Positions 1-64,000 of a stretch of DNA of 64,000 bases are shown piece by piece. The stretch spans positions 62,001 to 126,000 of the forward strand of contig JAERTJ010000037.1 in assembly GCA_016844945.1 (NCBI GenBank). The letters are read 5' to 3'. Both the position numbers and the translations under genes were made by a program. The notes under the pieces were generated by a model. It was not told where the DNA came from and searched no databases. It saw nothing but the letters and a program-made list of their open reading frames with translations. This DNA is from Fidelibacterota bacterium (GTDB taxonomy: Bacteria > Fidelibacterota > UBA8477 > JABMPR01). The stretch's first letter is position 1, and each line of letters opens with the position of its first letter.

Positions 1-50
1 AATATCGAACTTGCACTTAGAATCGATATCATATCCATATTGTCAAAGCG

Positions 51-121
51 TTGCCGGGGGAGGATTCGAACCCCCAATGAAGGAACCAGAGACCTTAGTG
101 TTACCATTACACCACCCGGCA
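51..121 (-). tRNA. tRNA-Gln (anticodon CUG)
   Basis: The minus strand folds into a cloverleaf: acceptor stem UGCCGGG/CCCGGCA, D arm GUGU/ACAC, anticodon stem AAGG/CCUU with loop CUCUGGU, a 4-nt variable region and a T arm with loop UUCGAAU. U33 followed by CUG gives Gln. The weak U1-A72 pair is typical of glutamine tRNAs. No CCA is encoded. The lowest anticodon-stem pair is a U-U mismatch, so a covariance-model score would be useful. Confidence 0.9.
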
Positions 122-260
122 AAAAGCTTAAAGCGCGGCGAATATAAACAGTGGTCTATGTCATGGCAATATTATATTCAATTCAAGTTACGTATGACAA
201 CTTGGGATCTATTTTCAAGGATAATTCAAAAACCTCATAAATTATTGGAGATATATAATC

Positions 261-578
261 ATGGTATCTGCTTGCATGATTATGACGACTACGGATTCTG
301 AAGCACATGCGACTCAACTTGCGAAGATTGCATTAGAATTAAAACTCGCAGCTTGTGTCCAGATTATTCCAGGTGTGAGAAGTCTATACCTGTGGAAAGA
401 TAAAATTCAGGATACGCGTGAATTTCTAATCTATTTTAAAACTGATAGCAGGCGTGCTGATGAGTTGATGTCTAAAATAAAAGGCGAACATAAGTACGAG
501 ACACCAGAGATCATCAGCGTATCTATTGACTCGATTGATCAGGAATACCATAAATGGCTCACAGCCTCATTATCCTGA
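261..578 (+). CDS. cutA: CutA1 family divalent cation tolerance protein
   Basis: A 105-residue protein, the normal length for CutA1, a small trimeric ferredoxin-like protein linked to divalent metal tolerance whose exact biochemical role is unsettled. The family landmarks are visible: LAACVQI at about 29-35, the YLWKDKI strand at about 43-49, and HKYETPEI at about 77-84. The ATG at 261 follows GGAG with a 10-nt spacing. A second ATG at 279 is a possible but less likely start. It is the only plus-strand gene in the first 44 kb and faces the leuS 3' end convergently, so it is probably a single-gene unit. Confidence 0.92.
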   Translation: MVSACMIMTTTDSEAHATQLAKIALELKLAACVQIIPGVRSLYLWKDKIQDTREFLIYFKTDSRRADELMSKIKGEHKYETPEIISVSIDSIDQEYHKWLTASLS

Positions 579-631
579 CATTTCTCAATAGTGCGTGTTA
601 ATATATATTATGTCGAGTGATGATTATGTGT

Positions 632-655
632 AAAAAGGACATCTCTGCCCTCCTT
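632..655 (-). terminator. Possible terminator after leuS
   Basis: On the minus strand AAGGAGGGC can pair with GTCCTTTTT around a 6-nt loop, so the T-run forms the descending arm. Several pairs are G-T wobbles. It lies about 20 nt past the leuS stop in the gap before the convergent cutA. The structure is weak and the call is tentative. Confidence 0.4.
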
Positions 656-675
656 ACGTATAGTTTTATATATAT

Positions 676-3120
676 TTACCTTACAACGATATTTACAATC
701 CTGTTTGGCACTACAATCTCTTTTACAATTGTTTTACCTTCCGTATGTTGCTGTATGGATCCTTGTTCATGAGCAAGCTTGAGAATTGAATCTTTATCAG
801 CATCCAACTCAACTTCAATCTGTGCCCTCACCTTTCCATTGACCTGTACAGCCAATTTAATGAGGTCTTTCACAAGCAATTGCTCATCATACTCTGGCCA
901 GGCTTTATAGGCGAGCTCCTCAGTATGACCCAAGAGCTGCCACATTTCTTCAGCAATATGCGGAGAAAAAGGATTTAATAGCTTAAGGAAACACTCTAGT
1001 GCAGATCTGGGCACTATGTCTAAACAACGTAAATGATTAGAAAATACCATCAATTGAGAAATTCCAGTATTAAACGCTAAGCCTTCGAGATCATTACCAA
1101 CCTTTTTAATGCTGGCATGCATCATGGTCAGAGTTTCGGTGTCCGGTTGTGCATCACTGAGTTCGATCAATGCTCCATTATCGTCTACAAAGTGTCTCCA
1201 TAAGCGATTCAAGAAACGATAAACACCTTCTATCCCACTGGTATTCCACGGCTTAGAGCGCTCTAATGGTCCCATAAACATTTCATATAAACGCATGGTA
1301 TCGGCACCGTATTGAGCGACAACCTCATCGGGATTAATCACATTTCCCCTAGATTTGGACATCTTTTCCCCATCCATTCCCAATATCATACCCTGATTTA
1401 CTAATTTTTGAAATGGCTCCCGGGTGGATACATATCCCAAATCGAAGAGTACCTTGTGCCAGAACCTCGCATATAACAGGTGCAATACAGCATGTTCAGC
1501 ACCACCGATATACAGATCAACGGGCATCCAATACTTTTCTTTTTCAAGATCCCAAGCCTGGTCATTATTATGGGGATCGATAAACCGTAAATAATACCAA
1601 CAAGACCCAGCCCACTGTGGCATTGTGTTGGTTTCACGCTTATATACCTTACCGGACGACGGGTCAACAACGTTTAACCACTCCTCCGCATTTGCCAGTG
1701 GACTCTCGCCCGTTCCAGATGGTTTGATCCGTTCAAGGACTGGAAGCGTCAATGGTAAGTCACTGTCTGACAGTGGGATAACATCATTCCCATCACGTAG
1801 AATTGGAAAGGGTTCACCCCAATATCGCTGACGTGAAAAAAGCCAGTCTCTTAACTTGTAATTGACAGCAATCTTCCCCTTACCTGTTTTCTCCAGCCAT
1901 TCACCTGTTTTTCTGATCGCAACTGAAGGTTTGAGGTCATTGATAGAAAAAGATCCATCTGAGGTAGCAGAATTGACCATAAAGCCATCTTCAATTTGTG
2001 TGAATGCCTCTTCTTCAATGTTCCCCCCGGAAACCACTTCCACAATTGACAGGTCAAATGTTTTGGCGAATTCGTAATCTCTTGTATCGTGAGCTGGGAC
2101 AGCCATGATTGCACCCGTTCCATAACTCATAAGGACATAATCACTGACCCATATGGGGATCAACTCATCGTTCACAGGATTAATTGCATAAGCACCTGTA
2201 AAAACGCCAGATTTCTCCTTCGCAAGTTCAGTTCTATCTAAATCACTCTTACGACCTGCTTTCACCGCGTAGGCTTTAACTTCTTCACGCTTGCCCTCTA
2301 CAGTAATTTGATCAACATATGGATGCTCAGGTGCCATGACCATATAGGTTGCACCAAATAGTGTATCTGGTCTTGTGGTAAAGACTTCTAATGACAGATC
2401 ATAGCCATCAATGGGAAAGCTTACCTCAGCGCCTTCACTCTTACCAATCCAGTTTCTTTGCATATCCTTTATTGATTCTGACCAATCAAGATCATCCAGG
2501 TCTGAGAGAAGTCGTTCTGCATACTCAGTAATCTTTAACATCCACTGACGCATGGGTTTACGAATGACGGGATGCCCCCCGCGTTCAGATTTACCGTCAA
2601 TGACCTCTTCGTTAGCCAGGACTGTGCCCAGCTCAGGACACCAGTTTACTGCTACCTCCGCTTCATATGCCAGGCCCTTTTTATATAACTGAAGAAATAT
2701 CCATTGTGTCCATTTGTAGTAGGCTTCATCCGTGGTATTGACCTCCCTATCCCAATCGTATGAAAAACCCAAGGACTGTATCTGACGCTTAAACGTAGCA
2801 ATGTTTTCAGCGGTTTTAATGGCAGGTGGTGTACCCGTTTCAATGGCATACTGTTCAGCAGGTAAACCAAATGCATCCCAGCCCATGGGATGAAGCACAT
2901 TAAATCCTCGCATCCTTTTATATCGTGCAATAATGTCAGTCGCCGTATATCCCTCAGGATGACCGACATGCAGTCCTGCACCTGAAGGATATGGGAACAT
3001 ATCCAGAATGTAATATTTAGGTTTGTCCGTTAGGTGATCCAGAGCCTTGAAGGTTTTGTTCTCATCCCAATGTTTTTGCCATTTATTCTCGATCTGATCA
3101 AATGGATACCGCTCTGCCAT
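676..3120 (-). CDS. leuS: Leucyl-tRNA synthetase
   Basis: An 814-residue class Ia synthetase that charges tRNA-Leu in the cytoplasm. The HIGH-type signature is HVGH at residues 51-54 and the KMSKS loop is KMSKS at about 586-590. Between them lies the CP1 editing domain ([14 protein letters not shown], about residues 245-260), expected to hydrolyse mischarged tRNA. The tail resembles the usual anticodon-binding and C-terminal domains. The length fits bacterial LeuRS (800-880). The ATG at 3120 has GAGGTAC upstream. It lies directly downstream of tRNA-Pro, separated by a hairpin terminator, so it likely has its own promoter or depends on read-through. Confidence 0.98.
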
Positions 3121-3130
3121 ATTGTACCTC

Positions 3131-3165
3131 TTTTAAAATGAAAAGCGCGGATCTGAATCCGCGCT
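3131..3165 (-). terminator. Rho-independent terminator after tRNA-Pro
   Basis: A perfect 9-bp stem (AGCGCGGAT/ATCCGCGCT) with a 4-nt loop sits at 3144-3165. On the minus strand it is followed by TTTTCATTTT. It lies 15 nt past the tRNA-Pro 3' end and just upstream of leuS, so it should end the tRNA transcript. Confidence 0.8.
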
Positions 3166-3179
3166 AAATAATCGACCTG

Positions 3180-3253
<74 letters not shown>

Positions 3254-3436
3254 AATTTTCAAAATCAACTGCAGGGGAAATTCAGCAGCTGCCACATCTG
3301 ACTCCAATTTCAACACCCTCAATGAGCGCTGCAAGCCACACCTTGATAGTGCGGCCAATAATAACTGGCAAGCCCCCTCAACGCAAACACACGTTTGGGA
3401 TCTCTCGTGAAAAAAATCGCACCTTCAGTACAAATT

Positions 3437-4051
3437 CTAGAACATTAGTTTGATAATGAGAAATCCCCCAATGAGCAATGCTGTAAAGGCAATGGCCAGT
3501 AGGTTGAAATATTTATCAATAAAGGCTCGGATGGGTTCCCCAAATTTCCAGATCAGACCGGCAATGAGAAAAAATCTGGCTGAACGACTCACGATGGAAG
3601 CCAGGATGAACATAAAGAAATTGATATCGAAAGCGCCGGCACTTACCGTAAACACCTTGAAAGGTATTGGCGTGAACCCTGCGGTAAAAATGAGCCAGAA
3701 GTTCCAGGTTTCGTAGAGATCCTGAATTCTAAAGAAGACGGGTTCTGTAAAGCCTGGGATGTTGTTGAAAAACCACTGGGCAAATCCGCTGAAGGACCCG
3801 TCCTGGGCCCACCAAGCATAGGCGCCGATCCCGTATCCAAAGATAGCCCCTGAGACAGACGCTAGTGCACAGAGGAGTGCAAAATGTAGAGCTCGAGTGC
3901 GCATCCCCAATGCCAAGGCGATCAGGAGAACATCTGGTGGAATCGGAAAAAACGACGCCTCCGCAAAGCTCAAAATAAATAATGCAGCTGGACCATAGGG
4001 CGTCTCAGCCCAATGCAAAACCCAATCGTATAGACCCCTCACCCAGTTCAC
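3437..4051 (-). CDS. YqaA-type DedA/VTT-domain membrane protein
   Basis: A 204-residue polytopic inner-membrane protein of the SNARE-associated (VTT/DedA) superfamily, closest in layout to YqaA. The conserved early segment AEASFFPIPPDVLLIAL (about 30-46) and the glycine-rich GAIFGYGIGAYAW (about 68-80) are family hallmarks. Helices cover the N-terminal region, about residues 118-140, and the C-terminal end. DedA relatives have been implicated in membrane lipid flipping and proton-motive-force homeostasis; the substrate here is unknown. It follows the GT2 gene by 14 nt and is probably co-transcribed with it and clpC. Confidence 0.88.
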   Translation of the reverse strand: MNWVRGLYDWVLHWAETPYGPAALFILSFAEASFFPIPPDVLLIALALGMRTRALHFALLCALASVSGAIFGYGIGAYAWWAQDGSFSGFAQWFFNNIPGFTEPVFFRIQDLYETWNFWLIFTAGFTPIPFKVFTVSAGAFDINFFMFILASIVSRSARFFLIAGLIWKFGEPIRAFIDKYFNLLAIAFTALLIGGFLIIKLMF

Positions 4052-4065
4052 CTGACAACGTCCTC

Positions 4066-4755
4066 CTAAATCCTGATCAAACTCAAAATGTACATGCGAA
4101 TAAATTTCAGGGTATCACGCCACAGATTCATGTGACTCCCCAGTTCCCCATAGATTACGGGTATATCAACCCAGCGCAAGCCCAATCGCAACTTGGCAGC
4201 CCTGAGAAATATGTCGGATTCAAACTGAAAACCATCTTCACTAGAATTCCATAAGCTTCTGTATTTCAGCGGATAACAACGATAACCAACCTGACTGTCC
4301 CTTACCAGCATTCCTATTCGTAAGGAGATAAGCAGACTGGTGACATTATTGGAGAATCGACGATGAACAGGCATGGAGTGGTTGACCAGATCCCGGGAAC
4401 CAACAATGAGGGCTGAGGGATTCGATTGGGATGCTTCAAAAAAAGCCTCCAACCTTTCGGGGGCGTGCTGACCATCTGCATCCAGGGTCACAGCGTGACT
4501 GAATCCAGCCTGGTAGACATAGTCCAGACCAGTACGAAGTGCAGCTCCTTTGCCGCGATTCTCTGCATGTCGGATCAGCCTGACACTCGCTGGGAAAGCA
4601 CCTTCCAAGGAAGTGTCCGATCCATCATCAATGACCAATATCTCCCAATCGACCAGCGCCTGTACAGCTTCTACCAGCGTAATAACAGAATCCCGGCCGT
4701 TGTAGACCGGGATTAAAATGACAGGGCTTAGCTTTTTAATCACGAGTTGTGTCAT
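4066..4755 (-). CDS. Family 2 glycosyltransferase (polyprenyl-phosphate sugar transferase-like)
   Basis: A 229-residue GT-A fold transferase. It begins with the nucleotide-binding strand ILIPVYNG, has the acidic motif DDGSDT at 43-48 and the metal-binding DADGQH at 92-97, the pattern of dolichyl- or polyprenyl-phosphate sugar transferases. There is no clear membrane tail. It would transfer a sugar from a nucleotide donor to a lipid carrier at the cytoplasmic face; the sugar cannot be read from sequence. Its ATG overlaps the clpC stop by 4 nt, suggesting translational coupling. The functional link to ClpC is unclear. Confidence 0.85.
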   Translation of the reverse strand: MTQLVIKKLSPVILIPVYNGRDSVITLVEAVQALVDWEILVIDDGSDTSLEGAFPASVRLIRHAENRGKGAALRTGLDYVYQAGFSHAVTLDADGQHAPERLEAFFEASQSNPSALIVGSRDLVNHSMPVHRRFSNNVTSLLISLRIGMLVRDSQVGYRCYPLKYRSLWNSSEDGFQFESDIFLRAAKLRLGLRWVDIPVIYGELGSHMNLWRDTLKFIRMYILSLIRI

Positions 4756-7223
4756 TCGTGATTGAGAGATGCCTTGCTTTCAGAAGACTTTCTTTTGGGT
4801 CCCTTGACAACAGAAAACGTCAGGATCTTCTTTTTAACAGAAACATTGACGACTGAATCTGTTTTCACTTCACCTCTGAGGGTCATTTCAGCGATTCTAT
4901 CTTCAATCATATTTTGAATAATTCGACGCAATGGTCGTGCACCATACTCGCTATCAATTTCCTGATCAATGATTAGCGCTTTGGCTGCCGGGCTCAACTT
5001 TATTTTGACGTTTTTCTCATTGGCATAATTGCTTACATCTTCCAGGACAAGATCAACAATCCGGATTAAGTCCTTACGCACCAGGGAGTTAAAAACAAAT
5101 GAGTCTGTCAATCTATTGATAAACTCAGGTTTGAATGTTTGTTTCATTTCCTTGTTTATCTTAGACTGTTGCTCAGTCTGAATCGCCTTTTGATCTTTAT
5201 TTTTAAAACCAATACCAGGTTGTGTAAGATTCTTTATGCCAAGATTTGATGTCATGATCATGATACAATTCTTGAAATCTACTTTATGACCCAGACTATC
5301 AGTTAACTGACCTTCATCCATAATCTGTAACAACATGTTATAGACTTCAGGATGGGCTTTTTCAATTTCATCAAACAGCACAACAGAATATGGGTTTCGT
5401 CTCACTGCTTCTGTAAGTGTTCCGCCTTCTTCATAACCAACATATCCAGGAGGCGCACCTATCAACCGGCTCACATTGAATCGCTCAGAATATTCGGACA
5501 TATCCATCTTGATCAATGCTTTTTCATTCTGATAGATATACTTGGCTAGTACTTTTGCCATTTCTGTTTTCCCCACGCCTGTGGGTCCCAGGAACAGAAA
5601 TGAACCAATGGGACGGCGAGGATCACGGAACCCGCTTCTGGCGCGACGCAGTGCTTTGGCCATAGCCTTGATGACATGCTCCTGCCCTACCAGATGCTTA
5701 GTGATCTCAGCTTCGAGCTTTAGGAGCCTTTCTGCTTCGCTTTCAGCCACATCCTGGATAGGAATACTGGTGATCAGAGAAACAACTGCTGCTATATCCT
5801 CAATTTTAACCAGAGGAGGATCAATCTTCATGGCAGTATTCCACTCTTCGTTCGCTTCTTCAAGCTTCTGGGTAAGATTTCGTTCATCATCCCGAAGCGA
5901 AGCTGCTAATTCGAATTCCTGATTCCTGACTACATCTTCCTTTCTGATCCGCAGATTGTCCAGCTCTGCTTCAAGCTGGACGATATTTTCAGGAATATCA
6001 ACATTTGCAAGATGAACCCTGGCTCCTGCTTCATCCATGACATCTATTGCCTTATCTGGGTGAAACTTATCCTGGATGTATCTACTTGAGTAGGAAACTG
6101 CAGACTCCAGAGACTCATCACTATATTGAACATTGTGATGGGCTTCGTACCTATCCTTCAATCCATGTAATATCTGCAAGGTTTCTTTACGTGAAGGAGG
6201 CTCTACGTTGACTTTTTGGAATCGACGCTCTAATGCCCCATCCTTCTCAACATATTTACGATATTCATCCAGAGTGGTAGCACCAATACACTGTAGATCA
6301 CCTCGTGCCAGCGCAGGTTTAAACATATTACTGGCATCCATGGAACCACTGGCTGAGCCAGCACCTACAATGGTGTGGAGTTCATCGATAAACAAAATGA
6401 TATCATCATTCTTTTCTAACTCTGAAGTAACTGCCTTCATCCGCTCTTCGAATTGCCCTCGGTATTTTGTTCCAGCAATCAATGCTGCCAGATCAAGGGA
6501 CACCACACGCTTGCTCAACAGAATTCGCGGTACTTTTTTACCAATAATTCGGAGCGCAAGACCTTCAGCAATGGCAGTCTTACCCACGCCAGGTTCACCA
6601 ATAAGAACTGGATTGTTCTTCTTACGACGGCTCAATATCTGTGCAACCCGTTCAATTTCTTTATCTCTTCCAATAACTGGATCAAGTTTACCCGCCCTTG
6701 CATGGGCAGTCATATCCCGACCAAAATGGTCCAACGCAGGCGTTTTACTCTGTGGTTTCCCCTTAACTGTCTCACTGTCTCGTGCACCTGACTCTGGTGA
6801 GAACTCCATTTCGTCTCGAACAATTTCATAATCAATACTGAATTGAGCCAACATATCAGCTGCAATCCCCTCCTGCTCCCTAAGAATGGCTAACAACAGA
6901 TGTTCTACATCAACTATGTCTGCATTTAAATCACGGGCTTCCTGATACGTATTCTTTAAAATTCTCTCCGCACGCTTTGTGAAGGGTAATGTCCCCAGTA
7001 TCATCGTTCCACCGGAGGTTCTAATTTGTTCCTCAATGTGGTTCTTAATCTCGGTTGGATCAATGTTCAGAGACTGGAGAATATCAATGACTTTATTGTC
7101 GCCCTGCCTGAAAATACCCAGGAGTAAATGTTCTGAACCTATATACGCATGCCCCAGTCGAATCGCTTCCTCTTTAGAGAGCTGAATTACGGCCTGGAGT
7201 TTTTTATGGAAATTTGCTTTCAA
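4752..7223 (-). CDS. clpC: ClpC-type AAA+ ATPase of the Clp protease
   Basis: An 823-residue unfoldase with two N-terminal Clp repeats (residues 1-145), a first AAA+ module with Walker A GEPGVGKT at 209-216, a UVR-like middle segment (about 425-460) and a second module with GPTGVGKT near 546. This two-ring layout with the UVR stretch is that of ClpC, which feeds substrates to ClpP (not in this window). The start is a TTG at 7223: GAGG sits 7 nt upstream and the reading gives the expected N-terminus, while no in-frame ATG precedes the conserved repeat. It heads a short unit with the GT2 and yqaA genes. Confidence 0.95.
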
Positions 7224-7311
7224 TTTATAACCTCAATAATTATTCATTTTTCAACAGCAAGCAATATAGGGCATAAATACCCCTTAGTAAAACAGTGTGA
7301 GTGGAATTTGT

Positions 7312-7968
7312 TTAGTTGAGTGAAATAACTCTGTCACATGCTGCTGATAGTGATCGACTGTGTGTGGCAATCAGGAAGGATTGCTCAAAGTTTTCCCTTA
7401 CTGACTGAATCAGATCGATCAGTCGTTTCCCATTATCCGGATCCAGATTACCTGTTGGCTCATCAGCCAGAACCAATTCAGGGCGATTCATTAATGCCCT
7501 TGCCACAGCCACTCTTTGACGCTCACCTCCAGAAAGCTGTGACGGTTTATGATCACTTCTTTCATAGACACCGACTGCATCTAACAGCCCTTTTGCCCGC
7601 ATGAGAGCTACTTTTTTATCCAGATCAATTATTTTTGCAGGAATTAGCACATTCTCAAGTGCTGTGAATTCTGGTAACAAGTAGTGGAATTGGAAAATAT
7701 ACCCTAGGTTCTCTGCACGAAAGCGACTTAAGTTTGTATCATCCAGATGGTGCGGTTGGATCCCCGAAATAATCAAATCCCCCTTATCTGCTGTATCCAG
7801 TGTACCAATAATATTCAACAGGGTTGTCTTGCCAATCCCAGATGGTCCGTTGATTGCAACAATTTCACCCCGATCCATGGTCATGTTGATATTTTCAAAT
7901 ACCTGCAGCTTTTCTCCGATTCCCGGATAGCTCTTGTACATATTGATGACCTGCAGAATATTGTCCAT
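7312..7968 (-). CDS. lolD: LolD-like lipoprotein-release ABC transporter ATPase
   Basis: About 218 residues, an ABC ATPase with Walker A GPSGIGKT at 41-48, signature LSGGERQR near 143 and Walker B LVLADEPTGNLD. The LADEPTGNLD form is typical of the LolD/MacB/FtsE group. With the two permeases just upstream it would power extraction of outer-membrane lipoproteins from the inner membrane. I start at the ATG at 7968; a GTG three codons earlier (7977) is also open but its ribosome-binding site is too close. The 88 nt downstream, before clpC, hold no structure I trust. Confidence 0.93.
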   Translation of the reverse strand: MDNILQVINMYKSYPGIGEKLQVFENINMTMDRGEIVAINGPSGIGKTTLLNIIGTLDTADKGDLIISGIQPHHLDDTNLSRFRAENLGYIFQFHYLLPEFTALENVLIPAKIIDLDKKVALMRAKGLLDAVGVYERSDHKPSQLSGGERQRVAVARALMNRPELVLADEPTGNLDPDNGKRLIDLIQSVRENFEQSFLIATHSRSLSAACDRVISLN

Positions 7969-7978
7969 ACGCTTCACT

Positions 7979-9178
7979 CTACCTTTTGTAATTTATTGCC
8001 TCTAAGGGCAACAGCTTTCCAGCTTTTGAGGATGGATACAAGATTGACAGTAAAACGATTGCAAAAGCAACTACACCCACAATCAGGACTTCAATCCAAT
8101 ACATTTCCACTGGCAAAACTGGAATTAAATAAATATCGTCTGGTAATGTAATCCAACCCCAATGAGACTGTGATAGGACTAGCCCTGTCCCAATGATCAC
8201 ACCCAGGACCACACCCAGAATGGCAACGATAAGCCCTTGCAAATTAAATATGCGCTTGATGTTTGATGAATGAGCCCCCATTACCCTCAAGATACCTATA
8301 TCCCCTGTTTTTTCCAGGACCAGCATCATCAGTGAACTTACAATATTGAAAACTGCGATGAGGATAATCATGTTCAGACCAATAAAACTACCCCATTTCT
8401 CCATACGCATGGCATCAAATAGTGTTTTATGCTGATCATACCAGGTATTTATCGACAGGTCAGGCATGGATGCTGAAAGTCGAGCCTTCACTTCTCTGGC
8501 AAGATTGAAATCACTCAATTGAAGATGGATCACCTCATTGCCAGCTGATTTGAACATCCTCCGACCCTCGACATATGAAATGATGGCCAGGCTACGGTCA
8601 AAATCAAATATGTCAGAGCGAAATATTCCGGTGACTACAAAATGACGTTGCGGAATTCGAAACAACCCAGGTCTAGCATCAAGTGGGCTCTGCACTGCCA
8701 TGGTGTCGCCAACTGTAACAAAATATTTATCTGCAACCGCTGCTCCAATGAGGATGCCTGGTAAATCATCATCGGCACGACCTAAACGACCGGACGCTCC
8801 CGATTCATTCTGATAATTATATTGTAAATATTCCCATTGTTCCACATCAATGGCTCTAATATTCATGACCATCTTTTCATCATGCACTTCTAGAATTGCT
8901 TTACGTTCTGTGCTGAAGTAAATCGACTCTGCTTCTGGGACAAGTTCACGGATATCTTCGATATTACCTTCTGGAGAAATGACAACGTGGGGGATAAAAT
9001 TTGCAATACGACGAGTCACTTCACCTTCAAACCCGTTTAATACAGCCATGGAAACGATTAGAGCGATAACACCCAGAGCAATACCCAGAATGGATATCCC
9101 TCCCACCAGACTTATAAAGCGATTTGATCTTTTGGTAAAGAAATAACGCCTCGCCATATACCAGTTCAGCTGACTCAT
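7979..9178 (-). CDS. LolC/LolE family lipoprotein-release permease (second copy)
   Basis: A 399-residue MacB/FtsX-fold permease: one N-terminal helix (about 22-45), a large periplasmic domain (about 50-265) and three C-terminal helices. The N-terminal ARRYFFTKRSNRFIS and the segment LEKTGDIGILRVMGAH are characteristic of LolC/LolE. It pairs with the neighbouring paralogue and with LolD in a LolCDE-type complex that hands lipoproteins to the LolA chaperone. It overlaps the preceding permease by 4 nt and LolD follows at once. Which copy is C and which is E cannot be decided here. Confidence 0.92.
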   Translation of the reverse strand: MSQLNWYMARRYFFTKRSNRFISLVGGISILGIALGVIALIVSMAVLNGFEGEVTRRIANFIPHVVISPEGNIEDIRELVPEAESIYFSTERKAILEVHDEKMVMNIRAIDVEQWEYLQYNYQNESGASGRLGRADDDLPGILIGAAVADKYFVTVGDTMAVQSPLDARPGLFRIPQRHFVVTGIFRSDIFDFDRSLAIISYVEGRRMFKSAGNEVIHLQLSDFNLAREVKARLSASMPDLSINTWYDQHKTLFDAMRMEKWGSFIGLNMIILIAVFNIVSSLMMLVLEKTGDIGILRVMGAHSSNIKRIFNLQGLIVAILGVVLGVIIGTGLVLSQSHWGWITLPDDIYLIPVLPVEMYWIEVLIVGVVAFAIVLLSILYPSSKAGKLLPLEAINYKR

Positions 9179-10377
9179 TCATCCCTCAGCGTTTCTGCTG
9201 GTTGAAGTCTACTTGCCTGCATGGCAGGTATGAGTGATGATAAGATGGCTAAAATGATGACGCCTGATGCAATAGCTAAAACATCAACCAGTCCAATCAT
9301 AATCGATACTTTATCCATAAAATAAACATCACTGGGAAGTGAGATTAAACCAAAAGTTGATTGCAGCCATGCCAGAAGCAGGGACAGAAGAATACCGGAG
9401 AATGTCCCGACCAAACCCATCATGAGACCTTCAAACGCAAAGACTCTTCGAATTCTACGCTTGCTGGTACCAAGTGCTCTTAAGGTTCCGATCTCAGTAC
9501 GCTTCTCCATAATGATGAGAATCAGTGTACTGGCAATGTTTACAATTGCCACAATCATAATCAGACTAAATATGACCAGAATCGGTAGTTGTTGGGTTTT
9601 CATCCAGTTGAACAAAGTTTGATGTCTATCTCGCCATGAAATGGATAGGTGTGAATAAGGTAAAATTTGATCGATTTGATGCATGATTTCATCAGTGATG
9701 GATAAATCTGTGAGGAATATTCCAAAATCGTCAGTGTCTCTCCCTCCTGGAAATAGCGCATCCATGGTTTCCGGTGAACAGTATAGATAGCTTTTATCAT
9801 AATCCACCATTCCAGATTCATAGATTCCATGTATTTCAGTTGTCGCAATGGAGGGCAAGCCTGCGTGATCCGTGAATGACCCTAAATCATAAACCAGAAT
9901 CTGATCCGAAACTTCTACTTCCAGCATGTCTGCAAGTGCAGCACCAATTATCAGACCGGTACGATGACTTTCACCCCCTGTTAGATTTGAACTTACAGAA
10001 TACAATCTGGCCAGAGCATCCTCAGGCATGACTTCCAGAAGCGCACCTTCCGTGATACCGTTTGCTTTTAGCATGAGTTCAGCTTTACGTATCCTGAATA
10101 TTTGCTCAACACCTGGCATAGATTCAATCTCTTGAATTGCTTCATCTTCAAGATCAAAACCGGATTCAAACAGTTTTTCTATTCTGATATGAGTATCAAA
10201 ACCGATGATTTTCTCAGTAACCACTGATTCAAAACCACGCATCACACCCAGGGCCAGAATTAAAGTAGTGACCCCGAGAGCCATACCAATCATGGTTGTC
10301 CTGGAAATAAAGGCTATAAAGGGAACCCTGTGTTTACCAAACAGGTAGCGGGTGGCAAGATATCCCGTATAGGACAC
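9175..10377 (-). CDS. LolC/LolE family lipoprotein-release permease (first copy)
   Basis: A 400-residue paralogue of the following gene with the same architecture: N-terminal helix after the RYLFGKHRVPFIAF segment, a periplasmic domain, then three C-terminal helices with MEKRTEIGTLRALG between them. The start codon appears to be GTG at 10377; no in-frame ATG exists before the conserved N-terminus and the Shine-Dalgarno is poor, so translation may depend on coupling from lysS, whose stop is 16 nt upstream. Two distinct permeases indicate a heterodimeric LolCE rather than a LolF homodimer. Confidence 0.92.
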   Translation of the reverse strand: MSYTGYLATRYLFGKHRVPFIAFISRTTMIGMALGVTTLILALGVMRGFESVVTEKIIGFDTHIRIEKLFESGFDLEDEAIQEIESMPGVEQIFRIRKAELMLKANGITEGALLEVMPEDALARLYSVSSNLTGGESHRTGLIIGAALADMLEVEVSDQILVYDLGSFTDHAGLPSIATTEIHGIYESGMVDYDKSYLYCSPETMDALFPGGRDTDDFGIFLTDLSITDEIMHQIDQILPYSHLSISWRDRHQTLFNWMKTQQLPILVIFSLIMIVAIVNIASTLILIIMEKRTEIGTLRALGTSKRRIRRVFAFEGLMMGLVGTFSGILLSLLLAWLQSTFGLISLPSDVYFMDKVSIMIGLVDVLAIASGVIILAILSSLIPAMQASRLQPAETLRDE

Positions 10378-10393
10378 GATTCAGTGCTTGAAC

Positions 10394-11887
10394 CTATCCT
10401 TTGGATTCTGGACGCATTTGTGGAAAAAGCAACACGTCCCGAATAGAACGATTGCCTGTTAATAGCATAATCAAACGATCCAATCCAATCCCAACACCTC
10501 CTGTCGGTGGCATTCCATACTCCATAGCTTGTAGGAAGTCTTCATCCACGGGTTGGGCTTCTTCATCACCTGCAGCTCTCAATGCCGCTTGAGCCTCCAA
10601 ACGCTCACGTTGATCAATGGGATCATTGAGCTCAGTGAATGCGTTTGCAAATTCATTTCCAGCGATAAATAATTCAAAGCGCTCTACAAAGGTTCCATCA
10701 CCATCACGCTTTGGTTTTGCCAGTGGGGAGATAGCTTTTGGATATTCAGTCACAAATGTTGGGTGGATCAAGTGTGGTTGTACCATTTCGTCAAAGAGTG
10801 CATCCAGTAATTGTCCATAATTTGAATCAGATGCAGCATCAATCTTATTGTCGCGGCAAACTTTTAACAATTCTGCTGTATCGGCTGTGGATAAGTCTAT
10901 ACCCACATGTTTTTGGACAAGTTCAGCCATGGGTGCCCGGTCAAAAGGTTTGGTCAGGTCAATCACATGATCATTGAATTCGAATTCATTCTGCTCCAAG
11001 TCTCTTGCTAAATGTTTAAACAGAGATTCAACCTGCTCCATGAGATAGAAATAATCCACATAGGCTTCATACCATTCGATGGCTGTAAATTCAGGGTTAT
11101 GGGTTCTATCCATGCCCTCATTTCTGAAGTTCCTGGAAAACTCAAACACCTTCTCAAATCCACCAATGATTAACCTTTTTAAATAGAGCTCATCAGCGAT
11201 CCGAAGAAACAATTCAATGTTCAGAGCATTGTGGTGTGTTTTAAAGGGTCGCGCGGATGCACCACCATAGAGGGGTTGCAAAATTGGTGTTTCCACTTCC
11301 AGATATTCTGACTCATCAAAGAAAGCCCGTATGCTTTTATAGATTTTAGCCCTTTTTACAAAGGTGTCCTTTACATCTGGATTCACAATAAGGTCAAGAT
11401 AACGTTTGCGATAGCGTTGCTCTTTATCCTCGAACCCATCAAACAGTTCACCGTCTTTCTCTTTGACGTTGGGCAAGGGGCGAATGTTCTTACTCAGCAG
11501 AGTCATTTTATGAACTTTGAGTGTTTTCTCCCCTGTCCTGGTGGTCATCAGCTCACCATTTACACCAATAAAATCACCAATATCCATGAGTTTGAATATG
11601 GCATAACTATCTTCACCTACATCAGCCTTACTTAGATAGAGCTGAATCCTGCCGCTGCCATCCATGATATTTGCAAAACTGGCTTTACCCATAATCCTGC
11701 GAGACATGAGACGACCGGCAAGACTAATACCGGTTTTACCCTGTAAATCTTCAAAATCAGCAAGGGCCTGTTCGACCTTGTGGGTACGGTCGTAATTATG
11801 TGGGAATGGATTCACTCCCTGTTCAGTAAGATTCTGGATCTTTTCTTTGCGTTGATCCATTATTTCATTTAAAGTTCGTTCACTCAT
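10394..11887 (-). CDS. lysS: Lysyl-tRNA synthetase, class II
   Basis: A 497-residue class IIb synthetase with an N-terminal OB-fold anticodon-binding domain (about 50-150) and a C-terminal catalytic domain. Motif 2 is seen as FRNEGMDRTHNPEFTAIEWY and motif 3 as GIGLDRLIMLL near the end. It charges tRNA-Lys in the cytoplasm. Its ATG overlaps the prfB stop by one base (TGATG), the same prfB-lysS pairing found in E. coli, and implies translational coupling. Confidence 0.98.
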   Translation of the reverse strand: MSERTLNEIMDQRKEKIQNLTEQGVNPFPHNYDRTHKVEQALADFEDLQGKTGISLAGRLMSRRIMGKASFANIMDGSGRIQLYLSKADVGEDSYAIFKLMDIGDFIGVNGELMTTRTGEKTLKVHKMTLLSKNIRPLPNVKEKDGELFDGFEDKEQRYRKRYLDLIVNPDVKDTFVKRAKIYKSIRAFFDESEYLEVETPILQPLYGGASARPFKTHHNALNIELFLRIADELYLKRLIIGGFEKVFEFSRNFRNEGMDRTHNPEFTAIEWYEAYVDYFYLMEQVESLFKHLARDLEQNEFEFNDHVIDLTKPFDRAPMAELVQKHVGIDLSTADTAELLKVCRDNKIDAASDSNYGQLLDALFDEMVQPHLIHPTFVTEYPKAISPLAKPKRDGDGTFVERFELFIAGNEFANAFTELNDPIDQRERLEAQAALRAAGDEEAQPVDEDFLQAMEYGMPPTGGVGIGLDRLIMLLTGNRSIRDVLLFPQMRPESKG

Positions 11888-12994
11888 CAGGATTCTTTTC
11901 CCATTTGATTCAATAAATATGCTTTAATAAATCCATCGATATCACCATTCATCACCGCCTGGATATTTCCGGTTTCGTGTTTAGTTCTATGGTCTTTCAC
12001 CATGGTGTAGGGATGAAAAACGTAGGATCGTATTTGATTTCCCCAACCTATTTCAGTTTTTGAGGATGCCATTTGATCCATCTTGGCCTGTTCTTTTTCT
12101 TTTTCAAGTTGATGGAGTCGAGCTTTCAGCATTTTCATGGCAGTTTCTTTGTTTTTGTGCTGAGAACGCTCATTCTGGCACTGTACAACGATTCCAGAAG
12201 GTTCATGGGTCAGCCGTACTGCTGAATCAGTTTTATTGATATGCTGCCCCCCGGCACCACTGGCACGATAGGTATCTACCCTTACCTCATTCATATCGAT
12301 AACAATTTCAATCTCTGTCTCATACAAAGGATAGACATAAACGGAGGCAAATGATGTGTGTCGGCGCGAGTTGGAGTCGAAAGGACTGATTCTCACCAAT
12401 CTGTGAATTCCATTTTCTGCCTTTAAATATCCAAAGGCAAAGTTGCCCTTGACCTCAATGGTGGCGTCCTTGAGTCCAGCTTCCTCACCAGGGAGATAAT
12501 CCAGTGTTTTCCAGCTCCAGCCCTTTGCGTCAAACCAGCGGGTATACATTCGGTAAAGCATTTCTGCCCAATCCTGGGATTCAGTCCCGCCTGCTCCTGG
12601 GTGAATGGTGACAATGCAATTCAATGCATCATCCTCATTGCTCAGGAGTTGTCTTAGCTCATAGTCTTCCAGGGTTTTGCGAAATTTGCGGAGTGATGAT
12701 TTAAGGTCAGGTGAAAGACTCTCATCCTGATCTTCTAGTGCCAGTTCCAGTAGGATATCAAGGTCTTCTTCATGACTGAGGACGTTTTCCCAATCAGAGA
12801 TATGGGATTCAAGTAGATTTATTTTTTTAAGTGTTTCCTGAGCGCTCCCGGTATCGTTCCAGAAGTCATCCTTAACGGATAGAGCTTTTAGTTCATCCAG
12901 CTCAGATTGAACCTCAGAGAGGTCAAAGGTGCCCCCTCAGCGTGTCAAGACGCTGCTTTAGTCCACCCATTTCATCTTTTATTTCGTCAAACAT
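11887..12994 (-). CDS. prfB: Peptide chain release factor 2, expressed by programmed +1 frameshift
   Basis: RF2 recognises UGA and UAA stops. The gene starts at ATG 12994, runs 23 codons to CTT at 12928-12926, then meets an in-frame TGA (12925-12923). Skipping one T and reading GAC continues for 345 more codons to the stop at 11887, giving about 368 residues, close to E. coli RF2 (365). The site has the classic elements: AGGGGG a few bases upstream and CTTTGAC at the shift. The body carries the RF2 specificity tripeptide SPF and the catalytic GGQ in GAGGQHINKTDS. The start overlaps the stop of the SLBB gene by one base and lysS overlaps its end. Confidence 0.97.
12919..12945 (-). promoter_or_regulatory. 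Programmed +1 frameshift site of prfB
   Basis: The minus strand reads AGG GGG CAC CTT TGA C. The internal Shine-Dalgarno-like AGGGGG lies 3 nt before CTT TGA, the same order as in E. coli prfB. In the known mechanism, low RF2 slows termination at the UGA and favours slippage on CTT, so RF2 autoregulates its own level. Confidence 0.95.
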
Positions 12995-13461
12995 TAATTT
13001 ATTGCCCTGCTGTAAAGATAGTACCCGTTTACCAGTGTAACGGCAAGATTGATATATGGCGTGGCGGTGCTTAGAATCTTCCAGATCGTTCCACGAACAA
13101 TGATAGTATCATTGGGATATATTTCTGGGATATATTTGCTGTCACCAGTTTCAAGATATGCTTCGACATCTGCAAACACGATTCTTGATTCTCCTTCGTT
13201 CTCATTAAACCTGAGAATACGAATATTGTCTAGTTTTGCCTTATCTGTAGGTCCGCCAACATAGCTGAGCAGAGATATTAGGTCTGCATCGCTGGGAACC
13301 ATTGTGACTCCAGGATTTTTTACCTCACCCCAGACACGAATGACCATGCTAAGTTTACCGGTTTCAGGATCAATAATATAACGTGGGTCACTATTGTTCT
13401 GAGCCCACCCTATTTGAAAAATGAATAAAATGGAAAGGATAATTAAAAATCTTTTTTGCAC
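12994..13461 (-). CDS. Secreted SLBB-domain protein
   Basis: A 155-residue protein with a signal peptide (residues 1-20, ending GWAQ) followed by one SLBB-like beta-grasp domain: VIRVWGEVKNPGVTMVPSDA at about 41-60, then YVGGPTDKAKLDNIRILR. SLBB domains bind polysaccharide or ligands in Wza-type exporters, but the export domain is absent and the C-terminal end is a short hydrophobic segment. The start is a GTG at 13461 with GGGG 6 nt upstream. It follows the porV-like gene by 28 nt and its stop overlaps the prfB start (TAATG). Its role is unknown; an envelope function with its PorU/PorV neighbours is an inference. Confidence 0.75.
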   Translation of the reverse strand: MQKRFLIILSILFIFQIGWAQNNSDPRYIIDPETGKLSMVIRVWGEVKNPGVTMVPSDADLISLLSYVGGPTDKAKLDNIRILRFNENEGESRIVFADVEAYLETGDSKYIPEIYPNDTIIVRGTIWKILSTATPYINLAVTLVNGYYLYSRAIN

Positions 13462-13489
13462 ACTTAACCCCGTTGTCTACTTGATACCA

Positions 13490-14482
13490 TTAGAAATGGT
13501 AATTAATGCCTATTTTCTGACGATTAGCCAATTCAAGTTGACTAAACGAGTAATCAATAATAAACTTTTTTAAGCCAATGCCAAGACCAAAGGACAGGGC
13601 CTCTCCATCGTGTCCTCCCCTCATATAAAGCATGTCTTTGACCTTCAGCTCAAGCCCATAATGGGATTCGCCCCCAAACCGATCAGCTCTAGATGTGCTA
13701 AAGGTCACGTCTGTACCCAGACGATCTAGATGTTGGGTTATTGAATATCCTACCACGAATGCTCGTTTAATGGCATCCTGATGCTCTGTTGTCCAATAAA
13801 CTGGAGTATTCAGTATATCACTAACGAATAGTCCAATGCCAAATTCGGTTTTCTCCAAATGCCGGGTCATACCTGCCATGGAGAAGAATACTTGTCCTCC
13901 AAAATCAAAACCTGATCCCAGCCCTCGGTTCTCAACCAACAGTTTATCGATATACTTCACTGAGAATCCCAGCGGCATGCGGCAAGGTATTTTGAAGAAT
14001 TTCCAACCCAGATTTATTTCAAAATCAAACTCACGGGCAATGGATAGAAAAACGCCCGCTTCACGGTATCCAATGAGATCATTAGATTTACCACCTGATG
14101 ACAGCACTGAATCCCGCCTCGCCTGAGGTGTGAGCGCATAAAGATTGGGTCGAATGAATAAATCAGGGATAGATGAGTGAATGAGTGAGACTCCAAATTT
14201 ATAATTACCCTGTGGCCTGTAAATGGCTTCCAGCGCAAGGTTGCTGGAAAGATCAGAAAAATGATCATAAACCAGACTGACGCTAGACCTCTTGCTATGT
14301 CCAAACCCTGCTGGATTACTGAGTGCGTGACCACTATGAAGGGTTGTCGCTACCGTGCTGAACCCCAGACTCTGCGCATGGGGGTGATGGCTACTTAACA
14401 GGAACGCATCGGCATACTCACCTGCCTGCAAACTTGAGGATGCACAGAAGACCAGCAGGAAACTAAGAAACCAATACTTCAT
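13490..14482 (-). CDS. PorV/PorQ-like outer-membrane beta-barrel protein
   Basis: A 330-residue protein with a signal peptide (about 1-20, ending LQAG) and a body rich in alternating beta strands ending in aromatic NYHF, as expected for an outer-membrane barrel. The early stretch with GFSTVATTL...ALSNPAGFG matches the PorV/PorQ/UPF0164 pattern in which the substrate-shuttle barrels carry an NPA motif. In type IX secretion PorV carries cargo to the PorU sortase. It overlaps the upstream porU-like gene by 4 nt, strong contextual support for that pairing. Assignment to PorV rather than PorQ or another family member is not certain. Confidence 0.75.
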   Translation of the reverse strand: MKYWFLSFLLVFCASSSLQAGEYADAFLLSSHHPHAQSLGFSTVATTLHSGHALSNPAGFGHSKRSSVSLVYDHFSDLSSNLALEAIYRPQGNYKFGVSLIHSSIPDLFIRPNLYALTPQARRDSVLSSGGKSNDLIGYREAGVFLSIAREFDFEINLGWKFFKIPCRMPLGFSVKYIDKLLVENRGLGSGFDFGGQVFFSMAGMTRHLEKTEFGIGLFVSDILNTPVYWTTEHQDAIKRAFVVGYSITQHLDRLGTDVTFSTSRADRFGGESHYGLELKVKDMLYMRGGHDGEALSFGLGIGLKKFIIDYSFSQLELANRQKIGINYHF

Positions 14483-17400
14483 CTATTCTTCACCATTTTA
14501 CCAATAGGACCCACCAGTTCTTCGTCTGCAAGTAAGCCTTTGATTCTGTAGAAGTAGACCCCGTTGGCAACAAAATCTTCATGCCGGTCACGACCATTCC
14601 ATGGGACTTCATGATATCCGATGGCGCCCAGAGCGATACTGACTCTGGCTGAATATTGATCGATTGTGTGCAATTTATAACCGGAGAGAGTGAAAATATC
14701 AATGACCACATCTTCTAATGGCTGAGTTAATTCATAAATAATAAGGGTTTCACCCTCAAATGGATTGGGAAAGTTACCATAATCTATGATTTCTGCATTC
14801 CCGGCTACCACTGCTGAGACTGTAATTTCTTCAGACCAGTTCCCGAGAGCATCACTAATGGAATAAGTGATTGAATGTTCACCGACCTCCAGGTCAAGAG
14901 GAGCTGAGACACTTATAATACGTCCAGTATCGCTGGTGTCCCCTAGCACTGGATCAATTGTGGTTCCATCAACAATGATGTTGACTGCATCTATATCCCA
15001 GGTAAAACCGTTTATATCTTCAGCCAGTAAATTGACCTCACTGTTCTCGAGTATATAGTCACCCTCAAAGAAGAGTTGACCCTCAATCATCATTGATGTG
15101 CTGGGGCCTGTAAAATCCTGTTTTTGCCCCATTGCCACTAGACCTGTACCCATTATGGGGTATATGTCGGCTGGAATAGCAGGTATAATTTGCCAGACAT
15201 CAAGTCCCTGTCTCTTCTGAAAGAGCTGCTTGGGCGACTCAAGTTGTAGATGGACAGACTCTGATGAGGTTTTAATCTCATAAATTAAGGAATCCTGATA
15301 AAAACCCACACCTGACGCTTGAGACAATTCACTTTGATATGGATGTACTTGAATCCAGGAACTGTCAGATCTAATTGAATAAAGAGATTGATCTGACCAG
15401 GTTGAAAGAGAATCTGTGTTTTCTCCATCGAAAGTAATTCCAATGCCGGGTAAAATCTGATAATAATCTGAGACTACCGAGGTTGTCATCAAGTTATCAC
15501 TGACATTGCTATCATAGCTTGTTGAGATGGTGACACTTATAGTAGTGGAACCATCATCAAAGAATGTCGGGATGAAGATACTGTTATTCCCCTCCCGCAA
15601 TACTACCTCTCGGTTGAATGATTGATTGAAGTTTGAAGAAGTCTCATCGTATTGGAGTTGACCTGTGGAGGTTTGAACGCCACCCATGCGATAATCTATA
15701 AAGATCCCACACTGATTCTCTTCAACACCAGATCGTAACGCATTGACACTCAGTGTGATATCTGCTGGTAGATAAAGTCTAAAGCTTGGGGAGTTCTGTA
15801 GATAGACACCTGCTGCATAGGCATTAAATGAGTAGGATAATGGACTACTTCCGCTGCTAAGATTACTGATCCCTGAAAATTCCCAATAATCCTCAATCCG
15901 TGACAATGAATACCGATCTTGATTGCCTCCCGAGAAGACAATCACCAAGCTGTCTGCAGGTGTTGAGTTTGAATGATATTTTACCCTGAGAGGTGTTGAA
16001 ATATCTCCTGATAATTCATCTGCAGTGGGTGGCTCATGTTCAAACCAATCAGAAGATATTGAGTATTGCACATAACCTTGCAGGGCAGATTCATAAATTC
16101 CTCGATCTATGGTATAAATTGCTCGGCTTAGACCCGTGGGTGCATCGTTTTCCTGATTCACCAGGATGGCATCAATTTGAGCAGTTTCGTATAAGTGAGG
16201 AGTTGTCCACCACGGGTGCCCAGTCGCGTTTACAGGTAACAAACTTAACTCACCCTCTGATTCACCCATATAGTTGAACATAAGTTGCTCGCCTGCTGCA
16301 TAGATACTTTTCTCTGATACAAGGTCATTACTTTTAAAAGGTAATAGTAACCGGGTTGTTGGATCCCCGAGATAGTTGTACTGGAAAAGCATGGAGGGTT
16401 TTAGATAATCATAACCGCTATTTGCCAGAAAATACTCCATTCGTGCGATATTGATTATTTCACCCACCGTCCTGTCATCTTCAAGGAGCCGACGTAACAT
16501 GGGTTGGATAAGTAGGTAGTCATTGATTATCCAACCTACACCTGATGATCCGAACCAGCCAATGGCCCCGGTAGGCGACTCTGAGACAACTACTTCACCC
16601 AGCCCCCGGGTTTGAGCAAAGGATGCTGTAAAGCAGGTCATGCTGGTGACGAGAGCAGGTGGCGTGCTGGCATCCAGGTAATTGATATCATCTCGGACAA
16701 ATAGGGATCTGTCAGCCCAGACAGCCCCTCCGCCGTGTCCCAAAAAGTTTATGAGCATCTTCCCCTGATTCCACTGTTCAACCAGGGAATCTGTGTCACC
16801 CCAGAATATTTGTCCTTCAGAGTCTCTATCAATAAAGATACGAGATGGGATAAACGCCTTTGGAATAGTTGACCGCAACAGAGATTCAGTCTGGGCTTTG
16901 AAGGTTGCATCAAATCCTGCAATGGTGATCAATTCATTCTGCCAGGAACCAAAATTTTCACTCGATCCATATTTGATCAGTTTATTGAGAGAGATTTCCA
17001 GGTCTTCCATATTACTGCATGGGATGCGACCGATATGTAAATCTGGCAAATAGTCATTCCCATTGATCAGTGAAAACCAGTAATCTGCCTCACCTGCACC
17101 CCATCCATAGGTTTGCATGTAAAAGGTAGGTATGTTGCGAATTCTTGTATCTCTCTTTGTTTGTTGAGGGTTTGAAATTGCATCACCAATAAACAAGACA
17201 TGCTCAGGTGTTGAGGGCCAGTTGTTGTTTGCATATCTGAGAAATGACTTTATGGCAAAGGGTGAGTTTATCCCTTGATTAAACTCATCATAAACATCTG
17301 AAACTGAGACGACTACAGGATTCCAACCTTCTTCCTCTTTATGTGTCACATAAGCTTCAAGATGGTCTGTAAAAGCAGGGATGGTGATGATGATAAAGTC

Positions 17401-19116
17401 ACCATCCTGTTGACGAAGATCTGCTACTGTATCAGCTACCATTTTCACGGGTTGCATGAGACCCGATACGGTGGATGACCAATAATCCGGTGTGGCGGTT
17501 GTCACTTCATCCTGAAAGACCAAACTATAGGTAGGTAAGGTTGCATCCCAGTTTTCACGAATCGAAAAACCTGTGATTTTTGAAAGTCCTTCCTTATAAA
17601 CCACCATTTCGTGACTGCTAAATCCTTGAATCTCAAATTCTAGATTGGTTGATGGATTAATAAAAGATTTTCTAAACCGAAGGTGATCATCATGGGCTTG
17701 TAACAAATGCTCATATCCAATTTTGATCCAGTTCAATACGATTTTATCATAATTACCTGGCTCTGTACTCACCGGTGCGAAAATCGCAAGGCTGTTCATT
17801 CCATTTGAAGAGAGAATGTTGTGGGATAAATTCAATGCAGAGGGAGCGTGTAAAACATACTCTTCCTGCTGAACCCAACTTGCATCACCAATAGAGTTGT
17901 CGTTTAGAAATGCATACAAGGTATGACTTTTAACTTCCCCAACCACTTCACTGTAGGTCAATCCATGTAGACCCACAGACACTTCTACATTTTCACTGGA
18001 TCCTCTGAAGGGGTCGGCGAGAAAGAAGTCGACTTCCTTGGTAGCGCCAGAATTGACATCCTCCCAAAAATAGTGATCCCTGGTTATACTCGGTTTGTCA
18101 GTATCAACCTGTCCCAGACGTTCAAAGGCTATATCCTCTTCGATATGTTGGATATCCCAAAAGGATTGTGGCCGAACCGGTTCCGAATCGACCAATGCGC
18201 CAGATTCTTCTACAAGACGTAAACCATCCGCTCCTCCCCAATCCAACCAGTAAACATTTATGTCGGTGAATGGATCATAGTACTGGCTCGGTCCCTCAAA
18301 GTATTTTTGTCTGCCGATAAAATCGAAATAATCTCCTGCACCAAAAACATCGTCACCCCCATCACTAACATAGATGGCTTGTTCATTACCATTCTGTCGA
18401 AGACTTAGGGTTCTACTAGGTATTGCCTCTCCAGAAAATCCATTTCTACTGGCAAGGGAATCGTAATAAATGCGATAGATACCATCTTCCAGGACATACA
18501 ACTTAAACTTGCCTTTACCGAACCCACTTTGGCTATTCGTCTGAATTGACACGGTTGTTTCAGGTGAACTATTTAAATAGATATCTTCATCTGTCAGCTC
18601 ATGGAACGATGTAATATCTGATTCAATATTCAAGAGGACCCGCCTTGGGATAGTCCATTCCCCCAATGCCTCATCATAGTTAGCACCCATGACATTAATG
18701 GCCCAGAGGGCAACACCTTCTGTTTCACTCACCAATTTGGTTGTCACCATCTCAAAATCAGTTGATGGGTTTTCAGCAACAGACAGGTCTATGCCTTTAG
18801 CCATTTCTTGTTGTGGGATGAGTGTGTATGTTGACTCAAGTTGAAGCGAGCTGCCGAGTTGATATTCAAATTCTGGTGGAGGACCTGATGTGTATATTAG
18901 TTTCGATTTTACAGGAAATTCAATACCATTTGAAACAATTGTTGCATTCCACCCCGGATAGGCCAAACCCCTTGAGGAAAAGCTAATATCCGTTGAATCT
19001 GGGATATCGATTTTCCATTGAATCGATAGGACCCCGCTTGATACAGGTGAATGAGTGAGGGTATCAGCCAGGAGAGCAGAGCCCAGTAAGAGACTCCATA
19101 CCAGCAGAAATCGCAT
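14479..19116 (-). CDS. porU: PorU-like C25 (gingipain-family) peptidase with T9SS C-terminal domain
   Basis: A 1545-residue secreted protein. A signal peptide (about 1-18) leads into a beta-rich region, then a caspase-like C25 domain whose presumed catalytic pair is His794 in INFLGHGGG and Cys828 in TSMTCFTASFA; the spacing of 34 is close to that of gingipains. The end has a FlgD-like beta domain starting at NFPNPFEGET and finishing with GVYFYRIKG, the type A sorting signal of type IX secretion. PorU is the sortase that removes such domains and attaches cargo to the surface. The adjacent PorV-like gene supports this. It is longer than typical PorU (about 1100-1200), so a large C25 surface protease is the alternative. 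Confidence 0.82.
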   Translation of the reverse strand: MRFLLVWSLLLGSALLADTLTHSPVSSGVLSIQWKIDIPDSTDISFSSRGLAYPGWNATIVSNGIEFPVKSKLIYTSGPPPEFEYQLGSSLQLESTYTLIPQQEMAKGIDLSVAENPSTDFEMVTTKLVSETEGVALWAINVMGANYDEALGEWTIPRRVLLNIESDITSFHELTDEDIYLNSSPETTVSIQTNSQSGFGKGKFKLYVLEDGIYRIYYDSLASRNGFSGEAIPSRTLSLRQNGNEQAIYVSDGGDDVFGAGDYFDFIGRQKYFEGPSQYYDPFTDINVYWLDWGGADGLRLVEESGALVDSEPVRPQSFWDIQHIEEDIAFERLGQVDTDKPSITRDHYFWEDVNSGATKEVDFFLADPFRGSSENVEVSVGLHGLTYSEVVGEVKSHTLYAFLNDNSIGDASWVQQEEYVLHAPSALNLSHNILSSNGMNSLAIFAPVSTEPGNYDKIVLNWIKIGYEHLLQAHDDHLRFRKSFINPSTNLEFEIQGFSSHEMVVYKEGLSKITGFSIRENWDATLPTYSLVFQDEVTTATPDYWSSTVSGLMQPVKMVADTVADLRQQDGDFIIITIPAFTDHLEAYVTHKEEEGWNPVVVSVSDVYDEFNQGINSPFAIKSFLRYANNNWPSTPEHVLFIGDAISNPQQTKRDTRIRNIPTFYMQTYGWGAGEADYWFSLINGNDYLPDLHIGRIPCSNMEDLEISLNKLIKYGSSENFGSWQNELITIAGFDATFKAQTESLLRSTIPKAFIPSRIFIDRDSEGQIFWGDTDSLVEQWNQGKMLINFLGHGGGAVWADRSLFVRDDINYLDASTPPALVTSMTCFTASFAQTRGLGEVVVSESPTGAIGWFGSSGVGWIINDYLLIQPMLRRLLEDDRTVGEIINIARMEYFLANSGYDYLKPSMLFQYNYLGDPTTRLLLPFKSNDLVSEKSIYAAGEQLMFNYMGESEGELSLLPVNATGHPWWTTPHLYETAQIDAILVNQENDAPTGLSRAIYTIDRGIYESALQGYVQYSISSDWFEHEPPTADELSGDISTPLRVKYHSNSTPADSLVIVFSGGNQDRYSLSRIEDYWEFSGISNLSSGSSPLSYSFNAYAAGVYLQNSPSFRLYLPADITLSVNALRSGVEENQCGIFIDYRMGGVQTSTGQLQYDETSSNFNQSFNREVVLREGNNSIFIPTFFDDGSTTISVTISTSYDSNVSDNLMTTSVVSDYYQILPGIGITFDGENTDSLSTWSDQSLYSIRSDSSWIQVHPYQSELSQASGVGFYQDSLIYEIKTSSESVHLQLESPKQLFQKRQGLDVWQIIPAIPADIYPIMGTGLVAMGQKQDFTGPSTSMMIEGQLFFEGDYILENSEVNLLAEDINGFTWDIDAVNIIVDGTTIDPVLGDTSDTGRIISVSAPLDLEVGEHSITYSISDALGNWSEEITVSAVVAGNAEIIDYGNFPNPFEGETLIIYELTQPLEDVVIDIFTLSGYKLHTIDQYSARVSIALGAIGYHEVPWNGRDRHEDFVANGVYFYRIKGLLADEELVGPIGKMVKNR

Positions 19117-19118
19117 AA

Positions 19119-19955
19119 TTAGATGATTAAGTTGTTTAGGACTTTGCGGAGTTGAATTTCATCAAGGCCACGCTTCATAATCCCGTTATGAACATGAGAT
19201 AGTGTTCCCGTTTCTTCTGAAACAACCAGGATATGTGCATCTGTTTCTTCTGATAGACCTAGTGCCGCCAAATGTCGCGTCCCCAGCTTCATTCTTGCAC
19301 CATGAGGCTCTTCAGACAATGGAAGAATACATTTAGCTGCCTCTATGACCTCATGACTGATGATTACAGCACCGTCATGTAATGGAGAAGTGGGATTGAA
19401 TATAGAAACCAGTAATTCAGCAGACACCCTGGCATTTATGGAAGCAGACTTCTCTTTGATATGCTTGAGACCAACTTCACCTTCCATAACAATCAACATG
19501 CCCCATTTACGCTCCTGGCAAATCATCACCGCCTCAATGATCTCACCGACCATTGCCAGATTCTTGACTCGAAAGAGGTATCTGACAAAAGGGTTCTGTC
19601 CAAGGTATATGAGTATGCGCCTGAGTTCTGGTTGGAAGAGAATCACAACAGCAATCACCCATACTGTGGACAGGTTTGAAAGCAGCCACGACATTCCATG
19701 TAGCTCTGCCCATCTCACGATAACCGAAAGCAAGATGAGAATAAGTATTCCAGAGAGCAACTGTGCTGCTCGGGTACCTTTAAATATTTTATAAAGAGAG
19801 AAAAGTACAAAGGCGACAGCGAGAATGTCGACCACATCATAGACCCGCACCGAAAGAAAAGCGAGTGAAAAGAGTTCGAAACGCCAGAAGTAAACAGTGA
19901 CTACAGTTACGAGAAGTCCCAGGACGAATAGAATCATGTTTTTCTTGTCAGGCAT
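19119..19955 (-). CDS. cdaA: Diadenylate cyclase CdaA (c-di-AMP synthase)
   Basis: A 278-residue membrane-bound enzyme that condenses two ATP into c-di-AMP. About three N-terminal helices (residues 7-24, 40-58, 66-82) precede the DAC domain. The DGA motif is at 194-196. The second motif reads GTRHLAALG at 225-233, where most relatives have RHR; the codon for residue 229 is TTG. No regulator CdaR (YbbR) or GlmM is adjacent. Instead it follows folP by 9 nt, the arrangement usual in Bacteroidota, and precedes the porU-like gene by 2 nt. The family assignment is firm; activity with the altered motif is not proven. Confidence 0.93.
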   Translation of the reverse strand: MPDKKNMILFVLGLLVTVVTVYFWRFELFSLAFLSVRVYDVVDILAVAFVLFSLYKIFKGTRAAQLLSGILILILLSVIVRWAELHGMSWLLSNLSTVWVIAVVILFQPELRRILIYLGQNPFVRYLFRVKNLAMVGEIIEAVMICQERKWGMLIVMEGEVGLKHIKEKSASINARVSAELLVSIFNPTSPLHDGAVIISHEVIEAAKCILPLSEEPHGARMKLGTRHLAALGLSEETDAHILVVSEETGTLSHVHNGIMKRGLDEIQLRKVLNNLII

Positions 19956-19964
19956 TAGTCCAAT

Positions 19965-20819
19965 TTAATCCGAATGTTTTTGAATGGCAGTGAAGATATC
20001 AAGAACTTGCTTTGTTTCTGCAACGTCATGCACACGAAATATATCTGTTTTATTTATGTATGTGGCGATGACAGCTGCAAGTGATCCCCCCAGTCTTTTA
20101 TCAACAGTTGACTCATCAACCATGCCAATAAATGACTTCCTCGAGGCTCCAATTAAAAGGGGCAGTTTTGAGATACGTAGAGTATTAATATTGGCTAGAA
20201 TGGTGAGATTATCCTCGAGTGTTTTCCCGAATCCGATCCCAGGATCCAGAACCATTTGATTCACCTGTATCCCCTTTTGAAGGGCAAGCTGGACACGACT
20301 GTTAAAGAAACCCTTAATATCAGTCAGGATATCATCATACTCAGGAGATGACTGCATGGTAGCAGGTGTACCCTGCATATGCATCATGATGTATCCAGCA
20401 CGTGAATTGCAAACCACATTAAACATTGATTCGTCGTTCGTTCCTGCAGAGACATCATTTACAATATGTGCACCCGCCTGAAGTGCTGCCTCAGCCACAG
20501 ATGACTTCTGAGTATCAACAGAGATTAACACATCCGAAGACTTTGAGAGTGCATCGATAACAGGGACTACTCGTTTTAATTCCTCTTCAGCGATAACAGG
20601 CAAAGAACCAGGACGAGTTGATTCTCCCCCGATGTCGATGATATCAGCACCGGCGGTTATCATCGTATGAGCTTTTTCTACAGCATGAACTGGATCGAAA
20701 TAACTACCACCATCACTAAAAGAATCAGGAGTAACGTTTAGAATCCCCATAATCATGGGATCATCCAAACAGTACTCCTGATTTCTAATTAACCATTTTC
20801 TACCTATATCGTTGGACAT
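19965..20819 (-). CDS. folP: Dihydropteroate synthase
   Basis: A 284-residue TIM-barrel enzyme joining p-aminobenzoate and the pterin pyrophosphate in folate synthesis. The pterin-binding signatures are clear: MGILNVTPDSFSDGG at about 24-38 and DIIDIGGESTRPGS at about 59-72, followed by VLDPGIGFGKT. The length is typical. It lies between ftsH and cdaA in a conserved tilS-hpt-ftsH-folP order and is likely co-transcribed with them. Confidence 0.97.
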   Translation of the reverse strand: MSNDIGRKWLIRNQEYCLDDPMIMGILNVTPDSFSDGGSYFDPVHAVEKAHTMITAGADIIDIGGESTRPGSLPVIAEEELKRVVPVIDALSKSSDVLISVDTQKSSVAEAALQAGAHIVNDVSAGTNDESMFNVVCNSRAGYIMMHMQGTPATMQSSPEYDDILTDIKGFFNSRVQLALQKGIQVNQMVLDPGIGFGKTLEDNLTILANINTLRISKLPLLIGASRKSFIGMVDESTVDKRLGGSLAAVIATYINKTDIFRVHDVAETKQVLDIFTAIQKHSD

Positions 20820-20852
20820 TATACCTTCCTGGACATGGGCAATGGTTACTAT

Positions 20853-23297
20853 TTATTCTGCTGAATCGTCCTGTGGGGGCGTCTCAGGTTTTTGGGCTTT
20901 CTTGCGGGGTGCCCGTTTTCGTGGAGGAGTTGGTTTCTTCTTCTCCTCAATCTTTTCAGGCTCACCCTCTGCAGATTTTTCAATCGGCTTTGATTCGGTC
21001 TTATTCTCAGCTTTTACTTCTGGCTTTACATCAGTCTCAGATTTAGCAGGTGCGGAAACTTCTGCCTTCTCTGTCTTTTCAGGTAAAGCCTTCGAAGCTT
21101 TATGGTCTTGACGATGTCTTGGGTTATTGGTGCGTGACCTATTTCTGTCAGGCCTTTTGTCAGACCGGGCTGTACTGGAACTCTCACTTTTAATACCCAG
21201 TATCTTATCAAGCTGGATACTATCAATACTCTCTTTTTCAAGGAGCAGTTCAGTGATCTCAGCAAGCTTATCCTTGTTCTTGGTGATGATATCTTTGGCT
21301 TTCTTGTATGCTGTATCAATAATTTTACGGACTTCAGCATCAATTTTCTTGGCCATATCTTCGCTAAAATCTCGGTGCATTCCCAGGTCACGACCAATAA
21401 AGATTTCTTCTTTTTTCTGTCCATAGGTCATGGGACCCATTTTGTCGCTCATACCCCATTCAGTGACCATTTTTCTGGCCAGTGAAGTTGCCCGTTCGAT
21501 ATCGTTCCCAGCACCTGTAGTCATTTGATCTAGAACAACTTCTTCAGCGACACGTCCACCCATGAGTATAGCCAACATACCATCCATATATTCGCGGGAA
21601 TAGTTATAGCGATCATCAACAGGAAGTTGGGCAGTTAGTCCAAGTGCTCTTCCTCTGGGAATGATAGTTACCTTGTGCACAGGGTCAGTGCCTGGTGTCA
21701 GTCGGGCAACAATGGCATGACCAGCTTCGTGAACGGCAGTGGTCTTTTTCTCTTTATCCGTAATGACCATACTGCGACGCTCTGTCCCCATCATCACTTT
21801 ATCTTTGGCATTTTCAATGTCGACCATGGCTACACGTTGCTTTTTATGACGGGCAGCGAGTAATGCAGCCTCATTGATAAGGTTCGCCAGATCAGCACCT
21901 GACATTCCAGGGGTACCCTTAGCAATAATGTCCAGCCTGACATTTTTGGCGAGAGGAATTTTCTTGGAATGAACTTTAAGAATTGCCTCTCGACCTCTTA
22001 CATCAGGGTTATCAACCATGATGCGACGATCAAAACGACCAGGACGCAATAAAGCTGAATCAAGTACATCTGGTCGGTTGGTTGCGGCGAGGAGGATGAT
22101 ATTGTCAGTTGTTTCGAATCCATCCATCTCAACCAGGAGTGCGTTTAAGGTCTGTTCACGTTCATCATGTCCACCACCGAGTCCCGCACCTCTTTGTCGA
22201 CCCACAGCATCCAACTCATCAATAAAAATGATGCAGGGTGCATTCTTTTTACTCTGTTCAAAAAGATCTCGAACACGGCTGGCACCTACACCTACAAACA
22301 TTTCAACAAAATCAGCGCCACTCAAGGAATAAAATGGGACATTGGCTTCACCGGCAACAGCCTTTGCAAGCAATGTTTTACCTGTTCCAGGAGGACCAAC
22401 AAGCAGTGCGCCTTTAGGAATTTTTCCACCTAATCTCTGGAAGCGGTTTGGATGCTTCAGATATTGAACGATCTCACGAAGTTCGTCTTTGGCCTCTTCA
22501 CAGCCAGCAACATCTTTAAAGGTGGTCTGAGGTTTTTCATTGTCAATGACCTTGGCTCTACTTTTACCAAACGAAAAGATTCCTTTTGTCCCTCCGCCTG
22601 ATTGCATGCGGCGCATAAGGAAGAACCAGAAAAAGATGATCAGGAACCAGGGCAGGATCTGGAATAGATAATCTACCCAATCTCTGGATTCATCTTGAAA
22701 TTCATATTCAATACCCATTTCATCCCAGACAGCGGTAACTTCGCTATCTATGGTTGGAGATAACACAACCCAGAACTTCTCGTATTCGGTTGTAACACCG
22801 TTTATAACAGTAGTTTCAGGCAGCTTTAACTTTCCATGGAATTGGTTCTTTATAAGAATTGCTGATTCAATTTTACCATCCAGCAACAACTCACGATACT
22901 CCGTGTAAACAAGCTTTTTGATGGGTTCAGTATCCGTTTTCAGCATTTGAGCAAAAAAGAGTACGGTCATGATAATAATGACCCACAACAAGGCAGTTTT
23001 CATGCCCTTTTGCCAATTTTCATTACCCTCTGCAGGTCGAGTTATTCTAATGTTTGTGGATTTTTTTGCCGGTGTGGATTTGGGAACTCTAGTATCTCTG
23101 TTTTTTTTGTCCCTATTATCCCTATTATCCCTATTATCTCGTCCACCTCTATTATCACGTTTATTATCTGCTTTATTATAAGGTTTACGTGGATGTCTAC
23201 GGCGTTGGTTTGGGTTTCTATCGTTTCTACGTGGATTGTCCCCAGACTTTTTCGGGGGTCTATCCTGATTACGGTTTGATCTATTGTCTGCGTTCAT
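20853..23297 (-). CDS. ftsH: FtsH AAA+ zinc metalloprotease with extended termini
   Basis: A membrane-anchored protease that degrades misfolded and regulatory membrane proteins. Two helices (about 101-118 and 207-228) flank a periplasmic domain; the AAA module has Walker A GPPGTGKT at 301-308 and the protease site HEAGH at 523-527. At 814 residues it is much longer than usual (610-650). The extra length is a basic N-terminal tail of about 95 residues rich in Arg, Asn and Asp with RDN repeats, and a C-terminal tail of about 110 residues rich in Lys, Glu and Pro. The normal-looking core is intact. Confidence 0.96.
23111..23138 (-). repeat. Short tandem repeat in the ftsH 5' coding region
   Basis: Three perfect 9-nt units (plus-strand CCCTATTAT) lie in tandem at 23111-23137. 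They encode repeated Arg-Asp-Asn in the cytoplasmic tail of FtsH. The unit is a multiple of three, so copy-number slippage would lengthen or shorten the tail without breaking the frame. Confidence 0.85.
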
Positions 23298-23307
23298 TGA
23301 TTTCCTT

Positions 23308-23877
23308 TTACAAATTCATATCTACAGGAAATGCCCATATGGAGGGTAGGTTCCTGAATTTCTGATCAAGATCCAATCCATATCCTACCAGGAATCGATC
23401 TGCGACTTCAAATCCTACATATTCAGCTTCAAATTTGAGCTTGAGACAGTCAGGTTTTAGGAGCAGAGATGCAAAGGTAACTGAATTGGGTTGATTCTCG
23501 AGAATGCGATGTTTCAAAAACCGGGCAGTCAGACCACTGTCAATAATATCTTCCACGATGATGACATCTCGATCAGTAATAATACAACTGATATCTTTGA
23601 TAAGTCGAACCGTTCCAGATGATTGAGTGCCTGAGTGATAGGAGGAAACTTTGATGAAGTCGATCTCACAGTCTATCTCGAGGCGTTTTGCCAGATCAGC
23701 CAGAAAAAATACGGATCCATTTAAGACTCCTATCAGAATTGGTACTTTGCCTGCATAATCCTTAGATATCTGCTTTGCCAGTTCATCAATTCTTTTTTCA
23801 AGGACATCTTTGGAATAGATTTCTTCTAGAACCTGTCCGGTATACTTACCCATATTTTCTACTACACGTGTCTTCAT
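23308..23877 (-). CDS. hpt: Hypoxanthine phosphoribosyltransferase
   Basis: A 189-residue type I phosphoribosyltransferase that salvages hypoxanthine or guanine with PRPP. The PRPP-binding loop is [14 protein letters not shown] (about 104-117) and the early segment [18 protein letters not shown] matches bacterial Hpt. The ATG at 23877 overlaps the tilS stop by 4 nt. An internal ATG eight codons on is possible. The order tilS-hpt-ftsH is a widespread bacterial arrangement. Confidence 0.95.
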
Positions 23878-25253
23878 TCAAACGTTCCCTTTTGAAATTG
23901 AACTTTTATACAGTGCTTCACTTCTTCCAACACGATTGGCTGATTAACCATAGCCGAGGATGCTGTTCGTAGTCCAGGTATCCAGACGATCTTACCTTTA
24001 TATTCCAGTACTGGAAAGAATGGTTTCAGATGTGGTGATAATCTCGCTGACTGTAAAACATGCCTCACAGAAACTGATCGCTGAGAATCATCCACAGTGA
24101 TTTTATCTCCAGGTCTGTTCATTCTAAGGGTGTATTCACTTGTTGGGGCTACATACCAAAAGTAGTGACCATCTTCGATGTGATTTCTCAAGGTAGCAGA
24201 TTCATACCCAATTTTAAAAAAGGGGAAAACTTCTGTTTGACCTGAGTTCAGCAGTTGTTCTTCCCACTGGAAATCAGAATCTGTAAAGAAAGAGATGTGG
24301 TCTCTATCCCTAACAGCAACAATGCTCCCAGGCAACTGAGTTTCTTTGCCGATGGCATCCTCTTGAAGTAACAATTGAAGGGATTGGAAATGACTACTTG
24401 ATAATCCTTGTGGCTTATTGGAAATTAATTGAAAAGCTCTGTCAAAAATCGCCTTTTGAATCGGCGAAAAATAGTCGGCAAGCCTCCTCATTCCTAATGC
24501 TATTTTTGGTGCGCTATAGGCGTTAAATTCTTTTATTACAGTAGTTTCCGAACATCTTTCAATCATTGCATTTAAGGAATGTCCCTGACTGATGATGGAC
24601 TCAAATAAAAGCTCAATCGACTCATCTGAAGGTTTCATGAGTTTTGGAATGATATTCCTGCGAATATTATTCCTCAAATAGGCTGTATCAGTGTTAGATT
24701 GGTCTTCTCGATATTCCAGCCCTTCTTTCTTGGCAAAGGTCACAATCTCTTGTCTAGAAACGTTCAAGAGGGGTCTGATGATACCATCAACTTCACTACT
24801 GATCCCCATCAATCCGCGTATACCAGATCCTACATAAAGATTAATTAGAATAGTTTCGACTTGATCATCATTATGCTGTCCGGTGGCTACCAGGTCACAA
24901 TTGTGTCTGATCTTCAGCTCTAAGAACTTTTCTTTCCGAAGTCTGCTACCTGCTTCTTCGATACTCAACCTGTGTTGCTGCGCAAAAGCCTGAACATTCT
25001 GACGGACGATATGGACTATTAAATTTAGCTTGTCCCCCAGAGCTTCAACAAAGCGTCTATCCCTATCGCTCTCTGAGCCTCGGAGCTGATGATCAAAATG
25101 GACTATTTCAAGATGGAGTTCTGGTATATTATTCAACAGATGTAGCAACACTGTCGAGTCAACTCCCCCCGAACAAGCGACAAGAAGTTTAAGATTGGGG
25201 CTAAACCAATGTGTTTTCTTTAAGGACTGATAAAATGCGGTGTGGTTCAGCAT
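23874..25253 (-). CDS. tilS: tRNA(Ile)-lysidine synthase
   Basis: A 459-residue enzyme that converts C34 of the minor tRNA-Ile to lysidine so that it reads AUA. The N-type ATP pyrophosphatase P-loop SGGVDS is at 28-33, followed by family segments HFDHQLRGSESDRD and GQHNDDQVETILINL. The C-terminal third resembles the substrate-binding domains of long-form TilS. The gene precedes hpt with a 4-nt overlap and follows a hairpin that separates it from the GAPDH-like gene. Confidence 0.95.
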   Translation of the reverse strand: MLNHTAFYQSLKKTHWFSPNLKLLVACSGGVDSTVLLHLLNNIPELHLEIVHFDHQLRGSESDRDRRFVEALGDKLNLIVHIVRQNVQAFAQQHRLSIEEAGSRLRKEKFLELKIRHNCDLVATGQHNDDQVETILINLYVGSGIRGLMGISSEVDGIIRPLLNVSRQEIVTFAKKEGLEYREDQSNTDTAYLRNNIRRNIIPKLMKPSDESIELLFESIISQGHSLNAMIERCSETTVIKEFNAYSAPKIALGMRRLADYFSPIQKAIFDRAFQLISNKPQGLSSSHFQSLQLLLQEDAIGKETQLPGSIVAVRDRDHISFFTDSDFQWEEQLLNSGQTEVFPFFKIGYESATLRNHIEDGHYFWYVAPTSEYTLRMNRPGDKITVDDSQRSVSVRHVLQSARLSPHLKPFFPVLEYKGKIVWIPGLRTASSAMVNQPIVLEEVKHCIKVQFQKGTFE

Positions 25254-25261
25254 AATGCAAA

Positions 25262-25287
25262 GCGACTCCTTTTTGTTGAGGAGCCGC
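25262..25287 (-). terminator. Hairpin after the GAPDH-like gene
   Basis: On the minus strand GCGGCTCCT pairs with AGGAGTCGC (9 bp, one G-T) around an 8-nt loop, 31 nt past the GAPDH-like stop. Only three T residues follow, so this is either a weak intrinsic terminator or an RNA-stabilising hairpin. It marks the likely end of the ccm-GAPDH transcript before tilS. Confidence 0.55.
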
Positions 25288-25317
25288 CTGGTAAATATCT
25301 AGATGAATATCCTGTTT

Positions 25318-26391
25318 TTAGACCTCATCAAAGAACCAATCAGATAAGGATTGAATTTTCTGTTCATAAGAATTGGGATACATAAACCATGTTGCAGCTG
25401 AAATGGAACTCAGGAGTGAATTGCCATCCTGTGGTGTAAAACAGAATCCGACCAGCTCTGTCCCACCATTGATCAGGTGTAAACTAGGGGCAGATACAAC
25501 GGTTTGGTTCAGAATTCTGCCATAATGCCCATGATCTCTTCCAAAGGAAAAGACCTGACTTGAAAGTTTTTTCTCCGTGATTGCAACCAGCGGGTTCTTC
25601 TCGAAGATATCAATCACCTCGTGCATCTGCATGGGTTCTTTCATCTTGAGATTGAAGTGCACAATATGCATATACTGTGTGTTCAACTTCATAGCAGAAG
25701 AGAAAATGTTAACATCATGTCCCAGTGTTCTGAACAGGTTTGCTGCGTCTTTTGCGTGATGGGTCCCATATCTTTCTGAGCTATGAGCACCAACTTCTGG
25801 TGCTGGAATGAAATCATTTGCCTGACTCAAGTCATTTGCCCTTCGGACCATGACGAAGCGTCCATCCACAAGGTTACTGGGGTCCCCATTGTGCATACCA
25901 ATGGTTTTGACGAGAGATGACAGATTATGGGTATTGCATGAAACAACCTGGAGAAACCTATCTTCACCATGTATCAAGGACTCATCATTGATACCTCTGG
26001 CATATGGTTTACCAAAACCTGTTTCACTTCCCTGGGCAATGAATCCAAGCGTGTTATGATCATAGTTATGGTAATACTTAACCTTGTTTTTATGTCCCAC
26101 ACCTTTAGGAGTACAATCGATGACAACAGCAGCGCGATCGATAGCTTCAACAGTTGAAAAGGCAGGTTTAAAACCGATATCCTCAAAGCCTTCAAAAGCT
26201 TCCTGATCTGTGACCAGTCTGGCACCACGTTTGAGAAGGCGCATGACCTTAGCATGCTCGCTCTTCAGGGGCGTCCTTTTGTGAAAAGTGATTTCGTCAA
26301 TACCTAGACTCGCTTTATAGTCAGCAAGCAAGCCGGTGAGAGGTTCACCGATCGTACCTGTACCGACTACGTGCACAATTTTTTTAGACAT
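25318..26391 (-). CDS. Type II (archaeal-type) glyceraldehyde-3-phosphate dehydrogenase family protein
   Basis: A 357-residue protein with an N-terminal Rossmann motif GTGTIG (10-15) and the active-site segment VVSCNTHN, where Cys152 matches the catalytic cysteine of archaeal GAPDH (SCNTTG). Other shared segments are FVMVRRAND (about 179-187), THHAKD with the His pair at 211-212, and MHIVHFNL. Archaeal enzymes use NAD(P) to convert glyceraldehyde 3-phosphate to 1,3-bisphosphoglycerate. Bacterial members are uncommon, and the change of TTG to THN after the cysteine could alter the substrate. It starts 12 nt after ccmD. Family call from remembered motifs; no alignment was run. Confidence 0.75.
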   Translation of the reverse strand: MSKKIVHVVGTGTIGEPLTGLLADYKASLGIDEITFHKRTPLKSEHAKVMRLLKRGARLVTDQEAFEGFEDIGFKPAFSTVEAIDRAAVVIDCTPKGVGHKNKVKYYHNYDHNTLGFIAQGSETGFGKPYARGINDESLIHGEDRFLQVVSCNTHNLSSLVKTIGMHNGDPSNLVDGRFVMVRRANDLSQANDFIPAPEVGAHSSERYGTHHAKDAANLFRTLGHDVNIFSSAMKLNTQYMHIVHFNLKMKEPMQMHEVIDIFEKNPLVAITEKKLSSQVFSFGRDHGHYGRILNQTVVSAPSLHLINGGTELVGFCFTPQDGNSLLSSISAATWFMYPNSYEQKIQSLSDWFFDEV

Positions 26392-26403
26392 CCCTGGATA
26401 CCT

Positions 26404-26547
26404 TTACTTTTTAGAATCAATCAGTTCTTTTAAAAGTGTCATTTCCTGATCAAGATGATCTGCTTTTTTATTCATGTACCACATAAATCCAAATATTCCG
26501 AGCCAGATAAATCCATAGGCCAGAACCAGATAAACAAAGGCATCCAT
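26404..26547 (-). CDS. ccmD: CcmD-like small membrane protein
   Basis: A 47-residue protein with a single helix (residues 3-24, rich in aromatic residues) and a charged C-terminal tail starting MNKKADHLDQE, the size and layout of CcmD, which in E. coli helps release holo-CcmE from CcmABC. The ATG at 26547 follows the ccmC stop with no gap (TAA then ATG). Sequence similarity among CcmD proteins is low, so position carries most of the assignment. Confidence 0.7.
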   Translation of the reverse strand: MDAFVYLVLAYGFIWLGIFGFMWYMNKKADHLDQEMTLLKELIDSKK

Positions 26548-27240
26548 TTATAAGATCTCCATTTCTTTGAATTGCTTATTTAAGGTGTCTTCCAGGGTTA
26601 ATAGTTGATATCGTTTCCTAATCAGATAAACATACAGCAAAGTGAACGTAGCCAGCGAAAACATGAATGCGAAAAACATGGGTGCTGCCAGGCTCCCTTC
26701 GCTACTGGCCATCACGGCTTTGGGGTGCTGAGTTTCCCACCAGCGAATCGAATAGTACACAATGGGTACATCAATAAAGCCGATAATTCCTACAACTGCT
26801 GAAAGGTTGGCACGTTTACTTCCATCAGGCAAATAGCGGCGTAACATGAGGAATGCCACATAGATGAGCCACAGAATGAGGGACGATGTTAAGCGGACAT
26901 CCCAGGTCCACCAGATTCCCCATACAGGTTTAGCCCAAATAGGACCTGTAATGAGCACTAGGGATATGAACAACACACCTATCTCAGCTGATGCAACAGA
27001 GATAAGCTCATATTTTCTATTTCGGGTCGCCAGATATCCAACACTGGCAACAAATACGACAAAAAATGCCAGAAATCCTAACCAGGCACTAGGCACATGA
27101 AAATAAAATATCCGTTGCGCGATCTGTTCTGCTGGATTGGAAGCTTTAATGGGTGGAACCCATTGAAATATCAAGAAGATACATACAAGAAACGCAATCA
27201 GGAGTGAAACCAGAAGCGCTTTATCTATTTTTGATCTCAT
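26548..27240 (-). CDS. ccmC: Heme exporter / heme-handling protein CcmC
   Basis: A 230-residue six-helix membrane protein of the heme handling protein family. The tryptophan-rich WWD-type segment WGIWWTWDVRLTSSLILW lies at about 117-134, flanked by conserved histidines (FHVPSAW near 48 and further on). CcmC binds heme at the periplasmic face and loads it covalently onto CcmE. It stands between ccmB (41 nt upstream) and ccmD. Confidence 0.95.
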   Translation of the reverse strand: MRSKIDKALLVSLLIAFLVCIFLIFQWVPPIKASNPAEQIAQRIFYFHVPSAWLGFLAFFVVFVASVGYLATRNRKYELISVASAEIGVLFISLVLITGPIWAKPVWGIWWTWDVRLTSSLILWLIYVAFLMLRRYLPDGSKRANLSAVVGIIGFIDVPIVYYSIRWWETQHPKAVMASSEGSLAAPMFFAFMFSLATFTLLYVYLIRKRYQLLTLEDTLNKQFKEMEIL

Positions 27241-27281
27241 AATGTTACTTTACCTATGTTTAAAGCTGCGATAGCTCAACC

Positions 27282-27953
27282 CTAGTCCTCAAGGATGAAA
27301 TCAAACAGCATAAATGAAAGGGTGAAGAATATAATATCAAATGCACCTACCCTGAGTAAGAGTGGGTAGAATGCCGGGGTGATTTCACCGCTGAGTACCA
27401 TTCCAGTCAAAGTCACAGACCAGATAATAATGGGTGATACCAGGGGCCATAATAACAACGACAATAGAATTTGTTGATTTCGTGTATGGACGGCGACTGC
27501 TGATAGGATTGTGCCCAAACTCGTAAATCCTATAGTTCCTGCCAGAAGCACCGGGATGAGCATAAACGTTTGTGCGGAGAGTTGTAAGTCGTAAAAGATG
27601 ATGAAGATGGGGAATATTAAAGCCTCAAACATGAGCATGATCAATGTCACACTCAGGAATTTTCCAAGATAAACCTGTCCGCCATCCACTGGCATCAGCG
27701 CCATGGCACGCAAGTTCCCATTCTCTTTTTCAAGTGCGAAGGATTGATTGAGACCAAACATCCCAGAAAATACAAATGCTACCCAGAGAAGGCCGGGGGC
27801 TATTTCTAACATCACCAGTCTTGAGACTTCAAAGGTAAAGTTAAAGATGACAAAAATGAGCAAGGAGAATATCCACATAGCAAGGATACTTTCCTTTGAA
27901 CGAAACTCCATCCGTAGATCTTTTTTGAGGATGGCCAGTGCTGTCCGCATCAT
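27282..27953 (-). CDS. ccmB: Heme exporter subunit CcmB
   Basis: A 223-residue integral membrane protein with about six helices and the family opening LAILKKDLRMEFRSKESI, followed by FALEKENGNLRAMALMPVDG, a loop typical of CcmB. It forms the membrane part of the CcmAB ABC complex that uses ATP to release holo-CcmE from CcmC. The ATG overlaps the ccmA stop by 4 nt. Confidence 0.94.
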   Translation of the reverse strand: MMRTALAILKKDLRMEFRSKESILAMWIFSLLIFVIFNFTFEVSRLVMLEIAPGLLWVAFVFSGMFGLNQSFALEKENGNLRAMALMPVDGGQVYLGKFLSVTLIMLMFEALIFPIFIIFYDLQLSAQTFMLIPVLLAGTIGFTSLGTILSAVAVHTRNQQILLSLLLWPLVSPIIIWSVTLTGMVLSGEITPAFYPLLLRVGAFDIIFFTLSFMLFDFILED

Positions 27954-28666
27954 ACACCCACCTCTTGCTTATCTGAGCTGAAGTAGGTTTCACGAATCTC
28001 ATCAGGCGTGGTATCAGCCATCAATCCATCTCTGACTATTTTATGCTTGGAAATGATTAAATAACGATCGGATAATATTTCTGCTGTATGGAGATCATGG
28101 GTCGTAAGAATAATTGTACGTCCCATTTCCTTCTGCTTTTTAAGTAAGGCAATCAACATCCCGATGGCATGTTGATCCAGACCAGTAAATGGTTCATCCA
28201 GAAGCAACAATGATGGCTCATGAAGAAGCGCCCTGGCTATCGTCAGGCGTTGGGTCATTCCTCTACTGTATGTCGCAACCAGGTCAAATCGGCGGTGCTT
28301 AAGTTCTACATCTGTAAGCACATCATCAATTCGTTGGCTGGCATCTGGCACATTATACACCTGGCTATAGTATTCAAGGTTTTCCACGGCTGTCAAATTT
28401 CCATATAAAAACATCTCATGGGATATGACAGCCAGCTTGGCTTTGTTCTCACGATCATTTGGGTCAGTCCCAAATAACTGGACAGAACCATCACTGGGTC
28501 GAGCAACACCACTAATGATGTTTAGTAGTGTGGTCTTGCCAGCACCATTTCGACCAAGAATACTTACAAATTCACCAGGCTGAACGGAAAAGGTCACCCC
28601 TCTAAGCGCAATAATCCGCCCAAAATCTTTGGAGACCCCTTCAACCTGTAGAGCTGGTGTAGACAA
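27950..28666 (-). CDS. ccmA: Heme exporter ATPase CcmA
   Basis: A 238-residue ABC ATPase. Walker A is GRNGAGKT (38-45), the signature region is YSRGMTQRL, the form usual for CcmA and related ATPases, and Walker B is LLLLDEPFTGLD. It powers CcmB. The start appears to be TTG at 28666, one base beyond the previous stop; no ATG precedes the conserved ALQVEGVSKDFG opening. The next gene overlaps by 4 nt. Confidence 0.92.
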   Translation of the reverse strand: MSTPALQVEGVSKDFGRIIALRGVTFSVQPGEFVSILGRNGAGKTTLLNIISGVARPSDGSVQLFGTDPNDRENKAKLAVISHEMFLYGNLTAVENLEYYSQVYNVPDASQRIDDVLTDVELKHRRFDLVATYSRGMTQRLTIARALLHEPSLLLLDEPFTGLDQHAIGMLIALLKKQKEMGRTIILTTHDLHTAEILSDRYLIISKHKIVRDGLMADTTPDEIRETYFSSDKQEVGV

Positions 28667-28667
28667 T

Positions 28668-29831
28668 CTACTTTATCCGTTCCAGAGTTTTATAGACTGA
28701 GACAAGTCTGGAAACAATCATATCGCGCTTTTCCTTGTTTGCATCTGAATCATCAAGGCCAGCGTATTCTTTTAATAAAGTTGATTTCTGTTCTTTTAAC
28801 AAAGAGATGGACTCTTGCTTTAAATCTTCACTCTGCTGGGTGACCGATATAAAAAGAGCAATCAGGAGTGCCATGACCAGGACACCAGCAATGAGCAGTT
28901 CAGTATTCTGATCAATCCTGTTTTCCACTACAATTCGACCGGTAGTCTGTTGCTGTTCATTTTCATGATTGTGCCCATCATCTTCAGCCATACCTTTACC
29001 CGAAACTTCGATTTCGAATAGAGTTCCAGCCTTCACATTATCGATCGCATAAATAGCAAGCCCATTTTCGTTATCTGTGCCTTCTCTTGAGAGACCAGGT
29101 AGAGATATTTTTAAATCCATTGGCATGGTGTACAGATGAAAATGATCAATGTCATAGCCCACTTTTTCAGTTACAATGGTTTTGTTGGGGTCATATTCCA
29201 GATAATATGCCAGATCAACTTCCGAAACACCTGGTTTCAATGGGTTAGGCAATACTTGTCCATCTTCATATGGTAATGCCGTACTTCTTATTGGCATGGT
29301 ACCATGTTTAAATGTTATTGACTCCAAGTCAGTGACATTTTCAGGAACATGCACATTAACCAACCCTGGTATAGACCTGAAAGTCACAGGTGGCGTTGAG
29401 CGATTTTCTATGACCATCCGTTTTTGTATGTAAAGCTTATCTTCAAATCCATAAATCACGAAGAATGGTACACTAACCGCTACATCGTAGGTCTCACTTT
29501 TTGTCTCATATACGGTAATAGTAGTTTCCCAGGCTGTAACACCAGGGCTGGGGACAAACATTTCTGAGTAATGCACATCTTGAAATGTAGCACGAAGCAT
29601 ATACTGGGACTGTCCACCTGTTGCGATATCGCTGAAGGTTGTTGAACCAGAGACATTATCAGCAGAAGAGAGTTCGGTCATGCCTGCGGATAGATCAATC
29701 AAAACAACCCGTTGTGCAGTTCCAGCTGAATTGGTGGTTCCATTCACAATGTTTACTCTCAAATCTCCTGCAACCAGAGTAGTGACAATCAATTGCAAGA
29801 TCAGGAGCTGCTTGAGCATATACGTTCTCAT
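28668..29831 (-). CDS. Unrecognised membrane-anchored periplasmic protein within the ccm cluster
   Basis: I do not recognise this 387-residue family. It has a signal peptide (about 1-19, ending LVAG), a beta-rich exported region whose first 90 residues resemble a carboxypeptidase-regulatory-like sandwich (DLRVNIVNGTTNSAG), a His- and Glu-containing stretch (GHNHENEQQQ) just before a helix at about 310-330, and a 57-residue cytoplasmic tail predicted to be helical, possibly coiled coil. The ATG at 29831 overlaps the stop of the Zn-ribbon gene by 4 nt and ccmA follows after 1 nt. That tight packing argues for a role in cytochrome c maturation, but the function is open. Confidence 0.8.
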   Translation of the reverse strand: MRTYMLKQLLILQLIVTTLVAGDLRVNIVNGTTNSAGTAQRVVLIDLSAGMTELSSADNVSGSTTFSDIATGGQSQYMLRATFQDVHYSEMFVPSPGVTAWETTITVYETKSETYDVAVSVPFFVIYGFEDKLYIQKRMVIENRSTPPVTFRSIPGLVNVHVPENVTDLESITFKHGTMPIRSTALPYEDGQVLPNPLKPGVSEVDLAYYLEYDPNKTIVTEKVGYDIDHFHLYTMPMDLKISLPGLSREGTDNENGLAIYAIDNVKAGTLFEIEVSGKGMAEDDGHNHENEQQQTTGRIVVENRIDQNTELLIAGVLVMALLIALFISVTQQSEDLKQESISLLKEQKSTLLKEYAGLDDSDANKEKRDMIVSRLVSVYKTLERIK

Positions 29832-30256
29832 GACAACTCCTTTCCGCATTTCATGCAAAACTTTGCCTCAGGGAGATTCTCAGTTCCACATTCGGGACAG
29901 GAGCCCTTTTTATCTATTTTCTTATTTTTTTTGATTTTCTTCCTCTTACCGAGATTTGCTACATCCTTTTCTATGCGTTTCATGAGATCACCGGATTTCT
30001 GTTCCTCAATTTTCTCAATCACACGGCCCGCTTCACTTAAAAACGAGTGTCGTATACTGGTGAAGTCTTTTTCACTCAGTCGTCCCATGGCGTAATCAAA
30101 TTCAAGATCTGCAATGTTTCCATAGACTCTTTGCTTCCGATCAGCCAACTCTTCAACTTCCATATACAGAGAGATCCAGGTACTGTCCTTCTTGAAAAGA
30201 GGCATGATAATCCAGATGAGAAAAGCCAAACCAGTAAGGTATGCCAGATAGCTCAT
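29828..30256 (-). CDS. CcmI-like membrane protein with C-terminal zinc ribbon
   Basis: A 142-residue protein: an N-terminal helix (3-20), a helical segment with NIADLEFDYAMGRLSEKDF (47-65) that resembles the start of CcmI/CycH, a lysine-rich linker (100-118), and a zinc ribbon with Cys120, Cys123, Cys134 and Cys137 (CxxC-x10-CxxC). It probably sits in the inner membrane with the ribbon in the cytoplasm. It overlaps the ccmF stop by one base (TAATG) and the next gene by 4 nt. CcmI presents apocytochrome to CcmF elsewhere; a related role is inference. The CxxC pairs should not be read as a CcmH redox site. Confidence 0.78.
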   Translation of the reverse strand: MSYLAYLTGLAFLIWIIMPLFKKDSTWISLYMEVEELADRKQRVYGNIADLEFDYAMGRLSEKDFTSIRHSFLSEAGRVIEKIEEQKSGDLMKRIEKDVANLGKRKKIKKNKKIDKKGSCPECGTENLPEAKFCMKCGKELS

Positions 30257-32238
30257 TACTCGACTCCTCCTTTCGTTTCTCGTAAATTAGGAACCATGGC
30301 AAACAAGGTTCCTACTACAAGAATGAATGACCCAATCCAAACCAAACTCACAAAAGGATTTCGATATACTTGAACAATGACACGTTCACCGTCATTACTC
30401 ATCCCAGAGAGAACTGCGTATATATCCTCCCTGAGCGTGGAATAGATACCGACCTCGGTTGATGGTTGTTCAGAGGCGAAGTAGTAACGTTTTTCCGGAG
30501 AGATGAGGGAAATCAAACGATCACCTCGATACATTTCCATTTCAAGCGTCTCAGAAGAATAGTTTGGTGTTTCAGCATGTTTGACTGCTATAACATTAAA
30601 GGTATAGGGTCCAAGACCAAATGAATCGCCTTCAGCGACTTCTGCTCTTGTTTCGGTATTAAACGCATTGCCTGTGAAACCAATAAACATGACAACAATA
30701 CCTGCGTGAATGATGTAGCCACCATAGCGCCTGGTATTTTTGCGGGATAAAATGTACATGGCTTTGAAAAAGTTCTCGCCTGAGTTCTTACTTCTGACAT
30801 TTGCACCCTTGATGAACTCGACAACAATGGTCCACATCACAAAGAATGAGATGGCAAATGAGCCTAGCGCCCAACCATCTTTAACGCCAAGAGGATAAAG
30901 AATAGCTACTAAAACAACACTACCCAGAATAGGAAATCCAAAACTACGTTTCATGGTCTCAACTGATGTGTGACGCCATGCCAGAAGAGGTCCCACTCCT
31001 GTGAGTAGCAGAACTGCCAATCCAATAGGTATCATGATGTTGTTGAACCATGGAGGTCCAACTGTGATCTGGTCACCGGTAAATATCTCACTAATAACCG
31101 GAAATAACGTACCCCACAGAACTGCTATGGTACCCAGTAGAAAGAGTAGATTATTGAATAGAAAACCACTTTCCCTGGAGACCAGAGATTCCATCTCTTC
31201 ATCTGGTTTTAAATCATGTCTGCGATAAAGCAACAGACCAACACTAAAGATAGTGGAAAGACCAATAAAAATTGCAAATGCTGGTCCAAGCCCAGAGTTT
31301 GCGAAAGCATGTACTGAGCTGACAATACCACTTCGTGTAAGGAATGTTCCGAACACGGAAAGCAGGTAGGTAGAAATAACCAGAGCCATATTCCATACCT
31401 TCAACATACCTTTTCGTTCCTGGATCATTACAGAATGGAGATATGCTGTGGCAGTTAACCAGGGTAATAGAGATGCATTTTCAACGGGATCCCATGCCCA
31501 ATAGCCTCCCCAGCCTAACTCAACATAAGCCCACTTGCCTCCAAGAACAATTCCGACAGCCAGAAAGCCCCATGTGGTTAGTGCCCAACGTCGAGTTGTA
31601 TGAATCCAACCAGTACCTAATTTACCAGTCAGAAGTGCTGCGATGGCAAATGCAAACGGTACAACAGACCCAACGTAGCCAACAAAGAGAATAGGCGGAT
31701 GAATGATCATTGCAGGGTGCTGAAGTAATGGATTCAGCCCACGACCATCAGCTACTGCAAATTCCTGGAGGGTATTCCCCATCTCCTGATACAGTGTTTC
31801 AAATGGATTTGCAATAAATACACTCAGGATTGAAAAGAATGTCATTGTAATTGCCATGACCATGAGCACATATGGCATTATGTCATTGTTTTTACGTCTG
31901 TTCTGATAGGCTACGATGGCTCCAAAGATTGTGACAATCCAGGTCCAAAGTAAAAGTGAGCCATTATGACCAGCCCAAAGTGCTACTATTTTATAAAACA
32001 GTGGCAAAGCATAATTCGTGTTACTCGCGACGTATTCAATGGAAAAATCGCTGGTAATCAGCAAGTATTCCAATGCAAGAACTGCCATAGTGGTAACACC
32101 AAACGCAGCATAAGCACCGCGTCTAGCAGCTTCTAACAACCCACGTCGTTTTGTGATCCCGGCGGCCAGAGCCGTGAGTGCCGTAAAGACACTTACCGGA
32201 AATAGAAAAAATAAGAGAATGTTCCCTAGATCAGCCAT
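30256..32238 (-). CDS. ccmF: Cytochrome c heme lyase CcmF
   Basis: A 660-residue polytopic protein of the heme handling family. The WWD domain is GGYWAWDPVENASLLPWL near residue 245, and the other conserved stretch is the SIHAFANSG-type loop, here SVHAFANSG. A periplasmic domain follows before the last helix (about 625-645). CcmF transfers heme from CcmE to the CxxCH motif of apocytochrome c. It is placed 23 nt after ccmE and leads directly into the Zn-ribbon gene. Confidence 0.96.
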   Translation of the reverse strand: MADLGNILLFFLFPVSVFTALTALAAGITKRRGLLEAARRGAYAAFGVTTMAVLALEYLLITSDFSIEYVASNTNYALPLFYKIVALWAGHNGSLLLWTWIVTIFGAIVAYQNRRKNNDIMPYVLMVMAITMTFFSILSVFIANPFETLYQEMGNTLQEFAVADGRGLNPLLQHPAMIIHPPILFVGYVGSVVPFAFAIAALLTGKLGTGWIHTTRRWALTTWGFLAVGIVLGGKWAYVELGWGGYWAWDPVENASLLPWLTATAYLHSVMIQERKGMLKVWNMALVISTYLLSVFGTFLTRSGIVSSVHAFANSGLGPAFAIFIGLSTIFSVGLLLYRRHDLKPDEEMESLVSRESGFLFNNLLFLLGTIAVLWGTLFPVISEIFTGDQITVGPPWFNNIMIPIGLAVLLLTGVGPLLAWRHTSVETMKRSFGFPILGSVVLVAILYPLGVKDGWALGSFAISFFVMWTIVVEFIKGANVRSKNSGENFFKAMYILSRKNTRRYGGYIIHAGIVVMFIGFTGNAFNTETRAEVAEGDSFGLGPYTFNVIAVKHAETPNYSSETLEMEMYRGDRLISLISPEKRYYFASEQPSTEVGIYSTLREDIYAVLSGMSNDGERVIVQVYRNPFVSLVWIGSFILVVGTLFAMVPNLRETKGGVE

Positions 32239-32261
32239 ATACTATATCCTATCTATGATAT

Positions 32262-32681
32262 TTAAACTTCAGGTGAAGAATAGTCTGCTTCATATTTTGA
32301 AGCACATTTTGCTTGAATCCGTTCAGCATTGAAAATGCCATCCGGTTGTAATCGTCCAGAGACAATAACCTCTGCGTCCATTTCATTATTGAAGGTGTCC
32401 GGTATAGGGTCCTTCCCTATATAATGAATGCTTAGCTCTGATTCGCCTTCAGTGATGACAAAATCAAGATCCATATTGTTTCTGACAATGCTCCCTTTTT
32501 TCAGGTCACCATTGACCTTGAGAGTCATGCTCTGGGCTCGGTCACCAAGTAAGTGAACCTCGCTAACACTTTTGGAATATGACATGGTTTCATCTTCCTC
32601 CATGCCCTGAACAGCCAACAATATCACAGCGGCAATAATGACGAGTGAGCCGATGATAAATTTGAGTTTATTATTATTCAA
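32262..32681 (-). CDS. ccmE: Heme chaperone CcmE, CxxxY variant
   Basis: A 139-residue protein with an N-terminal anchor (about 6-25) and an OB-fold domain (about 45-125). The heme-binding motif, HxxxY in E. coli CcmE, is here CASKY, with Cys126 and Tyr130; the codon is TGT. Cysteine-type CcmE defines the variant System I of archaea and some bacteria, which also lacks CcmH, and no ccmH gene is present in this cluster. The start is a TTG at 32681 with AGGAG 10 nt upstream. It is the first ccm gene, 17 nt after the PHP phosphatase. Confidence 0.94.
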   Translation of the reverse strand: MNNNKLKFIIGSLVIIAAVILLAVQGMEEDETMSYSKSVSEVHLLGDRAQSMTLKVNGDLKKGSIVRNNMDLDFVITEGESELSIHYIGKDPIPDTFNNEMDAEVIVSGRLQPDGIFNAERIQAKCASKYEADYSSPEV

Positions 32682-32698
32682 TTGGGATGAACTCCTAT

Positions 32699-33496
32699 TT
32701 AGGTTTTAATTAGATTCAATAACTTATCTTTCCAGGTCAATCTCGCTGGCTCCAGGTTTACAGGATAAACCTCTACTGGCTCCCCATTTAAGATTTTACC
32801 CGGATTGGTCTTTAACAATAAATCAGCATACTCAACGCCGTATCTATCTGATAACCAGTCATATCCAGGTTTTGTATAAAGAGCTCTTGATTCAAGGTTA
32901 TGACTATCACTACCTACGAGATGGACAGCATCTCGGTCAAAAAGGAAGTTGGCTAATTTCTCTGTATTTGGACCCAGAGTACCCAGGAATGATCCGATAT
33001 CCATCTGTAATGGACAACCCATATTCACCAGTTCCTCCAGTTTTTGTGGTTCTCGCTGCCAGGGTTTGATCCGTTCTGGATGTGCAATGATGGGGGTAAT
33101 CCCCTGTCTGGTGATTTCGTAGATGATACGTTCGAGATTATTGGGTACAGAATGAAAGGCGAATTCCAGCAATAAATATTTCCCACCAATGAGAACCTCA
33201 AGTTCCTCAAGGATAATCGGGAGCATTTCCTGATACCTGACTTCTGCAGCCACAGTAACTTTGACAGGTAAGGAATGTTCATCAATGAGTTCAAGTACAG
33301 TCCGTTTGCCTTCCTCAATTTTACGCTTCCAGTCTCCTGTCCCCTTGATGATATCAGCTTCATAGAGATGCGGTGTCAGAACAAGATGCTCAACACCTTG
33401 ATTCACTGCTTCCTTGAGCATAGATAGTGCCACTTCATTGTTTTTTGCACCATCATCTACTGCGGGTAGCATATGATTATGAATATCTATCATCAT
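32699..33496 (-). CDS. PHP-type tyrosine phosphatase of the CpsB/YwqE family
   Basis: A 265-residue metal-dependent hydrolase starting with the PHP motif DIHNHMLPAVDDGA (4-17); further metal ligands are in TPHLYE, IIAHPERI and SDSHN. CpsB/YwqE enzymes remove phosphate from bacterial tyrosine kinases that control capsule synthesis. No tyrosine kinase or capsule locus is in the window, so the target is unknown. It lies 17 nt after the mutase gene and 17 nt before ccmE. Confidence 0.88.
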   Translation of the reverse strand: MMIDIHNHMLPAVDDGAKNNEVALSMLKEAVNQGVEHLVLTPHLYEADIIKGTGDWKRKIEEGKRTVLELIDEHSLPVKVTVAAEVRYQEMLPIILEELEVLIGGKYLLLEFAFHSVPNNLERIIYEITRQGITPIIAHPERIKPWQREPQKLEELVNMGCPLQMDIGSFLGTLGPNTEKLANFLFDRDAVHLVGSDSHNLESRALYTKPGYDWLSDRYGVEYADLLLKTNPGKILNGEPVEVYPVNLEPARLTWKDKLLNLIKT

Positions 33497-33513
33497 ATCA
33501 GTGGTGTAACATC

Positions 33514-35175
33514 CTAAAAGACTGGAGTTTCAGTATATGTACCATACACAACCTTCATGGCATCTACCATCTCGCCAAGGGTTGCTGATTGGCGGACAGC
33601 TTCAAGGAGCGGTGGCATCACATTGCTTCCTGATTTACACGCTTCAGTCAGATCAGCTAATGCTTTATCCGTCTCGGACTGCTTACGTTCAGTTCTCAGT
33701 GATTGTACTTTTGCTACTTGATTCACTTCAACACTTTTATCAATCTTTAAAACAGGGATATCTATAGACTCATTTTCCCGCACAAATCCGTTTACACCGA
33801 CAATGATACGTTTTTTATCATCATATTTTCTGGCAACATCATAGGCTGCCTTACCAATTTCCCGCTGAAAATAACCAGCTTCAATGGCTTCGACGACACC
33901 ATCTAACTCATCGATGGTTTCAAAATATTTTTCCGCTTCGGCTTCCATTTTATCTGTCATTGCTTCTACATAATAAGACCCACCAAGTGGATCTATAGTA
34001 GAAGCAACACCGGTTTCATAGGCGATGACCTGCTGGGTGCGAAGCGCGATCTCAACGCTCTTTTCTGTGGGAAGTGCCAGAACCTCGTCCATAGAATTTG
34101 TGTGGAGGGATTGTGTCCCCCCTAGAACACCAGCCAGTGCTTCATAAGCGGTGCGGACAATATTGTTTTCGGGTTGTGGCGCTGTCAGACTGTGTCCGGC
34201 AGTTTGGGTATGAAAACGAAGCATCCATGATCTTGGATCTTTAGCGCCGTACTTTTCCTTCATGCGTTTGGCATAAATTCGTCGGGCAGCCCTAAATTTT
34301 CCAATTTCTTCAAAGAAATCAATATGTGAGTTAAAAAAGAAACTTAATCGTCTGGCAAATTTGTCTACATCAAGACCGCGTTCAATTGCAGCTTCCACGT
34401 AAGCGAACCCATCTGCAAGAGTAAAGGCCAATTCCTGAGCTGCAGTAGAGCCTGCTTCCCGAATATGATACCCTGATATTGATATAGTATTGTAAGCCGG
34501 CATATGATCTGTACACCATTCGATCATATCAGTAATTATATGCATGGATGGTTCAGGAGGAAAAATGAATTCCTTCTGTGCGATGTATTCTTTTAGAATG
34601 TCATTTTGGAGCGTCCCATGAAGTTTATCAGGAGACACACCCTGGCGTTCGCCAACAATCACGTACATAGCCAGCAAAATGATAGCCGGACCATTGATAG
34701 TCATGGATGTTGAGACCTTGTCCAGAGGAATTCCATCAAACAGAGTCATCATATCTTCAATGGAGTTGATGGATACGCCACAATGCCCTACCTCACCCAA
34801 TGACAAGGCATGGTCAGAGTCATATCCCATAAGTGTGGGCATATCAAAAGCTACACTCAACCCGGTTTGACCTTGATCTAAGAGAAATTTAAAACGTTTA
34901 TTTGTATCCTCAGGCGTTCCAAAGCCTGCAAACTGTCGCATGGTCCAGAGACGTCCACGATACATATTGGGATGGACACCCCGGGTGAAGGGGTATTCGC
35001 CTGGAAAACCTACCTTATCCATATAACTATCAAGATTTTGACTATCCTCTTCTGGAAGATAGAGTAATTCATTCTCTAAACCGGAAACTGTGTCATAGTC
35101 ATATTCACGGGACTTTGATTCAGCGACCTTCTGTTTCCAGCGAGCCAAACTCTCTTTATATGAATGCTGTGACAT
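33514..35175 (-). CDS. Methylmalonyl-CoA mutase large subunit (catalytic domain only)
   Basis: About 553 residues, the TIM-barrel CoA-binding half of a B12-dependent mutase that interconverts methylmalonyl-CoA and succinyl-CoA. Recognisable segments are [20 protein letters not shown] (about 51-70), [14 protein letters not shown] and [18 protein letters not shown]. The cobalamin-binding C-terminal domain is missing, as in two-gene mutases, and its partner is not in this window. I start at ATG 35175 (AGGAG upstream); a GTG four codons earlier overlaps its own ribosome-binding site. Other acyl-CoA mutases of the family are possible, so I give no symbol. Confidence 0.9.
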
Positions 35176-35193
35176 GTCTTTGTTCACTCCTGA

Positions 35194-37074
35194 TTATTTA
35201 CGAATCAATTTGACAATTGATTCGGCAATATGCTCTGAGGTTAGATTGACTTCTGCCAACAATTGGGCTCTAGATCCATGGGTGACAAACCGATCTGGTA
35301 AGGTATGGGTTTGAATATTTGCCTTTGACTTCACCGTGCTCGCATATGCCTGGATTGTCTGAGCCAAACTACCTGGATAGTTATTCTCTTCTACTATGAT
35401 GACCTGCTTATAGGACTTTAACACCTTTTTCAGCATTTCTTCATCAAATGGTTTAATAAATTTTGCATCTATCCGGGCGGCAGAGATACCCTCTTTATCC
35501 AAAAGCTTTGCAGCTTTATCAGAAATGCCATTCATGGAACCCACAGCGATGATAGCTACATCCTTGCCTTCGGAGAGTAGTTCCCACTTTCCAATATCCA
35601 GCTGCTTGCTTTTAACCGTCTTCCGATTCTTCTCAGCAGAAGCCTTCGGGTAACGAATAAAAAATGGTCCCTCCTGGTAGTGCTGTGCAGTCTGCATGAG
35701 GTGACGCAACTCTTCACCATTTCGGGGCGCAGCTACAATAACACCGGGGATACTGGACAGGTAGGATAGATCAAGAACACCATGATGTGTTGGTCCATCT
35801 TCCCCCACCAATCCAGCCCGGTCCAGCATGAAAACAACTGGTAATTTTTGGACGGCGATATCATGTACGATCATATCATATGCGCGTTGCAGAAATGTTG
35901 AATATATAGCCACAAAGGGTTTAATCCCATGTGCTGCAAGCGCACCGGCAAAAGTGACAGCATGGCCTTCAGCTATTCCAACATCATAAAATCGGTCTGG
36001 ATGTTCTTCTGCAAACCCGGTCAAGCCAGTACCTTCACGCATCGCTGCAGTAACGGCAACAATTCGATCATCTTTATCAGCCAGCTTTGTGAGTTCATCA
36101 CCGAAAATGTTTAAATAGGGTGGAACTTCTTTTCTGGCGGATTTAGATCCAGGCTTTGCAGCAGGACCGATACCATGGAATTTTATGGGGTTTAATTCTG
36201 CCTGAGCGTGACCCATTCCCTTTTTGGTAATGATATGGAGCATCACGGGACTGTTAATGTCTTTAATGTTTTCGAGGGTGGATATGAGGAGTGGAAGATC
36301 ATTACCATCAATGGGACCAAAATACCTGATACCCATTTCATCAAAGATCACTCCGGGAACCAGCAGGTTCTTTAAGCTCTCTTCAATTTTTTTCATTCCT
36401 GTTCTAACAGTACTTTTTCCAACAGGCAATTTTCCAGAAATATTCCATATTTCATCGCGAACACGATTGTACAAAGGGTTCGTTGTAATTTTGGATAGAT
36501 ATTTGGACATAGCGCCCACGTTTGGTGAAATGGACATTTCGTTGTCATTGAGAATGATCATCATGCGAGACCGAAGACTGCCAAGATTATTCAAACCTTC
36601 AAATGAAAGCCCACCTGTTAACGCACCATCCCCAATAATTGAGATGACCTGATTATCCTCACCCTTCAGATCTCTGGCAACTGCAAAACCAACACCCGCT
36701 GATATGGATGTAGATGCATGTCCAGCACCATAAATATCATGGTCACTCTCCAATGGCTTACAAAATCCACTGATCCCACCATACTGTCGGATCGTTTTCA
36801 GAGCCTCTCTTCTGCCAGTCAGAATTTTATGGGCGTAAGCCTGATGACCTACGTCCCAGATGATCTTATCCTTGGGAGAGTCAAAAACAGTGTGCAAAGC
36901 CACTGTGAGTTCAACAACACCCAATGTGGGTGCCAGATGACCACCAGTTTCAGACACAACTTCAACCGTATAGTCACGAATATCCTGACATAGTTGAAGC
37001 AGTTCTCCCTCAGTCAAAGACTTCAAGTCTGACGGTGAATCGATTTTCCTTAAAACTTTATATTTATCCGACAT
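35194..37074 (-). CDS. dxs: 1-deoxy-D-xylulose-5-phosphate synthase
   Basis: A 626-residue thiamine-diphosphate enzyme joining pyruvate and glyceraldehyde 3-phosphate, the first step of the MEP isoprenoid route. The cofactor motif begins with GDGALTGG near 150 and continues to the metal-binding Asn (LNDNEMSIS). The transketolase middle domain shows DRAGLVGEDGPTHHG. The start ATG at 37074 has GAGGT upstream. ispH, the last MEP step, lies in the same run, separated by pdxS and pdxT. Confidence 0.98.
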   Translation of the reverse strand: MSDKYKVLRKIDSPSDLKSLTEGELLQLCQDIRDYTVEVVSETGGHLAPTLGVVELTVALHTVFDSPKDKIIWDVGHQAYAHKILTGRREALKTIRQYGGISGFCKPLESDHDIYGAGHASTSISAGVGFAVARDLKGEDNQVISIIGDGALTGGLSFEGLNNLGSLRSRMMIILNDNEMSISPNVGAMSKYLSKITTNPLYNRVRDEIWNISGKLPVGKSTVRTGMKKIEESLKNLLVPGVIFDEMGIRYFGPIDGNDLPLLISTLENIKDINSPVMLHIITKKGMGHAQAELNPIKFHGIGPAAKPGSKSARKEVPPYLNIFGDELTKLADKDDRIVAVTAAMREGTGLTGFAEEHPDRFYDVGIAEGHAVTFAGALAAHGIKPFVAIYSTFLQRAYDMIVHDIAVQKLPVVFMLDRAGLVGEDGPTHHGVLDLSYLSSIPGVIVAAPRNGEELRHLMQTAQHYQEGPFFIRYPKASAEKNRKTVKSKQLDIGKWELLSEGKDVAIIAVGSMNGISDKAAKLLDKEGISAARIDAKFIKPFDEEMLKKVLKSYKQVIIVEENNYPGSLAQTIQAYASTVKSKANIQTHTLPDRFVTHGSRAQLLAEVNLTSEHIAESIVKLIRK

Positions 37075-37081
37075 GGATTGT

Positions 37082-37684
37082 CTACCTCGATTTTAACACA
37101 ATTTCATCCACGAAATATTTATGGATGCCAGAATCTTCAGTAAGTTCCGGGTGAAAGGATGCAACCAGAACGTTATCCTGTCGCAGGAGTACCGGGTCTG
37201 CACCAAAGACGGCCAATGGTAATACATCTGGACCGAGATCATGAAATTTTGGTGCCCTGATGAAAATGGCATGAAAATCATGATCTAATATTTGTGGCAT
37301 GATCAAGCTGGTTGTAAATGACTCTATTTGACGACCATAAGCATTTCGTTCAGCTGTGTAATCAATTTTATTAAAGCATCGAACACGTTCATCATCGATT
37401 TGTTGTCCTAAAAGAATGGCTCCTGCACATGTTCCAAAAACGGGCAGAGTTTCCAGGGCTTCGTTCAGCGGTTCCCACATCCCTTCATTTTCCAGTAACA
37501 AGGTCATTGTTGTAGATTCACCGCCAGGTAAAATTAAGCCATCAATGAGTTTTAAATCTCCTGGCTCGCGAACCGCACGACTTTTAATGCCCAGACTCCC
37601 CATGCTGTAGGCATGCTTGGCAAAACTGCCCTGCATGGCGACTACACCAATAGTCAGATCATCGTATTCAGGTTTAACAGACAA
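37082..37684 (-). CDS. pdxT: Pyridoxal 5'-phosphate synthase glutaminase subunit
   Basis: A 200-residue class I glutamine amidotransferase that supplies ammonia to PdxS. Landmarks are GVVAMQGSFAKH (13-24), PGGESTTM (53-60), the nucleophile Cys86 in GTCAGAILL and the FHPELT triad residues near 177. The start is a TTG at 37684: AGGGGG lies about 5 nt upstream and the first in-frame Met is inside the conserved first strand, so it cannot be the start. It follows pdxS by 9 nt. Confidence 0.96.
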   Translation of the reverse strand: MSVKPEYDDLTIGVVAMQGSFAKHAYSMGSLGIKSRAVREPGDLKLIDGLILPGGESTTMTLLLENEGMWEPLNEALETLPVFGTCAGAILLGQQIDDERVRCFNKIDYTAERNAYGRQIESFTTSLIMPQILDHDFHAIFIRAPKFHDLGPDVLPLAVFGADPVLLRQDNVLVASFHPELTEDSGIHKYFVDEIVLKSR

Positions 37685-37693
37685 TAAAGCCCC

Positions 37694-38575
37694 CTACCAT
37701 CCTCGATCTTGCATGCGTTCTTCAGGGGTAATTTCATTCATATCCAGACCTTTCATAGCCTTGCCAAGACCATGAGATATTTCAGCCAGTTTATCTGGTT
37801 TATCAAAAAATGTAGCTGCTTGTACGATGGCTTTTGCCATAGCTGCAGAATCTTCTGATTTGAATATTCCAGACCCAACAAAAATCGTCTCGGCTCCAAG
37901 CTGCATCATCAAAGATGCATCAGCAGGCGTTGCAATTCCACCAGCTGAGAAATTCGGAACGGGTAGTTTACCGGTTTCAGCAACCTGAACAACCAGATGA
38001 AAGGGTGCACCCATATGTTTGGCGGCCGCCATCAATTCATCTGTCCTCAGTTTACTTAAATTTGCCATTTCCATATTGATGGTGCGCATATGACGTACCG
38101 CTTCTACAATATTTCCTGTACCCGGTTCACCTTTGGTACGAATGAGTGCAGCTCCCTCACCAATACGACGCAGTGCTTCAGAAAGATTGGTAGCGCCACA
38201 CACAAAGGGCGTTTTGAAGTCATGTTTCCAGATGTGATTGGCTTCATCTGCAGGGGTGAGAACTTCACTCTCATCGATATAATCAATTTCCAGGGCTTCA
38301 AGGACCTGTGCTTCGGCAAAATGACCGATACGGCACTTGGCCATCACTGGAATCGAAACAGCTTCCTGAATTTCCTTGATCATTTTAGGATCAGAAGCTC
38401 TGGCAATTCCACCATCCTTACGAATATCTGCAGGTATTCTTTCTAGAGCCATCACAGCAACTGCTCCAGCCTTTTCAGCGATCTCTGCCTGCTTGGGGGT
38501 CGTCACATCCATGATAACCCCACCTTTTAACATCTCAGCCAACCCTGTTTTAACTTCAAACAGATCTTTTGTCAT
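37694..38575 (-). CDS. pdxS: Pyridoxal 5'-phosphate synthase subunit PdxS
   Basis: A 293-residue TIM-barrel enzyme that builds PLP from ribose 5-phosphate, glyceraldehyde 3-phosphate and ammonia, the DXP-independent route. Highly conserved segments include [45 protein letters not shown] and [19 protein letters not shown]. Forms a complex with PdxT, the next gene. Confidence 0.98.
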
Positions 38576-38609
38576 TATTCCAATTCTCCAACACTGTTAT
38601 TGTCAATAT

Positions 38610-39467
38610 TTACACACGTGCTTTCACGTGTAAGTTCTTTAAATGTTCAACTACTTCTTGGATTAAATCATCAGGTGATGAAGCGCCAGCAGAAACACCA
38701 ACAGAACCGGCCTTATCAAACCAGACATCCTGAATGTCCTCTGCATTTTCAACCATATAGGATCTTGGATTAAGACCCAGCGATACTTCATGCAATCTTT
38801 TTGTATTTGCACTGGTAAATGAGCCTACGATAATCATAACATCAGATATAGGAGCAATCTCCTTGATCTGACTTTGGTTACGGCGTGTGGGAAAGCACAC
38901 AGTATTTACAAATCGAAGATCAAATATCTTCATGGATAGTACACCAAGAATCGCCTGAACATTTTCAATCATTTGGGTGGATTGTGATACCACGCCTGCT
39001 TTCTTGATCTTCGGCAAGGCTTCAGCTTCTTCTACGGAGGCAACGATGACCGCTTCAGGTACCTGAGCCTGAATTGCGATCACCTCGTCATGACCATGGT
39101 CACCAATAATGATGAGCTTCCTGTTTTCAGTATGAAGCTTCTTTATTTCATCATGGATTTCATGAACCAGCGGGCAGGTTGCGTCAACAATTGATAGTTC
39201 TTTTTGAATAGCTTTATTCCATAATTCTGGAACGGTGCCATGGGCACGAAAAAGAACCGGTGCGTCCTTGACTTCATTCAGGGTGTCAACGACTCTAATA
39301 TTCTCTTGTTTGAGTTTGCTTACAACCCGTTCGTTGTGAACAATATCTCCAAGCATGTAAACTTTACCATGCTCTTGAGCTACTTCTCTGGCTTTCTCGA
39401 TGGCATCACGCACACCAAAACAAAAGCCTGCGTCCTTTGCTACTCGAATTTTTAGGGCTTTAGCCAT
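38610..39467 (-). CDS. ispH: 4-hydroxy-3-methylbut-2-enyl diphosphate reductase
   Basis: About 285 residues, the last enzyme of the MEP pathway, producing IPP and DMAPP at a [4Fe-4S] cluster. The three cluster cysteines are Cys16 (AGFCFGV), Cys98 (VDATCPLV) and Cys191 (NTVCFPTRRN). The frame is open further upstream to 39593, but that extension lies inside nrnA in another frame and has no family similarity, so I start at ATG 39467, overlapping the nrnA stop by 8 nt. Confidence 0.96.
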   Translation of the reverse strand: MAKALKIRVAKDAGFCFGVRDAIEKAREVAQEHGKVYMLGDIVHNERVVSKLKQENIRVVDTLNEVKDAPVLFRAHGTVPELWNKAIQKELSIVDATCPLVHEIHDEIKKLHTENRKLIIIGDHGHDEVIAIQAQVPEAVIVASVEEAEALPKIKKAGVVSQSTQMIENVQAILGVLSMKIFDLRFVNTVCFPTRRNQSQIKEIAPISDVMIIVGSFTSANTKRLHEVSLGLNPRSYMVENAEDIQDVWFDKAGSVGVSAGASSPDDLIQEVVEHLKNLHVKARV

Positions 39468-40491
39468 TGGCATCCCACTCTTCAATAGCCTGTTTCGTGC
39501 GTGCAATGATATTTTTTGTCGCTTCCTCAAGGGTGCCTTCCATATGACAACCTGCGGCATAGGCATGACCGCCGCCACCAAAAGTATTGGCAACTGTATT
39601 GATGGGAATCCGACCTTTGGAGCGGAGACTGATATCTACAGGCTGACCTGGCATCTGGGTAATGGCAATACCTACCTCCACGCCCTTGATTGATCTCACA
39701 TAATCAGAAAGTGAATTCATATCATCAGGGGCTGCTCCAAGCTTTTCAACGTCTTCATATTTTATTACTGTCCACGCCAGGCGGCCATCGCATTCATATT
39801 CCAGCTCATTCAGGAGCTTTCGAATAACCATTAGACGACCCGGTGTATTTAAATCTTCGTATAGATAAACATAGAGTTCATAGGGTTTAACACCGACTGC
39901 AACAAGACTGGCTGCGGCAAGCAGTGTTTCAGGATCGGTGTTATTAAATCGAAAATTTCCAGTATCGCTCATCATAGCTGCATAAATTGGATAGGCTATT
40001 TCATGCTGCTGAGTGGCTTTGTCGTCCATGGAATTTAGTAAATCGTATATCAAGACGCCCGTTGAACTCGCAGTCGGAAAATCAAAGGTATGGTCAAATT
40101 GTGATTTGTCACCTGGATGATGATCAATACTTATTTTTACAATATCTAGAGATAACAGATCACTCGATAATTCCTTCAGTCGATCATAATGCCCAATATC
40201 AAAAGCGATAAATACATCTGAATCAGCAACCACTTGAGCATGTTTTTTGGAATCGTAGACTTGAACCTCACCCTCATCAGGGAGAAAGTCCAAATTGACA
40301 CGCAGAGGTGAGGGATTAAGGATGAGCACCTGCTTCCCAAGAGATTTTAGATATCTTGCTAACCCGAGCTCAGAACCAAGACCATCTGCATCAGGTTGAA
40401 CATGGGTTGAGAAAACAAATGAATGGTTCTCTGCAAGGACATTCTTCAGAACTTCCCAGCTCCTCTGTGTCCCTATTTGTTCAAAACTCAT
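39460..40491 (-). CDS. nrnA: DHH-family phosphoesterase NrnA-like (oligoribonuclease / pAp phosphatase)
   Basis: A 343-residue two-domain enzyme. The metal-binding DADG is at 34-37, the DHH motif appears as SIDHHPGD near 121, and the C-terminal DHHA1 domain has FGGGGHAYAAGC. NrnA degrades short RNAs and hydrolyses pAp in bacteria lacking Orn. The gene opens the nrnA-ispH-pdxST-dxs run after a 297-nt gap with a candidate promoter and hairpin. Confidence 0.9.
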   Translation of the reverse strand: MSFEQIGTQRSWEVLKNVLAENHSFVFSTHVQPDADGLGSELGLARYLKSLGKQVLILNPSPLRVNLDFLPDEGEVQVYDSKKHAQVVADSDVFIAFDIGHYDRLKELSSDLLSLDIVKISIDHHPGDKSQFDHTFDFPTASSTGVLIYDLLNSMDDKATQQHEIAYPIYAAMMSDTGNFRFNNTDPETLLAAASLVAVGVKPYELYVYLYEDLNTPGRLMVIRKLLNELEYECDGRLAWTVIKYEDVEKLGAAPDDMNSLSDYVRSIKGVEVGIAITQMPGQPVDISLRSKGRIPINTVANTFGGGGHAYAAGCHMEGTLEEATKNIIARTKQAIEEWDANG

Positions 40492-40537
40492 TTATAAAAA
40501 AGTACCTCTAAGCGTTACACTCATTCCTCTTTTTCAA

Positions 40538-40561
40538 GGATTCGAAATTACATTCGAATCC
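40538..40561. repeat. Perfect 9-bp inverted repeat in the nrnA leader
   Basis: GGATTCGAA and TTCGAATCC flank a 6-nt spacer. It lies 47 nt upstream of the nrnA start and just after the predicted transcription start, so it could be a 5' RNA hairpin or an operator. No T-run follows, so it is not a typical terminator. Confidence 0.85.
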
Positions 40562-40570
40562 GAAACATTG

Positions 40571-40598
40571 AATATATTCGTATACCTACAGGATACAA
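40571..40598 (-). promoter_or_regulatory. Candidate promoter of the nrnA-ispH-pdxST-dxs run
   Basis: On the minus strand TTGTAT (40598-40593), a 16-nt spacer and TATATT (40576-40571) resemble a sigma-70 type promoter. It is the best match I found in the gap from 40492 to 40788. A 14-nt perfect palindrome lies farther upstream at 40715-40728. The gap has no gene I can support. Confidence 0.4.
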
Positions 40599-40714
40599 AC
40601 GATTCAGGAACTTTCGATTGAAAAACCACCCGTAATTTCTAGAATAATATCATATGTTTATCTGGTGCCCAGACATGGCATTTGCATGGAATCTTTGTCC
40701 TATTTCAGGCGTGT

Positions 40715-40728
40715 TCATAATATTATGA
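40715..40728. repeat. 14-nt perfect palindrome upstream of nrnA
   Basis: TCATAATATTATGA is fully self-complementary. It lies between gpsA and the candidate nrnA promoter. It could be a protein-binding operator or chance in AT-rich sequence. Confidence 0.6.
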
Positions 40729-40788
40729 GGTGAAGGGATTATATACCTCAAAATTAATTGAGATAAATGATGATAATTTTAAGGTTAT

Positions 40789-41799
40789 TTAGCCCAGAGA
40801 GTGTCTTTCTTTCCTGGGAGCTCTACCCATGAGGTCTTCAATAGCATGGCGAGGATCTTTATCTTCAAAAAGAACTTGAAAGATTTGTTCTGAAATTGGC
40901 ATTTCTACCTGGGTTTTCTCAATCAATTGATGCACGGACTTTGCAGTATTGATACCCTCAGCGACCATGGTCATTTCCGCCAGAATTTCCTCAAGCTTAC
41001 GCCCTGTTCCCAACTCATATCCAACATGACGATTACGACTATGCGTGCTTAAACAGGTTACGATAAGGTCACCCATCCCACTGAGTCCTGCAAATGTCTC
41101 TTCTCTAGCACCTAAATGTACTCCGAGACGTGTCATCTCGAACAAACCTCGTGTTAATAGTGCGGCAAAGGTGTTATCTCCATAACCCATACCTGCCAGG
41201 ATACCTGCAGCAATGGCAATGACGTTCTTCAATGAACCACCAAACTCGACCCCAAGGATATCAGTATTGGTATACACACGGAGTGAATCTGTCATAAAGG
41301 CTTTTTGTACCATCTTTGCTGAACCTTCATCACAACAAGCAGCAACAATGGTTGAGGGCATCTCCTGAACGACTTCTTCCGCGTGTGTCGGTCCGTATAG
41401 TGTCGCAATATTACCTGCAGGATGTTCTGGTAACGCATGTAAGATAACCTGACTCATGGTACGGAGTGTGTTATTCTCAATTCCTTTGGCGACGTTTACA
41501 ATTATGGTACTATCTGGAATAACATCCTTCATTTTCTCCAGGGTTGGTCCCACAGTATGAGATGGGATCGCAACCAATAACAGATCTTTGTCAGCTATGC
41601 AAGATTCCATATCAAGGGTAAAGTTCAGGGCTTCTGGGAGTCTCACTCCCGGTAAATAGGCTGGTAGCTCTCTATGTTCAGTTGCCTGATTAAAATCTTT
41701 TTCGAGATAAAACCAGACCGTTAAATCATGTGAATTTTTGAGCAAATGAATAGCCAGAGTCATTCCCCAACTTCCAGATCCAATAACACCTATTTTCAT
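40789..41799 (-). CDS. gpsA: NAD(P)-dependent glycerol-3-phosphate dehydrogenase
   Basis: A 336-residue cytoplasmic enzyme that reduces dihydroxyacetone phosphate to sn-glycerol 3-phosphate for phospholipid synthesis. The dinucleotide motif GSGSWG is at 7-12, and the catalytic-domain segments VEFGGSLKNVIAIAAGI and FAGLSGMGDLIVTC are those of GpsA. It follows the acyl-CoA synthetase and its terminator, so it probably has its own promoter in the 72-nt gap or is read through. Confidence 0.97.
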   Translation of the reverse strand: MKIGVIGSGSWGMTLAIHLLKNSHDLTVWFYLEKDFNQATEHRELPAYLPGVRLPEALNFTLDMESCIADKDLLLVAIPSHTVGPTLEKMKDVIPDSTIIVNVAKGIENNTLRTMSQVILHALPEHPAGNIATLYGPTHAEEVVQEMPSTIVAACCDEGSAKMVQKAFMTDSLRVYTNTDILGVEFGGSLKNVIAIAAGILAGMGYGDNTFAALLTRGLFEMTRLGVHLGAREETFAGLSGMGDLIVTCLSTHSRNRHVGYELGTGRKLEEILAEMTMVAEGINTAKSVHQLIEKTQVEMPISEQIFQVLFEDKDPRHAIEDLMGRAPRKERHSLG

Positions 41800-41821
41800 G
41801 GAGGTAATTCCGATCTAAAAC

Positions 41822-41852
41822 AAAGAGCCCCTGTGCATGTCAGGAGCTCTTT
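41822..41852 (-). terminator. Rho-independent terminator after the acyl-CoA synthetase
   Basis: AAAGAGCTCCTG and CAGGGGCTCTTT (minus strand) form a 12-bp stem with one T-G pair and a 7-nt loop, followed by GTTTTAG. It sits 19 nt past the stop of the acyl-CoA synthetase and before gpsA. Confidence 0.75.
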
Positions 41853-41871
41853 ATCTTATTTTTTAATTCGA

Positions 41872-43659
41872 TTATTCGTAAAGTGCGTCAAGTTTTGCTT
41901 TATAACGTTCTTCGACTACACGTTTCTTGATCTTTAAGGTCGGCGTAAATGTACCATCTTCCACGCTAAATTCCTTGGGTAGGATGATAATTTTCTTGAC
42001 TGCTTCATAGCTGCTGAAATCCTTCATAACTTCTTCAACCACTCCCATAAGCATATCATAGACCTGCTCATTTTCGCATAGTGCTTCAGGTGTTGTATCG
42101 GTAATATTATTCTCTGCTGCCCATGCACCCACTTCGGTAAAGTTAGGAACAAGTATAGCGGAGATAAATTTCCGTTTGTCACCGTGAACCAATGCCTGCT
42201 CAAAATATTTATTCATAATGAGTGCACCTTCGATGGGTGCAGGAGCAATATTTTTACCACCTGCAGTAACGATGATGTTTTTCTTACGATCTGTAATTTT
42301 GAGGTACCCATCCACGATAATACCAATATCACCAGTATGGAACCAGCCCTCTTCGTTGATAGCTTCACGGGTACCAGCCTCATCTTTATAATATCCATGC
42401 ATGATATGGGGACCGCGTGATAATATCTCACCATCATCAGCGATTTTTATTTCAACGCCATCAATGGGGGGTCCTACTGTTCCAAATCGGAAATCCTCTG
42501 GAGGGTTAACCGTAATAACAGGAGATGTCTCCGAGAGTCCGTAACCTTCAAGAATTTTTATACCGGCGGCATCAAAGAAGCTACCAATATCGGCTGCCAA
42601 AGGTGCACCACCACTGGCAAACAATTTAAATCGACTTCCAAGAAGTGCCTGAACTTTGCTAAACACGAGTTTATCAGCAAGGTTTTTACGCTTGATAAGT
42701 TTTGGTGTTAATTGATTGGCATTACGTGCTTCTACATATTTATAACCCGTTTTGACAGCCCAGGCAGCAATTTTTCTTTTAATAAAAGAGCCACCTGCAA
42801 ATTTAGCCTGTACACCGGCATACATTTTTTCAAATAGACGCGGCACTGAAACAGCCATAGTGGGTTCAACCTCTTTCAGGTTGTCAATCACCTTGTCCAT
42901 ACCTTCTGCGTAAGTAATCGAGGCACCGACATGCGTACCTACATAATCTACGAGGCGCTCGAAACTGTGGCTCAGTGGCAGGAATGATAAGAGAGCATCA
43001 TTCTCATCCAACCGTAGGCGAGCATTAGCTGACAGCATATTACTCACCAGGTTGCTATGCTTAAGCATCACACCTTTTGGGTTTCCAGTCGTACCACTTG
43101 TATAAATCAGAGTTAAAATGTCTTCAGGAGCAACCTTGAGGGCTTCTGCCTTATAGTCATAAGCGTCTTCCGATGCCGCAAAGGCTTTACCTTTTTCCAT
43201 CAGTTCATTGAAGGAGATTATGTTCTCTTCATCATAGCTCAATGTTTCATCAAAATAGACGACAGCTTTGAGTTCAGGACATTGTCCCATGATTTCAACG
43301 ACTTTCTCCATCTGAGACTGGTCCTGGGCAAAAATCAATCTTGAATCTGAATGCTCAACGATATACTGAACCTGACTTGCAATCAATGTAGGATATACCG
43401 TGATTGAGGTAGCTCCACGTGTTGCTATGGCATAATCTGAGTAAGCCCAGCGTCTACAATTGGTGGAGAGGATTGAAACAGGGTCTTTTGGCTGAATACC
43501 CAGGGATGCAAGACCGTAGGATGCATTCTTGACCATTTCGAAGACTTCCTGGCCCGTATCTCCAACCCATTCACCATCTACTTTTTCACTAAACAAGATC
43601 TTATCAGGAAATTTCTCAGTTACCTTTAAAAACATCTCTGCAATCGTCTTAAATTCCAC
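41872..43659 (-). CDS. Long-chain acyl-CoA synthetase (AMP-forming)
   Basis: A 595-residue ANL-superfamily enzyme that activates fatty acids to acyl-CoA through an acyl-adenylate. The phosphate-binding loop is YTSGTTGNPKGVM near 190, followed by GYGLSETSP, the hinge aspartate region WFHTGDIG and the DRKKNIIVTAGGKNIAP stretch typical of long-chain members. The start is GTG at 43659 behind a strong GGAGG. It could work with the downstream gpsA in lipid metabolism. Chain-length preference cannot be read from sequence. Confidence 0.92.
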   Translation of the reverse strand: MEFKTIAEMFLKVTEKFPDKILFSEKVDGEWVGDTGQEVFEMVKNASYGLASLGIQPKDPVSILSTNCRRWAYSDYAIATRGATSITVYPTLIASQVQYIVEHSDSRLIFAQDQSQMEKVVEIMGQCPELKAVVYFDETLSYDEENIISFNELMEKGKAFAASEDAYDYKAEALKVAPEDILTLIYTSGTTGNPKGVMLKHSNLVSNMLSANARLRLDENDALLSFLPLSHSFERLVDYVGTHVGASITYAEGMDKVIDNLKEVEPTMAVSVPRLFEKMYAGVQAKFAGGSFIKRKIAAWAVKTGYKYVEARNANQLTPKLIKRKNLADKLVFSKVQALLGSRFKLFASGGAPLAADIGSFFDAAGIKILEGYGLSETSPVITVNPPEDFRFGTVGPPIDGVEIKIADDGEILSRGPHIMHGYYKDEAGTREAINEEGWFHTGDIGIIVDGYLKITDRKKNIIVTAGGKNIAPAPIEGALIMNKYFEQALVHGDKRKFISAILVPNFTEVGAWAAENNITDTTPEALCENEQVYDMLMGVVEEVMKDFSSYEAVKKIIILPKEFSVEDGTFTPTLKIKKRVVEERYKAKLDALYE

Positions 43660-43734
43660 GACAGCTCCTCCTTCTAGGATTTATAAACTATTTCGTCAAT
43701 GATAAACATTTTCACATAAAAGCACAGCATTTTA

Positions 43735-43763
43735 TTGACACTTGCCCTGCCAGAATGTATCAT
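43735..43763 (+). promoter_or_regulatory. Near-consensus promoter of tRNA-Leu
   Basis: TTGACA at 43735-43740, a 17-nt spacer, and TATCAT at 43758-43763. The predicted start is 10-15 nt upstream of the tRNA 5' end. This is the best sigma-70-type promoter in the window. Confidence 0.85.
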
Positions 43764-43781
43764 GGCGCGCTTTTAGAAAGA

Positions 43782-43865
43782 GCCAGGGTGGCGGAATTGG
43801 TAGACGCAGTGGACTCAAAATCCACCGGTGGCAACACTGTGGGGGTTCGACTCCCCCCCCTGGTA
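43782..43865 (+). tRNA. tRNA-Leu (anticodon CAA)
   Basis: A class II tRNA with the long variable arm expected for leucine. The acceptor is GCCAGGG/CCCUGGU (first pair G-U), the anticodon stem GUGGA/UCCAC holds loop CUCAAAA, and the T arm contains GGUUCGACUCC. The anticodon CAA reads UUG. The discriminator is A and CCA is not encoded. It lies between the divergent acyl-CoA synthetase and a convergent methyltransferase gene. Confidence 0.95.
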
Positions 43866-43930
43866 CTTCTCTCTCTTAAATTCACCTCACATATTTCATA
43901 TTTTTTAAGCGTATCGAACACCATATGAGG

Positions 43931-44656
43931 CTATTGTTTCGTTGCATGAATCAGGATAGCGGTTGATAAAAATGGTACAGCAGTAGTGTTACTCTTGAAA
44001 ATGTATTTTCGCAGGAAGCCCTGAACTGTAGCGTTCTTTACAACATCCATGGGCGCCGTAATATACACTTGCTGCTTGATCGAAAAGCCATGCTTACCAA
44101 GCAGTCTCCTCATATCTCCCTTTGTGTAAATTCTTGCTTTTGAATAGCGCTGATGAATAATCTTTGGTAACCAGGAGAAAAAGGGTACGCGATTCCAGGG
44201 TAACAGTGGCAGGTAGGCACCATGGGTCTCAAATATCCACCATTTATTGGGGACAGAGAAAACGATTTCACCCCCATCCCGGAGAACTCTGTGGATCTCT
44301 GCCATGGATCTATCTTCATCGCCAACATGTTCCAATACTTCATAACTCAAAACAATATCAACAGAATTGTCATCAAGTGGGATTGATTCACCATCATATT
44401 GTCTGGGATCAATATTTTTAATCTTATTATTGATTAAATAGTCACTCAGGATCTTTAGGCTGGATTGGTTGATATCCAGAGCTGTAATGGATGCATCGAG
44501 AGAGGCAAATTCGATTGTCTGCGCACCATTTCCACACCCAAAATCAATAATACGCTTACCAGTAAGATCTACACACTCAAGTGTTAGCTGGGCGCGTCGT
44601 TTTAAAATGAGCTGACCATAGTCCGCTGGTTTTCCCACTGCCACCTTGTTCTGCAT
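43931..44656 (-). CDS. Class I SAM-dependent methyltransferase
   Basis: A 241-residue protein with the SAM-binding motif IDFGCGNGAQTIEF (about 39-52), the acidic ALDIN after strand 2 and LSYEVLEHVGDED (about 106-118), typical of UbiE/COQ5-like or Methyltransf_11 enzymes. The second half (about 150-200) carries aromatic and basic residues that may contact the acceptor. The substrate cannot be inferred. It is transcribed away from the nitroreductase and ends 65 nt from the convergent tRNA-Leu. Confidence 0.85.
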   Translation of the reverse strand: MQNKVAVGKPADYGQLILKRRAQLTLECVDLTGKRIIDFGCGNGAQTIEFASLDASITALDINQSSLKILSDYLINNKIKNIDPRQYDGESIPLDDNSVDIVLSYEVLEHVGDEDRSMAEIHRVLRDGGEIVFSVPNKWWIFETHGAYLPLLPWNRVPFFSWLPKIIHQRYSKARIYTKGDMRRLLGKHGFSIKQQVYITAPMDVVKNATVQGFLRKYIFKSNTTAVPFLSTAILIHATKQ

Positions 44657-44809
44657 ACTTACCCTATCACTGAATTGCTACTTTAAATAGTGGGGATAAT
44701 GCTAGACACTATGGATGAAAATGCAATACATTAATAACCTACTCATATATTTATGGATAGAACACTCCCCCAGTAGATGCAATGAATCATGGCATATCAT
44801 CGAATCTTT

Positions 44810-44815
44810 TATAAT
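44810..44815 (+). promoter_or_regulatory. Candidate -10 element for the nitroreductase pair
   Basis: A perfect TATAAT lies 62 nt upstream of the nitroreductase start in a 221-nt divergent gap. The hexamer 17 nt upstream (TCATGG) is a poor -35, so the promoter may need an activator or be wrongly placed. Nothing else clear is seen in the gap. Confidence 0.4.
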
Positions 44816-44877
44816 ATGAGGCTGAAGATTATCTACACTTCGCTAATTGTGAAAAATGCTCCAAACAGGGGATTCAA

Positions 44878-45552
44878 ATGAAAGATCAGTTTAAACCATT
44901 GGATTATTGTCGTTTTTCTGAAGATGAGATGCAATCACGCGCCCAAACACACTATGAAATGATGAAATCCAGACGAACCGTGCGACACTTCTCCGATGAA
45001 GCGGTCACCCAATCTGTCATTGATAATTGCATCTTGACTGCGGGTACAGCCCCGAGCGGTGCCAATCAACAACCCTGGCATTTCTCAGTGATTCGAGATC
45101 CAAAGCTAAAACATGAAATTCGTCTGGCTGCTGAGGCTGAGGAACGGGATTTCTATGCAGGCCGAGCTGGTGATACCTGGCTGGAAACACTTGCACCGCT
45201 GGGTACTGATGCCAACAAGCCTTTTCTGGATGTTGCACCCGTCCTCATCGCCATCTTTGAAGAGAAGTACTCCATTGATACTGACGGGAATCATATTAAA
45301 AATTACTATTCCAAGGAATCTACAGGTATTGCGACGGGGTTATTGATTACGGCCATCCATAATGCAGGCTTGGTCTCCCTTACCCATACACCCAGTCCCA
45401 TGAATTTTTTGTCAAAAATCCTGAACAGACCTGAGGGTGAAAGACCCTTCCTTTTATTGGTGGTTGGATATCCAACGAAGGATGCCATGGTTCCCAACAT
45501 TCAAAAAAAGCAGCTCGATGAAATTTGCAGCAAATTTGAGGACAACGGATGA
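44878..45552 (+). CDS. Nitroreductase family FMN protein
   Basis: A 224-residue flavoprotein with the family opening MMKSRRTVRHFSDEAV (about 29-44), where the Arg residues bind the FMN phosphate, then GTAPSGANQQPWHF (about 57-70) and the ATGLLITAIHNAGL helix. These enzymes use NAD(P)H to reduce nitro groups, quinones or related compounds; iodotyrosine deiodinase-like members share the same fold. The ATG has AGGGG 5-6 nt upstream. It begins a two-gene plus-strand unit. Confidence 0.9.
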   Translation: MKDQFKPLDYCRFSEDEMQSRAQTHYEMMKSRRTVRHFSDEAVTQSVIDNCILTAGTAPSGANQQPWHFSVIRDPKLKHEIRLAAEAEERDFYAGRAGDTWLETLAPLGTDANKPFLDVAPVLIAIFEEKYSIDTDGNHIKNYYSKESTGIATGLLITAIHNAGLVSLTHTPSPMNFLSKILNRPEGERPFLLLVVGYPTKDAMVPNIQKKQLDEICSKFEDNG

Positions 45553-46163
45553 ACGATAAAATATTATTCTTCGGTAACAGTATAACAGAATGCAGTCGAT
45601 TTGATAATCCCCCACTCGGTAATGGCTTTGTAGCAATGACTGCCAGAAAACTTCAACTTGATCCACAATTTGGTGAGGTGAAGGTCATTAATTCAGGGAT
45701 TGGAGGAAATCAAATTGATGACTTGCTTTCACGATATCAGTCAGATGTCATAGAACATCAGCCAAACATCGTGCTCATCAAAATTGGAATCAATGATGCT
45801 TACAATGATTTCCAGACTGGTTCATTGCCAGGCAGACTGGCTCACTTTAATGATGGATACCAGCGACTATTAGATGTCCTGAAAATTAATCTTCGTGAAT
45901 GTAAATTTATGCTTCTGACACCGTATTACATCAGCGATACCAGGGAAGATCCATTTTACTTACGAATGTGCGAGTATGGTCAGATTGTCATGGAATTAGG
46001 AGAAACTCATAACTTTCCAGTGCTGGATACGCAGGCAATATTTGATGAAGCGGTTAAAGAAAAACCTGCGCTCCAATGGGCACATGATCAAATCCATCCC
46101 GCTTCAGAGGGACACGCACTTCTAGCGGAGGGCGTCTACCCCTTTATCAAGAAGTATAGATAA
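45549..46163 (+). CDS. SGNH/GDSL-family esterase or acylhydrolase
   Basis: A 204-residue hydrolase without a signal peptide. Block I is FFGNSITE with the nucleophile Ser near 12, block III is IGINDAY (the GxND motif, about 77-83) and block V is DQIHPASEGH (about 178-187) with the catalytic Asp and His. Substrates of such enzymes range from lipid to carbohydrate esters. Its ATG overlaps the nitroreductase stop by 4 nt, so the two are translated together. It ends 3 nt from the convergent pyrC. Confidence 0.9.
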   Translation: MNDKILFFGNSITECSRFDNPPLGNGFVAMTARKLQLDPQFGEVKVINSGIGGNQIDDLLSRYQSDVIEHQPNIVLIKIGINDAYNDFQTGSLPGRLAHFNDGYQRLLDVLKINLRECKFMLLTPYYISDTREDPFYLRMCEYGQIVMELGETHNFPVLDTQAIFDEAVKEKPALQWAHDQIHPASEGHALLAEGVYPFIKKYR

Positions 46164-46166
46164 TAG

Positions 46167-47483
46167 TTAGAAATCTATCTGGACTTCCTGTCCCTTGGTA
46201 GCTTCATCAATTTCGCCATCCTGAAACACAATGTTCCCGTTGACTATGGTGGTGACAGGCCAACCCTGGGTGGTCCACCCGTCATAAGGACTCCAATTCA
46301 CCTTGGTCATAAGATTTCCATTTTCGATGAGTTTTTGCTTCTCCATGTCAACCAGAACGAGATCGGCATCAAACCCCTCACGGATATAGCCTTTATTCTT
46401 CACCCTGTACAACTCTACTGGTTTTTCACACATCCACTTGACGACATCTTCGATGTTGCAGAGTCCCCTATTTGCCCGATCTAACATGAGCGGAAGTGAC
46501 GTTTCAACACCAGGCATTCCAGAGGGAGCTTGACCGAATGGCTTGGCTTTTTCTTCATGTGTGTGGGGTGCATGGTCAGTGGCGATACAGTCAATCGTCC
46601 CATTCACAAGACCATTCCAGAGGGCTTCTCCATGTTTCATATCGCGTAAGGGTGGATTCATCTGCGCATAGGCACCCAGTTTTTCATAAATGTAGGGTGC
46701 GCTTAGCAAAAAGTGTTGTGGACATACTTCCACTGAGATGGGTGCTTTAGTTTTCTGAATTTCAAGGTACCTGACTTCATCCAGTGTTGTCAGATGGAGA
46801 ATATGCAACCTGCGTTGGTATTTGATGGAAAGCTCCACAGCCAGCGTGGTTGCTTTTAAAGCAGCATCTGGTGGCCGGACTAACTGATGGTGATTAAAGT
46901 CAGTGGAGTTTTTATAAACTTCCTGGGCAGCGTTTATTATATCATCATCTTCTGCGTGAACAGCAATCAGTCGTGAACCATTCCCAAAAATATTATCCAG
47001 GTCATTTGTATTGCTCACCAGAAGATCTCCTGTGGATGAGCCCATGAATATTTTGATACCTGGAACATTCTCAACATCGTTCAAAACATCCAGATTCGTA
47101 TTGGTAGCACCAATGAAAAAATTGTAGTTGACGACACACTTTTCGGCAGCGATTTTTTTTCGATCAGCCATGCCTTCAATGGTGATGGTAGAGGGTTTTG
47201 TGTTGGGCATATCAAAGAAGCTGGTCACTCCACCTGATGCGGCGGCCATTGAGCCCGTGCGAAGATCCTCTTTCCAGGTCAATCCCGGATCCCTGAAATG
47301 CACTTGTGGATCGAGAGCTCCAGGTAAGAGATGCAGATGCGTACCATCAATGATCTGTGAAGCATAAATATCATCTATTTTACCGAGTCTGTTAATTTTG
47401 CCATCTTTTATAAGAACGTCCTGTTGAACTATCCCTTTCGAGGAAACACATCGTGCATTTTTTATTAAGATTGGCTCTGACAT
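46167..47483 (-). CDS. pyrC: Dihydroorotase
   Basis: About 438 residues, a class I amidohydrolase closing carbamoyl aspartate to dihydroorotate in pyrimidine synthesis. The first metal motif reads DPQVHFRDPGLTWKED (about 54-69), with Gln where most relatives have the first His; I recall the same QVH form in Bacteroidota dihydroorotases. Other landmarks are GGVTSFFDMPNT, AVHAEDDD and CIATDHAPHT. The ATG at 47483 has GGAG upstream; an earlier ATG four codons before overlaps it. An allantoinase or hydantoinase relative is less likely. Confidence 0.9.
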   Translation of the reverse strand: MSEPILIKNARCVSSKGIVQQDVLIKDGKINRLGKIDDIYASQIIDGTHLHLLPGALDPQVHFRDPGLTWKEDLRTGSMAAASGGVTSFFDMPNTKPSTITIEGMADRKKIAAEKCVVNYNFFIGATNTNLDVLNDVENVPGIKIFMGSSTGDLLVSNTNDLDNIFGNGSRLIAVHAEDDDIINAAQEVYKNSTDFNHHQLVRPPDAALKATTLAVELSIKYQRRLHILHLTTLDEVRYLEIQKTKAPISVEVCPQHFLLSAPYIYEKLGAYAQMNPPLRDMKHGEALWNGLVNGTIDCIATDHAPHTHEEKAKPFGQAPSGMPGVETSLPLMLDRANRGLCNIEDVVKWMCEKPVELYRVKNKGYIREGFDADLVLVDMEKQKLIENGNLMTKVNWSPYDGWTTQGWPVTTIVNGNIVFQDGEIDEATKGQEVQIDF

Positions 47484-47564
47484 ACTCTTCTCCATTTATT
47501 GATATTTGATGCCTGCAATATCACTTATACAGCTCAGGATGGAAACCGTTTATACTCCACTCTG

Positions 47565-49937
47565 TTATTTCCAGTTAACTTTTGCCCACTTTTTCCCATC
47601 GCTTCTATACAATATGGCTCCTTCATGGTCAGTCCTTAGAATCTGAGACCCAATGTTCTCGTAACGTTCAATTGTCTGCGGTGCAGGATGTTTAAACTTG
47701 TTTTTATCACCAAGACTGATGAGTGAATATGCTGGATTGACAAAACTTAAGTACTTCATACTGGAACTGGTTTTTGAACCGTGGTGAGGGGCTTTTAGCA
47801 GATCGCTTCTGAGCAGTTCACCGAACAAGAGTTGATCGTGTTCTACCTCCTCCTCTGCATCACCTGTAAGTAAGAGAGTTGATTCCCCGTAGAATAGCTG
47901 CATCACAATCGAAGTATTATTAACGTTCGACGGCTGCCTTGAATGATCATAATACCTGGGTCCAGTTACACGAAACTTAAGCGGGTTTAGTGTGGTATCT
48001 ATATCACCCGTGTAGACTGATCTCATGGGAATGCTAAGAGAATCAAGGGTGTGCTGGAGCATCTTATAACCATAGGATTCATATTCAATATCAGGCATTA
48101 GGACTTGCTTTACAGGAATATGAGTTACGAGATACTCTGCACCTCCAATATGATCATTGTGAGGGTGTGTAAGTACGAGTAGATCCACCTGTGAATAGTT
48201 TCGAGCCTGTAGAAAAGGTAATACCACATCCTTGCCTATATCACGACCTCCAAACCTTAACCCAACATCTACGACCATGGTCTTCCCCTGAGGTGTGTGA
48301 ACAATGATGGCATCCCCTTGCCCAACATCGAGGACTGCAACTTCCAGCCTTTGAGGCATGCTCAGGTTTTGCCATATCATGAAATTTCCCCAGAACAATA
48401 GAATGATAATCCAAATTTTAACCACACGCCTAAACTTGAGAACTATGATGCAAAATACACTGACCTGGATAAGTAAGAGCTCTACCCCATGGATCGAACG
48501 TGTGGTGATGTACGCCCAATCGAATTGTGCACATACTTGGACAACCCAGAGCATGAGATCAATAACTCCCTCAAGAGTTGCAGCCCATAACCCGGCTAAC
48601 ATTGATGAGAGCATCCCCAGGAGTAGAAATGCCATACCTGTTGCTACAATTATCCCAATCAGTGGAACTACGATAAGATTTGCCAGGAGGCTGATTATTG
48701 GAATTTTGTGGAAATAGAATATGGTGACAGCCAGCGTCCCCAATTGTGCCGCCAGTGATACCAGGAACAGGTCCGCGATACCTCCCAGTAAACTACCGAC
48801 ATGCTTGTTTTTCCAAATTGCTAAATGTCCGATAGAGTTTTTAAGGACTGGGAATAGTGTAACAATGCTAATGACAGCTGAAAAAGAGAGTTGAAAACCG
48901 ATATTGAACAATTGTCCCGGTTGTATTAATAGGATGATTAGGGCAGCTGCAGAGAGAATATTGAAAACATCTGTTTTGCGCTCGATCAGACCTCCAATTA
49001 TGAGCAGTGCAGCCATCATTGAAGCTCGCATAACAGAGGCTGCACCTCCCGTCAATAAGACATAAAAAGCTAGTCCAATTATCACCCAGATCATCTTCAG
49101 TTTGTGTGGAAGCCGAAACAGACCAAAGATTGTCATGAGTATCAAGGAGACATAACCCACATGCAATCCGCTGACTGCCAGCACATGAATGACACCTGTA
49201 TTGGCAAAATCGTTGCGGGTGTCATCATCAACATCGCTGCGTTCTCCAAGAATGAGTGCTGATAGTATACCAGATGATCGTGGGGTCAGGTAGGAATCGA
49301 AGTGACCCTTTATCCTGGATTTCAAAAATGCCATAAGTCGGCTGGTAGAGGCACGTCTTGAGGGTCTTATCTCTGTGGTTGCCGTGTCTGCAAGAAAAGC
49401 TTCAAAGTAGACATTTTTAGTTTTCAAATATTTCCGATAATCAAATTCATGAGGATTTCGACGTTTCCTCGGAGTATTCAACAATAAATGGCTATCTAGC
49501 GTATCGCCGACATCAGGGAGTCCATTGAGATCTTTCGTATAAAGGATGAGGCTTCCGTCTGTGATTGTTGATTCGTTGATTTGATGCGGACGAATCTTGT
49601 ACTTAGGGTTACCTCTGCGGGTAACTCCTATTTCACTTACAATTCCCCTTACTCTGTATGTGCTATCAGTTTCTGCCTGAAATAATGCCAGTGATGATTC
49701 AGTTTGGATGGTGGAAATAGATAGTCTGAGTGACCCCAATATGATCAGCAATGCAATGATGAGTAGCTGAAAGTAATTTCTGAATAGTTTGAGCATAACC
49801 AGGATGCTTATGAGGAGCATCAGTAAGTACGGCAACTGAATCTCCAGAAGCGATTGAAGAATGATCCCCAGAATAAATGCCAGTGAAAGCGGGACCACAG
49901 GACGCGCTGACACAAAGTCCATGACTTGTTTGTACAT
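47565..49937 (-). CDS. comEC: ComEC/Rec2 DNA-uptake channel protein
   Basis: About 790 residues in three parts: N-terminal helices and an OB-like domain (about 1-220), the polytopic competence domain (VLAVSGLHVGYVSL at about 250 and several helices to about 490), and a metallo-beta-lactamase domain with LTHPHNDHIGGAEY (about 580-593). ComEC moves single-stranded DNA across the inner membrane, and the lactamase domain may degrade the other strand. dprA and recA are also in this window, so natural transformation is plausible. I start at ATG 49937 (AGGA just before); an upstream TTG is possible. Confidence 0.93.
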   Translation of the reverse strand: MYKQVMDFVSARPVVPLSLAFILGIILQSLLEIQLPYLLMLLISILVMLKLFRNYFQLLIIALLIILGSLRLSISTIQTESSLALFQAETDSTYRVRGIVSEIGVTRRGNPKYKIRPHQINESTITDGSLILYTKDLNGLPDVGDTLDSHLLLNTPRKRRNPHEFDYRKYLKTKNVYFEAFLADTATTEIRPSRRASTSRLMAFLKSRIKGHFDSYLTPRSSGILSALILGERSDVDDDTRNDFANTGVIHVLAVSGLHVGYVSLILMTIFGLFRLPHKLKMIWVIIGLAFYVLLTGGAASVMRASMMAALLIIGGLIERKTDVFNILSAAALIILLIQPGQLFNIGFQLSFSAVISIVTLFPVLKNSIGHLAIWKNKHVGSLLGGIADLFLVSLAAQLGTLAVTIFYFHKIPIISLLANLIVVPLIGIIVATGMAFLLLGMLSSMLAGLWAATLEGVIDLMLWVVQVCAQFDWAYITTRSIHGVELLLIQVSVFCIIVLKFRRVVKIWIIILLFWGNFMIWQNLSMPQRLEVAVLDVGQGDAIIVHTPQGKTMVVDVGLRFGGRDIGKDVVLPFLQARNYSQVDLLVLTHPHNDHIGGAEYLVTHIPVKQVLMPDIEYESYGYKMLQHTLDSLSIPMRSVYTGDIDTTLNPLKFRVTGPRYYDHSRQPSNVNNTSIVMQLFYGESTLLLTGDAEEEVEHDQLLFGELLRSDLLKAPHHGSKTSSSMKYLSFVNPAYSLISLGDKNKFKHPAPQTIERYENIGSQILRTDHEGAILYRSDGKKWAKVNWK

Positions 49938-50032
49938 ATTTCCTACTTGTTTGGGGTTGGTCAAACATAGGATTTGTTGAGTGGATAGCCAAGAGGTTTT
50001 CGGGTTTTATGTTTGCTAGTGAGAGTTTTTGA

Positions 50033-50102
50033 ACACGAATTACACGAATTGTACTAAGGGTCTTACGGAGGATCTCGAAGTATAATTCTCTTGACACGAA
50101 TT
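50033..50102. repeat. Three copies of a 9-nt direct repeat between recX and comEC
   Basis: ACACGAATT occurs at 50033-50041, 50042-50050 and 50094-50102; the first two are in tandem. The whole 49938-50182 gap has no gene. Clusters of this kind suggest a dispersed intergenic repeat (REP-like) but I cannot count copies elsewhere in the genome. Confidence 0.7.
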
Positions 50103-50182
50103 GCATTATTTACGCAAAGTGTCTTGCTGTCTGTCAAGTTGAAGGTGAATGGGAAGACTGGAGGTTCTCAGAGCTTTTCTTG

Positions 50183-50827
50183 CTATAAGTTGGGTTCCTC
50201 ATCCCTGATAAAAGTGAATTGAGAGAGAGCAGTATTGATGGATGAGGACTCAAAGCCTCGTCGCTGAAGAAAACTCCAGAGTCGCTTCTTGTCTTTATAG
50301 GTTGGCTTCTCGATATGTTTCATCTTCCGTTGGGCTTGATCAGTGGCAAGTTCATCAAAGGAGTATTCATCCCGAATCGATTCTATCTCAGCCTCAACAA
50401 TATGCTTGGCTATTCTCTTTTTGCTGAGTTCATGTCTGAGCCTGATTGGCCCCAGGCCTTTGATTTTTACCCGATCTCGAATAAACAATCTTGCAAAGCG
50501 TTCATCACTCAGATAATTGCGATCCTTCAGACGCTGAACAAGTTCATCCTCAAGATCCGGGTACTGTTTTTTGTATAACCACTCGTGAACTTCAAACTCA
50601 CAGCGTTCACGAAACCCAATAAAGTTGAGCAAGCCGGAATATGCCATTTCTATTCGATCGTCGTTCTCCAGGTCATGCTTGAGTTCAGGTGTGTACTCAT
50701 CGCCGACACTAAGATCATATTTCATGATCAGTTTGCCATCGACACCTATCTCAAACTTACCATCAACAAAGAGGTTGAATCGCTCCTGGAGTTTCTTTTG
50801 CTGGGTAATTTTTGTAATCTTTGGCAT
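50183..50827 (-). CDS. recX: Regulatory protein RecX
   Basis: A 214-residue helical protein that modulates RecA filaments. The three tandem helical repeats are visible as YSGLLNFIGFRERCEFEVHEWL, LVQRLKDRNYLSDERFARLFI and the C-terminal KMKHIEKPTYKDKKRLWSFLQRRGF. The ATG at 50827 is the best start; a TTG two codons earlier exists. It lies downstream of recA beyond a terminator, a common recA-recX order allowing low-level read-through. Confidence 0.9.
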   Translation of the reverse strand: MPKITKITQQKKLQERFNLFVDGKFEIGVDGKLIMKYDLSVGDEYTPELKHDLENDDRIEMAYSGLLNFIGFRERCEFEVHEWLYKKQYPDLEDELVQRLKDRNYLSDERFARLFIRDRVKIKGLGPIRLRHELSKKRIAKHIVEAEIESIRDEYSFDELATDQAQRKMKHIEKPTYKDKKRLWSFLQRRGFESSSINTALSQFTFIRDEEPNL

Positions 50828-50835
50828 AGGCAAAT

Positions 50836-50862
50836 ATAAAAAGAGGCTCCCAACTGGAAGCC
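50836..50862 (-). terminator. Rho-independent terminator between recA and recX
   Basis: GGCTTCC and GGGAGCC (minus strand) pair around the loop AGTT, followed by TCTTTTTATATTT. It lies 23 nt after the recA stop. Partial read-through would give less RecX than RecA, as in E. coli. Confidence 0.8.
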
Positions 50863-50885
50863 CCCATATTTAATCTAGAATTAAT

Positions 50886-51917
50886 TTATTCTTTTTCAGC
50901 AGGTGCTTCATCCATTCCAAGAAATTGTCTGACTTCGCCAACCAATTTCTGAAGAAGGTCAGGATTATCGATAAAGAAGTTCTTGACATTTTCCTTACCC
51001 TGACCCAAACGATCTTCTCCATAACTGAACCAGGATCCACTCTTCTGCACCAGATTCCCCTGAAGTGCCAAATCTAGAATATCACCCTCAAATGAGAAGC
51101 CCTGACCAAACATGATGTCTAATTCAGTCTCACGGAATGGAGGAGCCATCTTATTTTTAACAACCTTCACACGAACACGGTTTCCAATATTATCCTGCCC
51201 ATCCTTTAATGCTCCAATGCGACGAATATCCATACGAACAGAGGAGTAGAATTTTAATGCACGACCACCTGTGGTGGTTTCGGGGCTGCCAAACATGACG
51301 CCAATTTTTTCACGGATCTGATTAATAAATATGACAGAAGTATTTGATTTGGATACTGTACCTGTCAGCTTTCTCAATGCCTGAGACATCAAACGAGCGT
51401 GTAAACCCACATGACTATCCCCCATCTCACCTTCTAGCTCTGCTCTTGGTACAAGGGCAGCAACTGAATCGATGACGATCACATCAAGGGCATTACTTCT
51501 GACCAGAGTTTCAGTTATTTCCAGTGCCTGCTCTCCTGAATCGGGTTGCGATATGAGAAGATTCTTGATATCGACACCGAGCTGACCCGCATACTTTGGA
51601 TCCAGAGCATGTTCAGCATCAACAAAAGCTGCATAGCCACCTGCTTTTTGGGCGGTGGCGACGATATGCAACGCGAGAGTAGTTTTACCTGATGATTCTG
51701 GACCATAGACTTCAATGATTCTACCTCTGGGGACACCCCCAACACCAAGAGCTGCATCCAATGATAAAGCCCCAGTTGAAATAGCATCGACCTGCTGATT
51801 TATGAGATCATCACCCATGCGCATGACTGCGCCAGCACCGAATTGTCGTTCTATTTGAGAAACAGCCAATTCAATCGCTTTATCTTTATCTTTTGATTTT
51901 GCCTGAGCAGCACTCAT
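50886..51917 (-). CDS. recA: Recombinase RecA
   Basis: A 343-residue recombinase. Walker A is [13 protein letters not shown] (about 66-78), Walker B is [14 protein letters not shown] and the L2 loop follows. The sequence is standard throughout. The reading begins GTG ATG; I take the ATG at 51917 since AGGAGG lies 6 nt before it, overlapping the thpR stop by one base. No LexA box is evident near it, and being inside an operon (cinA-thpR-recA) is a common arrangement. Confidence 0.98.
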
Positions 51918-52492
51918 CACTGACCTCCTGTCTTAAATTTAAATGATTTCAATTGCTCATACTCTGCGCCTTGGGGTGTTAGTGTACTTTTCAGCCAGAC
52001 CATCTCGTTTACTTCAAAATTGAATTCGCGAACTTCTGTTGAAAGAAATTTATGAACAAACATACTTTTGCGTGAGATGGTTTTAACGCGAGCGAGCGTA
52101 ATATGGGGTTGAAACGGTCGTTTATCAATAGTGTATCCAAGAACTTTTAATTCTCTATCAATATCCCGCTTGAAGCTTGAAAATTCAGATCCATACGGTG
52201 CAACTCCCACCCATAACACACGGGGATCATTGGCGTGTGGATATATACCAGTATCAAGTGTTCCAATTTCAAAATTGGGATAAGCACCCACAATTTTTTC
52301 TAGCTGAGAACTATGCGCTTCAATATTTTCTGGATTTGTATCTCCCAGAAAATTGAGTGTAATATGAATGTTTTCACGTTTCACCCAATTAATATGATCC
52401 TTTTGATTGATCATAGGCTCAGGAAGGGTTTTCAAATAACCCGTGAGTGTTTTTGGTAGTGGGATTGCGAGGAAAGTTCTAATGGGTTCCAA
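51917..52492 (-). CDS. thpR: RNA 2',3'-cyclic phosphodiesterase (2H superfamily)
   Basis: A 191-residue protein with two HxT motifs, HITLNFLG (about 44-51) and HITLARVK (about 130-137), the catalytic pair of the 2H superfamily. These enzymes open 2',3'-cyclic phosphates on RNA ends and were once called 2'-5' RNA ligases. It overlaps the cinA end by 14 nt and the recA start by one base. Confidence 0.94.
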
Positions 52493-53732
52493 GGTTTTCC
52501 CCTTCTAACAATAATCGGAGCATGTTTAATGCTGTAAACGCACTCATTTCTTTATTCATGATCCGATTAGTACCAAACTGGAACCGCTTAATCATCTTAT
52601 TGTCTTTGCTGGCGACACCAATGTACACAGTGCCTACTGGCTTCTCTTCTGTGCCCCCTGTGGGTCCGGCAACTCCCGAGATGGCAATGGCGTAATCTGC
52701 CTGACTCACGTTTAAGGTGCCAGCAATCATTTCCGAAACAGTCTCTTCACTCACAGCGCCACAATCGATAAGGGTCTGTTCCAGTACGCCAAGTACTGCC
52801 ATTTTTGTTTCATTAGCGTAGGTCACAAAACCAGTGTTGAAATAGGAGCTACTGCCGCTGATATCCGTGATCAGGCTGGCGACTAATCCCCCGGTGCAAG
52901 ACTCAGCTGTTGCAACTGTAGCTTTCAACCTGAGAAGATGGTCGCCAACAATAGTTTGCAGGCTTTCCTCATCCCGACCGTAAATATTTTTTGGCTTGAG
53001 CGCTTTAATCCTGCTGAATATCTCATCCAATATCGACTTATCATTATCACTCAAGTCCGTTGATACTTGTATAGTAACCATACCCTGTTTGGGTAAATAG
53101 GCTACTTTCAGTCCGGCGTATTCATCAAATACAGGCTTTGTCAATTCATAGAGTGTAGACTCTGGAACTCCAATGGAGTGAATATCAATTTTGCTAATTG
53201 AGATTTGTACCATCTCTGCAAGCCTGGGAATAATCTGGTCAGTCATCACGATCTGCATTTCTTTTGGAACACCAGCCATTACGAAAAGGTGCTTGCCTCT
53301 GTGCTTGAAATGCATGCCCTGTGCCGTCCCTATGGGGTTGTGCAACAATTCTGCGTTTGCAGGGTATTCAGCCTGAGTTTCATTTGATTTGGAGAATTTG
53401 AATCCCCTCTTTTGGAATCTCTCCTTGAGATTCTCGAGGAGTTCAGGGTACATAATCAAATCGACTTCAAAATAATCACATAGCACTGTTTTAGTGATAT
53501 CGTCATGGGTGGGTCCGAGTCCACCAGTAAGCGTGATGATATCTGCTTGGGAAAATCCCCAGTCAAGAGCATCAACAATATCCGCTGCAACGTCCCCGAT
53601 TATCATTTTCTTCATGACAGGAATCCCAATGAGATCAAACTGTTTTGAGATGAAGGCGTTGTTGGAATCCAAGGTTTTACCGGAGAGTAATTCGTCACCA
53701 ATTGAGATGGTAATCGCTTTTAGAGCTGTCAT
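52479..53732 (-). CDS. cinA: CinA family protein (competence/damage-inducible, NMN amidohydrolase-type)
   Basis: A 417-residue two-domain protein. The N-terminal molybdopterin-binding-like domain shows SIGDELLSGKTLDSN and TGGLGPTHDDITK; the C-terminal amidohydrolase domain has TAESCTGGLVASLITDISGSS and ISGVAGPTGGTEEKPVGTV. CinA acts on pyridine nucleotides (NMN deamidation, ADP-ribose pyrophosphatase activity). Linked to recA, as in many bacteria, and overlaps pgpA by 4 nt. Confidence 0.96.
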   Translation of the reverse strand: MTALKAITISIGDELLSGKTLDSNNAFISKQFDLIGIPVMKKMIIGDVAADIVDALDWGFSQADIITLTGGLGPTHDDITKTVLCDYFEVDLIMYPELLENLKERFQKRGFKFSKSNETQAEYPANAELLHNPIGTAQGMHFKHRGKHLFVMAGVPKEMQIVMTDQIIPRLAEMVQISISKIDIHSIGVPESTLYELTKPVFDEYAGLKVAYLPKQGMVTIQVSTDLSDNDKSILDEIFSRIKALKPKNIYGRDEESLQTIVGDHLLRLKATVATAESCTGGLVASLITDISGSSSYFNTGFVTYANETKMAVLGVLEQTLIDCGAVSEETVSEMIAGTLNVSQADYAIAISGVAGPTGGTEEKPVGTVYIGVASKDNKMIKRFQFGTNRIMNKEMSAFTALNMLRLLLEGENLGTH

Positions 53733-54184
53733 AAGACCAATACAGTTCCTTGAATAATAAGCAGAGCCAACAAACCTGCTAACACATCATCCATCATGAT
53801 TCCCCACCCACCAGGTAGATATTGAGATTTATCGATGAGCCATGGTTTCCAGATATCGAACACCCGAAACAAGATGAAGGCTGCCAGCCAGGATCCCCAG
53901 TGCGCAGGAATCGCGATTAATGCAATCCACTGCCCCACCATTTCGTCAATGACTATTTCACCGGGATCTTCAATGCCCAGCGATGTAGAAACTTTTGAGG
54001 ATGCAATGATTCCCAGTATGGTAAGCACTAGAACCAAACCTATGGTATAATAGATATTGTTTGTAACCTGGGTTTGCCATAGATATGCGAATGCCAGGGT
54101 TACAATGGATCCATAAGTCCCTGGAGCTCCTGGGATTAGACCCACGAATCCAACGGAGGTGAATCCGCGCAGGAGATGAATCAT
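53729..54184 (-). CDS. pgpA: Phosphatidylglycerophosphatase A
   Basis: A 151-residue membrane enzyme that removes phosphate from phosphatidylglycerophosphate. The segments LIPGAPGTYGSI (about 16-27), DPGEIVIDEMVGQW (about 73-86) and FRVFDIWKPW (about 107-116) are the conserved PgpA motifs. It follows pgsA, which makes its substrate, with a 4-nt overlap. Confidence 0.95.
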   Translation of the reverse strand: MIHLLRGFTSVGFVGLIPGAPGTYGSIVTLAFAYLWQTQVTNNIYYTIGLVLVLTILGIIASSKVSTSLGIEDPGEIVIDEMVGQWIALIAIPAHWGSWLAAFILFRVFDIWKPWLIDKSQYLPGGWGIMMDDVLAGLLALLIIQGTVLVL

Positions 54185-54774
54185 TCTTTTTCCACAAAAA
54201 GTGTGTTTAAAAAGGCGCGATTAATCCATAAGTAATGGAAGCCGGTATAGGCAGTCACGATACCTGTGATAATGAAAATTGTTTCTGTGACAAACCATTC
54301 CTCTAACCAGGCCACTAAAGCATCCAATGCTTCAAAGTGCCCCAGGAGGATGAATACAAGACCCACATACATTGAAATGTACTGGAAAGTTGTTTTTAAT
54401 TTTGCTGCATAACTGGTATTCATTGATGCGCCATTTGCCAGCATTGCCCAACGCAGCAGGGTCACCATCATATCTCGGAGAATAACAGCAGCTGTAATCC
54501 AGATAGGCATAACATCTAAAATATTTAATGTAATAAAGGTGCTATTGACGAGGATTTTATCAGCCAGTGGATCCATAAATTTTCCAAACTCGCTAACGAC
54601 TTGGAGTTTCCGTGCCAGCATCCCATCAAACAAATCTGTGAGGGAGGCAATCAAGAAAAGAAAGAATGCCAGTAGGTGAAGGGAAAAACCATTAAACCCG
54701 ATGAGTAACCATACAATGAGAGGTGTGATTACTATTCTAAATATCGTCAATATGTTTGGTAAATTATGTATCAT
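54181..54774 (-). CDS. pgsA: CDP-diacylglycerol-glycerol-3-phosphate 3-phosphatidyltransferase
   Basis: A 197-residue multipass enzyme making phosphatidylglycerophosphate. The CDP-alcohol motif is complete: DLFDGMLARKLQ, then GKFMDPLADK, matching DGxxAR...GxxxDxxxD. It lies between recR and pgpA with 4-nt overlaps on both sides, so two successive steps of phosphatidylglycerol synthesis are coupled. Confidence 0.95.
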   Translation of the reverse strand: MIHNLPNILTIFRIVITPLIVWLLIGFNGFSLHLLAFFLFLIASLTDLFDGMLARKLQVVSEFGKFMDPLADKILVNSTFITLNILDVMPIWITAAVILRDMMVTLLRWAMLANGASMNTSYAAKLKTTFQYISMYVGLVFILLGHFEALDALVAWLEEWFVTETIFIITGIVTAYTGFHYLWINRAFLNTLFVEKE

Positions 54775-55367
54775 ATCAGCTCATGCCTATCGTCTAAGGC
54801 CCTTCCTAAAGTTACACCATCAATATACTCAAGATCACCACCACTGGGAATTCCACGGGCAAGTCGGGTGATCTTCAGATCACGCTCGCTTAGAATTCGA
54901 GCAAGATAAAGTGAGGTTGTTTCTCCCTCTACACTTGGATTCATGGCAATAATTATTTCAGTCACTTCATCAAGTCGGTTCATCAGGCTTCTAATATTCA
55001 ACTGGTCCGGACCTACACCTTCCAGGGGTGAAAGTACACCACCCAGAATGTGATATTTCCCACTAAAACGACTGGTTTCCTCGATAGCTACAACATCCTT
55101 TGAATCTTCAACAATACAAAGGATTGACTCATCTCGACGGGTATCCAGGCATACTGGGCAGGGGTCTGCCTCAGTAATCAAATTACAGACTGAACATTGC
55201 TGCAATTTTTCATTACTCTGGACAATGACCTCACCAAGACGTTGAACGTCCTCAGCATTCCATTCAATAAGTTGAAATGCCATACGTTGAGCAGTTTTTT
55301 TCCCAATTCCTGGGAATCTAGAAAATTGCTCAGTGATGCGTTCCAGGCTATCAGGAAGAATTTTCAT
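54771..55367 (-). CDS. recR: Recombination mediator RecR
   Basis: A 198-residue RecFOR pathway protein. It has the helix-hairpin-helix [17 protein letters not shown] (about 17-33), a C4 zinc finger [16 protein letters not shown] (about 58-73) and a Toprim domain starting LCIVEDSKD. The dnaX-ebfC-recR order is highly conserved. It overlaps its neighbours by 4 nt on each side. Confidence 0.97.
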
Positions 55368-55702
55368 CCAAGTCCGGGAATATTAAGTCCGCCCATACCA
55401 CCCATCATGCCACCCGTAACCTGGGACATGCGTGAATTTGCTGCATCCTGGGCATTGGTTAGTGCCTGATTGACAGCTGCCAACACGAGATCTTCTACCA
55501 TATCCACATCATCTTCAAGGACGTCTGGTTCAATTTTGATGGAAAGTATTTGCATTTTAGCATTGGCCTTTACCTGCACCATGCCTCCGCCAGCAGAACC
55601 CTCAACTTCAATTGAAGCGAGTTCTTCCTGGGCCTTTTCCATGTCTTTCTGCATTTTTTGGGCTTGTTTTAAAAGGTTACCCATTCCGCCTTTGGGCATC
55701 AT
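55364..55702 (-). CDS. YbaB/EbfC family nucleoid-associated protein
   Basis: A 112-residue DNA-binding protein. The core shows [19 protein letters not shown], then [19 protein letters not shown], and the C-terminal tail is rich in Met and Gly (GGMMGGMGG). These dimeric proteins bind DNA with low specificity. The gene sits between dnaX and recR, the usual place. ATG 55702 or the next ATG are both possible. Confidence 0.95.
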
Positions 55703-55740
55703 TGCAGTTTTCTCCTATAAGTGTTCAGAGTCTTCTCGAG

Positions 55741-57618
55741 CTAACCATCAATAATCTCACCATCAAATATATCCAGGAGATGTTGTGACGTTGGATGTGC
55801 TAGAATTTCATCTTCTTTTCTTTGTTTTGGTTTGCGACCATTTTCTTCTAATAGTTGAATGGTCATTTTTGTTCCAAATACTTCTGAGGCAACTTTTTGA
55901 ATCTCAGGAATACTTTTACCTAGCATCTGGATATGATATTTCTGTTCAGGTGCAAACGATATGGTTAAGCATCTATTTTCAAAAGTCCCAGGAGTTCCCT
56001 CACTCATAAAGGCGCCTGTGGAACGACTAATTGTACCCAGTTTTTCAATGAATGCTTCCCAGTTCTCCTGGAGACCATCCAGACCTGAAGCGTTTTCTTG
56101 TTCTGGTGGTGTTTCCGTGGTTGATGAGACTGGTTCTTCTGCTTCAACCGGCTCAGTTGTCTCATTCGCAGATGATTCTTGTTCTATGGGAATTGATTGT
56201 GGTGATTCTAATTCAACAGCAGGCGGTTCAGCTTCTGGCTCTGATGCTTGAGCAATTTCGGGAGTAGCCTCTGGTTGAGGTTCGGGCTCAGGTATTGGTT
56301 TTGACTCAGATAAAGATTTTTGTACTGGAGCTACGACTGGTACAGGTTCAGGGGTTGGCTCAACTTTTGGCGCAGGTATTGGTTCAGATTTTGGTTTTGG
56401 GGAACTCTGTGTTGGTGCCTTTTTTGGGGTTGGCTCATCCTGAATGGTTGGTACCATCTTAGGAATTTTCCTGGCAGGTTTAGTAGAGCCTGAAAGTACG
56501 GCATCCAGATCCAATGCTCTAGTACTCATAGCTAGTTTTAGCAGCATAAGCTCAACAGAGACTAATTGATTACTAACGAATCGTTGTTCACGGATGGTTT
56601 CCATGACAATGTTTTGCATCCGGAGCAGGTCACGCTCTTCAAGATATTCTGATTGTTCTTTCAGCCCCTGGGCATCTGCATCAGACACATCCAGGTATGA
56701 TGTAATACCTGCGACTTTAACGATAAGCAAATTTCTTATATGCTCGCTAAGACCATGCAGGAATTCAGATATACTGATCCCACGGGAGAACAACATGTTT
56801 GCCTGTGTGATGAGTTGGTCAGTGGATTGACTCGCAACATTATGCAAGAGTTCGAAATAAATACTGGCATCCAGTACACCGAGAACACGTCTCACTAAAT
56901 CAATACTTGCATCATCTTCAGCAAAGGCTGAGACCTGATCCAGCAGACTCAAAGAATCTCTTAGACTTCCAGCGGCTTTTCTGGCAATGAGAGCCAGGCC
57001 TTCATCAGTAACCTTGATCCCTTCATTCTCACTGATCATCCGTAGTCGTGCAACCATGGTCTCAGTTGATATCATTCTGAAATCATATCGTTGACACCGG
57101 GACAGGATCGTCAATGGGACTTTTTGAGGTTCAGTAGTGGCAAAGATGAATAGTACTTGTGGTGGAGGTTCTTCGAGTGTCTTTAAAAGAGCATTAAATG
57201 CCTCTTTGGTGAGCATGTGAACTTCATCGATAATGTAGACACGGTAATTGGAATTGGTCGGTGGGTATTTAACCACTTCTCTTAACTCTCGAATCGCATC
57301 GATACCACGAGTAGATGCACCATCCACTTCAAGAACATCCATGCTGCGACCTGCCGTAATTTCAATACAATGGTTGCAGATGTTGCAGGGATTCCCATCG
57401 TTGGGATTTTCACAGTTTATGGCCTTGGCCAAGATTCTTGCAGAAGTTGTCTTGCCCACTCCTCTGGGACCTGTAAAAATATATCCATTGGCTAACCGCT
57501 GCCGTAACAGAGCATTCCGAAGCGTGCGAGAGACATGATCTTGCCCCACCACATCCTCAAAGGTTTGCGGTCTGTATTTTAGGGAAGAAACGATGTACGT
57601 TGATTCTTGATCAGCCAA
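55741..57618 (-). CDS. dnaX: DNA polymerase III subunit tau (and probably gamma)
   Basis: A 625-residue clamp-loader ATPase. Walker A is GPRGVGKT (50-57), four zinc-binding cysteines are at 69, 78, 81 and 84, and the SRC motif is at ILSRCQRYDF. Residues 385-530 form a linker very rich in Pro and Glu, followed by a tau-type C-terminal domain (about 535-625). Within the linker, codons 398-400 read CCA AAA AAG and a -1 shift would terminate after 11 codons. The start is TTG at 57618, with a weak ribosome-binding site; no other start fits. Downstream genes ebfC and recR are close. Confidence 0.96.
   Translation of the reverse strand: MADQESTYIVSSLKYRPQTFEDVVGQDHVSRTLRNALLRQRLANGYIFTGPRGVGKTTSARILAKAINCENPNDGNPCNICNHCIEITAGRSMDVLEVDGASTRGIDAIRELREVVKYPPTNSNYRVYIIDEVHMLTKEAFNALLKTLEEPPPQVLFIFATTEPQKVPLTILSRCQRYDFRMISTETMVARLRMISENEGIKVTDEGLALIARKAAGSLRDSLSLLDQVSAFAEDDASIDLVRRVLGVLDASIYFELLHNVASQSTDQLITQANMLFSRGISISEFLHGLSEHIRNLLIVKVAGITSYLDVSDADAQGLKEQSEYLEERDLLRMQNIVMETIREQRFVSNQLVSVELMLLKLAMSTRALDLDAVLSGSTKPARKIPKMVPTIQDEPTPKKAPTQSSPKPKSEPIPAPKVEPTPEPVPVVAPVQKSLSESKPIPEPEPQPEATPEIAQASEPEAEPPAVELESPQSIPIEQESSANETTEPVEAEEPVSSTTETPPEQENASGLDGLQENWEAFIEKLGTISRSTGAFMSEGTPGTFENRCLTISFAPEQKYHIQMLGKSIPEIQKVASEVFGTKMTIQLLEENGRKPKQRKEDEILAHPTSQHLLDIFDGEIIDG
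56384..56427 (-). promoter_or_regulatory. Probable -1 frameshift site in dnaX
   Basis: Codons 398-400 contain the heptamer A AAA AAG in frame, the same slippery sequence as E. coli dnaX. After a -1 slip the ribosome reads 11 codons to TGA at 56386-56384, giving a gamma-like protein of about 411 residues that keeps the ATPase and oligomerisation domains. An AGGA lies about 12 nt upstream; I did not find a convincing downstream hairpin, so efficiency is unknown. Confidence 0.6.
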
Positions 57619-57657
57619 GGTTTGTACTTTCCAATTCTAATTGATAAAAGCTGATCC

Positions 57658-57782
57658 TAAAGATGCGTGTGCCTCAGGCTATTCCTGCACACGATTACAA
57701 TGCTTACCGCTGCTTCCTTCCGGATCTGACGGGGTTGGGCCTGTTCTCGTTGCCGGACCTGAAAGCACAACGCATCTTTAAG
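57658..57782 (-). ncRNA. ffs: Signal recognition particle RNA, small bacterial (4.5S-like) type
   Basis: The minus strand contains the strongly conserved SRP tetraloop region CCGGAAGGAAGCAGCGG. The two ends (AAAGATGCG and CGCATCTTT) pair to close a long hairpin of about 110-125 nt. It lacks an Alu domain, so it is the short form that binds Ffh and guides membrane protein targeting. It lies just upstream of dnaX, a frequent position. Exact ends are approximate. Confidence 0.93.
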
Positions 57783-57799
57783 ATCAGTCGATGCAAATA

Positions 57800-57828
57800 A
57801 TCATCTAAAAAGCCGAATAATGTATCAA
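57800..57828 (-). promoter_or_regulatory. Candidate promoter for the SRP RNA
   Basis: On the minus strand TTGATA (57828-57823), a 17-nt spacer and GATGAT (57805-57800) give a plausible sigma-70-type promoter about 20 nt from the RNA 5' end. The -10 matches four of six consensus bases. No gene is seen in the gap 57783-57948. Confidence 0.4.
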
Positions 57829-57948
57829 TTATTAGAGGGGAAGGAAGTCTGATTTGAACTAATTATATTTATGTGAGTCAAATGCTCCCATATAATGGAT
57901 TTTTTTAGAGGTTTCTTGGTATACTAATTTGATTTTTAGACACAATTG

Positions 57949-58320
57949 CTAAGCGTCTGATTCCCCCAACCATTTCATGGCTTCACTTTTAGATCTGAAT
58001 ACACCAAACTTAAACCGAATCTGACCTTCTGATAACAATTGGAGCATACGCATCATCCCAAACCCCAAATCAGATTCCACAATTATTGCAGTATTCAAAT
58101 CTTTACGCTTTTCTGATAATAATTGACCATTCAGTATGAACGGCTGAATTGATTGAGATTTAACCTTTGAAAAGTCAAGGCTGTTGACATCCCAAATCAC
58201 ATTTTTACCCACCCAATCATCAATCCTGAGGGAAATGTAGCTTAAAATGTCTTCGAAAGTATCCGAACCCTGAGTCGTGTTGATAACTATTTTATTCTCA
58301 AGCTTGGTTAAGATACTCAC
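57949..58320 (-). CDS. SpoIIAA-like (STAS-fold) small protein
   Basis: A 123-residue protein with an alternating strand-helix layout. The segment VIWDVNSLDF (about 40-50) and the ending RFKFGVFRSKSEAMKWLGE (about 101-119) resemble the SpoIIAA-like/DUF3478 group, whose members carry an analogous VFxxxxxAxxWL end. No catalytic residues stand out. The start is GTG at 58320 with GGAGG 4 nt upstream. It follows the aminopeptidase gene by 25 nt. The fold assignment is moderate and the role unknown. Confidence 0.6.
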   Translation of the reverse strand: MSILTKLENKIVINTTQGSDTFEDILSYISLRIDDWVGKNVIWDVNSLDFSKVKSQSIQPFILNGQLLSEKRKDLNTAIIVESDLGFGMMRMLQLLSEGQIRFKFGVFRSKSEAMKWLGESDA

Positions 58321-58345
58321 CCATCCTCCACCATAGCTATATTAC

Positions 58346-59641
58346 TCATCCTTGAGTTATTGAATCTGCTTGAAGAAAATGAGTCAGCACCTTAATCATC
58401 ATTTCGTGATCACTGGTTCCTGCTGTTTCACGAATAGAGTGCATGGATAGCATGGCATTACCCACATCAACAACAGGTATACCCAGCCCCGTTGCAGTGA
58501 TTGGTCCAATGGTTGAGCCACAGGGTAAATCTGTTTTGTGAATGTATTTTTGAAATGGGATATCAACTGTTTCACATAGTTGTTGGAATACGGTTGAAGT
58601 AAAAGCACTGGTGGCATATCTGTGATTGGCATTAACCTTTATTACAGGTCCCTGGTTCATCTTCACTGCGTGTTGTGGATCATGAAATTCTGCATAATTT
58701 GGGTGAATAGCATGAGCACCATCGGCTGAGATGCAGAAACTATTTGCCAACCCACGCTGCAGAAGATGCCTCTCATCCCCATTGTCGATGACACGCTGGA
58801 TAATATCCCTCATAAAAGAAGAAGCTGCACCATTGCTGGTCGAACTTCCTATCTCCTCATTGTCAAAAAGGGCGATCATGGCAGTTTGTCCGACACTCCC
58901 TTCCTGATCCAGAATAGCCTGAAGCGCAGCATGACACATGGTCAGGTTGTCAATTCTTCCACTGACGATGAAGTCTTCATTGATGCCACTCAGCGCTGCA
59001 GGTTGGGTATCATAACACTCCAATTGCCAGTTTTTGATTGATTTGCTTGGAATATTCAAATCTGTTGCCAGTAAATCCCGAATTAGATTTTCACTGACCT
59101 TTTCCCCACCAACTGTTTCGAGTCCAAGAATAGGTGGCAAGTGTTTCTGTTTATTGAGCTGCAATCCTTTTTCATTGACTTCACGATTTAAATGAATCGC
59201 CAATTGTGGAACCCTGAGCAAAACCTTATCACTACGATATGGAAGAACAGATAATCTACCCTCTGATTCAATAATGACCCTTCCTGCAAGTGATAAATCT
59301 CGATCTGTCCAGCTTGCCAGAAGTGGACCACCGTAAACTTCTACCCCCAATTGGACATAGCCACTTGATGAGTATTGAGGATTTGGTTTTAGGTGCAAAC
59401 CGGGTGAGTCTGTATGGGCACCGATGAGTCTGACTCCCGCTTCTTCGCCAGATCCCATCTGCCAGGCAACCAGTCCTGATTCCCCTCGTATGGCATAATA
59501 CTTTTGACCAGACCTTAAATCCCAGTCAGCTTTTTCATCGAGTCGACTAAATCCACCCTGAATTAGTTTCTCTTCGGCTGTTAGAACTGCATGGTAGGCA
59601 GTTACACTTTTATCGAGGTAGTCAATCAGACTTGTTATCAT
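58346..59641 (-). CDS. M18 family aminopeptidase
   Basis: A 431-residue dinuclear zinc aminopeptidase of the aspartyl aminopeptidase type (ApeB/DNPEP). Zinc-binding regions appear as GAHTDSPGLHLKPNP (about 74-88), ALFDNEEIGSSTSNGA (about 254-269) and the C-terminal SMHSIRETAG. The length is typical of bacterial members. It would remove N-terminal acidic or neutral residues from peptides in the cytoplasm. It precedes the SpoIIAA-like gene and follows dprA by 14 nt. Confidence 0.93.
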   Translation of the reverse strand: MITSLIDYLDKSVTAYHAVLTAEEKLIQGGFSRLDEKADWDLRSGQKYYAIRGESGLVAWQMGSGEEAGVRLIGAHTDSPGLHLKPNPQYSSSGYVQLGVEVYGGPLLASWTDRDLSLAGRVIIESEGRLSVLPYRSDKVLLRVPQLAIHLNREVNEKGLQLNKQKHLPPILGLETVGGEKVSENLIRDLLATDLNIPSKSIKNWQLECYDTQPAALSGINEDFIVSGRIDNLTMCHAALQAILDQEGSVGQTAMIALFDNEEIGSSTSNGAASSFMRDIIQRVIDNGDERHLLQRGLANSFCISADGAHAIHPNYAEFHDPQHAVKMNQGPVIKVNANHRYATSAFTSTVFQQLCETVDIPFQKYIHKTDLPCGSTIGPITATGLGIPVVDVGNAMLSMHSIRETAGTSDHEMMIKVLTHFLQADSITQG

Positions 59642-59655
59642 TATTGAATTCCTTA

Positions 59656-60753
59656 TTAAAACATTCGTTTAAAATATTTCCCCGGGGACTGTTGAACAAG
59701 CCCCTTCATCTCCATTTGAAGCAACGTACTCAACAGTGCAAAGGTTGTCTGTCCAGAAAGGCTTGCCAGGTCATCAATCTGGATGAGATCTGACCCTGGC
59801 ATATGCTCTAGAATGGCAGCTTCTTTCGAATCTGTGCTGATACTCAGTTCCTGCTGTCCCTGAGATTGACCCATTTTGTACTTTTCACCTAACTCTTCAA
59901 AGATGTCTTCTACTGAACTCACCAGTATCGCACCCTGCTTTATCAATTGATTCGTACCCTGGCTCTGGCGGCTTTTGATCGATCCGGGGATGGCAAAAAC
60001 CTCACGATTCTGATCAAGGGCGAAGTAGGCAGTAATCAGTGAACCACTGCGTTCTGCGGCTTCGATAACAACTGTACCCAGGGATAAACCAGAAATAATC
60101 CGATTACGACGTGGAAAATTAGGAGCATCTGGTTTACTACCCATGAGAAATTCTGATATGAGTAAGCCGTTACCCACCAAGTCATCATAGAGTTTTCTAT
60201 TTTCTGCAGGATAAACGCGATCCACACCGTTCCCTAAAACCGCTATGGTTTTCCCCGAGGCATTCAGGCAGGACCCATGAACGATGGAATCCACTCCTTT
60301 GGCGGCTCCAGAGACAACAGTCATATTTCGCTGAGAGAGTTCCCTGCTGAATTCTGTTGCGATATCCTTCCCGTAGCTGGTAGGTGTTCGAGTGCCCACA
60401 ATCCCGATACATTCACCTCTCAAAAGATCAAGGTTACCCCGGCAGAACAAGGCGATGGGTGGATCATATATTTCCTTTAACCGCTCAGGGTAGGCATCAT
60501 CCCATATGCTGACGAGTTCCACATTAAATTTTTCAATAAGTTTGATCTGGCCTTCGATTAGTTCTTCATCAACAGCATCGAGAATAGCGCGGGCTATGCG
60601 GTCTTTTATGCCTGATATTTTTACCAGGTCCTGATAGGAAGCTTTAAATATGTTGTCTAATGTTTTGAATTGAGCAAGGAGATCAAGGGTTTTCCGAGGA
60701 CCTACACCAGGAATATTGAGAATCCGGACAATGTTAAAGAGGTCTTTATTCAC
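59656..60753 (-). CDS. dprA: DNA processing protein DprA
   Basis: A 365-residue protein that loads RecA onto incoming single-stranded DNA during transformation. It has an N-terminal helix-hairpin-helix region (ILNIPGVGPRKTLDLL), a Rossmann-like fold with GIVGTRTPTSYG, SGAAKGVDSIVHGSCL and FPRRNRIISGLS, and a C-terminal winged-helix (about 310-365). The start is GTG at 60753, overlapping the obg end by 8 nt. With comEC and recA it forms part of a competence set in this window. Confidence 0.95.
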   Translation of the reverse strand: MNKDLFNIVRILNIPGVGPRKTLDLLAQFKTLDNIFKASYQDLVKISGIKDRIARAILDAVDEELIEGQIKLIEKFNVELVSIWDDAYPERLKEIYDPPIALFCRGNLDLLRGECIGIVGTRTPTSYGKDIATEFSRELSQRNMTVVSGAAKGVDSIVHGSCLNASGKTIAVLGNGVDRVYPAENRKLYDDLVGNGLLISEFLMGSKPDAPNFPRRNRIISGLSLGTVVIEAAERSGSLITAYFALDQNREVFAIPGSIKSRQSQGTNQLIKQGAILVSSVEDIFEELGEKYKMGQSQGQQELSISTDSKEAAILEHMPGSDLIQIDDLASLSGQTTFALLSTLLQMEMKGLVQQSPGKYFKRMF

Positions 60754-61717
60754 TGATACTCGTTGCTAACGCTTTGATAAGATTTTCCAGTCCTTCACCT
60801 GATACAGAGGATATTGGAAACAGATCGATGGGCTCAAAGGTTGATACTTTTGGTACAACTACAAATGAATCCATTTTGGTGATAGCCAATAAGCGATTCC
60901 GTTTTAATAATCCCGGACTATACTTTTCAACCTCGTTATACAGCAGGCGATAAGATTCACCTGGATCTTCATCATTTGCATCCACCAGAAAGAGGAGCAC
61001 ACTACAACGTTCAACGTGTTTTAAGAATTGATGTCCCAGCCCTTTGCCCTCATGTGCCCCTTCAATGAGTCCTGGGATATCAGCCATAACAAAACTTGAA
61101 TAGGCTCCCGATTTCACAATTCCAAGATTGGGGGTTAGAGTCGTGAATGGATAATCTGCAATTTTTGGTTTTGCCCTGGATACTCTGGAGAGTAATGTGG
61201 ATTTACCAGCATTGGGAAATCCAACCAGCCCCACATCAGCCAGGACTTTGAGTTCTAGTTCAAATTCGCGTTCTCGTCCTTCCTGACCATACTCGAATTC
61301 ACGAGGTGCCTGATGGGTTGGACTCACATACTCCGCATTCCCCTTGCCACCTCTACCACCCCGGGCGGCTACAATGGATTCGCCATCGATCTGTAGGTCG
61401 GCAATAACTTCGCCATTATGCAAATCCTTAACGATGGTACCTGCCGGAACTTTCACAATGATGTCTTCACCATTTTTTCCGTGGCGTAAACTGCCTTCAC
61501 CATGTCGACCTCGTTTGGCTTTGTAAATCCGATGATAGCGGATATCTTGCAATGTGTGCAACTGGGTATCAACTTTTAAGATGATGCTACCACCCCGCCC
61601 CCCATTTCCTCCAGCGGGTCCGCCTTTGGGGACAAATTTTTCACGCCGAAAGGCTACGATGCCATCTCCACCTTTGCCGGGGATAGCCTTAATTTTCACA
61701 TAATCAACAAATCTCAT
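60746..61717 (-). CDS. obg: Obg family GTPase
   Basis: A 323-residue ribosome-associated GTPase (also called ObgE or CgtA). The glycine-rich Obg fold covers residues 1-158 (RREKFVPKGGPAGGNGGRGG) and the G domain starts with GFPNAGKS near 166, then DIPGLIEGAHEGKGLG. There is no OCT domain, so it is a short form. It functions in large-subunit assembly and stress control. It overlaps dprA by 8 nt. Confidence 0.97.
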   Translation of the reverse strand: MRFVDYVKIKAIPGKGGDGIVAFRREKFVPKGGPAGGNGGRGGSIILKVDTQLHTLQDIRYHRIYKAKRGRHGEGSLRHGKNGEDIIVKVPAGTIVKDLHNGEVIADLQIDGESIVAARGGRGGKGNAEYVSPTHQAPREFEYGQEGREREFELELKVLADVGLVGFPNAGKSTLLSRVSRAKPKIADYPFTTLTPNLGIVKSGAYSSFVMADIPGLIEGAHEGKGLGHQFLKHVERCSVLLFLVDANDEDPGESYRLLYNEVEKYSPGLLKRNRLLAITKMDSFVVVPKVSTFEPIDLFPISSVSGEGLENLIKALATSISE

Positions 61718-61726
61718 ATATTTCGC

Positions 61727-62260
61727 CTATCGAGAATAGCGTTGCGCTAACTCATCCATGCGTCGTTTGAGGTATGATAGAAATGATCGGTCATCGATAC
61801 CCATATCCAGCATGATGACTTCGGCGACCTGTTCGTAATCAAGTGCACAAAGAATGGCAACATCCCCATCCTTCTCCCACCCGTCAGTAACAGCAACATG
61901 GTTCATAATTTGTTCCAGGGTCATCGGGAGTCCAGACAGGAGGTGAAACATTTCATCCTCAGAATAACCCAGTTCTTTTTGCTCCCAGTAATCCCGCAAA
62001 ATCAATTCTACCTCATTCACAAGGATGGTGTGCAGTTCTGATTGGGCTTTCTGGACAGATTTTTCCATCTCAAGAGATTTCTCATCAGGTAAATGAATGA
62101 CAATAAAGATAGTATCCCTTGCAGCTCGATGCGTCCCCACCCATTGTGGTTTTGACTTGGTTCCAGCACTGGGCAAATCATAGCTGGGTGATTTTGAGGC
62201 ACAGTTACCCAGCATAATTACGATCATACCAAGGATTGGGATTAGCGGCATGTTTTTCAT
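61727..62260 (-). CDS. Predicted lipoprotein of unknown function
   Basis: A 177-residue protein with a short signal peptide and a lipobox ending in LGNC (Cys20), so it is probably lipid-anchored and a candidate LolCDE client if it goes to the outer membrane. The mature part has WVGTHRAARDTIFIVIHL, a helical region and a C-terminal half with SFLSYLKRRMDELAQRY. I do not recognise the family. It overlaps hutH by 4 nt and precedes obg by 9 nt. Confidence 0.78.
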   Translation of the reverse strand: MKNMPLIPILGMIVIMLGNCASKSPSYDLPSAGTKSKPQWVGTHRAARDTIFIVIHLPDEKSLEMEKSVQKAQSELHTILVNEVELILRDYWEQKELGYSEDEMFHLLSGLPMTLEQIMNHVAVTDGWEKDGDVAILCALDYEQVAEVIMLDMGIDDRSFLSYLKRRMDELAQRYSR

Positions 62261-63780
62261 GATTGTTCCTCTAAATAACGAATGACGATGCGTGAAATCT
62301 CACCATCTGTCACCATATCTGTAATCGTTTCAATGTGAGCACTTAAAGGACCATCCACTTCAAGATAGGGCACTTGTTTACGGATGTGCTGGTAAATGGC
62401 TTCACTGTTTGGAGCCAGATGATACTGGGGGTTTAAGTCTCGCGCCTGGGCGGCGCACATCAATTCGATTGAAATAATTCTTGAAGTATTCGCAATGACC
62501 TGCTTTAGCTGATGACCAGCATTGGGCGCCATACTGACATGGTCTTCCTGGTTGGCGGACGTGGGTATGCTATCCACTGAAGCGGGATGACTCAGAGATT
62601 TATTCTCACTTGCCAGGGCCGCTGCCGTAACATGGGCAATCATAAACCCTGAATTCAAACCAGCATCCTTCATGAGAAACATTGGCAGATTGCTCTGGCT
62701 GGTTTCCTGGAATGCTGCTATGCGTCGCTCACTCATTGCAGCAACGTCAGACAATGCAATAGCCAGATAATCCATGATATGTGCAATGGGGGCAGCATGG
62801 AAATTCCCTCCTGAGACAATCATATCTTCTTCAATGAGTGTCACAGGGTTATCAGTTGTGCTGTTCGCTTCCCGAGTCAAGACCTGTTCTGCATGGACGA
62901 TAAGATCATATAATGAACCATGGACCTGGGGCATGCATCGCAGGCTATAGAAATCCTGGACCCGATCACAATCCAGATGGGCATCTCGATAGCCGCTGTG
63001 AGCCATGAGCTTGTACAAAAGTTCACCAGCGTATTTCTGTCCCTCTTGATTTCGGGCGTTCTGGATTTCTGCTTTAAATGCAGTATCAGTCCCCAGCATT
63101 ACTTCTGTGCTAAAGGCACCTGTGGCAGAAATGGTATAAAATATGTCCTTGATCACCTCAAGAGATTCAATGGCAAAGGCTGTACTCACCTGGGTACCGT
63201 TTATGAGTGATAATCCCTCTTTCTCCTTAAGGTTAATTTTACTGATTCCAGCACTTGATAAGATGGGTCCAGCCGGTTTAGGATGTCCTGATTCATCCAG
63301 AATAAAGCCCTCTCCAATAAGTGGTAGCGCTAGATCAGCCAATGGCGCAAGATCACCACTGGCACCAACACTGCCTCTTTCCCTGATGGCTGGCATGAGA
63401 TTGTGGTTATAAAGTGCAATCAGCCCCTCTATGACCTCCAGACGGATTCCTGAATACCCCCTCAGCAGGCTGTTAATTTTCAGCAACAGGATGAGACGCA
63501 CGGTACGATGTGAGAGATAATCGCCGGTACCTGCAGCATGACTTCGTAGCAGATTGACCTGTAATTGACGGAGTTTGTCGCTTGAAATACTTTGATTGGC
63601 AAGACGACCAAAACCGGTATTCACGCCATAAACCGTTTTTCCAGTTTCAAGGACTTTTTCAACAACAGCTCTGGACTTCTGAACCAGCTGCACAGAAGCG
63701 TCATGAATCGATAGAGTTGTAGGGTGCCTTAACTCCGCATCGATGTTCCTAAATGTGAGTGAATTTCCGTCGAGTATCAT
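62257..63780 (-). CDS. hutH: Histidine ammonia-lyase
   Basis: About 507 residues. It removes ammonia from histidine to give urocanate, the first step of histidine degradation. The electrophilic MIO cofactor would form from Ala140-Ser141-Gly142 in GSVGASGDLAPLADL. Tyr51 in VYGVNTGFG and SANQEDHVSM are also diagnostic. The start is the ATG at 63780, 5 nt after GGAGG, not the GTG two codons upstream. hutU, hutI and hutG are not here, so it appears as an isolated Hut gene; a tyrosine or phenylalanine ammonia-lyase cannot be fully excluded. Confidence 0.93.
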   Translation of the reverse strand: MILDGNSLTFRNIDAELRHPTTLSIHDASVQLVQKSRAVVEKVLETGKTVYGVNTGFGRLANQSISSDKLRQLQVNLLRSHAAGTGDYLSHRTVRLILLLKINSLLRGYSGIRLEVIEGLIALYNHNLMPAIRERGSVGASGDLAPLADLALPLIGEGFILDESGHPKPAGPILSSAGISKINLKEKEGLSLINGTQVSTAFAIESLEVIKDIFYTISATGAFSTEVMLGTDTAFKAEIQNARNQEGQKYAGELLYKLMAHSGYRDAHLDCDRVQDFYSLRCMPQVHGSLYDLIVHAEQVLTREANSTTDNPVTLIEEDMIVSGGNFHAAPIAHIMDYLAIALSDVAAMSERRIAAFQETSQSNLPMFLMKDAGLNSGFMIAHVTAAALASENKSLSHPASVDSIPTSANQEDHVSMAPNAGHQLKQVIANTSRIISIELMCAAQARDLNPQYHLAPNSEAIYQHIRKQVPYLEVDGPLSAHIETITDMVTDGEISRIVIRYLEEQS

Positions 63781-63791
63781 ATTCACCTCCG

Positions 63792-64000
63792 TTAATTATC
63801 ATTTCTCGGAGGGATACCATGGGTCTGGTACCACCCTCTCACCATATCTACCAGTTCACGTTCAGAGTTTGCAGGAACATGTGGAATGGGTGTTGAATTT
63901 CTAAAATAATCGCCATAACGTTTGGTAAATATTCTTTCATCCAAAGACAGGATAGCACCAAAATCAGAGGTACTTCGGATCAGTCGTCCAACGCCTTGCT
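63792..64000 (-). CDS. DinG/XPD-like DNA helicase, C-terminal fragment (runs off window)
   Basis: The last 68 or so codons of a gene whose start lies beyond 64000. The translated segment begins QGVGRLIRSTSDFGAILSLD, the motif VI of superfamily 2 helicases of the DinG/YoaA/XPD group (QxxGRxIR), and ends with GWYQTHGIPPRNDN before TAA at 63794-63792. It is 11 nt upstream of hutH. The N-terminal part, including the Fe-S cysteines and Walker motifs, is not seen. Confidence 0.8.
   Translation of the reverse strand, partial: QGVGRLIRSTSDFGAILSLDERIFTKRYGDYFRNSTPIPHVPANSERELVDMVRGWYQTHGIPPRNDN

Follow-up and report, generated by a model that had tools for sequence, protein, structure and literature searches.

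A bacterial gene family distantly related to archaeal glyceraldehyde-3-phosphate dehydrogenase, with a probable role in gluconeogenesis

Among central enzymes, glyceraldehyde-3-phosphate dehydrogenase (GAPDH) is a textbook example of a deep split between an archaeal and a bacterial form. What is to be made, then, of a gene resembling the archaeal (type II) form that lies directly behind cytochrome c maturation (ccm) genes in a bacterium of the phylum Candidatus Neomarinimicrobiota (Marinimicrobia/SAR406, a placement taken from the name that public relatives bear)? The window is the whole stretch of 64,000 nucleotides that was analysed. A preliminary description, made from the letters alone, took the gene for an archaeal-type GAPDH and proposed that it may be expressed with the heme pathway rather than with glycolysis. 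The gene and its immediate neighbours are as follows.

25318..26391, minus strand: type II-like GAPDH gene, 357 amino acids, ATG start, putative catalytic residues C152, R183/R184, H211 and H242
26404..26547, minus strand: ccmD, the upstream neighbour, 47 amino acids, read from the sequence and the list of open reading frames
26548..27240, minus strand: ccmC, the first full-length ccm gene upstream, with a match to NCBIfam CcmC that is below the cut-off (E 5e-43)
23874..25253, minus strand: tilS, the downstream neighbour across a gap of 64 nt, matching TIGR02432 and by synteny a conserved partner in Marinimicrobia

The spacer between the end of ccmD (26404) and the ATG (26391) is exactly 12 nt, as had been described, and the two genes are co-directional. 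The motifs listed in the preliminary description are all present in the 357-residue open reading frame: GTGTIG (residues 10–15), VVSCNT within VVSCNTHN (149–156), VRRAND (182–187) and the HH pair within THH (210–212). Protein identity is 85–92% in 18 congeneric genomes and 47–74% across the rest of the phylum where the gene is found; thus the open reading frame is conserved far beyond chance. A scan of the gene region for promoters and terminators gave no minus-strand sites, and counts were near chance.

At the level of family libraries, the protein stays below the cut-off of every GAPDH model scored. Pfam gives only a sub-threshold GAPDH C-terminal domain (21.1 bits, threshold 24.4). The NCBIfam type II models score 94.2 bits against a cut-off of 185 (NF003251) and 78.1 bits against a cut-off of 232.9 (TIGR01546), and four further family members, with 77–110 bits to NF003251, are likewise below 185. 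The type I model TIGR01534 scores 10.8 bits, the cut-off being 367.2. More sensitive comparisons point to type II. With the family profile, hhalign aligns most of the chain to type II (E 3e-29) and gives type I a probability of 10%. Four archaeal type II GAPDHs (1cf2, 2czc, 1b7g and 2yyy) are the sole convincing matches in a sequence search of the PDB. An AlphaFold model built from the family alignment has a pLDDT of 90, and the top six PDB matches found with it by Foldseek are type II GAPDHs (TM 0.77–0.80, E 1e-21 to 3e-20, ∼22% identity), followed by type I; by these matches the predicted model has the type II fold. Sequence, profile and predicted fold thus all rank type II GAPDHs first, and the concern that another dehydrogenase family might align better was not borne out. 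Together, they support placement of the protein in the GAPDH superfamily, with its nearest relatives predicted among the type II (archaeal) enzymes.

Residues C152, R183, R184 and H242 correspond to Cys140, Arg167, Arg168 and His219 of the Methanothermus GAPDH 1cf2, in which the Cys acts as nucleophile, the two Arg form a pair and the His is catalytic. The 1cf2 structure paper is reportedly that of Charron et al. in 2000, an entry in the reference list of PMC12965863. These residues are identical in 36 of 36 family members, so a loss of the catalytic residues, which would have told against the preliminary description, is not seen. Compared with type II phosphorylating GAPDH (NF003251, TIGR01546; the four PDB entries above), the protein shares the fold, as predicted here, the positions of the catalytic Cys, Arg-Arg and His, and VSCNT. 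It differs in its low identity (∼22%), its bacterial host, its sub-cut-off scores, a THN in place of TTG or TTS and a C-terminal motif of its own, GRDHG...TPQDGN, that is specific to the family. SCNTT is invariant at the nucleophile in the type II set, whereas nearly all family members have SCNTHN, with H155 and N156 each present in 35 of 36. As for "archaeal-type", then, superfamily, nearest relatives and catalytic residues stand, but the protein falls below the curated type II cut-offs and does not nest among archaeal sequences (see below). Judged by these comparisons, the gene is a distant bacterial cousin of archaeal GAPDH and not a type II GAPDH proper.

Type II GAPDH in bacteria is as such already known, and bacterial genes already annotated as type II are found on plasmids of Proteobacteria and Bacteroidota. 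Three true bacterial type II GAPDHs scored 426–454 bits to NF003251, whereas five members of the present family scored 77–110. In a phylogenetic tree, a long branch (4.84, 98/100 support) separates the family from a single group made up of the archaeal and the plasmid-borne bacterial type II sequences, and the family is not placed inside the archaeal sequences. The tree, for which a comparison with archaeal GAPDH had been suggested, is to be read with its archaeal sampling of four partial sequences, a type I outgroup too distant to root it (branch 7.95) and a recovery of the family as one clade in 46% of bootstraps. That a type II GAPDH was acquired recently from archaea by horizontal transfer, as the archaeal origin of the nearest solved relatives might suggest, is very improbable given the ∼22% identity, the scores below type II cut-offs and the grouping of archaeal with true bacterial type II enzymes. 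The family is, on these scores and this tree, something other than bacterial type II GAPDH: a separate bacterial family that is neither type I nor type II proper. No description of it was found in the open-access literature, which together with the family libraries is the basis for considering it new.

The plasmid-borne type II GAPDHs (Agrobacterium, Methylocystis, Pontibacter, Acidovorax, Croceicoccus and Methylophaga) have the superfamily and the catalytic residues in common with the present protein. Unlike the family, they group with archaeal type II, and some are located among metal-resistance rather than gluconeogenesis genes. The true type II gene of the Agrobacterium plasmid (L179) is in a metal-resistance island, where its neighbours are cueR and genes for a heavy-metal P-type ATPase and for a CusA-type pump; that of the Methylocystis plasmid (L178) is also in such an island, near a P-type ATPase. 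It is plausible that these enzymes serve as metal-tolerant spare GAPDHs. On the Acidovorax (L243) and Croceicoccus (L245) plasmids, the gene directly follows an AarF/UbiB-family gene and is near a hydroxyacid dehydrogenase; also close are ppsA in Croceicoccus and, in Acidovorax, a gene annotated as xylulose 5-phosphate 3-epimerase.

Among 245 Marinimicrobia genomes, 185 carry the family; in the class that includes G248, a metagenome-assembled genome (MAG) named Acidimicrobiia, 56 of 148 do, two of the 56 being weak matches. Acidobacteria have it too, as do one MAG labelled Planctomycetota and one labelled Deltaproteobacteria, labels that can err. In the MAG labelled Planctomycetota (L072, 6075–6929), an archaeal-type isopentenyl phosphate kinase gene follows a few nucleotides after the gene, and type I GAPDH was not found in this genome.

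The gene order in Marinimicrobia is dxs - mcm - (ccmE, ccmF, ccmABC) - gene - tilS - (hpt) - ftsH - folP. The 12-nt spacing to ccmD, the shared direction and the ccm neighbours in many Marinimicrobia might suggest a part for the gene in cytochrome c maturation or in the handling of heme. However, the ccm block is missing at nine of 29 loci with this order (L049, L050, L056, L059, L062, L063, L065, L067 and L091), where the gene is still found between mcm and tilS; the link to ccm is thus positional. In addition, other phyla have the gene with no ccm nearby and beside gluconeogenesis genes. The association with ccm looks like mere neighbourhood, and a role in heme handling is the least probable of the readings considered here. 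The proposed functional tie to the heme pathway is thereby contradicted.

The neighbours in other lineages differ. Four Acidimicrobiia loci (L074, L080, L083 and L086) have the order malate synthase - isocitrate lyase - glpX (class II FBPase) - gene, and in three others (L081, L085 and L263) malate synthase and isocitrate lyase are followed by the gene, with isocitrate lyase directly before it. In a divergent group of Acidimicrobiia with genomes of ∼1 Mb (43–45% identity), three of four loci (L257, L258 and L260) have the gene divergently oriented from one that is PPDK-like, and in L258 isocitrate lyase and malate synthase come after the gene. Differing arrangements that repeatedly place the gene beside gluconeogenic genes are strong functional evidence.

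A second line of evidence comes from genomes without type I GAPDH. In the Marinimicrobia genus g8, marine relatives whose genomes do not exceed ∼1 Mb, 22 of 24 genomes carry the gene, eight of the gene-bearing ones being at least 92% complete, and none of the 24 has type I GAPDH. Most genomes are MAGs and absences rest on MAGs, though this one is consistent over all 24. All five contigs of one g8 genome, G045 (0.97 Mb, 96% complete), were read. In it, pgk adjoins tpiA and glpX is directly next to class I FBA, and enolase, gpmA, PEPCK (pckA), transketolase and a PPDK-like gene are present as well; with E. coli queries, no type I GAPDH (gapA), pykF, pfkA or pgi was detected. Only if the present gene supplies the GAPDH step does G045 have a complete route from PEP to fructose 6-phosphate, a pathway logic in favour of phosphorylating GAPDH activity, and by gene content the gene is the only GAPDH candidate in G045 and in g8. 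All 17 type I-negative genomes that were checked have PGK, and by tallies the gene is in 13 of 14 high-quality type I-negative genomes of the phylum. Raw counts of type I presence against the gene across the phylum, which are confounded by phylogeny and by gaps in MAGs, are not significant (Fisher p 0.07).

GapN was considered as another means of filling the GAPDH gap in G045 and rejected. The genome has two ALDH genes, one for L-glutamate gamma-semialdehyde dehydrogenase and the other below every listed cut-off, GapN included; neither reaches the GapN cut-off, and GapN is unidirectional (PMC12965863).

We consider it quite probable that the gene encodes a phosphorylating GAPDH, of a bacterial lineage apart from type I and type II proper, that is dedicated to gluconeogenesis. 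Using NAD(P)H, the enzyme would reduce the PGK product 1,3-bisphosphoglycerate and so yield glyceraldehyde 3-phosphate. Cys152 would be the thioacyl nucleophile and His242 the general base, and Arg183 and Arg184 probably bind phosphate. The data are homology, predicted fold, conserved catalytic residues, gene linkage and the replacement pattern, from which we infer activity, direction and cofactor. In the organism of the window the enzyme would probably act alongside a canonical type I GAPDH, and in g8 it would be the only one. In this role it would resemble Bacillus subtilis GapB and cyanobacterial Gap2, each a dedicated anabolic GAPDH beside a glycolytic one. Those gluconeogenic GAPDHs are type I proteins, whereas the present protein has only the 10.8 bits to the type I model.

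Two other roles have to be weighed, and the fact that most hosts of the gene also keep a type I gap would suit both. The first is that of a phospho-aldehyde dehydrogenase akin to GAPDH but acting mainly on a different substrate, e.g. an erythrose-4-phosphate dehydrogenase for vitamin B6 synthesis. The preliminary description had read THN for TTG as a hint of a changed substrate. The change is real and nearly invariant in the family, and in Marinimicrobia dxs and mcm are upstream in the same neighbourhood; together with the family-specific C-terminal motif, THN makes a shift in substrate possible. Such a shift need not be invoked, however, as the gene is the only candidate for the GAPDH step in genomes lacking type I. 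G045, which keeps the gene, has no pdxA or pdxJ by E. coli proteins, so that no DXP-dependent B6 route is seen there, and in Acidimicrobiia its partners belong to the glyoxylate shunt or encode FBPase. This role is unlikely. Somewhat less likely again is that the enzyme is oxidative and NAD-dependent and merely adds a redundant further GAPDH to type I in glycolysis: GAPDH reactions are reversible, but linkage is to gluconeogenic and not glycolytic genes, and G045, with this gene as its sole GAPDH candidate, has no match to pyruvate kinase or PFK. Going by its genomic setting, the gene most probably serves central metabolism in the direction of sugar synthesis in several mostly uncultured bacterial groups. 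If so, a further bacterial form of GAPDH tied to gluconeogenesis would exist in abundant uncultured marine groups, which would change the annotation of their carbon flow, and genomes seemingly without GAPDH would be complete for gluconeogenesis.

The genome of the window (G000) does have the normal type I gap that the preliminary description had proposed to look for (145723–146694, C86), and with it a tandem second type I copy (146742–147701, L156) that has Ala for the catalytic Cys149. Cys149 is lost, replaced by Ser, Asn or Ala, in 23 of 24 sampled second tandem gap copies of Marinimicrobia, Acidimicrobiia and Acidobacteria (loci L156, L206–L217 and L264–L274). Two lone extra type I copies (L214 and L215) also have the Cys replaced. 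The Cys-less copy may serve as a partner subunit without catalytic function; the open-access literature yielded no paper on such a tandem gap copy. The type II-like gene is present in 112 of 130 genomes with at least two type I matches vs. 13 of 43 with one, a link that may have shared ancestry as its cause. A broader proposal, to which we give an even chance, is that the family is a third kind of phosphorylating GAPDH, bacteria-specific and gluconeogenic, that has fully replaced type I in a genome-reduced ocean genus. Elsewhere it would be accompanied by a type I pair whose Cys-less member may regulate the first, with glycolysis and gluconeogenesis split between deeply diverged GAPDHs.

THN and the C-terminal motif leave room for altered cofactor or phosphate handling in the putative enzyme. 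An NADP preference, considered on the basis of K38 after the second strand, was rejected: K38 is aligned with Lys33 of 1cf2 pairwise but not in the multiple alignment, and is Pro in three members. No claim for NAD vs. NADP is made, because this diagnostic position aligns unreliably. A divergent Marinimicrobia subgroup (G030, G035 and G039 of family f9; L236–L238), with 47–50% identity, has T154A, H211Y and K38P at otherwise fixed residues; it still keeps the Cys, Arg-Arg and His, and from these replacements possibly has a different specificity.
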